A DNA stretch of 37,276 nt from a virus: positions 1 through 37,276 of IMG/VR virus record IMGVR_UViG_3300039106_000139; one strand, 5' to 3'. A program made the translations under genes and the position numbers. Numbering within the stretch: the first letter of the stretch is position 1; every line of letters begins with the position of its first letter. Under the pieces are notes generated by a model, which made no database searches, was not told where the DNA came from, and saw only the letters and a program-made list of their open reading frames with translations. Positions 1 to 37,276 of this stretch are shown here, piece after piece.

Positions 1-99
1 ACTATAACAATGGTACAGGTGGTATAGGCGCGACATTAACAGCTACGTCTAATGGCGCATTGACAGTAGATGGTACAGTTCAAACTGTTGGCAACCGCG
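1..99. repeat. terminal overlap of a circular assembly
   Basis: Bases 2-99 are identical to 37179-37276 (98 bp); base 1 (A) differs from 37178 (C). The repeat lies inside a tail-fibre coding region and the reading frame continues across it without a stop. A true direct terminal repeat of a linear virion chromosome would rarely sit inside a fibre gene, so I read this as the k-mer overlap left when a circular or circularly permuted genome was assembled. Headful packaging, usual for P22-like phages, would give such a map. Confidence 0.9.
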
Positions 100-1421
100 T
101 ATTAGTAAAGAATGAAGTTACACAGGCTAATAACGGTGTGTATGAAGTTACAACGGTAGGGGATGCAGGTACTAAGTATGTACTGACTAGAACTACGGAT
201 TACGATACTAGCGGTTCAGGTACTAATGAGATAGACCAAGGCGACATGATGTTAGTGATTAGCGGTACAGCTAATGCCAATACATCATGGGTTCAACAAA
301 CACCGTTACCTATTACAGTAGGTACAACTGCGCTTGTATTTATTGAGTTTGCCGCAACGCAAACTTATACCGCAGGTACAGGGTTAACACTAGCCACCAA
401 CCAATTTTCTATTACCAATACAGGTACAGCAGGCACGTATGGGTCTGCATCATTAATCCCTGTCATTACGACTAATGCACAAGGGCAAGTGACTAGCGTA
501 ACAACTGCGGCTAACCCACAAGGTACGGTCACTAACGTAACAGGCACAGCGCCAGTCGTATCAAGCGGCGGAAATACCCCAGCGATTAGCATGGCGGCGG
601 CAAGTACATCAACTGATGGATATTTAACCTCTACCAACTGGAATACGTTTAATGGTAAACAAGCCGCGCTAGTATCAGCAACTAACATTAAGACTATTAA
701 CGGTGCGTCTGTCTTAGGTAGTGGGGATTTAACCGTATCAGGCTCGTTTACTGGCGGTACATTAACAAGTCAATTAATTTTAGCGGCAGGCACAGCCTCC
801 GTAGGTACAGCTCCATTAGAACTGCAAACAGGCACACTAAATACAACGGCTGAAATAGGCGCAATTGAGTTTGATGGCACTGCGTTTTATTCAAGCATGG
901 CGGCAAGTACACGCGGGGTAATGCCTACTGAACAAATTATTGTTTTAACTAGTAATAATACGCTTACATCACAAACTGGTGTACAGCCTATATTTGACGG
1001 CGGGGGCGGCCCAACCAACGGCGCTGTAACCCTTCCTGTTGGAACTTATCAGTATGAATGTTCCTATGCAGCTACAGGGCTATCTGCAACTTCAGGTTCG
1101 TTTGGGTTTGCTTTAGGCGGCACGGCTACTAAAACTTTTTCATACCAAGCTCTAGCAAGTAAAGCAGGTACAGCATTGACAACTCCAATGGCTACAGTAT
1201 CTACTTTTGGGTCAGCAGCGATTACTACTTTGGTAGCTAACTCAACGGGTACTGTTGCAAACTTATTAGTAAAAGGCATTATGCGCGTAACTGTAACTGG
1301 TACTGTAATTCCACAAGTATCATTGACTGTGGCATCAGCAGCTGTAGTACAAACAAACTCGTACTTTAAAGTTAGTCCGATTGGTAGCGCAACGGTAGTA
1401 TCTGTAGGTAACTGGTCATGA
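1..1421 (+). CDS. tail fibre protein, 3' part (continues from 36412)
   Basis: This is the C-terminal part of a tail-fibre protein whose 5' part is at 36412-37276; joined over the 98-bp overlap it gives about 728 codons. Codons are in frame from base 3, and the first ATG (60) is internal, not the start. The protein is rich in Gly, Thr, Ser, Ala and Asn with repeated short GTxT-type strands, as in beta-structured trimeric fibres. A motif like SWVQQTP at about 300 and a distinct C-terminal domain (about 930-1421) may form the tip. It overlaps the next small gene by ATGA. Role: receptor contact or fibre shaft; the receptor cannot be read from sequence. Confidence 0.85.
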   Translation, partial: YNNGTGGIGATLTATSNGALTVDGTVQTVGNRVLVKNEVTQANNGVYEVTTVGDAGTKYVLTRTTDYDTSGSGTNEIDQGDMMLVISGTANANTSWVQQTPLPITVGTTALVFIEFAATQTYTAGTGLTLATNQFSITNTGTAGTYGSASLIPVITTNAQGQVTSVTTAANPQGTVTNVTGTAPVVSSGGNTPAISMAAASTSTDGYLTSTNWNTFNGKQAALVSATNIKTINGASVLGSGDLTVSGSFTGGTLTSQLILAAGTASVGTAPLELQTGTLNTTAEIGAIEFDGTAFYSSMAASTRGVMPTEQIIVLTSNNTLTSQTGVQPIFDGGGGPTNGAVTLPVGTYQYECSYAATGLSATSGSFGFALGGTATKTFSYQALASKAGTALTTPMATVSTFGSAAITTLVANSTGTVANLLVKGIMRVTVTGTVIPQVSLTVASAAVVQTNSYFKVSPIGSATVVSVGNWS

Positions 1422-1534
1422 ACGATTTTTTTGGGGGTGCTTTCTTTGCAGGTGGCTTTTTTGAGAGTATTATTACTGAAGTTAAACAATTATGGATTGA
1501 GATACGATCCTTTACACAAAGTAGGAGAATTTAG
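1418..1534 (+). CDS. small Phe/Gly-rich protein, 38 aa
   Basis: A 38-residue reading frame begins at the ATG that overlaps the fibre stop (ATGA, 1418-1421) and ends immediately before the next ATG at 1535. The N-terminus is MNDFFGGAFFAGGFFES, an aromatic and glycine pattern that I know from tiny genes placed after fibre genes in other phages; the rest is amphipathic (KQLWIEIR) and ends in SRRI. The exact filling of the gap between two genes and the translational coupling support it. It could be a small virion or membrane-active protein; function unknown. Confidence 0.55.
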   Translation: MNDFFGGAFFAGGFFESIITEVKQLWIEIRSFTQSRRI

Positions 1535-1840
1535 ATGTCAACAAATTTAAAAGCAATCACCTCTCGGTTAGGGTATCAACAGATTACCAATTTAAGCGCG
1601 GCGACAAACTTAACAGTGCCAGTTAAAAACCTTAGCGGGTTAGTAGGTGGGCCTTCCATCGCACTCATTACACCTGAAGCTCAAGCTGTACGTTGGCGTG
1701 ATGATGGTGTTGCCCCATCAGCTACCGTTGGTATGCCACTTGCAGTCGGCGTAACACTACAGTACGATGGCGACTTAACTCAAATTCAGTTTTTTGAGCA
1801 AGCTGGCGGTGCTAAATTAAACATTAGCTATTACGCATAA
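1535..1840 (+). CDS. probable small virion protein, 101 aa
   Basis: A 101-residue protein with a GGAG ribosome site eight bases before the ATG (inside the end of the preceding small gene). The centre carries RWRDDG followed by a GMPL segment and a C-terminal KLNISYYA, a pattern I recall from short phage proteins encoded next to fibre or capsid genes. Alternating hydrophobic residues suggest a beta-sandwich. No membrane segment or catalytic motif is visible. Position between the fibre and scaffold genes suggests a decoration, fibre-tip or connector role, which is inference only. Confidence 0.6.
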   Translation: MSTNLKAITSRLGYQQITNLSAATNLTVPVKNLSGLVGGPSIALITPEAQAVRWRDDGVAPSATVGMPLAVGVTLQYDGDLTQIQFFEQAGGAKLNISYYA

Positions 1841-1849
1841 GGAATTAAA

Positions 1850-2335
1850 ATGAATATCTCAAACGATAGTACAGGAAGCCCTGATTTCATTGGCTACTTC
1901 ACTAAGCAGTTTTTAACTGACTTAGGTAAGATGGCAGAACTTAGAGATGAACTAGCTAAACGCCAAGGCGCACTTTCAGTTGTTGAAGCCACTATTAAGG
2001 CTAAAGATGACGCTGAAGCCTATGCCGCAGGCAAAAAAGCGGATGCTGATGCGATATTAGCAACGGCTAAAGAGGCTAAAGCTACGGCTGAAACCTTAGT
2101 CGCTGAACTTAAAGCGTCAGGTAAAGACCTTGAAAATAGAATTGCACTTAGTGACGCTGAATTAGCGCAACGCGAAAAAGATGTTGCAACACGCGAGAAA
2201 AAGGTACAAGCTAATGCAAATGAGCTTGATGTTCGCTTCGGTGAGCTTAAGGCAGGTAATGACAAACTGGATGCCGCAACTGCCGCGCTTGACGCTCGCA
2301 TTAAAGCATTTCAGGACAGTATTAAGAATATCTAG
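1850..2335 (+). CDS. coiled-coil protein, 161 aa
   Basis: After about 25 residues the protein becomes almost entirely helical: Ala, Lys, Glu and Asp dominate, with heptad-like spacing through residues 30-155 (for example AELRDELAKRQ, then LAQREKDVATREKK). No membrane segment or cysteine is present. It starts 9 bases after the preceding stop with GGAATTAAA before the ATG and is followed after 51 bases by the scaffold gene. A long coiled coil directly upstream of scaffold and coat suggests an assembly helper or a second scaffold-like protein; a fibre-associated rod is another possibility. I do not recognise a family. Confidence 0.65.
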   Translation: MNISNDSTGSPDFIGYFTKQFLTDLGKMAELRDELAKRQGALSVVEATIKAKDDAEAYAAGKKADADAILATAKEAKATAETLVAELKASGKDLENRIALSDAELAQREKDVATREKKVQANANELDVRFGELKAGNDKLDAATAALDARIKAFQDSIKNI

Positions 2336-2347
2336 TTTTAATCCGTA

Positions 2348-2364
2348 TCGGTAAGGTTAACCGA
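2348..2364 (+). promoter_or_regulatory. small hairpin in the scaffold leader
   Basis: TCGGT and ACCGA form a 5-bp stem with a 7-base loop that contains part of the palindrome GGTTAACC. It lies 22 bases before the scaffold start codon and just after the stop of the coiled-coil gene. It has no T-tract, so it is not a terminator. A translational control role is possible because scaffold levels are autoregulated after transcription in P22, but nothing here proves it. Confidence 0.3.
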
Positions 2365-2386
2365 GATTCCGTTAAGGGATAATAAA

Positions 2387-3157
2387 ATGAGTGACGATGT
2401 TGAATTAGCGGTAGTACCCGCGCCAGTAGAGGAAGTTACGACAGCTCCCGAATCTGATGCAGTAGCAGTAGAAGTGTCGGAAGAAAAGCCAGCAGAGGCG
2501 ACTAAAGTATTCACACAAGAAGAACTAGACGCAGCCATTGGCAAACGCTTGGCAAGAGAACAGCGTAAATGGGAAAGAGAACGTGCGATTACGCCAGTTG
2601 CTCCTACTGAAACGCCTACAGTTGACCAGTATGATACGGTTGAAGCCTATGCAGAAGCACTTGCAGAGCAGAAAGCCGAACAGTTATTGGCTAAACGTGA
2701 GCAAAGTAGACAGCAGTCTGAACTAATTGAAGCGTATCACGATAGAGAAGAAGAAGCGCGGGCTAAGTATGACGACTTTGAACAAGTTGCTTACAACCCG
2801 AACTTACGAATCACTAACGCGATGGCAGAATCTATCCAATCTTCGGACATTGGGCCTGATGTAGCTTACTACTTAGGTGCAAATCCAAAAGAAGCCGATA
2901 GAATATCCCGTTTATCACCTCTAGTCCAAGCTAAAGAAATAGGGCGTATTGAAGCCAATTTGACTTCTAATCCGCCAGTTAAAAAAACGTCTAGTGCGCC
3001 AGCCCCAATCGCACCTGTGACAGCTCGCGGAGGTAACTCTGCTAACTACGATACTACTGACCCACGGTCTATTAAGACTATGACCACATCAGAATGGATT
3101 GCAGCGGAAAGAGCTAGACAGGTTAAGAAGGCTGAAAGCAACGACAAATATCGCTAA
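2387..3157 (+). CDS. scaffolding protein
   Basis: A 256-residue, highly charged protein with an acidic N-terminus (residues 1-45), then FTQEELDAAIGKRLAREQ, a segment common in phage scaffolding proteins, followed by a long Glu/Lys/Arg-rich helical region (about 70-130) and a basic C-terminal helix ending KKAESNDKYR. Scaffolds of the P22 gp8 kind bind the coat protein through a basic C-terminal helix and leave the procapsid before DNA packaging. The gene lies 21 bases upstream of the coat gene, the classic scaffold-coat order. Start is supported by a GGGATAATAAA ribosome-site region. Confidence 0.8.
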   Translation: MSDDVELAVVPAPVEEVTTAPESDAVAVEVSEEKPAEATKVFTQEELDAAIGKRLAREQRKWERERAITPVAPTETPTVDQYDTVEAYAEALAEQKAEQLLAKREQSRQQSELIEAYHDREEEARAKYDDFEQVAYNPNLRITNAMAESIQSSDIGPDVAYYLGANPKEADRISRLSPLVQAKEIGRIEANLTSNPPVKKTSSAPAPIAPVTARGGNSANYDTTDPRSIKTMTTSEWIAAERARQVKKAESNDKYR

Positions 3158-3178
3158 TTTTTTAAAAAGGAAGTAAAA

Positions 3179-4393
3179 ATGTCTAATTCATTATTAACCA
3201 TTGACATGATTACTCGTAAATCTCTTGAGATTTTAGAGAATAATCTTGTTCTTACCCGTAACGTAAATCGTGCCTACGATGACAGCTTTGCTGTTGAAGG
3301 CGCTAAAATTGGTTCAACCTTGCGTATCCGTTTACCAGATCGTGCATTGGTAACTGACGGTGCTGCCTTGCAAGTGCAAGACGACAACGAGCAATACACA
3401 ACCTTGGCTGTATCTAGCCAAAAACACATTGGTGTTAACTTCACCTCTGCTGAATTAACTATGCAATTAGATGACTTTGCGGAACGTGTATTAAAACCAC
3501 GTATTTCACAATTAGCGTCAACTATTGATGCTGATGTAGCTAACGCTTACAAAACTATCTACGCTTCAGTTGGTACACCAGGCACTACACCTGCAACTTC
3601 ATTAGTATTGTTACAAGCTCAACAAAAATTGAACGAGTATGCAACACCATTGAATGAGCGTTATGCAACAGTTAACCCTGCGGCTAATGCTGGTTTAGTT
3701 GAAGGCATGAAAGGCTTTTTCAACCCTACTAACACTATCTCTCGTCAATTTGCTTCAGGCATGATGGGTGCTGGCGTTTTAGGCTATGACGAAGTTAACA
3801 TGAGCCAATCTATCCTTAACCACACTACAGGCTCACGCGTTGTTGCTGATTCTGCTGCAATCAAAACTACGATTGCTACACAAGGCGCAACTAAGTTAAC
3901 CATTAAAGCTGTTACCAGTGCTAAAACATTAGTGGCAGGCGATGTATTCACAGTTGCTAACGTGTATGCAGTTAACCCACAAACACGTCAATCAACAGGC
4001 TCATTACAACAATTCGTTGTAACTGCGTTGAATACTTCAGCGGCTACTGAGTTCGTTGATGTTGAAGTTCAACCACCAATGTACACATCAGCTAATGCAC
4101 TTGCTACGATTGATTCATTCCCTCAAGCAGATGCAGCGGTTACTTACGTAGGTGCAGCTTCAACTAGCTATGCTCAAAACTTGGTTTATAACAAAAATGC
4201 TATTACTTTTGCAACGGCTGACTTGTTATTACCACAAGGTGTTGATATGGCTTCACGTCAAGTTCATAACGGTATTTCATTACGTATCGTGCGTCAGTAC
4301 GATATTAACAATGACCGTTTACCTTGCCGTATTGACGTATTGTACGGTTACTCAACAATCCGCCCTCAAATGGCGGCGCGTATTTGGGGATAA
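3179..4393 (+). CDS. major coat protein, P22 gp5-like
   Basis: A 404-residue protein starting with MSNSLLTIDMITRKSLEIL, matching the N-terminal pattern of the P22 coat protein family (HK97 fold with an inserted domain). The order N-arm, GSTLRIRLPDR strand, VNFTSAEL, and a late IRPQMAARIWG end fits that family; 404 residues is close to the 430 of P22 gp5. AAGGAAG lies seven bases before the ATG. Arginine is encoded almost only by CGT and the gene looks adapted to high expression, as expected for the most abundant virion protein. P22-type coat folding depends on the host GroEL/ES chaperonin, relevant to the GroES-like gene at 33602. Confidence 0.9.
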   Translation: MSNSLLTIDMITRKSLEILENNLVLTRNVNRAYDDSFAVEGAKIGSTLRIRLPDRALVTDGAALQVQDDNEQYTTLAVSSQKHIGVNFTSAELTMQLDDFAERVLKPRISQLASTIDADVANAYKTIYASVGTPGTTPATSLVLLQAQQKLNEYATPLNERYATVNPAANAGLVEGMKGFFNPTNTISRQFASGMMGAGVLGYDEVNMSQSILNHTTGSRVVADSAAIKTTIATQGATKLTIKAVTSAKTLVAGDVFTVANVYAVNPQTRQSTGSLQQFVVTALNTSAATEFVDVEVQPPMYTSANALATIDSFPQADAAVTYVGAASTSYAQNLVYNKNAITFATADLLLPQGVDMASRQVHNGISLRIVRQYDINNDRLPCRIDVLYGYSTIRPQMAARIWG

Positions 4394-4397
4394 AATC

Positions 4398-4712
4398 ATG
4401 GCATATGTTCTTGGTAATCTAGTTAAACAATCGGTTATCAGCGTAACTTTGTCACCAGCATTAATAGCAGCTAATACTTCTGCGGAACAAACTTTCACTG
4501 TTAACGGGCTTTTGCCTGGCGACTTTGTAAGCATCAACAAACCTACAGCCCAAGCGGGCTTAGGTCTTGATGGCGCTAGAGTTTCTGCGGCTAATACGTT
4601 GGCAATTACGTTTGGTAACTACACTGGTTCTAACATTACACCTACAGCAGGTCAAGTTTACTTGGTCTTAGTAGCGCGTAAAGATAGCACTATTACAGAT
4701 GGCAATATTTAA
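4398..4712 (+). CDS. probable virion protein after coat, 104 aa
   Basis: A 104-residue protein begins at ATG 4398, four bases after the coat stop. The same frame is open far upstream inside the coat gene, but an earlier start would overlap the coat. The protein has a beta-rich pattern (TLSPALIAANTSAEQTFTV, then YLVLVARKDSTITDGNI) and the small-residue composition of phage decoration or head-surface proteins. No catalytic or membrane motif is seen. A capsid decoration or minor head protein is a reasonable guess from position. Confidence 0.6.
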   Translation: MAYVLGNLVKQSVISVTLSPALIAANTSAEQTFTVNGLLPGDFVSINKPTAQAGLGLDGARVSAANTLAITFGNYTGSNITPTAGQVYLVLVARKDSTITDGNI

Positions 4713-4723
4713 GGAGATATAAC

Positions 4724-4999
4724 ATGGCATTACCTAAAATCGGTGACGGTGAACAAGTTGGAGATGGTAATACAGGCGAGGTCTTGCTTGTAGGTCGTAC
4801 AGGCCAATCACTTCAAATTGGTGGCGCTGCTTCAACAACATTGGGCTTTTATGGCGCAACACCAGTAGTACAACGTGCTACTGCAACTACTCATACTACA
4901 ACTAATGTAGTTACTTCAGCATCATACGGCACTTTACAAGTGGCGCAAATGCAAGAAGTGATGAACACATTGGCAGGCTTGGGTCTTTGGGCTTCATAA
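4724..4999 (+). CDS. probable virion protein, 91 aa
   Basis: A 91-residue protein with AAGGAGATATAAC before its ATG, one of the best ribosome sites in the window, suggesting abundant synthesis. It contains LGFYGATPVVQ in the middle, a pattern I know from many small phage structural proteins, followed by a Thr-rich linker and a short C-terminal helix (MQEVMNTLAGLGLW). The stop overlaps the next start (TAATG). It may decorate the head or be a small fibre. The next gene encodes a methyltransferase, so this protein is one possible substrate of the modification genes downstream. Confidence 0.6.
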   Translation: MALPKIGDGEQVGDGNTGEVLLVGRTGQSLQIGGAASTTLGFYGATPVVQRATATTHTTTNVVTSASYGTLQVAQMQEVMNTLAGLGLWAS

Positions 5000-5508
5000 T
5001 GGACAGGGGTTCGCTATTACACATTGGTTGTGGTAGCGAATCCCTACCTAGTTGGTTAAGTGAGTATAAAGAAACAAGATTAGATATTGACGAAGCGTGT
5101 AAGCCTGATATTGTGGCTTCCATGCTTGATTTAGGTGACATTGGTGAGTTTGATGTAGTCTATTGCCAACACGCATTAGAACATTTATACCCTCACGAAG
5201 TACCACTAGCAATTAACGAATTTTTACGTGTTCTAAAGACAGGCGGGTATGCGCTCGTATTCGTACCTGACTTAGAAGACGTTAAGCCTACGGATGAAGT
5301 CATAGTCGTAGCACCAAGTGGCCCGATAACGGGGCTTGATATGTATTACGGGTATGCTAAAGCGTTACGCGAAGGCAATCTGTACATGGCGCATAAATGT
5401 GGGTTTGTAAGCCAAACGCTTAATGATGTGTTCGTTAAGGGAGGCTTTACAAAAGTTGAAACCAAACGGCTAGAGCCGTATAACTTAATGGCGGTAGCAA
5501 TCAAATGA
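4999..5508 (+). CDS. class I SAM-dependent methyltransferase
   Basis: A 169-residue Rossmann-fold methyltransferase of the Methyltransf_11 type. Motif I is LHIGCG (residues 7-12), a short acidic loop with LDIDE follows at about 31-35, then FDVVYCQHALEHL, the typical helix region of small-molecule, lipid or protein methyltransferases, and LRVLKTGGYALVFVP (motif post III). It lacks the NPPF/DPPY motif of DNA methylases, so a DNA target is unlikely. The ATG at 4999 overlaps the previous stop; a TTG four codons upstream is less likely. It overlaps the glycosyltransferase gene by four bases, which suggests that the two act on one product. Substrate unknown. Confidence 0.8.
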   Translation: MDRGSLLHIGCGSESLPSWLSEYKETRLDIDEACKPDIVASMLDLGDIGEFDVVYCQHALEHLYPHEVPLAINEFLRVLKTGGYALVFVPDLEDVKPTDEVIVVAPSGPITGLDMYYGYAKALREGNLYMAHKCGFVSQTLNDVFVKGGFTKVETKRLEPYNLMAVAIK

Positions 5509-6191
5509 AAGTAGTGCTTTGCGTACCAACACTGACTAGACCCTATCAACAAACGCTTGATAGTATTGCCGCGTCAATAGATCTACTAAACTCCGCAGGA
5601 ATAGAACATTACATGTTGTCCGAAATCGGCTGTCCTTATATCAGCGCGGCACGTTCTACCATGCTACGAAAAGCCTTAGATGCTAAGGCTGACGTTATCG
5701 TTTTTATAGACCACGATGTAAGTTGGAAGCCTAAAGACTTACTCACACTTATTCAGACTGAAGGCGATGTAGTCGCAGGGCTGTATCGGTTCAAAAAAGA
5801 AGAAGAACATTACATGGGTGTCATTCAAGATGACGCTAACGCACTGCCAGTCGTTAGGGCTGACGGTTGTATTGAAGCAACTAGAGTACCAGCAGGCTTT
5901 TTAAAGATTACTAAAGAGGCAGTCGGCAAATTTATGACTGCGTATCCTGACTTAATGTACGGCCCTAAGTACGCGCCCTCTATTGATCTATTTCATCACG
6001 GCGCACACAAAGGCGCATGGTGGGGCGAGGATTACGCGTTCAGTCGCAACTGGATAGATTGCGGAGGTCAAATTTGGGTTGTGCCTAACTTAGATTTAAG
6101 TCATCATGCAAGTAATGTAGAATTTAAGGGTAACTTCCATAATTTCTTACGCCGTCAAGTAGGCGGTGATTTATATAAAGAGGCAGCCTAA
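5505..6191 (+). CDS. GT-A fold glycosyltransferase-like protein
   Basis: A 228-residue protein starting VVLCVPTLTRPY, the first strand and nucleotide-binding loop of family-2-like glycosyltransferases. VIVFIDHDVSW follows at about residues 64-73, with D69-x-D71 as the metal-binding DXD motif. WWGEDYAFSRNW near 180 is the acceptor-side ED pair typical of this fold, and HH positions near the C-terminus could also bind metal. No membrane segment is present, so it acts in the cytoplasm on a nucleotide sugar. It is coupled by ATGA to the methyltransferase upstream and by TAATG to a 56-residue protein downstream. A virion protein is a more likely acceptor than host lipopolysaccharide, by position only. 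Confidence 0.8.
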   Translation: MKVVLCVPTLTRPYQQTLDSIAASIDLLNSAGIEHYMLSEIGCPYISAARSTMLRKALDAKADVIVFIDHDVSWKPKDLLTLIQTEGDVVAGLYRFKKEEEHYMGVIQDDANALPVVRADGCIEATRVPAGFLKITKEAVGKFMTAYPDLMYGPKYAPSIDLFHHGAHKGAWWGEDYAFSRNWIDCGGQIWVVPNLDLSHHASNVEFKGNFHNFLRRQVGGDLYKEAA

Positions 6192-6361
6192 TGGTTATTT
6201 ATTTGAAACACCCTGTACACGGTACTAAGGTAGCGATTGCAGAAAGTGAAGCCGAAGCTGATGCAAAAAATGGATGGGTAGTATATAATCCAAATACGCC
6301 TTCTGAAGTTGAAGTTGCGGCTCCTGTAAATGGATTGGTAAATAAACGCAGACGGAGCTAA
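6191..6361 (+). CDS. small conserved phage protein, 56 aa
   Basis: A 56-residue protein beginning at the ATG that shares one base with the glycosyltransferase stop and ending five bases before the gp4-like gene. It starts VIYLKHPVHGTKVAIAE, continues with an acidic helix (ESEAEADAKNGW) and ends in a basic tail (NKRRRS). I recall similar short proteins beginning with a KHPxHGTK pattern in other phage virion regions. The N-terminal part looks like a small beta-hairpin domain followed by a helix. Possible roles are a head-closure accessory or a small partner of the modification enzymes; function not known. Confidence 0.65.
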   Translation: MVIYLKHPVHGTKVAIAESEAEADAKNGWVVYNPNTPSEVEVAAPVNGLVNKRRRS

Positions 6362-6365
6362 TACC

Positions 6366-7079
6366 ATGTCAACAACAGCTTATGACCAAATTTGTGGGGC
6401 GTTACGCCTAATCGGACAATTAGCCGAGGGTGAAACACCTTCAGCATCTACCGCGCAAGATTCATTAGCCGCATTAAACCAAATGATTGACAGTTGGAAT
6501 ACTGAACGACTTTCAGTGTTCTCAACCCAAGACCAAATTGTGACATGGCTACCAGGCGTTAAAACTATGTCTATGGGGCCGTCAGGCGACTACATTGGCA
6601 ACCGACCAATACTGATAGATGACGCTACCTACTTTCGTGACCCTGCATCAGGTATATCGTTTGGTATTAAGCTCATTAACCAACAACAATACGATGGTAT
6701 TGCGGTTAAGACCGTAACGTCTACTTATCCACAGGTCATGTGGGTAAACATGGAATACCCAAACCTTACAATGACTGTTTATCCAATACCTACCAAGACA
6801 TTGGAATTTCACATCATTTCCGTTGAAGAATTAACACAACCAGCTACATTAGCAACATCGTTAGCCTTTCCACCGGGCTACCTTCGTGCGTTCAAGTATA
6901 ACTTAGCGTGTGAATTAGCCCCTGAGTTTGGTGTAGAGCCTTCGCCTACTGTATCACGCATAGCGATGACGGCTAAACGCAACCTTAAACGTATCAATAA
7001 TCCTGACGATATTATGGCATTACCATACAGCTTAGTAGCTACTCGTCAACGCTTCAACATATTCGCAGGGAACTACTAA
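6366..7079 (+). CDS. head-tail connector, P22 gp4-like tail accessory factor
   Basis: A 237-residue protein with the pattern of P22 gp4-like proteins: an N-terminal helical region (TTAYDQICGALRLIGQLAEGE, then LAALNQMIDSWNTE), a central beta region starting with the QDQIVTWLPG segment, and a helical C-terminus (LKRINNPDD). gp4 of P22 assembles as a dodecamer under the portal and closes the filled head; it is about 166 residues there, longer here. The gene lies between coat and gp10-like genes as in P22. The start follows a region with GACGGAGC. No lysozyme active site (reported for some gp4 proteins) is evident. Confidence 0.75.
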   Translation: MSTTAYDQICGALRLIGQLAEGETPSASTAQDSLAALNQMIDSWNTERLSVFSTQDQIVTWLPGVKTMSMGPSGDYIGNRPILIDDATYFRDPASGISFGIKLINQQQYDGIAVKTVTSTYPQVMWVNMEYPNLTMTVYPIPTKTLEFHIISVEELTQPATLATSLAFPPGYLRAFKYNLACELAPEFGVEPSPTVSRIAMTAKRNLKRINNPDDIMALPYSLVATRQRFNIFAGNY

Positions 7080-7080
7080 G

Positions 7081-7575
7081 ATGACCGATATAGCCATTTC
7101 AGCATTACCAGTCGCAACCGCAGGGGCAGGTACAGATGTATTGCCTATCGTTCAGAGTGGCACAACCAAACAACTTACTAATACGAAGTTGTTTACTAAT
7201 GCTTCGTTGACTACGCCAATATTAGGCACACCTCAGTCAGGCATATTGACTAACTGTACTGGTAGCCCTACATTTACAGACGTTAAAACATCAGGCTTAT
7301 TAGCGACCACAGCCGCAGCGCCTACTATTGCAAGCGCGACAACAATCGCACCAACTAAACAAATTACCTTTATTAGTGGTACGACAGCCGTAGTGACAAT
7401 TACAGCGCCAGCGCCTATCTCAGCAGGTGGAGGCACAATTACATTAATTCCTACAGGCGCGTTCACATGGACAGCCGCAGGTAATATTGCCGTATTAGGT
7501 ACAGCAGTCGTTAATAGGGCTTTAACTATGACCTATGACGTGACAACAACTAAATGGTATCCGTCTTACGTTTAA
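7081..7575 (+). CDS. fibre-like virion protein, 164 aa
   Basis: A 164-residue Thr, Ala, Gly, Ile-rich protein that begins one base after the gp4-like stop. The N-terminus (ISALPVATAGAGTDVLPIVQSG) is common in phage fibre and neck-fibre proteins, and TPILGTPQSGILTNC closely resembles a segment near residue 425 of the large fibre gene at 9110, showing shared modules. The C-terminus (LTMTYDVTTTKWYPSYV) resembles a fibre tip domain. It could be a short neck or tail fibre or a head decoration fibre; position between gp4 and gp10 favours the neck. Confidence 0.65.
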   Translation: MTDIAISALPVATAGAGTDVLPIVQSGTTKQLTNTKLFTNASLTTPILGTPQSGILTNCTGSPTFTDVKTSGLLATTAAAPTIASATTIAPTKQITFISGTTAVVTITAPAPISAGGGTITLIPTGAFTWTAAGNIAVLGTAVVNRALTMTYDVTTTKWYPSYV

Positions 7576-7578
7576 TGT

Positions 7579-9117
7579 ATGAAAACGCCCATATTAGGTC
7601 AGTCTTATGTAGCACGAAGCATTAATGCTGCGGATAACCGCATGATCAACCTTTACCCAGAGCAAACACCTGAAGCGGGTAAAGAGATTGGTTTTCTTAA
7701 CAGAACGCCTGGGCTTAACTTCTTACAAACAGTCGGCACTGGCCCGATACGTGCATTATGGTCACATCAAACAAATGGCGCAGACTTCTATGTGGTGTCA
7801 GGCAATGAGTTCTATCAGCTTGATAGCTTAACGGGTACGCCCGTATTGCTAGGGGCTGTAACAGGCACAGGGCCAGTATCAATTGCTGATAACGGCACGC
7901 AGATATTCTTAGCGTGTAATCCTGATGGCTTTATCTATAATGAAGTAACCAACGCCTTTGCACAAATTACTGACGTAGACTTCCCAGGCGCAAAAACGGT
8001 AGGCTATATTGATGGGTACTTCGTATTCAATCAGCCTGACAGCCAACTCATTTGGACTTCTGAAATTTTAGATGGTACACAGATAGACCCTCTCTCTTTT
8101 GCTAGTGCTGAAGGCTCACCTGATGGCGTAGTAGGGCTTAATGTTGATCATCGTGAAGTGTGGATATTTGGTACAGATTCCGTTGAGGTTTGGTATGACG
8201 CAGGGCTAACAGGCTTTCCATTAACGCGTATTCAAGGCGCGTTCAATGAGATTGGGTGCGTATCTGCATATTCTATCGCTAAAATGGATAACGGGCTATT
8301 TTGGCTAGGTACAGACGCTCGCGGACAAGGTATCGTCTATCGTGCTAACGGTTACACAGGACAACGCATCTCAACCCACGCTATTGAGTACGCAATCGCT
8401 CAGTATGGCAATATCTCAGACGCGGTGGCATACACCTATCAACAAGAAGGTCATTCGTTCTACGTGCTTACATTCCCCTCTGCAAACGCCACTTGGGTGT
8501 ATGATGTAGCGACAGGCGCATGGCACGAACGCGCAGGGTGGGAGAACGGGGTCTTTACTCGTCACCGTTCTAATTGCCAATGCAACTTCTTAGGCAATAC
8601 AGTTGTAGGTGATTTTGAGAATGGCAACATCTACACGCTAGACTTAGACGTGTATGCAGATAATAGCCAAGAACAAAAATGGTTACGCTCATGGAGAGCA
8701 TTACCGACAGGGCAGAACAACCTTAATCGTACAGCACAACACAGTTTGCAGTTAGACGCTGAAACAGGTGTAGGGCTTAATCTTTATCCTGCGTATGACG
8801 CAGAACAATTAAAAACTGAAGCAGGGCTAATACTGACAACTGAAGCTGGCGAACAATTAGCTACTATCGCTTATCTTGAAGCACCTGGTTACAATCCTCA
8901 AGCCATGTTGCGTTGGTCTGACGATGGAGGGCATACATGGTCTAGTGAGCATTGGGCTTCAATGGGTAAGATTGGGCAATACGGCTTTCGTACCTTTTGG
9001 CGTAGGCTTGGCATGACTGAAAAGATACGTGACCGCGTGTATGAAGTGTCAGGCACCGACCCCGTTAAAGTTGCGATTATAGGAGCTGAGTTACACATCA
9101 GTCCGACTAATGCTTAA
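7579..9117 (+). CDS. tail hub protein, P22 gp10-like
   Basis: A 512-residue protein resembling P22 gp10 (packaged DNA stabilisation, Phage_stabilise family; 472 residues in P22). Key segments are ARSINAADNRMINLYPE near the N-terminus, PLILxTPGL-like FLNRTPGLNFL at about 40, a beta-propeller-like centre with VWIFGTDSVEVWYDAG, and DDGGHTWSSEHWASMGK near the C-terminus. In P22 a hexamer of gp10 sits below gp4 and carries tailspikes and needle. Start is ATG 7579; no strong ribosome site is seen, but the stop of the preceding gene lies only 3 bases upstream. Its 3' end overlaps the fibre gene by 8 bases. Confidence 0.85.
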   Translation: MKTPILGQSYVARSINAADNRMINLYPEQTPEAGKEIGFLNRTPGLNFLQTVGTGPIRALWSHQTNGADFYVVSGNEFYQLDSLTGTPVLLGAVTGTGPVSIADNGTQIFLACNPDGFIYNEVTNAFAQITDVDFPGAKTVGYIDGYFVFNQPDSQLIWTSEILDGTQIDPLSFASAEGSPDGVVGLNVDHREVWIFGTDSVEVWYDAGLTGFPLTRIQGAFNEIGCVSAYSIAKMDNGLFWLGTDARGQGIVYRANGYTGQRISTHAIEYAIAQYGNISDAVAYTYQQEGHSFYVLTFPSANATWVYDVATGAWHERAGWENGVFTRHRSNCQCNFLGNTVVGDFENGNIYTLDLDVYADNSQEQKWLRSWRALPTGQNNLNRTAQHSLQLDAETGVGLNLYPAYDAEQLKTEAGLILTTEAGEQLATIAYLEAPGYNPQAMLRWSDDGGHTWSSEHWASMGKIGQYGFRTFWRRLGMTEKIRDRVYEVSGTDPVKVAIIGAELHISPTNA

Positions 9118-10888
9118 CATTACCCAAATACCTGCCCCACGCGTTGACTTACTAGACCCTAGAACGGGGCTAATGTCGCGTGAATGGTTTATGTTCTTCA
9201 ACAACATTTACACGATTGTAGGCGCTAATCAAGGCGTTATTCAGATTATTAATGGTGGTACAGGGTTATCTACTGAGCCTACTAACGGACAACTGCTGAT
9301 AGGTGATACTGTTAACGGCTACGTGCTTAATACGCTAAATCCTGCTGACGGCATTACCGTGACAAATGGCGCAGGCACAATTACGCTGACTAATACAGGC
9401 GTATTGACGTTTAGCGCAGGTACGACAGGCTTAACTCCTGCGGCGGCTACCAATGGTGATGTTGTTATTGGTGGTCTGCTTAACGTAGCGTCAGGCGGTA
9501 CAGGCCAGTCAAGTTATGTTGATGGCGAATTGCTAATAGGTAACAGCACTGGCAACACGCTTACCAAGACAACCTTAACGGCGGGTACAGGCATCACTAT
9601 TACAAATGGTGCAGGGTCAATTACGCCTAGCATTACTGCTACGGGGGTAGTTGCGGCAGCGTATGGATCAGCGTCAAAAGTCGGCACGTTTACTGTCAAT
9701 GCACAAGGTCAACTGACATCTGCGGCAGACGTAAGCATAGCGATTAATGGCAATCAGATTACGTCAGGCAACGTAGGCGTACTTTATGGCGGTACAGGTC
9801 AAACTAGCTATACAGACGGACAGTTATTGATTGGTAACACTACAGGCAATACGCTTGCTAAGTCCACGCTAACCGCAGGCACAGGCGTAACAATTACGAA
9901 TGGCAGTGGCACGATTACCATTAACTCTACAGGCTTAGGCGGTACAGTTACCTCAGTAGCGGCAACAGTGCCGTCAATCTTTTCAATCTCAGGTAGCCCT
10001 ATCACAACCAGTGGCACGTTAGCCATGACATATAGCGGTACAGCCCTTCCAGTAGCTAATGGGGGTACTAACGCTACCTCTGCAAGCATTACTGCGTTTA
10101 ACAATATTACAGGCTACACAGCGGCAGGTGCTACGGGTACAACCTCAACTAACTTAGTGTTTAGCACTTCACCTACGTTGATTACACCTGCACTTGGCAC
10201 ACCGTCTGCATTAGTAGGCACTAACATTACGGGTACAGCGTCAGGATTAACAGCAGGTAACGTCACTACTAATGCTAATCTAACTGGCCCAATCACTTCA
10301 GTCGGTAATGCTACTAGCATAGCAAGCCAAACAGGTACAGGAACTAAGTTTGTAATGGATACGTCACCTACACTTGTCACACCATTACTAGGTACACCAA
10401 CATCAGGTAATTTGGCTAATTGTTTAGGTGTAGCAAAAGCAGCATTACCAGCAGGTACAGTAATTCAAATGGTACAAGCTACCTATTCTACTGCGGTAAC
10501 TGTTGTTAATAACAGCGCATATAATGATTCAGGATTAACCGCTACGATTACACCTATAAGTGCGTCTAATAAAATATTAGTTATAGTTGCTCAATCTTTA
10601 GAGATTGGTAGAGATGCTAGTTATGTAGTCGCATTAGGTAATATTGTACGAACTGCAACACAAGTATATGAAGCTAGAGTATTGAGATTAGTGGCGGGAT
10701 TAGCTGGGGGAGCAGAGGGTATTGTTGGGGCTAATATCAGCATGGTTTATTTAGATTCTCCTGCTACAACCTCTGCTACAACCTATAAAACACAATTTAA
10801 AAGCGATACAACGACAAATGCTACACTTTGGCGAGCGCAACCTAATAGCGGCACAAGCACTATTATATTAATGGAGGTGGTAGCATGA
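9110..10888 (+). CDS. tail fibre protein with internal repeats
   Basis: A 592-residue fibre. Residues 1-45 (PAPRVDLLDPRTGLMSREW, then FMFFNNIYTIVG) form the common N-terminal attachment segment of phage fibres. Residues 49-275 contain three related repeats starting GGTG and containing LLIGxxxGN and ITxTNGxGxIT. A third region (about 320-440) has the modular TPxLGTPSALVGTNITGTA-type strands shared with other fibres. From about residue 440 the protein changes to a C-terminal domain (SAYNDSGLTATITPIS, ending STIILMEVVA) with higher AT content in its DNA. This suggests a swapped tip. It overlaps the next gene by ATGA. Likely role: adsorption or needle-like fibre. Confidence 0.8.
   Translation: MLNITQIPAPRVDLLDPRTGLMSREWFMFFNNIYTIVGANQGVIQIINGGTGLSTEPTNGQLLIGDTVNGYVLNTLNPADGITVTNGAGTITLTNTGVLTFSAGTTGLTPAAATNGDVVIGGLLNVASGGTGQSSYVDGELLIGNSTGNTLTKTTLTAGTGITITNGAGSITPSITATGVVAAAYGSASKVGTFTVNAQGQLTSAADVSIAINGNQITSGNVGVLYGGTGQTSYTDGQLLIGNTTGNTLAKSTLTAGTGVTITNGSGTITINSTGLGGTVTSVAATVPSIFSISGSPITTSGTLAMTYSGTALPVANGGTNATSASITAFNNITGYTAAGATGTTSTNLVFSTSPTLITPALGTPSALVGTNITGTASGLTAGNVTTNANLTGPITSVGNATSIASQTGTGTKFVMDTSPTLVTPLLGTPTSGNLANCLGVAKAALPAGTVIQMVQATYSTAVTVVNNSAYNDSGLTATITPISASNKILVIVAQSLEIGRDASYVVALGNIVRTATQVYEARVLRLVAGLAGGAEGIVGANISMVYLDSPATTSATTYKTQFKSDTTTNATLWRAQPNSGTSTIILMEVVA
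9254..9934 (+). repeat. three diverged repeats in the fibre gene
   Basis: Units of about 150 bases start at 9254, 9494 and 9788. Each encodes GGTG, then about 10 variable residues, LLIG, a TGNTL-type segment (TVNGYVL in the first), and ITxTNGxGxIT. The second and third are closest to each other. The units are separated by unequal spacers, so this is internal duplication in the fibre shaft, not a regulatory repeat. Confidence 0.7.
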
Positions 10889-11178
10889 TAGATAAAATAG
10901 ACGCTATTCGTTCATTAAACCCTAATGCTGAATTTGTTAGTATAGGTGATGAAATTAAATGGGCATCTGCAATTAATTTTACTGATACACAAATTAATGC
11001 TGAATTAACGCGTTTACAAAATCTTTATAATAGTAAAGAATATCAACGTATGAGAGCTATTGAATATCCACCAGTAGTTGATTATTTAGACGCAATAGTT
11101 AAAGGCGATACAGCGCAACAAAAAGTATATATTGATGCGTGTTTAGCAGTTAAAGCAAAATACCCAAAAGGATTATAA
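10885..11178 (+). CDS. small protein between fibre and spike, 97 aa
   Basis: A 97-residue, mainly helical protein coupled by ATGA to the fibre gene. The N-terminal half (IDAIRSLNPNAEFVSIGDEIKWA) resembles small proteins encoded next to fibre genes, and the C-terminal half has a pattern YPPVVDYLDAIVKGD followed by QKVYIDACLAVKAKYPK, known to me from the C-terminal region of many phage fibre-associated proteins. The DNA is distinctly AT-rich, like the neighbouring spike gene. It may be a fibre-assembly chaperone or a tail-tip protein; XkdW-like similarity is possible but not certain. Confidence 0.6.
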   Translation: MIDKIDAIRSLNPNAEFVSIGDEIKWASAINFTDTQINAELTRLQNLYNSKEYQRMRAIEYPPVVDYLDAIVKGDTAQQKVYIDACLAVKAKYPKGL

Positions 11179-11179
11179 A

Positions 11180-12766
11180 ATGAGCTTATTACAACTTAGT
11201 TATACCCAAGTCAAAAGCGCACCAGTTAATGTGTTATGTTTTGGCGCAAAAGGTGACGGAACTACAGACGATAGCGCAGCGATAAACGCGGCTATTGCGG
11301 CTAGTAATGGCGAGGTTTACTTCCCTGCTGGCACATATCTTTGTTCAATAACTAGCTCAAAAAGTGGATTAGTATTAAAAGGCGAATCAAGATACACCAC
11401 GATACTAAAAAATAACTCTGTAAGTTCAGCATTAATTAAACTTGATGGTGCATTTACAACCGTATCTGACTTTTCTTTAGATAATAATTTAGTTCCTGCT
11501 AATACTGTATGGTTTTTAGGCACATACCAAGTGCTTGAACGTATAGTAATTCAAAATCATGGTAACGCATCGGTATTAGATAAATTTGCCGTTCACTATG
11601 ATGGGGCAACCATTAGCTCTATATCTGACGTAGCTTGCTATGATACTGACCAAACTTATGGTGGGGCATTATTAATTGAAGCCTCTTATTACAGCACAAT
11701 TACAAACTTTTCATCAGGTCGTGCAGGTACAAATGCTAATCAATACGCAGTTAAAGTATCAGCTACAGCAGGAATATGTTTTACCAATCTTTATTTAGAA
11801 GAAGGTGGTGGAAATGGGCTAATGCGTGTTATTAACTCAACTGGTATTACCTTTACTAATTTTTCATCCGAACTATTTGCATCACGATTACCTTTAGTTG
11901 CAGATAAAGCATTTATCACTTTAAATACTTGTTCTAATATTAATTTTGCTGGTGGATATGTTAGCTATCAAACGGCATCAAGTACAACTGTAGTGCCTAT
12001 CTTTAACGCTACGACTTGTAATGGTGTGACTTTACAAGATATGTACTTTAATAGAAGCGTTAATTCTGCAAGTGCTTTAATTATAAGCACAGGTACTTCA
12101 AACAATATTACCCTATCTAATTTAACAGCTAAAAATACAGTATCTATTGCAGATTCAACGGCCGTTGCTTATACTATTTGCGATATTGCATCAGGATCTA
12201 ATGTTAATATTAATAATGTCTATTCAACAACTGCAGGGGCTACGGCAGTTGTTTCAGACATGGCTAATATGGAAATTGGATTTTTATCAGGTGTAACGGT
12301 ATCAGGCGCAGGGACAGCGTCTTATAATTCAGATGTATTTTCACCAAGTTTCTTAGCTTTAGCATCTGCGGCACAAAATAATATTACAGGCGATAATACA
12401 GTAGCGTTAGTTATATTTGAAGACCAAATTTTTGATTTAAATTCAAACTACAATATAGCTACAGGTATTTTTATTTCTCCTACTAAAAGTAAATTTCAAA
12501 TCAATACAACCATAGGTTTGACAGGTTTAGATGCAGCGCATACATCTTGTGTTATTCGTATAGCAACGGGCCGTAGAACATACAACGTATGGTCGGGTAA
12601 TCCTTATGCACTTTCAGCAGGTGGAGCTATCTCAATTAGTTCATCAATAATATCTGAATTGTTTTCAGGCGACCAAGTTTATGTAACAGTAACGGTAACA
12701 GGCGGCACTAAAGTAGTTGATTTAAATGCAGGGCAATGTTTCTTTTCAGCTTGCTTATTAAAATAA
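11180..12766 (+). CDS. tailspike with pectate-lyase-like beta-helix
   Basis: A 528-residue protein whose residues 14-70 (VNVLCFGAKGDGTTDDSAAINAAI, then EVYFPAGTYLC and LVLKGES) are the characteristic start of the Pectate_lyase_3 parallel beta-helix used by phage tailspikes. Coils with Asn, Ser and Thr repeats follow to about residue 380; a C-terminal beta domain (ALSAGGAISISSSII, then VYVTVTVTGGTKVVDL) probably trimerises. Such spikes bind and often cleave capsule or O-antigen; the catalytic residues cannot be assigned by eye. It lacks a long head-binding domain, so it may attach through another fibre such as the 13026 product. Composition is more AT-rich than the core virion genes. Confidence 0.8.
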   Translation: MSLLQLSYTQVKSAPVNVLCFGAKGDGTTDDSAAINAAIAASNGEVYFPAGTYLCSITSSKSGLVLKGESRYTTILKNNSVSSALIKLDGAFTTVSDFSLDNNLVPANTVWFLGTYQVLERIVIQNHGNASVLDKFAVHYDGATISSISDVACYDTDQTYGGALLIEASYYSTITNFSSGRAGTNANQYAVKVSATAGICFTNLYLEEGGGNGLMRVINSTGITFTNFSSELFASRLPLVADKAFITLNTCSNINFAGGYVSYQTASSTTVVPIFNATTCNGVTLQDMYFNRSVNSASALIISTGTSNNITLSNLTAKNTVSIADSTAVAYTICDIASGSNVNINNVYSTTAGATAVVSDMANMEIGFLSGVTVSGAGTASYNSDVFSPSFLALASAAQNNITGDNTVALVIFEDQIFDLNSNYNIATGIFISPTKSKFQINTTIGLTGLDAAHTSCVIRIATGRRTYNVWSGNPYALSAGGAISISSSIISELFSGDQVYVTVTVTGGTKVVDLNAGQCFFSACLLK

Positions 12767-12768
12767 TC

Positions 12769-13050
12769 ATGGAAAAACTATTTTTATTGCTTGCTAAACT
12801 ATCAAGTCCACGTATTCCAGTACCATTGGATAAACAAGCGCATTTTGCGACAGGCGCAATCGGTGGCTTTATTGTGACATACTTTTTAGGCTTTATTGGC
12901 GGTGTATCAGTAATCACAATATTAGCATTTGCCAAAGAAGCGTATGATGCTCATAATACAGGTCATACAAGTGATGTTTGGGATTGGGTAGCGACTACGC
13001 TAGGCGCAATTTTAGGAGCAGGATTATGGCAGTTAATTTATCACCTTTAG
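12769..13050 (+). CDS. small membrane protein with KExYD motif, 93 aa
   Basis: A 93-residue protein with start ATG 12769, two bases after the spike stop. The DKQAHFATGAIGGF segment near residue 21, a hydrophobic stretch (FIVTYFLGFIGGVSVITILAFA), then KEAYDAHNTGHTSDVWDWVATTLGAILGAGL give two or three membrane segments. The DKxxH..G / KExYD / D..A..GA pattern is shared with YfiM-like (DUF2279) and VanZ-like membrane proteins and with small phage membrane proteins. Its 3' end overlaps the next gene by 25 bases. Possible roles are holin-like activity or superinfection exclusion; the sequence does not decide. Confidence 0.7.
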   Translation: MEKLFLLLAKLSSPRIPVPLDKQAHFATGAIGGFIVTYFLGFIGGVSVITILAFAKEAYDAHNTGHTSDVWDWVATTLGAILGAGLWQLIYHL

Positions 13051-13526
13051 GTGGCGCAGGTTGGCAGTTCTTTGATAACAGTGGCGTACCACTAGCAGGT
13101 GGGCTACTGTATTCTTATGAAGCTGGCACAACCACACCCGCTGCAACCTACACGTCAAGCGCAGGTACAATAGCGAACACTAACCCGATTGTATTAGACG
13201 CTGCTGGCAGACCACCAAGTGAGATTTGGTTATCAGGCTCATATCAATACAAGCTAGTGTTAAAAACTTCTACTGGCGTGTTGTTATGGACAATGGACAA
13301 TCTGACAGGCTTACCTGCCGCAGGTAGTGAAGATTATCAAACAGCAACACAAGGTCAGACTGTATTTACAGTAGGTTTCCCCTATACTGTTGGCAATAAC
13401 AGTTTAAACGTATTGGTGAATGGTTGTAAGCAGATTAATACGCTTAACTACAATGAAACTAACATCACTACTGTTACATTTGTGAGTGGGTTAAACGTAG
13501 ATGACATTGTGGAGTTTGTGCAATAA
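13026..13526 (+). CDS. fibre or spike adaptor domain protein, 166 aa
   Basis: A 166-residue protein with start ATG 13026, inside the 3' end of the preceding gene and preceded by AGGAGCAGGATT. The segment LSPLGGAGWQFFDNSGVPLAGG, then LYSYEAGTTTPAATY and NPIVLDAAGRPP, is the common N-terminal head- or tail-binding domain of phage tailspikes and fibres; a second beta domain (QTVFTVGFPYTVGNNSLNVLVNG) follows. Here both domains stand without an attached beta-helix. It may be the adaptor connecting a spike to the gp10-like hub, or a short fibre. Confidence 0.7.
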   Translation: MAVNLSPLGGAGWQFFDNSGVPLAGGLLYSYEAGTTTPAATYTSSAGTIANTNPIVLDAAGRPPSEIWLSGSYQYKLVLKTSTGVLLWTMDNLTGLPAAGSEDYQTATQGQTVFTVGFPYTVGNNSLNVLVNGCKQINTLNYNETNITTVTFVSGLNVDDIVEFVQ

Positions 13527-13996
13527 TGCCAGTAATGACGGATGAATGGGTAGCGCAAAACCAAGCCAACAAACAGCGTTGGCTTTTAGGTAACACAGAC
13601 GCTATTAATTTTATTGATATGTTTTTTGACGCGGTTGAATTGTGGGATGATTTGATTGATAAAGACACGCCTGTATCAGATGACCATATTAACCGTGCCT
13701 TTACTAACTTGATGTTTGCGCTTCCTGCTAATGAATTTTTTATCGCGCATAGAAAATATTACTTACCTTTAATTATGTCAGCCATTAATGGCTTTCACGA
13801 TGCAAACGAATTGTGTAAGAACGATAGCCTACACTTGCGTAACTTGGCTTTTCATATACGCAATTTAGGTATAGAGTTGCACATAGCGACAGCATTTTTA
13901 ATCGGCGGATACGAATATATGCGTAAAGTTTCGCCTGAAATACGCGAATTTTTTGCGTTTGAATCTTTTGAAGAATGGGAGTTAAATCATGTCTGA
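13526..13996 (+). CDS. conserved phage protein of unknown function, 156 aa
   Basis: A 156-residue, mainly helical acidic protein sharing one base with the previous stop (TAATG). It contains FDAVELWDDLIDKDTPVSDDHINRAF (residues about 34-60), a pattern I recognise from conserved proteins encoded beside ejection or spike genes in several phages, and a second half with LHLRNLAFHIRNLGIELH. No membrane segment or catalytic motif is seen. The position directly upstream of the ejection genes suggests an assembly or virion role, but the family function is unknown to me. Confidence 0.65.
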   Translation: MPVMTDEWVAQNQANKQRWLLGNTDAINFIDMFFDAVELWDDLIDKDTPVSDDHINRAFTNLMFALPANEFFIAHRKYYLPLIMSAINGFHDANELCKNDSLHLRNLAFHIRNLGIELHIATAFLIGGYEYMRKVSPEIREFFAFESFEEWELNHV

Positions 13997-14759
13997 TCCA
14001 ATTAGTGCCGTAGTCGGCGTAGGTGGTTCGGTTATATCAGGCGCGATGTCGTCAAAAGCGGCGAAGAAAGCCGCTAACACACAAGCCGCATCAGCCGATT
14101 ATGCCGCGCAGTTACAGCAAGAACAGTTTGATAAACAAGTTGAACTGCAAGCGCCATTTCGTGAGGCGGGGCTAACTGCACAAAACAAACTGCTAGACTA
14201 CATGGGCTTATCACCTAATGCTGGCGGTAAGTACGCTAAAGACTTCAGCATGGCAGACTATCAAGCAGACCCAGGCTATGCGTTCCGTTTAAGCGAAGGT
14301 ATGAAAGGGCTTAATGCGACAGCCGCAGCGCGAGGCGGACTAATCTCAGGTAACGCCTTACGTGCCGCAACGCAGTACGGTCAAGAGATGGGGTCACAAG
14401 AGTATCAAAACGCCTACAATCGCTATCAGACTAACCGTTCAAACCAACTCAACCCACTACAAAGTCTTATGGGCGCAGGTCAGACAGCTACTAATGTTAT
14501 GGGTCAAGCAGGTCAGAACTACGCGACTAATGCAGGCGAAGCCTACATGGGCGCGGGTAATGCTAGAGCGTCAGGCTACGTGGGTAGTGCTAATGCGTGG
14601 GGTAATGCGCTAGGCAACGCAACTAATATGTACACGCAAACTAATATGATGAATAGAATGTTCCCTCAAAGTGGCGCTAATGTAGGCTATGGTGGCTCAG
14701 GCACAGGTTTCGGTGGGGGTATTTCGTTAGCAGGGCAAAACCCTTGGCCTAATGTTTAA
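13989..14759 (+). CDS. ejection (DNA transfer) protein, gp7-type
   Basis: A 256-residue protein with a small hydrophobic N-terminus (ISAVVGVGGSVISGAMSS), an Ala/Gln-rich amphipathic helix (KAAKKAANTQAASADYAAQ), then FREAGLTAQNKLLDYMGL, YQADPGYAFRLSEGMKGLNATAAARGG and a Gly/Asn/Met-rich C-terminus. This order is characteristic of podoviral DNA-transfer proteins (for example p32-type proteins of BPP-1-like phages, in the place of P22 gp7). These proteins leave the virion with the DNA and help build the channel across the host envelope. It overlaps the upstream gene by 8 bases and is followed by two more ejection-type genes. Confidence 0.8.
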   Translation: MSDPISAVVGVGGSVISGAMSSKAAKKAANTQAASADYAAQLQQEQFDKQVELQAPFREAGLTAQNKLLDYMGLSPNAGGKYAKDFSMADYQADPGYAFRLSEGMKGLNATAAARGGLISGNALRAATQYGQEMGSQEYQNAYNRYQTNRSNQLNPLQSLMGAGQTATNVMGQAGQNYATNAGEAYMGAGNARASGYVGSANAWGNALGNATNMYTQTNMMNRMFPQSGANVGYGGSGTGFGGGISLAGQNPWPNV

Positions 14760-14771
14760 GGATAAATAATC

Positions 14772-16079
14772 ATGCCAATAGATCCAAGTATCGCTTTAGG
14801 GGTTAAGCCCGCGCAATTAGAATCGCCTATCAATCAGATGGCGAAAATGTATGAAATGCAAAACGCTGTACAGTCCAATCAACTTAATCAGATGAAGATG
14901 GATGAATATAAGCGCGGTTTAGCTGAAACTGAATCATGGAAACAATCCATGTCAGGCGTAGACGCGAGTACCCCTCAAGGTCAACAAACTATCTATAATG
15001 GCTTATTACGTTTAGGTAAAGTTGACGAGGCGGCTAAGTTTGCTAAAGGTATTGCTGAAACAGCAAACTTAGGGCTTACAGGTAAAGAAACTGAAGGTAA
15101 AATAGCTAAACAAAAGCAAGATTTTATATCTCAAGCCTTTCGTAATATCTCGCAAAACCCGTCAGACCAAAATGTTATTGCATGGGGTCAAGACGCGGTA
15201 TTAAATAAACACTTTACGCTTGAACAAGCTAACGGGATTGTTAACACTTTACTTTCTCAACCACCTGAACAACGTAGTACGTTCTTAGCTAGTCAAGGCG
15301 CATCTGCGTCTGACTTGAAACCGCATATTCAAACGCAAGGCTTAGGTAACGTATCTAATATTGTGTCTGTACCCGCATTTGGTGGATCGCCTACTACATT
15401 ATCTAGTTCAGCTATTGGGCAGTCACCTGATAGCGTTGCTAGTGGTGTCATACAAACCCGTGGGCAAAACTTAACCGATGAGCGCGCAAGAGAAAGAATT
15501 GCGCTAGATGAACGTAGAGTAAAAGTAGCTGAAAAAATAGGCGCGCCTGATTATGTTAAGCCTTTAACTGCTACTCAACAGTATAAACTTGATAAACTGA
15601 AAACGGCGGATAAAAATAACGCTAAACTATTTGATTCTTCAATTGATGCCGAGCTTAAAAATATTGATAAATTAATAGGCACTGAAGATAAGCCAAAACT
15701 TCATGCGGGGTTAGCTAGCGCAACAGGCCCAATAGCAAGCAGAATTTTTACTGGTCGTACTGATACAGCTAATGCTGAAGCGTATATTAAGAGCCTTCAA
15801 TCTAAAGCTTCAATTAATAGCTTACAAACTATTAGAGGTACTGCTGGCGCAATAGGTACAATGACTGAACGTGAATGGCCTCGTTTAGAATCAATGAAAG
15901 CTACGCTTCAAGAAACACAAGGTACAGATCAGTTTGTTCAGTCACTTATAGACTATCGTAATGAGCTAAAAAATATGAAGCTAAAATCTAAGGAAGCGTT
16001 GAATACTGATTATTCAACTGAGATTGGTGCGTCAGCTAGCCCTAATATTGACGCATTATTACAAAAGTATCCTGACTAA
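14772..16079 (+). CDS. ejection / internal virion protein, 435 aa
   Basis: A 435-residue helical protein. The N-terminus (ALGVKPAQLESPINQMAKMYEMQNAVQSNQ) is typical for the second ejection protein in podoviral operons; the middle is Gln- and Lys-rich with predicted long helices (LTDERARERIALDERRVKVAEK at about 235-257). No transmembrane or enzyme motif is visible. It starts 12 bases after the gp7-type gene with AAGGATAAATAATC before the ATG. By place it corresponds to P22 gp20. Assignment rests on gene order and composition, so it is moderate. Confidence 0.65.
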   Translation: MPIDPSIALGVKPAQLESPINQMAKMYEMQNAVQSNQLNQMKMDEYKRGLAETESWKQSMSGVDASTPQGQQTIYNGLLRLGKVDEAAKFAKGIAETANLGLTGKETEGKIAKQKQDFISQAFRNISQNPSDQNVIAWGQDAVLNKHFTLEQANGIVNTLLSQPPEQRSTFLASQGASASDLKPHIQTQGLGNVSNIVSVPAFGGSPTTLSSSAIGQSPDSVASGVIQTRGQNLTDERARERIALDERRVKVAEKIGAPDYVKPLTATQQYKLDKLKTADKNNAKLFDSSIDAELKNIDKLIGTEDKPKLHAGLASATGPIASRIFTGRTDTANAEAYIKSLQSKASINSLQTIRGTAGAIGTMTEREWPRLESMKATLQETQGTDQFVQSLIDYRNELKNMKLKSKEALNTDYSTEIGASASPNIDALLQKYPD

Positions 16080-16080
16080 T

Positions 16081-17994
16081 ATGGCTACCCTAGACCAATT
16101 AAATGCCGCGTTAATAAAAGCCGATGCCGCAGGTAATGCTGATGACGCAAGGGCTTTTGCGAGCGAAATACGCCGTATGCGTGCTGAAGCTACGCCTGCG
16201 CCCGTAGACATAACGCTTAAACCTACTGAAGTAATTGCTAAACCTGAAACGCCTGCTACCTTAACTGAAAAACTACTTGGTTCTACAACAGGGCGCGTAG
16301 GGTTAGGCTTAGTTTCACCTATAGTAGGCATTGCTAGACTAGGTGAAAATGTAATAAAAGCATCGGGTGGGCCTGATTTAGGCGGCGGCGCTATGTGGGA
16401 TGAAGTTCAAGCCATGAAGCAAAAAGGCATGAACGCACTAGCACCACCTGAAAAGTTTAAAAACCCATATTTGCAAGATGTAGACGTTGCGGGCGGTGTA
16501 GCTTCAATGGTGGTACCTGCTAAAATATTAAGTGGTGTAGCCCCCGCCGTAACATTAGGTAAACAAGTATTACAAAATACAGGTATAGGCGCTGCACTTG
16601 GTCTTACTAACCCAAACGCACAAAATTTATCCGCTAATGCCGAATCTGCCGCATGGGGCGCGTTATTAGGCCCTACAGTAGCGCCTGCTACAATCGCGGC
16701 GGCTAAGTCATTAGGCTGGCTATACGATGCTGTAAGAGGCAAACTTGTACAAATGCGCGCAGGTAACATAATCCGTGAAGTTGCAGGGGTGGATAAGAAC
16801 GCGTTAATCGCGGCGGGTAATGTAGCTGCCCCTGAATTAACTGGCGCACAAGCAGCCGCGGGGGTTCAAAATGCTCAAATGCAAGCGTTAGGTGAATTAG
16901 CAAAAGGGCAAAATACAGGTAGCTTTTTTAGTAAGAAAGCGGTCATAGCAAAGCAAGACGCGCAAGCAGTGCTTGATACCTTAGCAGGAGGGGCTACACA
17001 AGCCGAAGCTAATTTAGCAAGAAAAGGTACTAATGTAGCGCTTAATCAAATAACCACGCCTATGCGTGAATCAGCTATGGCTAACGCGCCTACGGTTGAT
17101 ACGTCTGCAATTACGTCAAATATTCAAGCTAAATTGGCTGACCCTAGTATAGGGGTAAGTGATATTAATAAACGCGTATTAACTGCGGTAGGTAAAAAAG
17201 TTGATGAATGGACAGCTAAAAATGGCGGGCTTATTGACATAAAAGCGCTATATGAAATCCGTAAAAATACTGTTAATGAAGCGGTACAAAAACTTATAGG
17301 CACTTCAGACCCTTCAACCCAAGCGAAAGTCGCTGCAAAATTATTGAACGAAGTTAACCCTTTGATTGATGATGCTATAGTTAAAGCAGGGGGTACTGAA
17401 TGGCCCGCTTATATGGCTACTCATGCAGCAGGGTTACGTGATATTGAACGCCAAAAAATGGCTAGTGTGTTAAGTGAGCTATATCGTAATAAGCAATACA
17501 ATAAATTTCAGTCTATTGTTAATGGGGGCGATACTAAAGCTGTAGAATCTGTATTTGGTAAAGGTAACGTAGATATTAAATCTTTAATGGGGGATAAACA
17601 CGCACCAATACAAAAAATAGCGGATGATATAGTTCGTACTGAATCTATGCTTACCCAAGCCAAACAGGGTACAACAGGGTTAACAGATATACTTACTAAA
17701 GATGCAACTAAGTTACGTTTGCCTGCTTTGTTTAGCCGTGTGGCAACGGTATCTAATAAAGCATTAGATATATTGGAAGCTAAAGTTAACAGGGCTACAT
17801 TCGCGGCGCTTGAGAAAGGTATGCAATCAGGTAAAAGTATGGCTGATTTAATTGATACTTTGCCTACTAGCGAACGTAATGAAGTAATTAAAACAATATC
17901 TGATCCAAAAGTCGCGCGGTTATTATCGTCTATAGCAATAACTAATAACTTAGCCCCCCAACAACAAAATCAAAATGCACTGGCGAATCAATAA
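16081..17994 (+). CDS. ejection / internal virion protein, 637 aa
   Basis: A 637-residue protein that starts at ATG 16081, one base after the previous stop. The first 35 residues (DQLNAALIKADAAGNADDARAFASEIRRMR) are the amphipathic repeat common in phage internal virion proteins and pilot proteins. A Gly/Ala-rich hydrophobic region (about 75-230, with LGLVSPIVGIARLGENV and NTGIGAALGL) could insert in membranes; the rest is helical. It corresponds in position to P22 gp16. No clear lytic transglycosylase motif is seen, so peptidoglycan cleavage is not claimed. Confidence 0.65.
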   Translation: MATLDQLNAALIKADAAGNADDARAFASEIRRMRAEATPAPVDITLKPTEVIAKPETPATLTEKLLGSTTGRVGLGLVSPIVGIARLGENVIKASGGPDLGGGAMWDEVQAMKQKGMNALAPPEKFKNPYLQDVDVAGGVASMVVPAKILSGVAPAVTLGKQVLQNTGIGAALGLTNPNAQNLSANAESAAWGALLGPTVAPATIAAAKSLGWLYDAVRGKLVQMRAGNIIREVAGVDKNALIAAGNVAAPELTGAQAAAGVQNAQMQALGELAKGQNTGSFFSKKAVIAKQDAQAVLDTLAGGATQAEANLARKGTNVALNQITTPMRESAMANAPTVDTSAITSNIQAKLADPSIGVSDINKRVLTAVGKKVDEWTAKNGGLIDIKALYEIRKNTVNEAVQKLIGTSDPSTQAKVAAKLLNEVNPLIDDAIVKAGGTEWPAYMATHAAGLRDIERQKMASVLSELYRNKQYNKFQSIVNGGDTKAVESVFGKGNVDIKSLMGDKHAPIQKIADDIVRTESMLTQAKQGTTGLTDILTKDATKLRLPALFSRVATVSNKALDILEAKVNRATFAALEKGMQSGKSMADLIDTLPTSERNEVIKTISDPKVARLLSSIAITNNLAPQQQNQNALANQ

Positions 17995-18218
17995 TGGAAC
18001 AACAATATATAAACATGGCGCTTTCAGTATCCTTCTTAGTCTTGGGGTGGTTTGCTAGGGAGATGTGGACAGCCGTTAAAGAATTGAAAACTGACTTGGC
18101 TAAATTGCGTGAGGAAATACCGCATAGCTGTGTGCAGAAAGACGATTATCGTATTGATGTTAAAGAGTTGAAAGATATGCTTAGTAAACTGTTTGATATG
18201 ATTGAAAAGCGTAAATAA
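17994..18218 (+). CDS. single-pass membrane coiled-coil protein, 74 aa
   Basis: A 74-residue protein with one N-terminal membrane segment (residues about 7-27, including MALSVSFLVLGWFAREMW) and a charged coiled-coil C-terminus (KELKTDLAKLREE, then VKELKDMLSKLFDMIEK). It shares one base with the previous stop and one with the next start. It sits directly in front of the holin and endolysin genes, so a lysis accessory role (holin regulator or pinholin-like) is likely by context. It lacks a lipobox and is not an evident spanin. Confidence 0.65.
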   Translation: MEQQYINMALSVSFLVLGWFAREMWTAVKELKTDLAKLREEIPHSCVQKDDYRIDVKELKDMLSKLFDMIEKRK

Positions 18219-18682
18219 TGTTTACCCTACTCACAACCTTAGTGTCATTCTTAACGGGCGGTGTGCCTAAGCTATTAGACTTTTTTCAGAATAGATCTGA
18301 TAATAAGCATGAAATTGAGATGGCTAAGTTGCAGTTCGCCCAGCAGTTAGAATTGCAGAAAGCTGGCTTCGTGGCGCAGAAAGAGCTAGAGGAGATTAAG
18401 TATGACGAAATTCAAACTACGTCACTTTATCAACACGATATTGAAATCGGTAAGGGCGCATCTACGTGGGTCATTAACCTACGTGCTATGGTTCGCCCTG
18501 CCATTACTTTTGGTTTGTTTGGGCTTCTTGTGTGTACTGAGTTCTTTGGATTCTACTTCGCAGTTCATACTGGTACAACCTATCAGTTGGCCATGAGTAA
18601 CTTGTGGTCTGACGATATGCAAACAGTATGGGCATCAATCATAGCCTTCCACTTCGGTACACGCGCTTTTGATAAGAAATGA
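18218..18682 (+). CDS. holin-like membrane protein, 154 aa
   Basis: A 154-residue protein with a hydrophobic N-terminus (LLTTLVSFLTGGVPKLLDFF), a long charged coiled coil (about 28-75), then MVRPAITFGLFGLLVCTEFFGFYF and a final segment IIAFHFGTRAFDKK. The RP-helix and FHFGxRxxxK end are characteristic of the three-TM holin family known from gene-transfer agents and many phages (GTA_holin_3TM). Holins time the opening of the inner membrane so that endolysin reaches the cell wall. The gene overlaps the endolysin start by ATGA (18679-18682), consistent with a coupled lysis cassette. Confidence 0.75.
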   Translation: MFTLLTTLVSFLTGGVPKLLDFFQNRSDNKHEIEMAKLQFAQQLELQKAGFVAQKELEEIKYDEIQTTSLYQHDIEIGKGASTWVINLRAMVRPAITFGLFGLLVCTEFFGFYFAVHTGTTYQLAMSNLWSDDMQTVWASIIAFHFGTRAFDKK

Positions 18683-19122
18683 AACTCTCGCAACAAGGGC
18701 TAGAATTAATCGCGCATTATGAAGGTATCAGACTTAAACCGTATCGTGACTGTGTTGGGCTATGGACTGTTGGTATTGGGCATCTTATCGGCGATGGTCG
18801 GCACTTGCCTCCTACTTGGGATAGACGTTTTACCTTAGAGGAAGTGTATGCAATACTGGCTAAGGATGTCGCGCGATTTGAACGAGGGGTTGAACGCTAT
18901 TGTCCTGTCCGACTATCACAATCATGTTTTGATGGGCTTGTATCTTTTAGCTTCAATCTCGGTCTTGGTACACTTCAAAGAAGCCCGCTGCGTCAGAAGA
19001 TTAATCGCGGCGACATCAAAGGCGCTGCACAATCGCTACTCCGCTATAATAAAGCAGGTGGCAAGGTGGTTAAAGGCTTAACCCTTCGCAGGCAAGCTGA
19101 GGCGTTGCGACTTCAACAATAA
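18679..19122 (+). CDS. endolysin, GH24 muramidase (T4 lysozyme type)
   Basis: A 147-residue enzyme that cleaves the N-acetylmuramic acid to N-acetylglucosamine bond of peptidoglycan. The catalytic triad is visible as E15 (HYEGIRL), D24 (PYRDCVG) and T30 (WTVGIGH), with the same spacing as E11, D20 and T26 of T4 lysozyme. There is no N-terminal membrane or signal-anchor segment, so export should depend on the holin at 18218. No Rz/Rz1 spanin is recognisable nearby. Its last 45 bases overlap the convergent minus-strand gene at 19078, and no terminator hairpin is visible at this junction. Confidence 0.95.
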   Translation: MKLSQQGLELIAHYEGIRLKPYRDCVGLWTVGIGHLIGDGRHLPPTWDRRFTLEEVYAILAKDVARFERGVERYCPVRLSQSCFDGLVSFSFNLGLGTLQRSPLRQKINRGDIKGAAQSLLRYNKAGGKVVKGLTLRRQAEALRLQQ

Positions 19123-19308
19123 CTCGCGTAGTTCTGCCATCTGTGCTTGTGTCATAATCTCTCTCATTAGTAATATTTCTTGTCTTAATGCCATGATTAT
19201 ATCATGGTCAGCCGCAATCATCTCGGTCAGCATGGCGTTGTGGGCTATGTAGTTAGTGCTAAGGCAACCACACTCACGACCTTGATTACAATCTCCGTTA
19301 CAAGTCAT
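19078..19308 (-). CDS. small Cys-rich N-terminus protein, 76 aa
   Basis: A 76-residue protein starting TCNGDCNQGRECGC, a cysteine pattern I recall from small proteins of phages and betaproteobacterial prophages, followed by a long helix (ALRQEILLMREIMTQAQMAELRELLL). Four cysteines in 15 residues could bind a metal. The start has AAAGGAG seven bases upstream and overlaps the preceding gene by four bases. It is the last gene of the leftward operon and its end lies in the endolysin gene. Function unknown. Confidence 0.6.
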   Translation of the reverse strand: MTCNGDCNQGRECGCLSTNYIAHNAMLTEMIAADHDIIMALRQEILLMREIMTQAQMAELRELLLKSQRLSLPAKG

Positions 19309-19631
19309 AGCATTACTCCTTTTATCACTCTGCCCTTAGAGGGGCGGTGCATGGCGTAGCCCATACGGAACGCTAACGTTTCGTCATAGGGCGGTAAGAT
19401 GATAGGGTCAACCTTCTTGCTGTCAGCAGACTTGTTGACCGAGTAATAGGTGTTCTTACCCACACCATGCTTAAAGATAACGCCTGCCTTAATCAGCATG
19501 GGCATACAATACTGCACATGAGGGCGCAGGTAGCCTTGCATCATTAGGCTCGCGCCAGTACGGTCAGCCTTCTCAATCTCAAGGTACAAAGACTGTTTGA
19601 TAAGCTCAATATCAGGCGTTATCCCAGCCAT
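19305..19631 (-). CDS. hypothetical protein, possible winged-helix, 108 aa
   Basis: A 108-residue basic protein. Residues about 8-65 (DIELIKQSLYLEIEKADRTGASLMM, then LRPHVQYCMPMLIKAGVIFKHGVGKNTYYSV) read like a small winged-helix domain: helices followed by a turn and a beta wing with GKNTYYSV. Such domains bind DNA, so a regulatory role is possible. The start overlaps the end of the 46-residue membrane protein gene by 13 bases, and its stop overlaps the next start. I found no specific family. Confidence 0.6.
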   Translation of the reverse strand: MAGITPDIELIKQSLYLEIEKADRTGASLMMQGYLRPHVQYCMPMLIKAGVIFKHGVGKNTYYSVNKSADSKKVDPIILPPYDETLAFRMGYAMHRPSKGRVIKGVML

Positions 19632-19759
19632 AATATGCCCGCTATAATAGCCATTACAATATAGAACGCTACGTCATACCATGACACGCGTTCTTCTTCA
19701 AAATCAGACGTTTGAAATCTAATGCCAAACGCTTCTTGGCTTGTTCTAGGAAATTTCAT
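19619..19759 (-). CDS. tiny single-pass membrane protein, 46 aa
   Basis: A 46-residue protein running from ATG 19759 to TAA 19619. The first 27 residues are soluble and charged (FEEEER-like cluster), followed by WYDVAFYIVMAIIAGILWLG, a clear membrane helix at the C-terminus. It begins in the stop of the 62-residue gene (ATGA), with GGAGG about 11-15 bases upstream, and overlaps the start of the 108-residue gene. The three-way coupling with neighbours is the main evidence that it is translated. Function unknown; a C-tail-anchored regulator is possible. Confidence 0.6.
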   Translation of the reverse strand: MKFPRTSQEAFGIRFQTSDFEEERVSWYDVAFYIVMAIIAGILWLG

Positions 19760-19944
19760 GGTATTAGTGCCTCCTCCATAAGTTCAATACGTTCACGGGT
19801 TGTTCGTAAGTAAGACGCACGTTGATGTAGACGGTATAACATCCGTAAACTTCTACGCCCTGCACGTTCTTGTTCAAGTAATGCCAAAACTTGTTCCTCT
19901 GATAGACTACTCAGTTTGGAATTCAGCGCGCGCCAAGTGTTCAT
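19756..19944 (-). CDS. helical protein, 62 aa
   Basis: A 62-residue basic helical protein. I chose ATG 19944 because GGAGG (19954-19958 on the complement) lies nine bases upstream; a longer start at 19989 lacks such a site. The sequence has SLSEEQVLALLEQERAGRRS and RIELMEEAL with no membrane segment or cysteine. It overlaps the upstream 55-residue gene by 38 bases in another frame and the next gene by ATGA. Function unknown. Confidence 0.55.
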   Translation of the reverse strand: MNTWRALNSKLSSLSEEQVLALLEQERAGRRSLRMLYRLHQRASYLRTTRERIELMEEALIP

Positions 19945-20074
19945 TGAGCTGTGCCTCCAATTCGTTAATGCGGTTAAGTGTGCGGTCATACGCGAGTTGC
20001 GCTTGGTTCAGTGTGCGCTCACGCATGACCAGTTCAGCTTTCGCTGCCTGTAGTTTTGCTCTTGTTAATTGCAT
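19907..20074 (-). CDS. coiled-coil protein, 55 aa
   Basis: A 55-residue protein (ATG 20074, TAG 19907) consisting of one long amphipathic helix rich in Arg, Gln, Glu and Leu, for example LQAAKAELVMRERTLNQAQL and NRINELEAQLNEHL. GGAGG stands seven bases before the ATG inside the end of the helicase gene, and the two genes overlap by 10 bases. The strong ribosome site and coupled position support translation. It may be a helicase partner or scaffold-like small protein; function unknown. Confidence 0.6.
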   Translation of the reverse strand: MQLTRAKLQAAKAELVMRERTLNQAQLAYDRTLNRINELEAQLNEHLARAEFQTE

Positions 20075-21396
20075 CGTAATTCCTCCATCGCTAGTGTTGA
20101 TAATGCTTGCTTGTCATGCAGACTTGCCCAAATGCGCTCGTCTACAGTCTTGTTCGTTAATAAAATGTAGCACCACACTTCATGGGCTTGCCCTGACCTG
20201 TGTAGCCTACCGACTGTTTGTTCGTATAGCTCAAGTGACCACGGTATAGACACGAACACTATCTTGTTACCGCCGTATTGCAAATTGATACCATGCCCTG
20301 CGGACTTAGGATGAAGTAATAAAAGCTCAATCTCGCCCTTATTCCAACGCTCTATTGCGTTCTTGTCGTCTAGCGTCACGGCATGAGGGTAACGTCTTTT
20401 CAATTCAGCCAACTCCTCTTGAAAGTTGTACACGATTAGAGTATTCGCCCGTTGGTTGCCTTCTAGCAGTTCCTCTAGTAAGTCAAATTTATGCGGGCTG
20501 ACCGACACCACCTCTTTAGTCGTCACAAACTTGCCTGGTGTTGCTGATGCAGTCGTTGTAGAGTTGTAAATAAACCCACTAGCCAGTTGTTGCAGTTTGC
20601 CTGTCACGACAGCCGCGTTAAGTGCAGTAATCTGCGTACTGCCAAACTGAGCAACAAATTCTTTCTTCATAGTGTTGTAGTCAGTCATGTTCATATCGCA
20701 ACGCAGTTCAACTGTATTTAACGGCGGTAGCTTGTCTTTGTATTCTTTTGATTCTAGTAGGAAGGTCGCAGGGCGTAATTTTTTCATCACGTCTGCTAGT
20801 GCTTCAGGTCGTGCCTCCCACTGCCCAAAATTCTTATCTATTAAATTAAAGTGCTGCTGTAAAAATGCACCTTTACTTCTACCGAGTAAAGATTGGTCAA
20901 CAATCTTACATTGACCGAACACATCCTCTAATCCGTTTGATGTAAATGAGCCAGTTAAGCCCCAACGGAATTTTATTTGGTCAATTTGCTTCAATAACGC
21001 CTTATATCTTTTGCCCGATGGGTTTTTTAATTTTGTCAGCTCATCAAACACAATTCCGTCAAAATTAAGGTGCGGTAGCACTTGTAAATTATCGTAGTTG
21101 AATACTACGACATCAACTTTACTCATAAACGCGTCTAATCGCTTCTGTGGTGTTCCTATGGCTATTGCCATGCTTAAAGGGCTATTCCACTTAACTTTTT
21201 CTTGCATCCACACGTCAGTACACACCCGTTTAGGCGCTAAGACTAACCAACGCTTCGCTATACCGTTCTCAACCATCTCTTTTATTGCAGTCAGCGCAAT
21301 CGCGGTCTTACCAGCCCCAACTGACGCAAGCACTAACGCCCTATCATGCTCGTATAAAAAAGTGACAGCTTGTTCTTGGTAATCACGTAATTGCAT
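20065..21396 (-). CDS. SNF2-type DEAD/H-box DNA helicase / translocase
   Basis: A 443-residue superfamily 2 ATPase. LRDYQEQAV at residues 3-11 is the Q-like region, Walker A is SVGAGKT (25-31), the DEXH box is replaced by FDELTKLKN as in SNF2 proteins, and motif VI is QTVGRLHRSGQ at about residue 400 followed by VWCYILLTNKTVDERI. Phage proteins of this type lack the chromatin-related extra domains and probably remodel replication forks or displace bound proteins. It overlaps the methyltransferase gene by 14 bases and follows AAGGA ten bases before the ATG. It works with the nuclease and methyltransferase of the same operon, perhaps in recombination or DNA modification. Confidence 0.85.
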   Translation of the reverse strand: MQLRDYQEQAVTFLYEHDRALVLASVGAGKTAIALTAIKEMVENGIAKRWLVLAPKRVCTDVWMQEKVKWNSPLSMAIAIGTPQKRLDAFMSKVDVVVFNYDNLQVLPHLNFDGIVFDELTKLKNPSGKRYKALLKQIDQIKFRWGLTGSFTSNGLEDVFGQCKIVDQSLLGRSKGAFLQQHFNLIDKNFGQWEARPEALADVMKKLRPATFLLESKEYKDKLPPLNTVELRCDMNMTDYNTMKKEFVAQFGSTQITALNAAVVTGKLQQLASGFIYNSTTTASATPGKFVTTKEVVSVSPHKFDLLEELLEGNQRANTLIVYNFQEELAELKRRYPHAVTLDDKNAIERWNKGEIELLLLHPKSAGHGINLQYGGNKIVFVSIPWSLELYEQTVGRLHRSGQAHEVWCYILLTNKTVDERIWASLHDKQALSTLAMEELRCN

Positions 21397-22351
21397 TGTT
21401 AAATAAATCCTTCTTAAAGTCTATGCCCAAGCGCTTATCTTGTAGCTCACGATAATCTTCGTTCAGTTCACAGCCGATGTATCTACGCCCATGTTGTTTA
21501 GCTACCATCGCGGTTGTGCCACTACCCATGAATGGGTCTAAAACAATATCATTTACCCGACTGCCTGCTAAAATACAAGGTTCTATTAATGTTGGCGGAA
21601 AAGTAGCAAAGTGCGCCCCTTTATATGATTTAGTAGGTACAACCCATACATCGCGCTTATTTGCTTTTTCTTTTACCCATCTAGTACCCATTGTTTCAAA
21701 ACTTTCATTTTTAGCACCATCAAGTCCAATATTTAGCTTTGTAGGCGACCATGATGATTTAGCTCTTGCAATAGATACAGCTTTAACAGGCTCTTTAATC
21801 GCTTCGTTATCAAAATAATATTTAGGCTTTTTACTAAACAAAAAAATGTACTCATGAGCTTTAGTGCAACGGTCTTTCACGCTTTCAGGCATAGGGTTAG
21901 GCTTGTGCCATATAATGTCTTGACGTAAATACCAACCAGCATCTTGTAAAGCAAAGGCTACGCGCCAAGGTATGCCGATTAAATCTTTTTCTTTTAAGCC
22001 CGCAAGTTTGTTACCGCGTCTAGCGTTTGTTGTCGGTAGGTCTTGGTTGGTTTTGCTTACCGTTTGTTTATTCATGGCTTGTCCTTTGCCTGGCCTATAG
22101 TTGTAATAGCTATCGCCAAGGTTTAGCCATAACGTGCCATCATCCTCAAGCACATCCCACACGCAATCAAATACCTCAACCATCGCTTTAACATACTCGT
22201 CAGGCGTTTGTTCTAAGCCTATTTGTCCGTCATGTCCATAATCGCGCAAGCCGTAGTAAGGTGGGCTAGTTACACAAGTTTGTGCTTTAACCCCATCCGT
22301 AGCCCACTGACGCAAGATGTCACGGCAATCACCAAAAACTATACTATCCAT
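21383..22351 (-). CDS. DNA methyltransferase, N4-cytosine/N6-adenine type
   Basis: A 322-residue methylase of the N6_N4_Mtase family. Catalytic motif IV is TSPPYYGLRDYG (T28-Y32 onward) and motif I is DPFMGSGTT (272-280), so the order IV before I marks the beta class. SPPY is more usual in N4-cytosine enzymes, but both specificities occur, so the base is not decided. No cognate restriction endonuclease is seen; the adjacent VRR-NUC protein is more like a structure-dependent nuclease. Orphan phage methylases commonly protect DNA from host restriction. It overlaps the nuclease upstream by 13 bases. Confidence 0.9.
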   Translation of the reverse strand: MDSIVFGDCRDILRQWATDGVKAQTCVTSPPYYGLRDYGHDGQIGLEQTPDEYVKAMVEVFDCVWDVLEDDGTLWLNLGDSYYNYRPGKGQAMNKQTVSKTNQDLPTTNARRGNKLAGLKEKDLIGIPWRVAFALQDAGWYLRQDIIWHKPNPMPESVKDRCTKAHEYIFLFSKKPKYYFDNEAIKEPVKAVSIARAKSSWSPTKLNIGLDGAKNESFETMGTRWVKEKANKRDVWVVPTKSYKGAHFATFPPTLIEPCILAGSRVNDIVLDPFMGSGTTAMVAKQHGRRYIGCELNEDYRELQDKRLGIDFKKDLFNNAIT

Positions 22352-22605
22352 TTATCAATATCCTCTTTAGACCACAAGCACACATAATTCTGATTAAGGC
22401 GTTTCATATCTTCAGCAAACAGTCTTTGTAGTTCACTTAATTTACCACCTTCAGTCTTAACCTCTACAAACCAAACCGAGCCGTCAGGGAAACATACAAC
22501 GCGATCTGCTACACCCTTATGCGATGGGCTAGTGAACTTGTAGCTTTTGCCACCTTTACGTTCTACAGCCCACTTTAAGTATTGCTCCACTTCTTTTTCT
22601 AACAT
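22339..22605 (-). CDS. VRR-NUC domain nuclease, 88 aa
   Basis: An 88-residue minimal VRR-NUC protein of the PD-(D/E)XK superfamily. The visible active-site pattern is GVADRVVCF (D33), then WFVEVKTEGGKLS (E-x-K) and a Q residue in LQRLFAEDM. Stand-alone phage VRR-NUC proteins assemble as oligomers and cut branched DNA such as Holliday junctions; the length fits. It is the first gene of the leftward operon, with AAAGGGG before the ATG at 22605, and is followed by an overlapping methylase gene. A role in resolving replication intermediates before packaging is likely. Confidence 0.85.
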   Translation of the reverse strand: MLEKEVEQYLKWAVERKGGKSYKFTSPSHKGVADRVVCFPDGSVWFVEVKTEGGKLSELQRLFAEDMKRLNQNYVCLWSKEDIDKWIV

Positions 22606-22628
22606 GATTACCCCTTTAATTAAATAGT

Positions 22629-22657
22629 AATGTAATGCAATAAAAAGTATTTGACAA
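22629..22657 (-). promoter_or_regulatory. leftward sigma-70-like promoter
   Basis: On the complement, TTGTCA (22652-22657) and TACATT (22629-22634) are separated by 17 bases, matching sigma-70 hexamers in 5 and 4 positions. Transcription would start near 22622, just before the ribosome site of the VRR-NUC gene. The -35 overlaps the -35 of the rightward promoter. Confidence 0.55.
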
Positions 22658-22679
22658 GTGTTATTTAATTCTTTACTAT
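22651..22679 (+). promoter_or_regulatory. rightward sigma-70 promoter for replication genes
   Basis: TTGACA (22651-22656), a 17-base spacer and TACTAT (22674-22679) make a near-consensus sigma-70 promoter. Start would be near 22686, giving a leader of about 26 bases with TAATCTAATCTAA and then AAGGAC before the DUF2800 start. It is likely an early promoter read by host RNA polymerase. Confidence 0.75.
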
Positions 22680-22688
22680 GGGTTCTCG

Positions 22689-22701
22689 TAATCTAATCTA
22701 A
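22689..22701 (+). promoter_or_regulatory. shared 13-base leader element, copy 1
   Basis: TAATCTAATCTAA lies exactly 10 bases before the ATG at 22712. The same 13 bases occur on the minus strand at 30342-30354, also exactly 10 bases before the clamp gene ATG. It falls in the predicted leader RNA and directly before the ribosome site, so it could bind an RNA- or DNA-binding regulator. It is a TAATC direct repeat in itself. Confidence 0.55.
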
Positions 22702-22711
22702 AGGACACTAA

Positions 22712-23830
22712 ATGAAACATTCTAATATCGTAGGCGGTTCTACCGCTAAACGGGTGATGGCTTGCCCAGGCAGTGTTGCACTTTGCGACAAGATGCCTAA
22801 ACAGCCTTCAAGCAAATACGCTGACGAAGGGACACTGCTCCACAACGTCATCTCACAAATCTTAGACACTGGTCATTCACCGATAGACTATATAGGTACA
22901 ACCTATGAAGGCATCGTGCTAACACATGAATTAGTCGCTGAGAAGTTAATCCCTGCGCTATCAACCTTAGACGTGATTGACCCTGACAAGCTGATGGAAT
23001 ACGCGACTGAAACGCGTGTAACCTTTGGTGACGTAATCCCTGATGTGTTCGGTTCAACTGACTTCTTAGGTCGCTTAGGTGACAAGGCGATTGTGTTAGA
23101 TTGGAAGTTTGGTGACGGTGTGGCTGTAGAAGCTGAAGAAAATGCACAGCTCATGTTCTACGCCGCCGCCGCTATGCGTACTGCTGAAGCTAAGTGGGTG
23201 TTTGACGAAGCAACTGAGATTGAGTGCATCATTGTGCAACCGCCTGAAGTTAAGCGTTGGACTACAACCCCTGCTCGCATTAAGCAGTTTGAAAAAGAGT
23301 TAGTACAGGCCGTTAAGGATGCAGAAAAGCCAAACGCTAAATTGTCCGTAGGCGAGCATTGCCGTTGGTGTACTGCCAAGCCAATCTGCCCACTAATGAC
23401 AGGCGCAGTAGACCGCGCCTTAGTCACTAAGCTAGACAACATTGACGCGCCGACTATTTCAGCGTATCTTAAAAATGCTGACTTGTTAGAAGGTTGGATT
23501 AGTAGCCTTCGTGAGTTAGCGTTCAATTTAATAGAACAAGGTAAACCGTTGCCAGGCTATAAATTAGTCGCTAAACGGGCTACCCGTAAATGGATTGACG
23601 AGGAAGTGGCTAAGGCTGCGCTACTCGTTAACCTCACTGAAGTTACAGAGACATCATTGATTTCGCCAGCCGTTGCAGAAAAAGCCCTTAAAAAGCTAGG
23701 TCTGTTACTGCCAGAAGGCACTGTTGTCGCTGTGAGTTCAGGTAATACGTTGGCAAACGAGGATGATCCTCGCCCAGCAGTGCTTCAAATCGGACAGCAA
23801 TTAACCGCTGCCCTCTCTAAAATAGTCTAA
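22712..23830 (+). CDS. DUF2800 protein, Cas4/RecB-like nuclease
   Basis: A 372-residue PD-(D/E)XK protein of the DUF2800 type. Motif segments are SNIVGGSTAKRVMACPGSV at the N-terminus, YADEGTLLHNVI, VLDWKFGDG with D130 and K132, and AQLMFYAAAAM. The cysteines C18, C217, C220 and C226 (HCRWCTAKPICPL) have the arrangement of the iron-sulfur cluster of Cas4 and AddB nucleases. It probably degrades 5' ends for recombination-dependent replication. Start at 22712 follows AAGGA. It is the first gene of the rightward replication operon and lies 10 bases before the next gene. Confidence 0.85.
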   Translation: MKHSNIVGGSTAKRVMACPGSVALCDKMPKQPSSKYADEGTLLHNVISQILDTGHSPIDYIGTTYEGIVLTHELVAEKLIPALSTLDVIDPDKLMEYATETRVTFGDVIPDVFGSTDFLGRLGDKAIVLDWKFGDGVAVEAEENAQLMFYAAAAMRTAEAKWVFDEATEIECIIVQPPEVKRWTTTPARIKQFEKELVQAVKDAEKPNAKLSVGEHCRWCTAKPICPLMTGAVDRALVTKLDNIDAPTISAYLKNADLLEGWISSLRELAFNLIEQGKPLPGYKLVAKRATRKWIDEEVAKAALLVNLTEVTETSLISPAVAEKALKKLGLLLPEGTVVAVSSGNTLANEDDPRPAVLQIGQQLTAALSKIV

Positions 23831-23840
23831 GGAAATTAAA

Positions 23841-24467
23841 ATGACATTCTCTCTAGTAAACTTACCTTCAGTCACAACATTATCAACCGCTTTACGTGCG
23901 TTAGAACAAGATGTACCCGCCGCAGGTGTTGCCATTCTAAAAATGGACAAAACCGGGCACTGGGTGTTTGGTGCAGATCAAACAGAAGTTGAAGATGACG
24001 CAACATGGGCAATCAATCCGTTCTCTTTCGTGCATGGCTTTATCGCATGGGGTGACGGTGAAGTATTAGGCGAAAAGATGGTATCCGTATCATCACCATT
24101 GCCTGAACTTGAAGTCGCGCCGCCTAACGCTAAACGTGGTTGGGAAACGCAAGTCGGTATGTCACTCAAATGCTTATCAGGTGAAGACAAAGGTTTAGAG
24201 GCTCGCTTCTCTACCACTTCAGTCGGTGGCAAACGTGCTGTACAGGCGTTAGCAGTCGCAATCGCAACACAAGTAGATGCAAATCAAACTAAGCCAGTAC
24301 CCGTTATCACATTAGGTAAAGAGCATTACCAACATAAAGCGTATGGTCGTATCTTTACCCCCGTCTTTGATATTAAAGAATGGGTGTCAATGGATGGTGG
24401 TGAAGCCCCTGAAGCAGAAGCTGAAGAAGCGCCTGCTGGTGGCAGACGTAGACGTGCAGTAGCATAA
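23841..24467 (+). CDS. replication-associated protein, possible ssDNA-binding
   Basis: A 208-residue protein in the position usually taken by ssDNA-binding-type proteins (such as DUF2815) in phages with DUF2800 and Pol A genes. It has KMDKTGHWVFGADQTEVEDD, WAINPFSFVHGFIAWGDGEVLGE, GLEARFSTTSVGGKRAV and KAYGRIFTPVFDIKEWVSM, a pattern conserved in phage proteins beside Pol A. The C-terminus is acidic then basic (EAEEAPAGGRRRRAVA), unlike the purely acidic tail of classical SSB. Binding of single-stranded DNA is inference from place and fold-like pattern. It overlaps the polymerase start by one base. Confidence 0.65.
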   Translation: MTFSLVNLPSVTTLSTALRALEQDVPAAGVAILKMDKTGHWVFGADQTEVEDDATWAINPFSFVHGFIAWGDGEVLGEKMVSVSSPLPELEVAPPNAKRGWETQVGMSLKCLSGEDKGLEARFSTTSVGGKRAVQALAVAIATQVDANQTKPVPVITLGKEHYQHKAYGRIFTPVFDIKEWVSMDGGEAPEAEAEEAPAGGRRRRAVA

Positions 24468-26404
24468 TGATACTGTGGGTTGATTTTGAAACCCGTAGCC
24501 ACTGCGACCTAATCAGTCGTGGTGGTTATAACTACGCGCAAGACGCAAGCACTGAGGTGTTATGTATGTCTTATGCGTTTGACGATGGTGACGTTACTAC
24601 ATGGACACCTGACCAACCGTTCCCTGATGAAGTACGCAACTTCACAGGGCAGATACGCGCTCATAATGCTGCGTTTGAACGGCTAATCTTTTGGTATGTG
24701 TTACAGATTAACTTTGACCTAACCCAATTCTATTGCACCGCTACTCAGGCGCGTGCTAACTGCTTGCCTGCATCACTAGAGGACATAGGGCGAGCCTTAT
24801 CCAGTAATATGCGTAAAGACCACAGAGGCAAGCAACTTATCCGCCTCATGTGCATACCGCCCTTCAGCACTGACCCTAAGCTCATGGCTGAGATGATTGA
24901 GTATTGCGAGCAAGACGTTAAGGTCATGCGGACTATCTCAGGCGCGATGCGTCAGCTATCCGATGACGAGCTGGCTGACTACCATGTGAGTGAGCGCATC
25001 AACGACAGAGGCATACTAATAGACGTGCCACTAGCTAAGAGTGCTATCCAATATGCAAGCGCGGAGCTAGAAGAAATACAAGCGCTAGTGGCTGACATTA
25101 CGCAAGGTGAGATTACAAGCGTTAGATCGCCTAAGATGCGTCAATGGGTGCAAGACCGCGTAGGTGAAGAAGCACTCAAGCTCATGTGGAACGGTGAGAA
25201 GTATTCAATAGACAAGACAGTCAGGGCTAACTTGTTAGCACTGGCGGAGGAAAACCCTGATGAAGTACCGAATGAAGTCGCGGATGTTATCCAATCCGCC
25301 GATGATTTATGGGCGAGTTCGGTTGCGAAGTTCAACCGACTATCTCAGCTTGCTGACGAAGAAGATTACCGCCTCAGAGGGGCGTTTGTCTTTGCAGGCG
25401 GTAGCGCTACTGGCCGCGCGGCTAGTTACGGAGCGCAGATTCACAACCTTACGCGTAAGTGTGCTAAAGACCCTGCGGAAGTAAGGCAGGCGATGGTGCG
25501 CGGTCACTCTATCGTACCTAAGTTTGGCAGACGCATTACCGATGTGCTTAAAGGTATGTTGCGCCCTGCGATTATTCCTCCGCCTGGCGAGGTTTTAATT
25601 GTTGCGGATTGGGCGGGCATTGAGGCAAGAGTAAACCCTTGGATGTCCTTAGAGCGTGGCTCAGAAGCTAAATTAGATATATTCCGCACAGGTGGCGATG
25701 TATATGTCGCTAATGCGATGGCTACATTTAATTGTACTAAAGAAGCCGTAACGCCTGACCTTAGACAGCGGGGTAAAATTCAAGAACTCGCGCTAGGTTT
25801 TTTAGGTGGGCTAGGCGCGTTTGCAGCGATGGCGCGTATATACAATATCCAGTTACCTGAATCTGAAGCTAAACGCATGGTAGACGGGTGGCGTAAGGCT
25901 AACCCTTGGGCTATCCCGTATGGGCAAGCAGCGGAAACTGCATACCGTAGGGCGTTACGCAATAAAGGTAAAGAGTTCACGGCAGGGCGTTGTGTATTTA
26001 TGTATGACGGCGTTCACCTATGGTATTCGCTACCTTCAGGTAGGATTTTATGCTATCCGTATGCTAAGTTTGAAGGGGATGATGTCACGTATGTGAAAGC
26101 ATCATGGAAACCTGCGGCGGATGCGAAAGAATGGCCTAGAGCGCGGTTATGGCGAGGGCTTTTTATTGAAAATGCGTGTCAAGCAACAGCTAACGATATT
26201 CTTAGACATTCATTACGTATATTAGATGCGGAAGGCTACGCTATTACAGCGCATATTCACGATGAAATTATCGTGCAATGCCCTGCTAATCAGGCTGAAG
26301 CAGTAATGGCTAGAATGACTGAAGTTATGTGTACGCCACCTGATTGGGCGGCAGGGCTACCTTTAGATGTTGAGATAAAAAGTCATACTAGATACGGAAA
26401 ATAA
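24467..26404 (+). CDS. DNA polymerase, family A with 3'-5' exonuclease
   Basis: A 645-residue replicative polymerase. The exonuclease domain begins with D6-F-E8 (motif Exo I) and later DVKVMRTI-type residues. The polymerase motifs are A at ADWAGIEAR (D381), B at RQRGKIQELALGFLGGLGAF (K437) and C at HIHDEI (H598, D599, E600). There is no 5'-3' exonuclease domain, as usual for phage replicative Pol A enzymes. The region before motif A is shorter than in bacterial Pol I. It is coupled to the upstream gene and followed by an HNH endonuclease insertion. It probably works with the primase-helicase at 26999 and possibly the clamp at 29741. Confidence 0.95.
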   Translation: MILWVDFETRSHCDLISRGGYNYAQDASTEVLCMSYAFDDGDVTTWTPDQPFPDEVRNFTGQIRAHNAAFERLIFWYVLQINFDLTQFYCTATQARANCLPASLEDIGRALSSNMRKDHRGKQLIRLMCIPPFSTDPKLMAEMIEYCEQDVKVMRTISGAMRQLSDDELADYHVSERINDRGILIDVPLAKSAIQYASAELEEIQALVADITQGEITSVRSPKMRQWVQDRVGEEALKLMWNGEKYSIDKTVRANLLALAEENPDEVPNEVADVIQSADDLWASSVAKFNRLSQLADEEDYRLRGAFVFAGGSATGRAASYGAQIHNLTRKCAKDPAEVRQAMVRGHSIVPKFGRRITDVLKGMLRPAIIPPPGEVLIVADWAGIEARVNPWMSLERGSEAKLDIFRTGGDVYVANAMATFNCTKEAVTPDLRQRGKIQELALGFLGGLGAFAAMARIYNIQLPESEAKRMVDGWRKANPWAIPYGQAAETAYRRALRNKGKEFTAGRCVFMYDGVHLWYSLPSGRILCYPYAKFEGDDVTYVKASWKPAADAKEWPRARLWRGLFIENACQATANDILRHSLRILDAEGYAITAHIHDEIIVQCPANQAEAVMARMTEVMCTPPDWAAGLPLDVEIKSHTRYGK

Positions 26405-26516
26405 GCATATAATATTTCAAACACGGATAGCTTAGGAGTCATGACCTAAGTAAAAAGCGAACCCTCCCGCCTTCCGTTGTTTTCTTTTGTGAGGGGTAAC
26501 GAGAGGGGTAAAACTC
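26405..26516 (+). promoter_or_regulatory. structured leader before the homing endonuclease
   Basis: This 112-base gap between polymerase and HNH genes has several possible RNA stems. CTTAGGAGTCATGACCTAAG (26431-26450) pairs CTTAGG with CCTAAG around an 8-base loop. ACGGA and TCCGT flank it, and CCCTC can pair with a GAGGG further on that is near the HNH ribosome site (GAGAGGGG). TATAAT at 26408 looks like a -10 but lacks a matching -35. Stems that hide a ribosome site are known for phage homing endonucleases; I see no complete group I intron core. Confidence 0.4.
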
Positions 26517-27002
26517 ATGAATCAACAAAGGCTTAAAGAGCTACTCAATTACGACCCTGTTACGGGCGTATTCACAAATACAGACCGTAGAAGTACGTCT
26601 GCTAGACCTTATCAAATTGCAGGTTCTTTGACAGACAAAGGGTATTTAACCACTTGGCTTGATAATAGACATTATAGGTTACATAGATTGGCGTGGTTGT
26701 ACGTATATGGATTTTGGCCTACTAAAAATTTAGACCATATAAATCAAGTTAAGTCAGATAACAGAATACTTAACTTGCGCGAAGCTACACCATCTGAAAA
26801 TATGCAAAATGTATCTAACTTTAGCCACAATACAAGCGGGCATAAGGGAGTTACATGGCATAAACAAGCAGGAAAATGGAACGCAAAAATAAAAATTAAC
26901 GGGCGCAATATTTCAATGGGTGTTTTTGATGATATTAATCAAGCCATAGCTGCGCGACAATTAGGTGAAACTATCTATCATACTCATGGGGTATCAGCAT
27001 GA
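26517..27002 (+). CDS. HNH homing endonuclease with AP2 domain
   Basis: A 161-residue homing endonuclease. Residues about 56-100 carry the HNH motif (LHRLAWLYVYGFWP, then NLDHINQVKSDNRILNLREAT with the D-H and N positions). Residues about 107-155 are an AP2-type DNA-binding domain (GHKGVTWHKQAGKWNAKIKI, then GVFDDINQAIAAR). These proteins spread by cutting alleles without the insertion. The polymerase gene upstream is intact and the primase gene starts in the stop of this one (ATGA), so the element is free-standing between the two genes, perhaps an invader of this junction. Confidence 0.9.
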   Translation: MNQQRLKELLNYDPVTGVFTNTDRRSTSARPYQIAGSLTDKGYLTTWLDNRHYRLHRLAWLYVYGFWPTKNLDHINQVKSDNRILNLREATPSENMQNVSNFSHNTSGHKGVTWHKQAGKWNAKIKINGRNISMGVFDDINQAIAARQLGETIYHTHGVSA

Positions 27003-29287
27003 CTAGCTTTATTGATTTCTTAACAAACCTTGCGCCAACTGGCGAAACTTCTTTAATCGTAAAACAAAAACCTACAAATCAATTTCATGCCGATGGGACT
27101 CAAAAATGCTCATGGCCTGCCTATCTGCCCACCACTAAGATTAAGAAGGGTGAATCTTGGTACGGTAACACCGCCTCTTTTATCCTAGACCGCTTTATAG
27201 ACGGGCGTGTGTCTGCCAGTTCAGCTAATTGCGAGTACGTGTTAGTCATGGTGCTGGATGATGTGGGCGACCCTGAGAAAGCCCCTAACATTTCACCGCT
27301 ACCGCCTACATGGATTATGGAAACGTCAGAGGGTTCATTCCAGTGGGGTTACGTGTTCAGTGAGCAACCGACTAAGGGCGACTTCACTGCCGCCATCACT
27401 GCGATTGCCGATGCGGGTTATACTGATAAAGGCGCGACTAACGCAGTACGCAATTTTAGACTACCTGGTTCAGTCAATATCAAGCCTAATCGTAATAATT
27501 TTGCCAGTGTGCTAGTGGAGTTCCATCCTGAGCGTGAGTACACGCTACCTGAGATATGTTCTGCCCTTAATGTAACGCCTGCCGAGGCTAATACCGCGCA
27601 TATACGCAACACATTACTAGCCGACACGGGCGCAGATGATGTCCTAGCGTGGTTGAATGAGCAAAAGCTAGTATTATCTAACGTGAACGCTGAAGGATGG
27701 GTGAGCGTGGTGTGTCCTAATCATGCTAGTCATAGCGATAACAACCCTGACGCTCGCTATAAGCCCGTAGACCGTTCGTTTTGTTGTTATCATTCTCATT
27801 GTACAGGCCTAGACAGTAAGACCTTCTTAACATGGGTGGCTGAGAACGGTGGCCCTAAGCATACTCACGGACTGCGTGACGAGCTGTTAGCTGAGGTGAT
27901 GACTAACACCTTATCTAAACTCACGCCTTCTGATATGTTCTCGCATGATGCTGAGGCCGTGATTGCTGAGGTAGAGCGTAAAGAGCTGGGTCGTGTAGAG
28001 AAGTCGGCATGGTATGAGCGTTTTGCTTACGTGCAGGATGACGAGGCCTATTTTGATATGCAGGATAGGCGCGAGATTAGTCGCAGTACGTTTAACGCGC
28101 TATTCCGTCATATAGATTGCAAGTCTATACACTCAGGCGCTCGCGTGTTACCGTCAGTTTGCTTTGACGAAAATCGTCAAGCGATGGGCGCTAAGGCGTT
28201 AGTCGGTATCACTTACGCGGCGGGCGATAGTGTGCTATGCACCCGTGATGGTGATGTATACGGTAACAGGTGGCGTGACGCTAGACCTAAAGACCTTGTG
28301 GCAGGCAATATAACTCAATGGCTAGACCATGCGCGATTATTAGTGCCTGACGAGCGTGAGCTTAATCACATTTTTGACGTGATGGCCTTTAAGGTACAAA
28401 ATCCTAAGGTTAAAATCAATCACGCTATCCTACATGGTGGCGATGAGGGTTGCGGTAAAGACACGCTTTACGCGCCGTTCTTATGGGCGGTGTGTGGCCC
28501 TAATGCTAAAAATCGTGGCATTATGGATAACGATAGCATTAGCTCTCAATGGGGCTATCAATTAGAGAGCGAAGTTTTAATCATTAACGAACTAAAAGAG
28601 CCTGACGCTGCGGCTAGACGTGCGTTAGCTAACAAGCTAAAGCCTATTATCGCCGCGCCGCCTGAGATGTTACCGATTAACCGTAAGGGCTTACATCCCT
28701 ATGACATGGTCAATCGTGTGCTAGTGCTTGCCTTTAGTAACGATCCTGTGCCAATTTCGTTAGCTAGTCAGGATAGGCGTTGGTTCTGCGTATGGTCGCA
28801 CGCTGGGCGTATGGATCCAAGCGAGGCTAGATCATTGTGGGCGTGGTATAATGCTGGTGGCTTTTCTGCGATTGCCTCGTGGTTGATGGCGCGCGATGTG
28901 AGCGCGTTTAACCCTAGCGCGCCGCCTATGATGACTGAATTCAAACTTAATCTAGTAGAGCAAGGTATGAGTACGGCGGAAAGTTATTTAGTTGAGATGA
29001 TGCGCGGGCGTATGGGTGAGTTTGCACGCGGTGTAGTAGGCGCACCGTTCCATTCATTATGCGATAGGCTTATGGGCGCTATGCCTTCAGGCGTGAAGGT
29101 GCCTCAAGCTGCTTTACTTCATGCCTTCAAAGAGGCGGGTTGGATTGATTGCGGGCGCCTGGCGAGTGCAGATTATATGAGTAAAAAGCATATATTCTGC
29201 GCGCCTGATATGATTTATAATAAAAAGTCAGAGTTGCGGCGTATGGTTGAAATATCTGAGCCGCCGTCATTGGTCGTGGTTAAATAG
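26999..29287 (+). CDS. primase-helicase, P4/VapE-D5-like
   Basis: A 762-residue replication protein. The N-terminal part (1-200) has primase-like features (LDRFIDGRV, NFRLPGSVNIKPNR); a zinc-finger-like segment starts at C239 (CPNHASHSD) and continues to FCCYHSHC. The C-terminal part is a superfamily 3 / VapE-like ATPase with Walker A GGDEGCGKDT (480-489), LIINELKEPD as Walker B region and DRRWFCVW. It probably loads at the origin, unwinds DNA and makes primers for Pol A. It overlaps the HNH gene by four bases and is followed by a strong hairpin at 29291. Confidence 0.85.
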   Translation: MTSFIDFLTNLAPTGETSLIVKQKPTNQFHADGTQKCSWPAYLPTTKIKKGESWYGNTASFILDRFIDGRVSASSANCEYVLVMVLDDVGDPEKAPNISPLPPTWIMETSEGSFQWGYVFSEQPTKGDFTAAITAIADAGYTDKGATNAVRNFRLPGSVNIKPNRNNFASVLVEFHPEREYTLPEICSALNVTPAEANTAHIRNTLLADTGADDVLAWLNEQKLVLSNVNAEGWVSVVCPNHASHSDNNPDARYKPVDRSFCCYHSHCTGLDSKTFLTWVAENGGPKHTHGLRDELLAEVMTNTLSKLTPSDMFSHDAEAVIAEVERKELGRVEKSAWYERFAYVQDDEAYFDMQDRREISRSTFNALFRHIDCKSIHSGARVLPSVCFDENRQAMGAKALVGITYAAGDSVLCTRDGDVYGNRWRDARPKDLVAGNITQWLDHARLLVPDERELNHIFDVMAFKVQNPKVKINHAILHGGDEGCGKDTLYAPFLWAVCGPNAKNRGIMDNDSISSQWGYQLESEVLIINELKEPDAAARRALANKLKPIIAAPPEMLPINRKGLHPYDMVNRVLVLAFSNDPVPISLASQDRRWFCVWSHAGRMDPSEARSLWAWYNAGGFSAIASWLMARDVSAFNPSAPPMMTEFKLNLVEQGMSTAESYLVEMMRGRMGEFARGVVGAPFHSLCDRLMGAMPSGVKVPQAALLHAFKEAGWIDCGRLASADYMSKKHIFCAPDMIYNKKSELRRMVEISEPPSLVVVK

Positions 29288-29290
29288 TAG

Positions 29291-29308
29291 CTGGGCCTTG
29301 CGGCCCAG
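29291..29308. terminator. GC-rich hairpin between convergent genes
   Basis: CTGGGCC and GGCCCAG form a perfect 7-bp stem with a TTGC loop four bases after the primase-helicase stop. The T-tract is weak on both sides (CTATATAT on +), so it may be a bidirectional, partly efficient terminator between the rightward replication operon and the leftward genes. Confidence 0.6.
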
Positions 29309-29380
29309 TGCTATATATCTAAGATAATCGCTATTATGGCCGCGATAATGGCCGCTAGAAGTATCAGCATAGGCTTATAC

Positions 29381-29686
29381 CTATACCTTATACAATAACG
29401 TATCTGATAGTTCGGCGTACTTGTCGGCAATATCTGATAGCTTGTCGTAACGATCGCTTAAGGCGTCAAACCTCTCATCCAGCGCCTTATAATCATCCTG
29501 GGCGCGATCTAATGCGATGCTTAAGGCTTCACTATCAGTCGGCAAGTCGTGAGCGTCTAGCGTGTTATGTAGGCGCTGCAATTCCTCGCTATCATATGTT
29601 AGCTCTATTAGACTGGCTAGCGCGTCATTCAATATAGGCGAGTAATTACGTTGCAATTCTATTTCTATACGGTCTTTTAAATTCAT
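29381..29686 (-). CDS. acidic coiled-coil protein, 101 aa
   Basis: A 101-residue acidic helical protein. I chose ATG 29686, because GGAG lies eight bases upstream; a GTG three codons earlier lacks such a site. Residues 25-95 are almost continuous helix (for example RAQDDYKALDERFDALSDRYDKL) with heptad spacing and a repeated DxxSDxxDK pattern. No cysteine or membrane segment is present. It is separated from the clamp gene upstream by a terminator-like hairpin. It may be an adaptor or clamp partner; function unknown. Confidence 0.65.
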   Translation of the reverse strand: MNLKDRIEIELQRNYSPILNDALASLIELTYDSEELQRLHNTLDAHDLPTDSEALSIALDRAQDDYKALDERFDALSDRYDKLSDIADKYAELSDTLLYKV

Positions 29687-29705
29687 GTTATACACTCCAA
29701 AAATT

Positions 29706-29732
29706 AGCGCCTGGATTATGCGGCCAGGCGCT
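29706..29732 (-). terminator. intrinsic terminator after the clamp gene
   Basis: AGCGCCTGG and CCAGGCGCT make a 9-bp perfect stem with a 9-base loop. Read on the minus strand it is followed by TAATTTTTGG, a T-rich tract, and it lies 8 bases after the clamp stop. It should end or reduce leftward transcription from the clamp gene into the coiled-coil gene. Confidence 0.75.
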
Positions 29733-29740
29733 TGTTGATA

Positions 29741-30331
29741 TTATGCTGCTGCTTGCATAGGTACTGGTAGATCCAACCAAGCTGGGCGGCTTAAAGACTG
29801 CGGTAATTCATGTTTAAACGGCATTAATACGCCTATAACATTTTCGTCGGTAAACTTTACGAGTGCAGCGCTGCCGCTATTCTGTAGTACGCTTGCCTTG
29901 CCGCCGTTTATTAGCTTGCCAATTTTGTCAAAATCAACCAGGTACTCATTATTGAATTCATTGCCTTGTATGCCGCTTACTTTTTCAGGTATCACGCGCC
30001 TAAAATCAGGAAAGACGCCTTCTGTTAGCGATCCGCTTACATTTTGGCCCATGCTGGATAGCGTAACATTATGGCCGCCTATCGTAATATCTATTGTTGG
30101 CGCCTTAGTCTTAATAGCGGCTTCAATTAGCGCGCGCGGAATTAGCGCCTTGATGCCTTCGGCTTGCTCGTTTGGTAGATTGATACATAGCAATCTATGG
30201 CCATCCGTACTGGCGGCAATAATGCCGTTTGGTGTACTCTCAAAATGTACGCCGTTTAGATAATATCTAATATCGTTTTTAGCTGCACATAATAGCAGCG
30301 CTTTTAATTCGTTTGTTTTAATAGTAAACAT
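29741..30331 (-). CDS. miniature DnaN-like sliding clamp, 196 aa
   Basis: A 196-residue protein with clear signatures of the bacterial beta clamp: RYYLNGV (22-28), STDGHRLL (41-48), a strand-rich section with IPRALIEAAI, FPDFRRVIP (107-115), NNEYLVDFDKIGKL and MPFKH (170-174), the place of the MPMRL end of DnaN. The normal clamp has about 366 residues in three domains; here most of domain I and the first half of domain III are absent. It also has a 22-residue Pro-rich tail after the usual end. It probably raises processivity of the phage polymerase or redirects clamp-binding host proteins. Start 30331 follows GGGGC and the shared 13-base leader. Confidence 0.8.
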   Translation of the reverse strand: MFTIKTNELKALLLCAAKNDIRYYLNGVHFESTPNGIIAASTDGHRLLCINLPNEQAEGIKALIPRALIEAAIKTKAPTIDITIGGHNVTLSSMGQNVSGSLTEGVFPDFRRVIPEKVSGIQGNEFNNEYLVDFDKIGKLINGGKASVLQNSGSAALVKFTDENVIGVLMPFKHELPQSLSRPAWLDLPVPMQAAA

Positions 30332-30341
30332 ATAAAGCCCC

Positions 30342-30354
30342 TTAGATTAGATTA
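30342..30354 (-). promoter_or_regulatory. shared 13-base leader element, copy 2
   Basis: On the minus strand this reads TAATCTAATCTAA, 10 bases before the clamp ATG, identical in sequence and spacing to the copy at 22689-22701. TATAAC (30356-30361 complement) just upstream could act as a -10, without a good -35. Confidence 0.55.
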
Positions 30355-30361
30355 GGTTATA

Positions 30362-30406
30362 GCTAATTAAAATTAGCCGCTATGCTTACTGGTTAGAATA
30401 AGCATA
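30362..30406. promoter_or_regulatory. two palindromes before the clamp gene
   Basis: GCTAATT-AA-AATTAGC (30362-30377) is a perfect 7-bp inverted repeat, and TATGCTTA with TAAGCATA (30381-30406, 10-base spacer) is a perfect 8-bp inverted repeat. They lie between the acidic-protein stop and the clamp start. The first would sit between -10 and -35 of a promoter with TATAAC, so it may be an operator; the second could also act as a weak terminator for the gene upstream. Confidence 0.45.
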
Positions 30407-30415
30407 ACGAAAATT

Positions 30416-30754
30416 TTAGAATTGCTGGAATAAAAACTTATTATCTGAAGTTAAACCTATGAGCGCGGTATTATCTTGCAAATAATCAGTAACAACGCCT
30501 AATAAATCAGATTCTAAATCATCTTCGTCTGATTCAATAATGTTATATTGTGATAAAACTTCATCCAGTGATAACTCGCTAAAATCGCAGCATAAAGCGA
30601 TAACATCTAAATCATATTCGCCGCCAGAAGCGTCAGAATAAAAATCCTCTAGCCAATCAAATAGCAGGCCGAGGCCTTCATAACTAAATTGATTGCCACG
30701 GCCGCAAGCATGGAAGGCGTCGCGGAATTGAGATTGATTAATTGATTGTTTCAT
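30416..30754 (-). CDS. highly acidic conserved phage protein, 112 aa
   Basis: A 112-residue protein with about 23 Asp/Glu and only about 4 Lys/Arg. It contains QFRDAFHACGRGNQFSYEGLGLLFDWLE and ELDVIALCCDFSE-like YDLDVIALCCDFSE, a pattern I recognise from a widespread phage protein family of unknown function, ending LFQQF. A very acidic small protein expressed near the early promoter could mimic DNA and block host nucleases, but this is inference. GGTG nine bases before the ATG is the ribosome site and overlaps the stop of the tiny gene upstream. Confidence 0.75.
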   Translation of the reverse strand: MKQSINQSQFRDAFHACGRGNQFSYEGLGLLFDWLEDFYSDASGGEYDLDVIALCCDFSELSLDEVLSQYNIIESDEDDLESDLLGVVTDYLQDNTALIGLTSDNKFLFQQF

Positions 30755-30767
30755 TTTGTTGTCACCT

Positions 30768-30881
30768 TTAAAGAATAATTAATAATAACATCGTTAAAAT
30801 AAAGCCAGCTGCCGCCGCATAATCCCAAAATGATAGCGGATCATGCGCGGCTTTTACGTTTTTATAGTCTTTCATAATCAT
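30768..30881 (-). CDS. tiny membrane protein, 37 aa
   Basis: A 37-residue protein (ATG 30881 or 30875, TAA 30768). The N-terminal half is soluble (KDYKNVKAAHDPLSFWDY) and the C-terminal half is a membrane helix (AAAAGFILTMLLLIIL). It starts two bases after the stop of the 27-residue gene, and its own stop is inside the ribosome site of the acidic gene, so three genes are tightly linked. Function unknown. Confidence 0.6.
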   Translation of the reverse strand: MIMKDYKNVKAAHDPLSFWDYAAAAGFILTMLLLIIL

Positions 30882-30883
30882 TT

Positions 30884-30967
30884 TTACGCGCCTAAATATA
30901 AAGAATAACAAATTAAAAAAGCATAAATAGCTAGTAAAACAAAAATCGCATTATCAAAGTATTTCAT
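30884..30967 (-). CDS. tiny membrane peptide, 27 aa
   Basis: A 27-residue peptide (ATG 30967, TAA 30884) with one hydrophobic helix (AIFVLLAIYAFLICYSLYLGA). AAAGGG eight bases before the ATG is a good ribosome site, and a leftward sigma-70 promoter lies about 46 bases upstream. It is the first gene after the promoter, which suggests high early expression. A role at the membrane, for example exclusion of other phages or host takeover, is possible. Confidence 0.55.
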   Translation of the reverse strand: MKYFDNAIFVLLAIYAFLICYSLYLGA

Positions 30968-31012
30968 TTTAAAACCCTTTCAAATTAGCGCTTAATTGCA
31001 GCGCATGAGTGA

Positions 31013-31040
31013 ATAATACGCTTATTATTATAAATGTAAA
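31013..31040 (-). promoter_or_regulatory. leftward sigma-70 promoter for early genes
   Basis: On the complement, TTTACA (31035-31040) and TATTAT (31013-31018) are separated by 16 bases. The start would be near 31006, giving a short leader before the 27-residue peptide gene. The -35 lies in one arm of the palindrome at 31034-31054. Confidence 0.7.
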
Positions 31041-31054
31041 GAACTATTTTACAT
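31034..31054. promoter_or_regulatory. operator-like inverted repeat at the leftward promoter
   Basis: ATGTAAA and TTTACAT form a perfect 7-bp inverted repeat with a 7-base centre. The left arm covers the -35 hexamer of the leftward promoter, so a dimeric regulator bound here would block or help RNA polymerase. Confidence 0.5.
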
Positions 31055-31062
31055 ATCTTGGT

Positions 31063-31279
31063 TTTATTGGCTAATTATTAATAACTTATTATTAATTTTT
31101 GGCAATAGTCAATGCCACAATGCGAGAGGGTTTTAGGGTTTATTGGCTATATTGTCATTTAACATCTATATTAAGAATAATATACTATGTAATAAAGTAT
31201 CTTACAGTCTAATAATAAACGGCACGGCAAATGCTAGCGATTATTTTGTCATGGAAATATAGCCAATATGACCAATAAA
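31063..31279. repeat. dispersed TTTATTGG motifs in both orientations
   Basis: TTTATTGG occurs at 31063 and 31139 on the plus strand and at 31272-31279 on the minus strand. The longer element at 31141-31158 and the reverse complement of 31251-31268 agree in 16 of 18 bases (TATTGGCTATATT shared). Such spaced inverted copies resemble iterons or operator sites for a replication or control protein. Confidence 0.55.
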
Positions 31280-31350
31280 TTATAAATTGTGCATTTTGGC
31301 CGCCAGGCTAATATCACTAGCAAAATGCTAAATATGGAATTGTTTAAGCG

Positions 31351-31419
31351 TGGCAATAGTGCCAATGTTTTATAAATGGCAATAGTGCCAATGTTTTATA
31401 AATGGCAATAGTGCCAATG
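31351..31419. repeat. 26-bp tandem repeat with inner palindrome
   Basis: Two exact 26-base units (31351-31376, 31377-31402) are followed by a 17-base partial unit (31403-31419). Each starts with TGGCAATAGTGCCA, a 5-bp inverted repeat with a 4-base centre, then an AT-rich part. A 10-base partial copy (TGGCAATAGT) lies at 31100-31109. The repeat length and palindrome fit protein-binding iterons rather than CRISPR, because there are no unique spacers. Confidence 0.75.
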
Positions 31420-31609
31420 CAGAAAGCAGATAGCAGCGCGCATGATCTGACTAGCTGGTCGCCTGGCCGCCGTACTGACTGACTGCTCTTTTCTTTGAGC
31501 ATGGGGGGGTAGGGCCTTGCACTGGTCGGTCACGCTGGCGATGGGTTCGTAAACAATTTTTTTTATGCACCAAGTTCTATGCCTTCCCTTTAACCGCCCA
31601 CTAGCAAAA

Positions 31610-31662
31610 AAATTATTTTTTTTTTTAGATTTATTGACAACACGGTTGGATACAATTAGTAT
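31610..31662 (+). promoter_or_regulatory. strong rightward promoter with UP-like element
   Basis: TTGACA (31634-31639), a 17-base spacer and TAGTAT (31657-31662) form a near-consensus sigma-70 promoter. Just upstream are A7 and T11 tracts (31606-31626), resembling an UP element bound by the RNA polymerase alpha subunit. The predicted start (about 31668-31670) falls at the terminase ATG. It should drive the packaging and virion genes. Confidence 0.8.
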
Positions 31663-31669
31663 CACGCGT

Positions 31670-32098
31670 ATGTTCATGAGCCTACCATTCACACCTAGAA
31701 CGCTCCAAGCAACCGAATCACGATTGCAAAAGATATATGACGCTGCAAAGATGGGGTTGAAGAACGATTCACTCGCCCTCGCCGCAGGGATGCTACCTAC
31801 TGAGTACCGACAATTGTGCCAATTTGACCCAGTGGCGGAGATGGCAGCGTTGAAGGGCAAGGCGGATGGTGAGCTTGAGATGTCCACACTACTAATCAAG
31901 GCGGCGAAGGATGGTGACGCTAAGTCTGCCTTAGCCGTATTGCAACACGTACACGGTTGGACAGCCAAGACGGAGATTAGCGTAGACGTGTATCAGAAGA
32001 TTAGTATCACGCAAGCGCTCGCCGATGCACAACAGCGCGTAATCAACGGTGTCAATAATGGGGTCACCATAGAGCACAATGCAACAGCCAGTCTATAG
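31670..32098 (+). CDS. terminase small subunit
   Basis: A 142-residue protein when started at ATG 31670 (a second ATG at 31676 gives 140). The N-terminal half has helix-turn-helix-like helices (TLQATESRLQKIYDAAKMGLKNDSLALAAGM, TEYRQLCQ), the rest is helical with an SALAVLQHVHGWTAK segment, as in small terminases that recognise phage DNA. A farther upstream ATG at 31565 would place the promoter inside the coding region and is unlikely. There is no ribosome site before 31670, which suggests leaderless translation. It overlaps the large subunit by 20 bases. It probably recognises the pac site and starts headful packaging. Confidence 0.75.
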   Translation: MFMSLPFTPRTLQATESRLQKIYDAAKMGLKNDSLALAAGMLPTEYRQLCQFDPVAEMAALKGKADGELEMSTLLIKAAKDGDAKSALAVLQHVHGWTAKTEISVDVYQKISITQALADAQQRVINGVNNGVTIEHNATASL

Positions 32099-33602
32099 TT
32101 CGCAAGAAGAACAGCAACTGATGACGACCTTATGGTCGCCCGCTGTGGCAAACGACCCTGAAGCGTTTGTTCTCTTTGCGTTTCCTTGGGGTCAGACTAA
32201 CACACCACTAGCACACTTCAAGGGGCCGAGAAAATGGCAACGTGAGGTGCTGAGAACAATCAAGAAGCACATAGAGGACAATCAGGGTAAGATTGACTTT
32301 GATACGCTACGAATGGCGGTCAGCTCAGGCCGTGGTATTGGCAAGAGTGCGTTGGTCGGGTGGCTCATATTGTGGATGTTGACGACAAGGATAGGCAGCA
32401 GTGTCATTGTCAGTGCTAACAGTGAAAGTCAACTGAAGTCAGTCACATGGGCGGAGTTAATCAAGTGGTCAGCCATGCTAATCAACTCACACTGGTGGGA
32501 AGTGTCCGCCACTAAGCTGGTGCCAGCCCAATGGGTGTGCGAGCTAGTGGAGCGTGACCTCAAGAAGGGTACGCGGTATTGGGCGGCTGAGGGTAAACTG
32601 TGGTCGGCAGAGAATCCTGACAGTTATGCGGGGGTGCATAATCAGGATGGGATGATGTTGATATTTGATGAATCAAGCGGGATACCTAACCCGATATGGG
32701 AGGTAGGGGCTGGGTTCTTCACGGAGAACACGCCTAATCGGTTTTGGTTAGCGTTCAGCAACCCACGTAGGAACGAAGGGTACTTTTTTGAGTGCTTCAA
32801 CGCCAAACGTGCGTTTTGGAACACGCGGACAGTAGACGCTAGAACGGTGGAGGACACGGACAAAGCGGTGTATGAGCAGATTATTGCAGAGTATGGCGAA
32901 GATTCGTCACAAGCTAAGGTAGAAGTGTATGGTGAATTTCCGTCAGCGGGTGAGGATCAGTTCATTAGTCCTGTATTAGTACAGGATGCGATGGTTAGAC
33001 CGAGATGGAAGGATGTGACAGCCCCAATCGTGATGGGTGTTGACCCAGCGCGAGGAGGTGCGGACAGTACGGTCATCTTGGTGCGACAAGGGCGTGATAT
33101 TGTGGCAATCAAACGGTACTCAGGCGAGGATACGATGGCAATCGTGGGGCGTGTCATTGAGGCGATAGAAGAATTTAAGCCAATAATGACCGTGATAGAC
33201 GAGGGCGGACTAGGCTACGGCATCTTGGACAGGCTAACCGAGCAAAGATACAAGGTGCGCGGGGTAAACTTTGGTAATAAAGCCAAGCAAAGCATCGCGT
33301 TCGGCAATAAGAGGGCTGAGATGTGGAACGACATGAGGAACTGGCTGAAAACAGCGAGTATTCCTGAAGACAGACAGCTAAAAGCGGACTTAATTGGGCC
33401 GATGAAGCGCCCGAACAGCAGTGGCACGATATTCTTAGAGGGTAAGAAAGAAATGCGCTCACGCGGACTGGCCTCACCCGATGCAGCAGACGCGCTGGCA
33501 GTAACTTTTGCGTTTCCTATTGCACATCGCGAATATAATGATAGAATAATACGCAAACCGACCTCAATGGGCGGTGTCAACTCAAGCTGGATGGGTAGCT
33601 AA
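32079..33602 (+). CDS. terminase large subunit
   Basis: A 507-residue packaging motor. Walker A is SSGRGIGKS (82-90), Walker B is LIFDES (D197, E198) and coupling residues follow in SNPRRNEG. The nuclease domain has the three acidic centres D322 (VMGVDPARGG), D374 (VIDEGG) and D468/D471 (SPDAADAL). It cuts concatemeric DNA and translocates it into procapsids with ATP. The start overlaps the small subunit, and its stop overlaps the GroES-like start by one base. Family order and the P22-type virion suggest headful packaging. Confidence 0.95.
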   Translation: MQQPVYSSQEEQQLMTTLWSPAVANDPEAFVLFAFPWGQTNTPLAHFKGPRKWQREVLRTIKKHIEDNQGKIDFDTLRMAVSSGRGIGKSALVGWLILWMLTTRIGSSVIVSANSESQLKSVTWAELIKWSAMLINSHWWEVSATKLVPAQWVCELVERDLKKGTRYWAAEGKLWSAENPDSYAGVHNQDGMMLIFDESSGIPNPIWEVGAGFFTENTPNRFWLAFSNPRRNEGYFFECFNAKRAFWNTRTVDARTVEDTDKAVYEQIIAEYGEDSSQAKVEVYGEFPSAGEDQFISPVLVQDAMVRPRWKDVTAPIVMGVDPARGGADSTVILVRQGRDIVAIKRYSGEDTMAIVGRVIEAIEEFKPIMTVIDEGGLGYGILDRLTEQRYKVRGVNFGNKAKQSIAFGNKRAEMWNDMRNWLKTASIPEDRQLKADLIGPMKRPNSSGTIFLEGKKEMRSRGLASPDAADALAVTFAFPIAHREYNDRIIRKPTSMGGVNSSWMGS

Positions 33603-33871
33603 TGATTAAACCGTTAAGTGATTGCATAGTAGTTGAGCAGGATGTAGAGAAACAAGGGCTAATAATTATGCCTACTGCTAAATTATTTAGTGGTATAGTA
33701 GTTGCTGTTGGCGAAGGTAAACGACTACCGAATGGCACAGTCACCAAAATGGATGTAGAAGTGGGCGACCACATTATGTTCGGTGAGTTTACAGGTCAGA
33801 AAGTGCCGTTTGATGGTAAAGATTACCTGATGATGCGAAATACCGAAGTGATAGGGCTATTAAATGGATAG
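33602..33871 (+). CDS. GroES-like co-chaperonin (Cpn10)
   Basis: An 89-residue Cpn10-type protein. It aligns with host GroES along its length: IKPLSDCIVVEQ at the start, GIVVAVGEGKRLPNG in the core, VEVGDHIMFGEFTGQKV and YLMMRNTEVIGLL at the end. The mobile loop (about residues 12-28) is shorter than in GroES, but the GroEL-contacting hydrophobic tripeptide is kept as IIM (21-23). Phage co-chaperonins such as T4 gp31 modify GroEL for capsid folding; P22-like coats also need GroEL. It sits between terminase and portal with one-base overlaps. It likely supports folding of coat or another large virion protein. Confidence 0.9.
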   Translation: MIKPLSDCIVVEQDVEKQGLIIMPTAKLFSGIVVAVGEGKRLPNGTVTKMDVEVGDHIMFGEFTGQKVPFDGKDYLMMRNTEVIGLLNG

Positions 33872-36056
33872 AATGGTGGGTATTGTAGCTAATGGCGGTA
33901 AGACTAAGGATGACCCAAAAGACATTCTAGCGACTGCCCGTTCTCGCCTAACGATGGCGATTTCTGCATACAGCGAGAGCCGTGAGGATGAACTAGACGA
34001 CCTACGCTTCTCAGCAGGCTCGCCTGACAACCAATGGCAGTGGCCCGCCGATGTTTTAGCCACACGCGGTTCAGTACAAGGGCAAACCATCAACGCCCGC
34101 CCATGTTTGACCATCAACAAGCTCCCACAACACGTACACCAAGTAACAAACGACCAACGACAAAATCGCCCTAGCGGTAAGGTAATCCCTGCCGATGATA
34201 AGGCTGATATTGAGGTGGCAGAAGTATTTGAAGGCATGGTGCGTCACATTGAGTATATCTCAGATGCCGATGTAGCGTATGACACAGCCTGTGACAACCA
34301 AGTCACCTACGGTGAGGGTTACTTCCGTATTCTAACTGAGTATTGTGACGACAATAGCTTTGACCAAGATTTGCGTATTGCCCGTATTCGTAATTCATTC
34401 AGTGTGTACATGGATCCAACCATTCAAGACCCTTGCGGTGGCGATGCTGAGTGGTGTTTCATTACCCAAGACATACTGAAAGAAGATTTTGAGCGTATGT
34501 TCCCTGATGCAGCGCCCATCTCAAGCATACAGCAACAAGGCATTGGCGACCAGTCACTAGCTCAATGGATTGACGAAACGACAGTCCGTATCGCAGAATA
34601 TTTTTACATTTCGCACGAAAAAGAAACATTAAACCTCTATCACGGCAACGTAAGCGCCATGACAGGCTCGCCTGAAGATAAACAGATGCAAATGATGGGT
34701 ATGAAGCCTATTAAAACGCGTGATGTAGACGTTAAGAAGGTGAAATGGCTGAAAATCAACGGTTTTGAGGTATTAGAATCACGCGATTGGGCAGGTAAAT
34801 GGATACCAGTCGTGCGCGTGGTAGGTAACGAATTTGAAGTAGACGGCAGACTATATGTGTCAGGTTTAGTGCGTAATGCTAAAGATGCACAGCGTATGTA
34901 CAACTATTGGGTCAGCCAAGAGGCTGAAATGCTTGCATTAGCGCCTAAAGCACCCTTTATCGGTTACGGCGGTCAGTTTGAGGGCTACGAAACTCAATGG
35001 AAGACAGCCAATACAACTAACTGGCCGTATTTAGAGGTTAACCCTGACGTAACAGACGGTGCAGGCTCAATATTGCCTTTACCACAACGCGCGCAGCCGC
35101 CTATGGCATCAAGCGGACTGTTACAAGCAAAAGCAGGCGCGTCAGACGACATTAAGTCAACGACAGGTCAGTACGACAGCAGTCTAGGTGCAACAAGTAA
35201 TGAACGTAGTGGTAAAGCCATCTTAGCCCGTGAAAAACAAGGCGACACTGGCACATACCATTATGTAGACAACTTATCACGCGCTATCCGTCACTGTACA
35301 CGTCAATTAGTGGACTTAATCCCTAAGATTTACGACACACAACGTATTGCACGCATTATTGGCATTGATGGCACGACTAACTCAGCTAAGATTGACCCGA
35401 CACAAGCCGAGCCAGTTAAGAAAATTGTAGACCAAACAGGTATTGTGATTGAAAAAATCTACAATCCTAGCGTTGGTAAGTATGACGTATGCGTCACGAC
35501 TGGCCCAAGCTACATGACCAAACGTCAAGAATCACTAGACGCTATGAGCCAACTATTGCAAGGCAACCCACAACTATGGGCTGTGGCTGGCGACTTGTTT
35601 ATTAAAAATATGGACTGGCCTGGCGCTCAAGAGATGGCGAAACGCTTTGCTAAAACGATTGATCCTAAATTGCTATCTGAGGATGACGATTCACCTGAAT
35701 TGCAAGCGGCTAAACAGCAAATGGAAGCGATGGGTCAAGAAATGGATCAGATGCACCAAATGTTGCAAAACGTCAGCAAGTCTATTGAAGTTCAAGACGA
35801 AAAACGTAAAGACTTTGAAGCTGAGATTAAAGCCTTTGATGCTCAAACTAAACGCTTGAGCGTAGTGCAAGCAGGCATGACGGAAGAACAAATTAGCGAC
35901 ATAGTCATGGGCACAGTGCATGGAATGATTACGTCAGGCGACCTAGTTGGCGAAATGCCATCACGCGATATGCCTGAAATGCCTGGTAGTGAAATGCCTC
36001 AAGAAGAAATGGAAGCTCCACCACCACAACCACCACAAGGGATGCCACCACAATGA
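33864..36056 (+). CDS. portal protein, P22 gp1-like
   Basis: A 730-residue portal of the P22 type (725 residues in P22). Recognisable segments are ATARSRLTMAISAYSESRED near the N-terminus, RPCLTINKLPQHVHQVTNDQRQNRP, DVAYDTACDNQVTYGEGYFR, EFEVDGRLYVSGLVRNAKD and a long helical C-terminus rich in Gln, Met and Glu (QQMEAMGQEMDQMHQMLQN), the barrel or crown part, ending in a Pro/Met-rich tail. It forms the dodecameric ring through which DNA enters and leaves. It overlaps the GroES-like gene by 8 bases and the next gene by ATGA. The starting ATG lacks a strong ribosome site and probably depends on coupling. Confidence 0.9.
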   Translation: MDRMVGIVANGGKTKDDPKDILATARSRLTMAISAYSESREDELDDLRFSAGSPDNQWQWPADVLATRGSVQGQTINARPCLTINKLPQHVHQVTNDQRQNRPSGKVIPADDKADIEVAEVFEGMVRHIEYISDADVAYDTACDNQVTYGEGYFRILTEYCDDNSFDQDLRIARIRNSFSVYMDPTIQDPCGGDAEWCFITQDILKEDFERMFPDAAPISSIQQQGIGDQSLAQWIDETTVRIAEYFYISHEKETLNLYHGNVSAMTGSPEDKQMQMMGMKPIKTRDVDVKKVKWLKINGFEVLESRDWAGKWIPVVRVVGNEFEVDGRLYVSGLVRNAKDAQRMYNYWVSQEAEMLALAPKAPFIGYGGQFEGYETQWKTANTTNWPYLEVNPDVTDGAGSILPLPQRAQPPMASSGLLQAKAGASDDIKSTTGQYDSSLGATSNERSGKAILAREKQGDTGTYHYVDNLSRAIRHCTRQLVDLIPKIYDTQRIARIIGIDGTTNSAKIDPTQAEPVKKIVDQTGIVIEKIYNPSVGKYDVCVTTGPSYMTKRQESLDAMSQLLQGNPQLWAVAGDLFIKNMDWPGAQEMAKRFAKTIDPKLLSEDDDSPELQAAKQQMEAMGQEMDQMHQMLQNVSKSIEVQDEKRKDFEAEIKAFDAQTKRLSVVQAGMTEEQISDIVMGTVHGMITSGDLVGEMPSRDMPEMPGSEMPQEEMEAPPPQPPQGMPPQ

Positions 36057-36415
36057 AATGCGCTGAATTTGTAGGAACATTATTCTTAGGGCGTGATGTT
36101 GCGCACAGCGTACATCTTAATACGCGTAGCTATGCTAAACACATGGCACTTGGTACATTTTATGATGAAATTATTGACCATGCAGACGCGTTTGCGGAAG
36201 CCTATCAAGGTCGGTACGGTTTGATTGGTGCAATCACTTTATCGTCAGCTAAAAAAACGACTAATATTGTAGAGTTCTTACAAGGTCAGCTAGATGACAT
36301 TGAAGCGTCACGCTATGAAGTGTGCGATAAGACTGACACCTCACTACAACAACTAATTGATAACATTATTGAGCTTTACCTCACAACGCTGTATAAATTA
36401 CGGTTCTTAGCATGA
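36053..36415 (+). CDS. DUF5856-like protein, 120 aa
   Basis: A 120-residue helical protein with FVGTLFLGRDVAHSVHLNT, MALGTFYDEIIDHADAFAEAYQGR and DNIIELYLTTLYKLRFL. This pattern matches a phage family known as DUF5856, whose helices resemble ferritin/Dps-like four-helix bundles; its function is not established. His and Glu residues (H18, H21, E39-like) could suggest a metal site, but I cannot assign it. It is coupled by ATGA to the portal and to the fibre gene. A small virion or assembly protein is likely by location. Confidence 0.7.
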   Translation: MKCAEFVGTLFLGRDVAHSVHLNTRSYAKHMALGTFYDEIIDHADAFAEAYQGRYGLIGAITLSSAKKTTNIVEFLQGQLDDIEASRYEVCDKTDTSLQQLIDNIIELYLTTLYKLRFLA

Positions 36416-37276
36416 CAGTAGTCGTTACCCATTCTACCTCGTCTGACGCTAGTTTTAGTGCTACAGGCGCGTCAGCGTGGGATGCCGAACACGTACTAGC
36501 AGGCGTAGGTACATTAGCAGAACAAAACGCTAATGCAGTAGCCATTACAGGCGGTACAATTAATGGTGCAACTGTAGGCGCGACTACTGCGGCGGCAGTT
36601 ACAGGCACAACGATTACAGCCAGTACAGCCTATAAAGGCACAAATTATGATGCCAATTCCTCAGCAGGCGGTAATTTACGAAATGCTAGTGGAACAGCGT
36701 GTATTCAATGGGGCGCTGGTGGAGGTACTAATGTCACCATAGGTGCAGCCATCAATATGAATGGTGCTAATGCCCATATTGAAATGTCACCGACAGGCAC
36801 AGGGCATGTGACTATCAATCCAACCGCAGTAGGCGACATGGATAACATGGTGATAGGGGCTACAACACCTAAAGCCATAACAGGCACTACGATTACAGCC
36901 ACTACGTTTAGCGGGGCAGGTACAAGCCTAACGGGTACAGCCTCCGCGTTGTCTATTGGCGGTAATGCTGCCACAGCAACTAATGGTGTAGTGACGACAG
37001 GCTCATATTCTAACCCTGCATGGCTACCTTCAGTAGCGCTTACAACAGGTACAATCACTACCGCACCAAGCTCAAGTACAGATATAGTCAATAAGTCCTA
37101 TGCGGATAGTATCGCAGGAGGTGTGAATTTTCATGCGGCGTGCCAATACGCAACTGCGGCGGCTTTACCTGCAAACACCTATAACAATGGTACAGGTGGT
37201 ATAGGCGCGACATTAACAGCTACGTCTAATGGCGCATTGACAGTAGATGGTACAGTTCAAACTGTTGGCAACCGCG
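36412..37276 (+). CDS. tail fibre protein, 5' part (continues at window start)
   Basis: The N-terminal part of the fibre gene that continues at base 1. Starting at ATG 36412 (ATGA overlap with the DUF5856-like gene), it is open to the window end and joins in frame to the 1-1421 part. The N-terminus TVVVTHSTSSDASFSATGAS is followed by repeated ITGGTIN, ITGTTITAT and SGAGTSLTGTA-type strands common in fibre shafts, and a NKSYADSIAGGVNFHAACQY segment, known from many phage fibres, near residue 225. Joined length is about 728 residues. It probably anchors at the neck or tail and contacts the cell. Confidence 0.85.
   Translation, partial: MTVVVTHSTSSDASFSATGASAWDAEHVLAGVGTLAEQNANAVAITGGTINGATVGATTAAAVTGTTITASTAYKGTNYDANSSAGGNLRNASGTACIQWGAGGGTNVTIGAAINMNGANAHIEMSPTGTGHVTINPTAVGDMDNMVIGATTPKAITGTTITATTFSGAGTSLTGTASALSIGGNAATATNGVVTTGSYSNPAWLPSVALTTGTITTAPSSSTDIVNKSYADSIAGGVNFHAACQYATAAALPANTYNNGTGGIGATLTATSNGALTVDGTVQTVGNR
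37178..37276. repeat. terminal overlap, right copy
   Basis: Bases 37179-37276 repeat 2-99 exactly; the first base of the 99-base pair differs (37178 C, 1 A). This marks circularity of the assembly; the fibre gene should be read across it. Confidence 0.9.

Follow-up and report, generated by a model that had tools for sequence, protein, structure and literature searches.

A short phage protein was found to be a bacterial sliding clamp (DnaN, or beta) reduced to domain II and the C-terminal half of domain III, in which the partner-binding pocket is kept and the parts needed for the usual ring are absent. It is encoded in a single virus contig of 37,276 bases, referred to as the window, by a gene at 29741-30331 on the minus strand (196 aa; ATG start at 30331, TAA stop). 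With a probability of about one half, this protein, called the mini-clamp hereafter, is a free-standing, probably monomeric partner-binding module derived from the bacterial sliding clamp, which competes for or hijacks the partners of the clamp.

Results

Homology to DnaN and half-domain map

The four motifs by which a preliminary description of this DNA had recognized a DnaN relative (RYYLNGV, TDGHRLL, FPDFRRVIP and MPFKH) were all found in the 196-aa ORF, and profile searches put the match to DnaN far past chance. Pfam PF02767, the central domain of DnaN, matched residues 12-109 (E 9e-14), and TIGR00663 (dnaN) was matched over its middle part. Beta clamps in the PDB were hit with E 6e-11 when the single sequence was used and with E 4e-33 when the family profile was used. 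A weak PDB match to IceA2 (E 0.03) was gone with the family profile and was dropped. When the mini-clamp family was aligned with a DnaN profile by hhalign, the match (E 3e-46) covered residues 127-366 of E. coli beta with one large gap, at 251-308.

Single-sequence searches (Pfam, PDB) detect only domain II in the mini-clamp. The family alignment and an alignment of 31 proteobacterial DnaN sequences (E. coli included) were split into half-domains, and all pairs were compared by hhalign. Each segment of the mini-clamp proved specific. Residues 1-55 (30167-30331, minus strand) matched only II-N (E 4.4e-22, probability 99.5), and residues 56-117 (29981-30166, minus strand) matched only II-C (E 7e-15). 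The third piece, residues 118-173 (29813-29980, minus strand), corresponds to III-C (E. coli 309-365); compared as residues 118-175, it matched only this half-domain, with E 8e-11 and a probability of 97, against a probability of 0 to III-N. For I-N, I-C and III-N of DnaN, the probabilities against the half-domains of the mini-clamp were below 2%. Residues 1-126 and 251-308 of E. coli beta have no counterpart in the mini-clamp, the second of these gaps falling just before the III-C piece, and PF00712 (DnaN domain I) was not found in the protein. The domain map proposed earlier, with domain II complete and domain I and the N-terminal half of domain III missing, was therefore exact. A first joint alignment by MAFFT had given III-N as the third module; this assignment was rejected, since the profile-profile comparison of half-domains gives III-C.

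Partner-binding pocket and DNA channel

According to a 2024 review, the pocket of E. coli beta is formed by R152, L155, T172, G174, H175, R176, L177, P242, R246, V247, N320, Y323, V344, V360 and M362-R365 (PMC11139829). Seventeen of these residues were used for the comparison; V344, which lies in an alignment gap, was left out. The mini-clamp is identical to E. coli at 15 of the 17 pocket positions and at 32 of 152 positions elsewhere (Fisher p 6e-8). Throughout the family, identity to E. coli was 0.81-0.82 in the pocket and 0.20-0.22 elsewhere, and conservation within the family was 3.4 bits for pocket columns compared to 1.7 bits for the others. Neither the subfamily nor the presence of a recognised polymerase in the carrier made a difference to pocket identity. 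To allow for ancestral conservation, only positions invariant in DnaN were compared. These were retained at 0.83 in the pocket and at 0.50 outside it (p 0.004), the latter value falling to 0.40 when the 148-157 loop and D173 were omitted.

The pocket positions are distributed over five stretches, all read from the minus strand: RYYLNG (residues 22-27, 30251-30268), which holds the equivalents of R152 and L155 with the adjoining loop; TDGHRL (residues 42-47, 30191-30208), which belongs to subsite I; FPDFRRV (residues 107-113, 29993-30013), with those of P242, R246 and V247; N127 to Y130 (29942-29953), equivalent to N320 and Y323 in subsite II; and V168-L-M-P-F-K173 (29813-29830), equivalent to V360 and M362-R365 at the normal C-terminus of a clamp. 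As far as the alignment tells, the pocket for clamp-binding motifs is retained in the mini-clamp.

Some other DnaN-invariant residues have been lost: K198 and E202 are retained in 0% of the family, K235 in 10% and R197 in 39%. In the beta structure, K198, K235 and R197 face the DNA channel. The net charge of the three inner helices averages +4.0 in mini-clamps, compared to +0.5 in DnaN, the extra charge being due to lysines gained at E. coli positions 148, 329 and 334. Since these helices are more basic than those of DnaN, some affinity for DNA is possible.

Predicted structure and the ring

An AlphaFold2 monomer model of the mini-clamp, made with a 97-sequence alignment, had a mean pLDDT of 95.1 and a pTM of 0.88. 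Residues 1-174 of this model superposed on residues 127-366 of E. coli beta with Z 18.0 and 2.1 A over 171 residues (VIA-align). From this superposition, the III-C half is predicted to occupy its native place beside domain II and to close the pocket. Peptide-bound clamps, for example 6fvl, are among the structures that superpose with the model. A tail-less relative of 170 residues (L171, of the Shigella phage EP23 type) gave a monomer model with pLDDT 95.7, Z about 14 and 2.5-3.2 A; in it, the channel helix of II-C is absent.

The dimer contacts of E. coli beta are I78, F106, I272 and L273 (PMC11139829). All four fall within segments that are absent from the mini-clamp, which bears out the earlier claim that the usual dimer is impossible. 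When 50 carrier genomes were searched for PF00712, none (0/50) was found to contain it; both a split clamp, with domain I encoded elsewhere in the genome, and a full clamp alongside the mini-clamp were rejected on this ground. Because the absent parts hold both sides of the beta dimer interface, and because 0/50 carriers encode domain I, the canonical ring cannot form. Several III-C positions that are hydrophobic in DnaN (M315, I317, V321, L325, L328, L331, L340 and Y359) have for the most part taken on polar or small residues in the mini-clamps, as expected if III-N has no substitute. Judged from residue identities rather than from coordinates, these positions would make up the face formerly covered by III-N. 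Taken together, the sequences and the models favour a monomeric pocket module over a ring.

C-terminal extension

Residues 174-196 (29744-29812, minus strand) lie beyond the normal end of a clamp and include P-A-W at 183-185. They had been described as an unusual Pro-rich extension of 22 residues. That the protein extends past the normal end stands; the extension is 23 residues long, it has a P-x-W besides its prolines, it is predicted to be ordered, and it is common to about two-thirds of the sampled family, being a trait of one of the two subfamilies. Tails of 12-61 residues past the normal end were present in 67 of 97 members, and the other 30 had 5 residues or fewer. P-x-W occurred in 32 of the 67 tails, always 7-11 residues in, compared to a mean of 5.9 and a maximum of 14 in 500 shuffles. 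In the window protein, R-P-A-W-L-D-L-P is predicted to be ordered, with pLDDT about 91 (block 181-190). Going by the model, the P-x-W tail probably caps, within the same molecule, the surface bared by the absent half-domain. Where tail-less members keep I317, L340 and Y359, those with a tail have residues that are small or polar. This correlation proves little, as the members with and without a tail form nearly two clades in the tree, with only 2 independent pairs, and ancestry confounds it.

Family, coding evidence and naming

The mini-clamp is not peculiar to the phage in the window; it belongs to a large phage family of constant architecture. By tblastn, 268 phage records matched it. Three scans of viral contigs, seeded with the family alignment, recognised 464, 477 and 532 relatives; the scans overlap, and the best 80 from each were retrieved. 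More than 220 complete homologues measured 165-249 aa (one had 292), and none was of clamp length. The bacterial matches retrieved from genome contigs with the same alignment were DnaN proteins of the usual 350-398 aa. In a tree built on the shared columns, all 97 mini-clamps were separated, by a branch with support 100, from 16 DnaN sequences, all of them proteobacterial. A homologue of 380 aa (L076) was considered as a fusion and rejected, since its additional length comes merely from a start codon further upstream in the same long open frame. In phage DSL-LC05, the corresponding position is occupied by a 226-aa gene that is no mini-clamp.

When the mini-clamp gene was compared with six relatives (about 69-86% identity), dN/dS was 0.08-0.16, and the gene is under purifying selection. 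The plus strand of 29741-30331 is non-coding and has many stops. A Shine-Dalgarno-like AAGGGG, read off the sequence, is present 6 nt 5' of the ATG (30338-30343, minus strand). Between the upstream gene and the mini-clamp, the leader contains a 14-bp hairpin (30377-30410, minus strand), whose match is terminator-like only and which is possibly a regulated terminator.

PHROG 3007 was matched by residues 1-174 with E 9e-33 (190-position profile), and all 60 family members that were scanned belong to it. The existence of this PHROG, the more than 220 homologues of similar length and the low dN/dS show that the mini-clamp is not a broken gene. PHROG 3007 is labelled 'RusA-like Holliday junction resolvase', and other records are named 'DNA polymerase III beta subunit' or 'DNA Pol III b subunit fragment'. 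In a Pfam search of the 97 members, PF02767 was found in 81, and the only other match was a stray one of low complexity. No RusA domain was detected in the window protein at E <= 1 or in the 97 members at 0.001, and identity as a RusA resolvase was hence rejected. In Bcep781, the genuine RusA is encoded by a gene separate from that of the mini-clamp. Mislabelled members include L008:9001-9582 and L011:8974-9510, and many RefSeq records are similarly affected. The searchable literature yielded no study, functional or structural, that deals with short phage clamps. The family itself is already in the databases under several names; what sets it apart from known sliding clamps is its make-up of half-domains together with a pocket that has been selectively kept.

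Genomic setting

In the window, the mini-clamp is part of a block of small leftward genes that separates the primase gene from the terminase genes. The same genome encodes a family A DNA polymerase (PolA; 24467-26404, plus strand), which is a candidate partner. PolA was recognised in 20 of 50 carrier genomes, to which phrog_17 added two short partial matches. Neither PolB nor PolC was found in the 30 PolA-less carriers, some of which may be incomplete. The coliphage Bas78, which is complete, has a helicase, a primase and an SSB, and a polymerase was not seen in it. Directly 3' of PolA is where the mini-clamp is found in Burkholderia phage BcepC6B (L007), Acinetobacter phage 4316 (L010) and their relatives. 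In Bcep781, EP23, Cornellvirus and Bas78 it runs opposed to the surrounding structural genes, either singly or within a short cassette; its place in Obolenskvirus is between capsid and tail genes. Members are also carried by plasmids, among them one of 188 aa by the conjugative Salmonella plasmid pLG26p2 (L315:1495-2061), and one of 224 aa by a 44-kb plasmid of P. aeruginosa (L316:2980-3654). A Pseudomonas megaplasmid (L314) has a full-length dnaN of 369 aa.

No consensus clamp-binding motif was found in the window's own proteins, PolA included. QLIQLF, present in the PolA of some carriers, is unlikely to be such a motif, as it is a conserved internal segment of the polymerase (QLIRLM in the window). 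PADLOC gave no matches for the mini-clamp and its small neighbours.

Some further features of the window were recorded. A small acidic protein of 112 aa (30416-30754; phrog_9974) has relatives that adjoin mini-clamps in 9 loci, and a DUF7249 protein recurs beside the mini-clamp in 10 loci. An HNH-like endonuclease ORF (26517-27002), perhaps a homing insertion, is placed between the DNA polymerase and primase genes, and its relatives occur near mini-clamps in 7 loci. Three head-to-tail copies of the palindrome TGGCAATAGTGCCA, 26 nt apart, are found at 31338-31419; this intergenic array, which precedes both the leftward block and the terminase genes, is operator- or iteron-like. One coding sequence, YNNGTGGIGATLTATSNGALTVDGTVQTVGNR, recurs at the two ends of the window (1-about 100; about 37175-37276), so that the contig probably represents a whole genome that is circularly permuted.

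Discussion

In the mechanism we propose, the two kept walls, domain II and III-C, would form a pocket for clamp-binding motifs (QLxLF-like peptides). With this pocket, the mini-clamp would bind, off the DNA, such motifs in host proteins, candidates being the alpha subunit of Pol III, the delta subunit of the clamp loader, Hda, MutS/MutL, repair polymerases and ligase. By competing with the host clamp or by diverting its partners, it may act as a decoy or an adaptor and so redirect replication and repair in the infected host. Partners from the host are the more likely ones, since pocket retention is independent of a phage polymerase; the finding that the window proteins have no consensus motif points weakly the same way. 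The affinity of Pol III delta for a monomeric beta mutant is about 50 times that for the dimer (PMC11139829), which makes a monomeric pocket a plausible strong competitor.

Some observations weigh against a strong decoy. Recognised PolA is missing from 30 of the 50 carriers, none of these 30 has PolB or PolC, and a conjugative Salmonella plasmid carries a member. Carriers that apparently need host Pol III would be harmed by a strong decoy for its partners, and the effect has therefore to be mild, timed or selective. Outright blocking of Pol III is thus unlikely; better candidates are the diversion of partners, action at a late stage, or competition that is selective. The placing of the gene directly after PolA in some phages would better fit a part of the replisome than a decoy, and the charge of the inner helices makes DNA binding conceivable. 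As to its history, our tentative view, held with somewhat less than even confidence, is that a clamp was stripped long ago to its pocket and that the product, now present in hundreds of phages and on some plasmids, spread as a dedicated hijacker of proteins with clamp-binding motifs, which mimics the docking site and never encircles DNA.

The same placing and charge would suit a processivity factor that forms no ring, in which a monomer would bind DNA directly and use its pocket to tether a polymerase, namely the phage PolA in those carriers that encode it. There is a precedent in herpesvirus UL42, a monomeric PCNA-like factor that binds DNA (PMC11229320), and the gene order in BcepC6B, Acinetobacter phage 4316 and their relatives, together with the lysines gained on the inner helices, agrees with such a function. 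We nevertheless consider it rather unlikely. Most carriers have no recognised PolA and the pocket is retained regardless of PolA; the DnaN-invariant channel residues K198 and K235 are lost, and R197 partly so; the EP23-type member has no II-C helix; and no consensus clamp-binding motif occurs in the window PolA or in other PolA neighbours, save the doubtful QLIQLF. Encirclement of DNA by an unusual small ring, in which several mini-clamps are joined by new interfaces (e.g. III-C to III-C', in four copies), is improbable. Clamp half-domains are pseudo-symmetric, and four times 1.5 domains equals the six domains of the beta dimer; yet the III-C surface needed for pairing with another half-domain is now polar, the conserved channel residues are lost, and the ordered tail predicted for the window protein may cover the open face.

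The pocket could also serve as a sponge that soaks up SocB- or RipA-like toxins released during infection, since SocB and RipA act on this same hydrophobic pocket of DnaN (PMC12795458). The frequent position of the gene as a lone cassette among structural genes, outside the replication operon, speaks for this; but no linked defence or toxin gene was seen and PADLOC was negative on the protein and its small neighbours, and we consider this explanation improbable. That the mini-clamp is a decaying remnant without function, as its shortness relative to DnaN and the annotation 'fragment' in Bcep781 might suggest, is contradicted by the purifying selection, by the constant length and architecture of the complete homologues and by the near-invariant pocket, and is scarcely credible.

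As far as is known, phages that attack the host replisome do so by binding the clamp or its loader. If the reading as a free partner-binding module is true, a phage copy of the clamp's docking site would represent the reverse strategy, and the protein would be a natural soluble reagent for clamp-binding motifs. The protein also poses the question of how small a functional part of a clamp can be, evolution having here split the pocket from the ring. The question is testable at once, because E. coli phages that are easy to work with (EP23-like dhillonviruses and the BASEL phage Bas78) carry members of the family. On the practical side, a large PHROG and many RefSeq records bear a wrong name.

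The mini-clamp shares with PHROG 3007 the full-length profile match, a length of 165-250 aa and the architecture of domain II plus III-C. With bacterial DnaN it has in common homologous domain II and C-terminal half of domain III, a near-identical partner pocket and the same predicted fold; it differs in being about half as long and in having no domain I, III-N, dimer interface or conserved channel lysines. Like UL42, it is a viral protein of the clamp fold, and UL42 forms no ring (PMC11229320); UL42, however, is of the PCNA-like lineage, with a known polymerase partner and demonstrated DNA binding, whereas the mini-clamp is of the beta lineage and is known from sequence and model. Gp168 of phage Twort is a clamp inhibitor that binds the DNA channel of the clamp (PMC11139829). 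Both it and, in the reading proposed here, the mini-clamp are phage proteins aimed at the host clamp system, but Gp168 binds the clamp, while the mini-clamp resembles the clamp itself and would bind the partners of the clamp.
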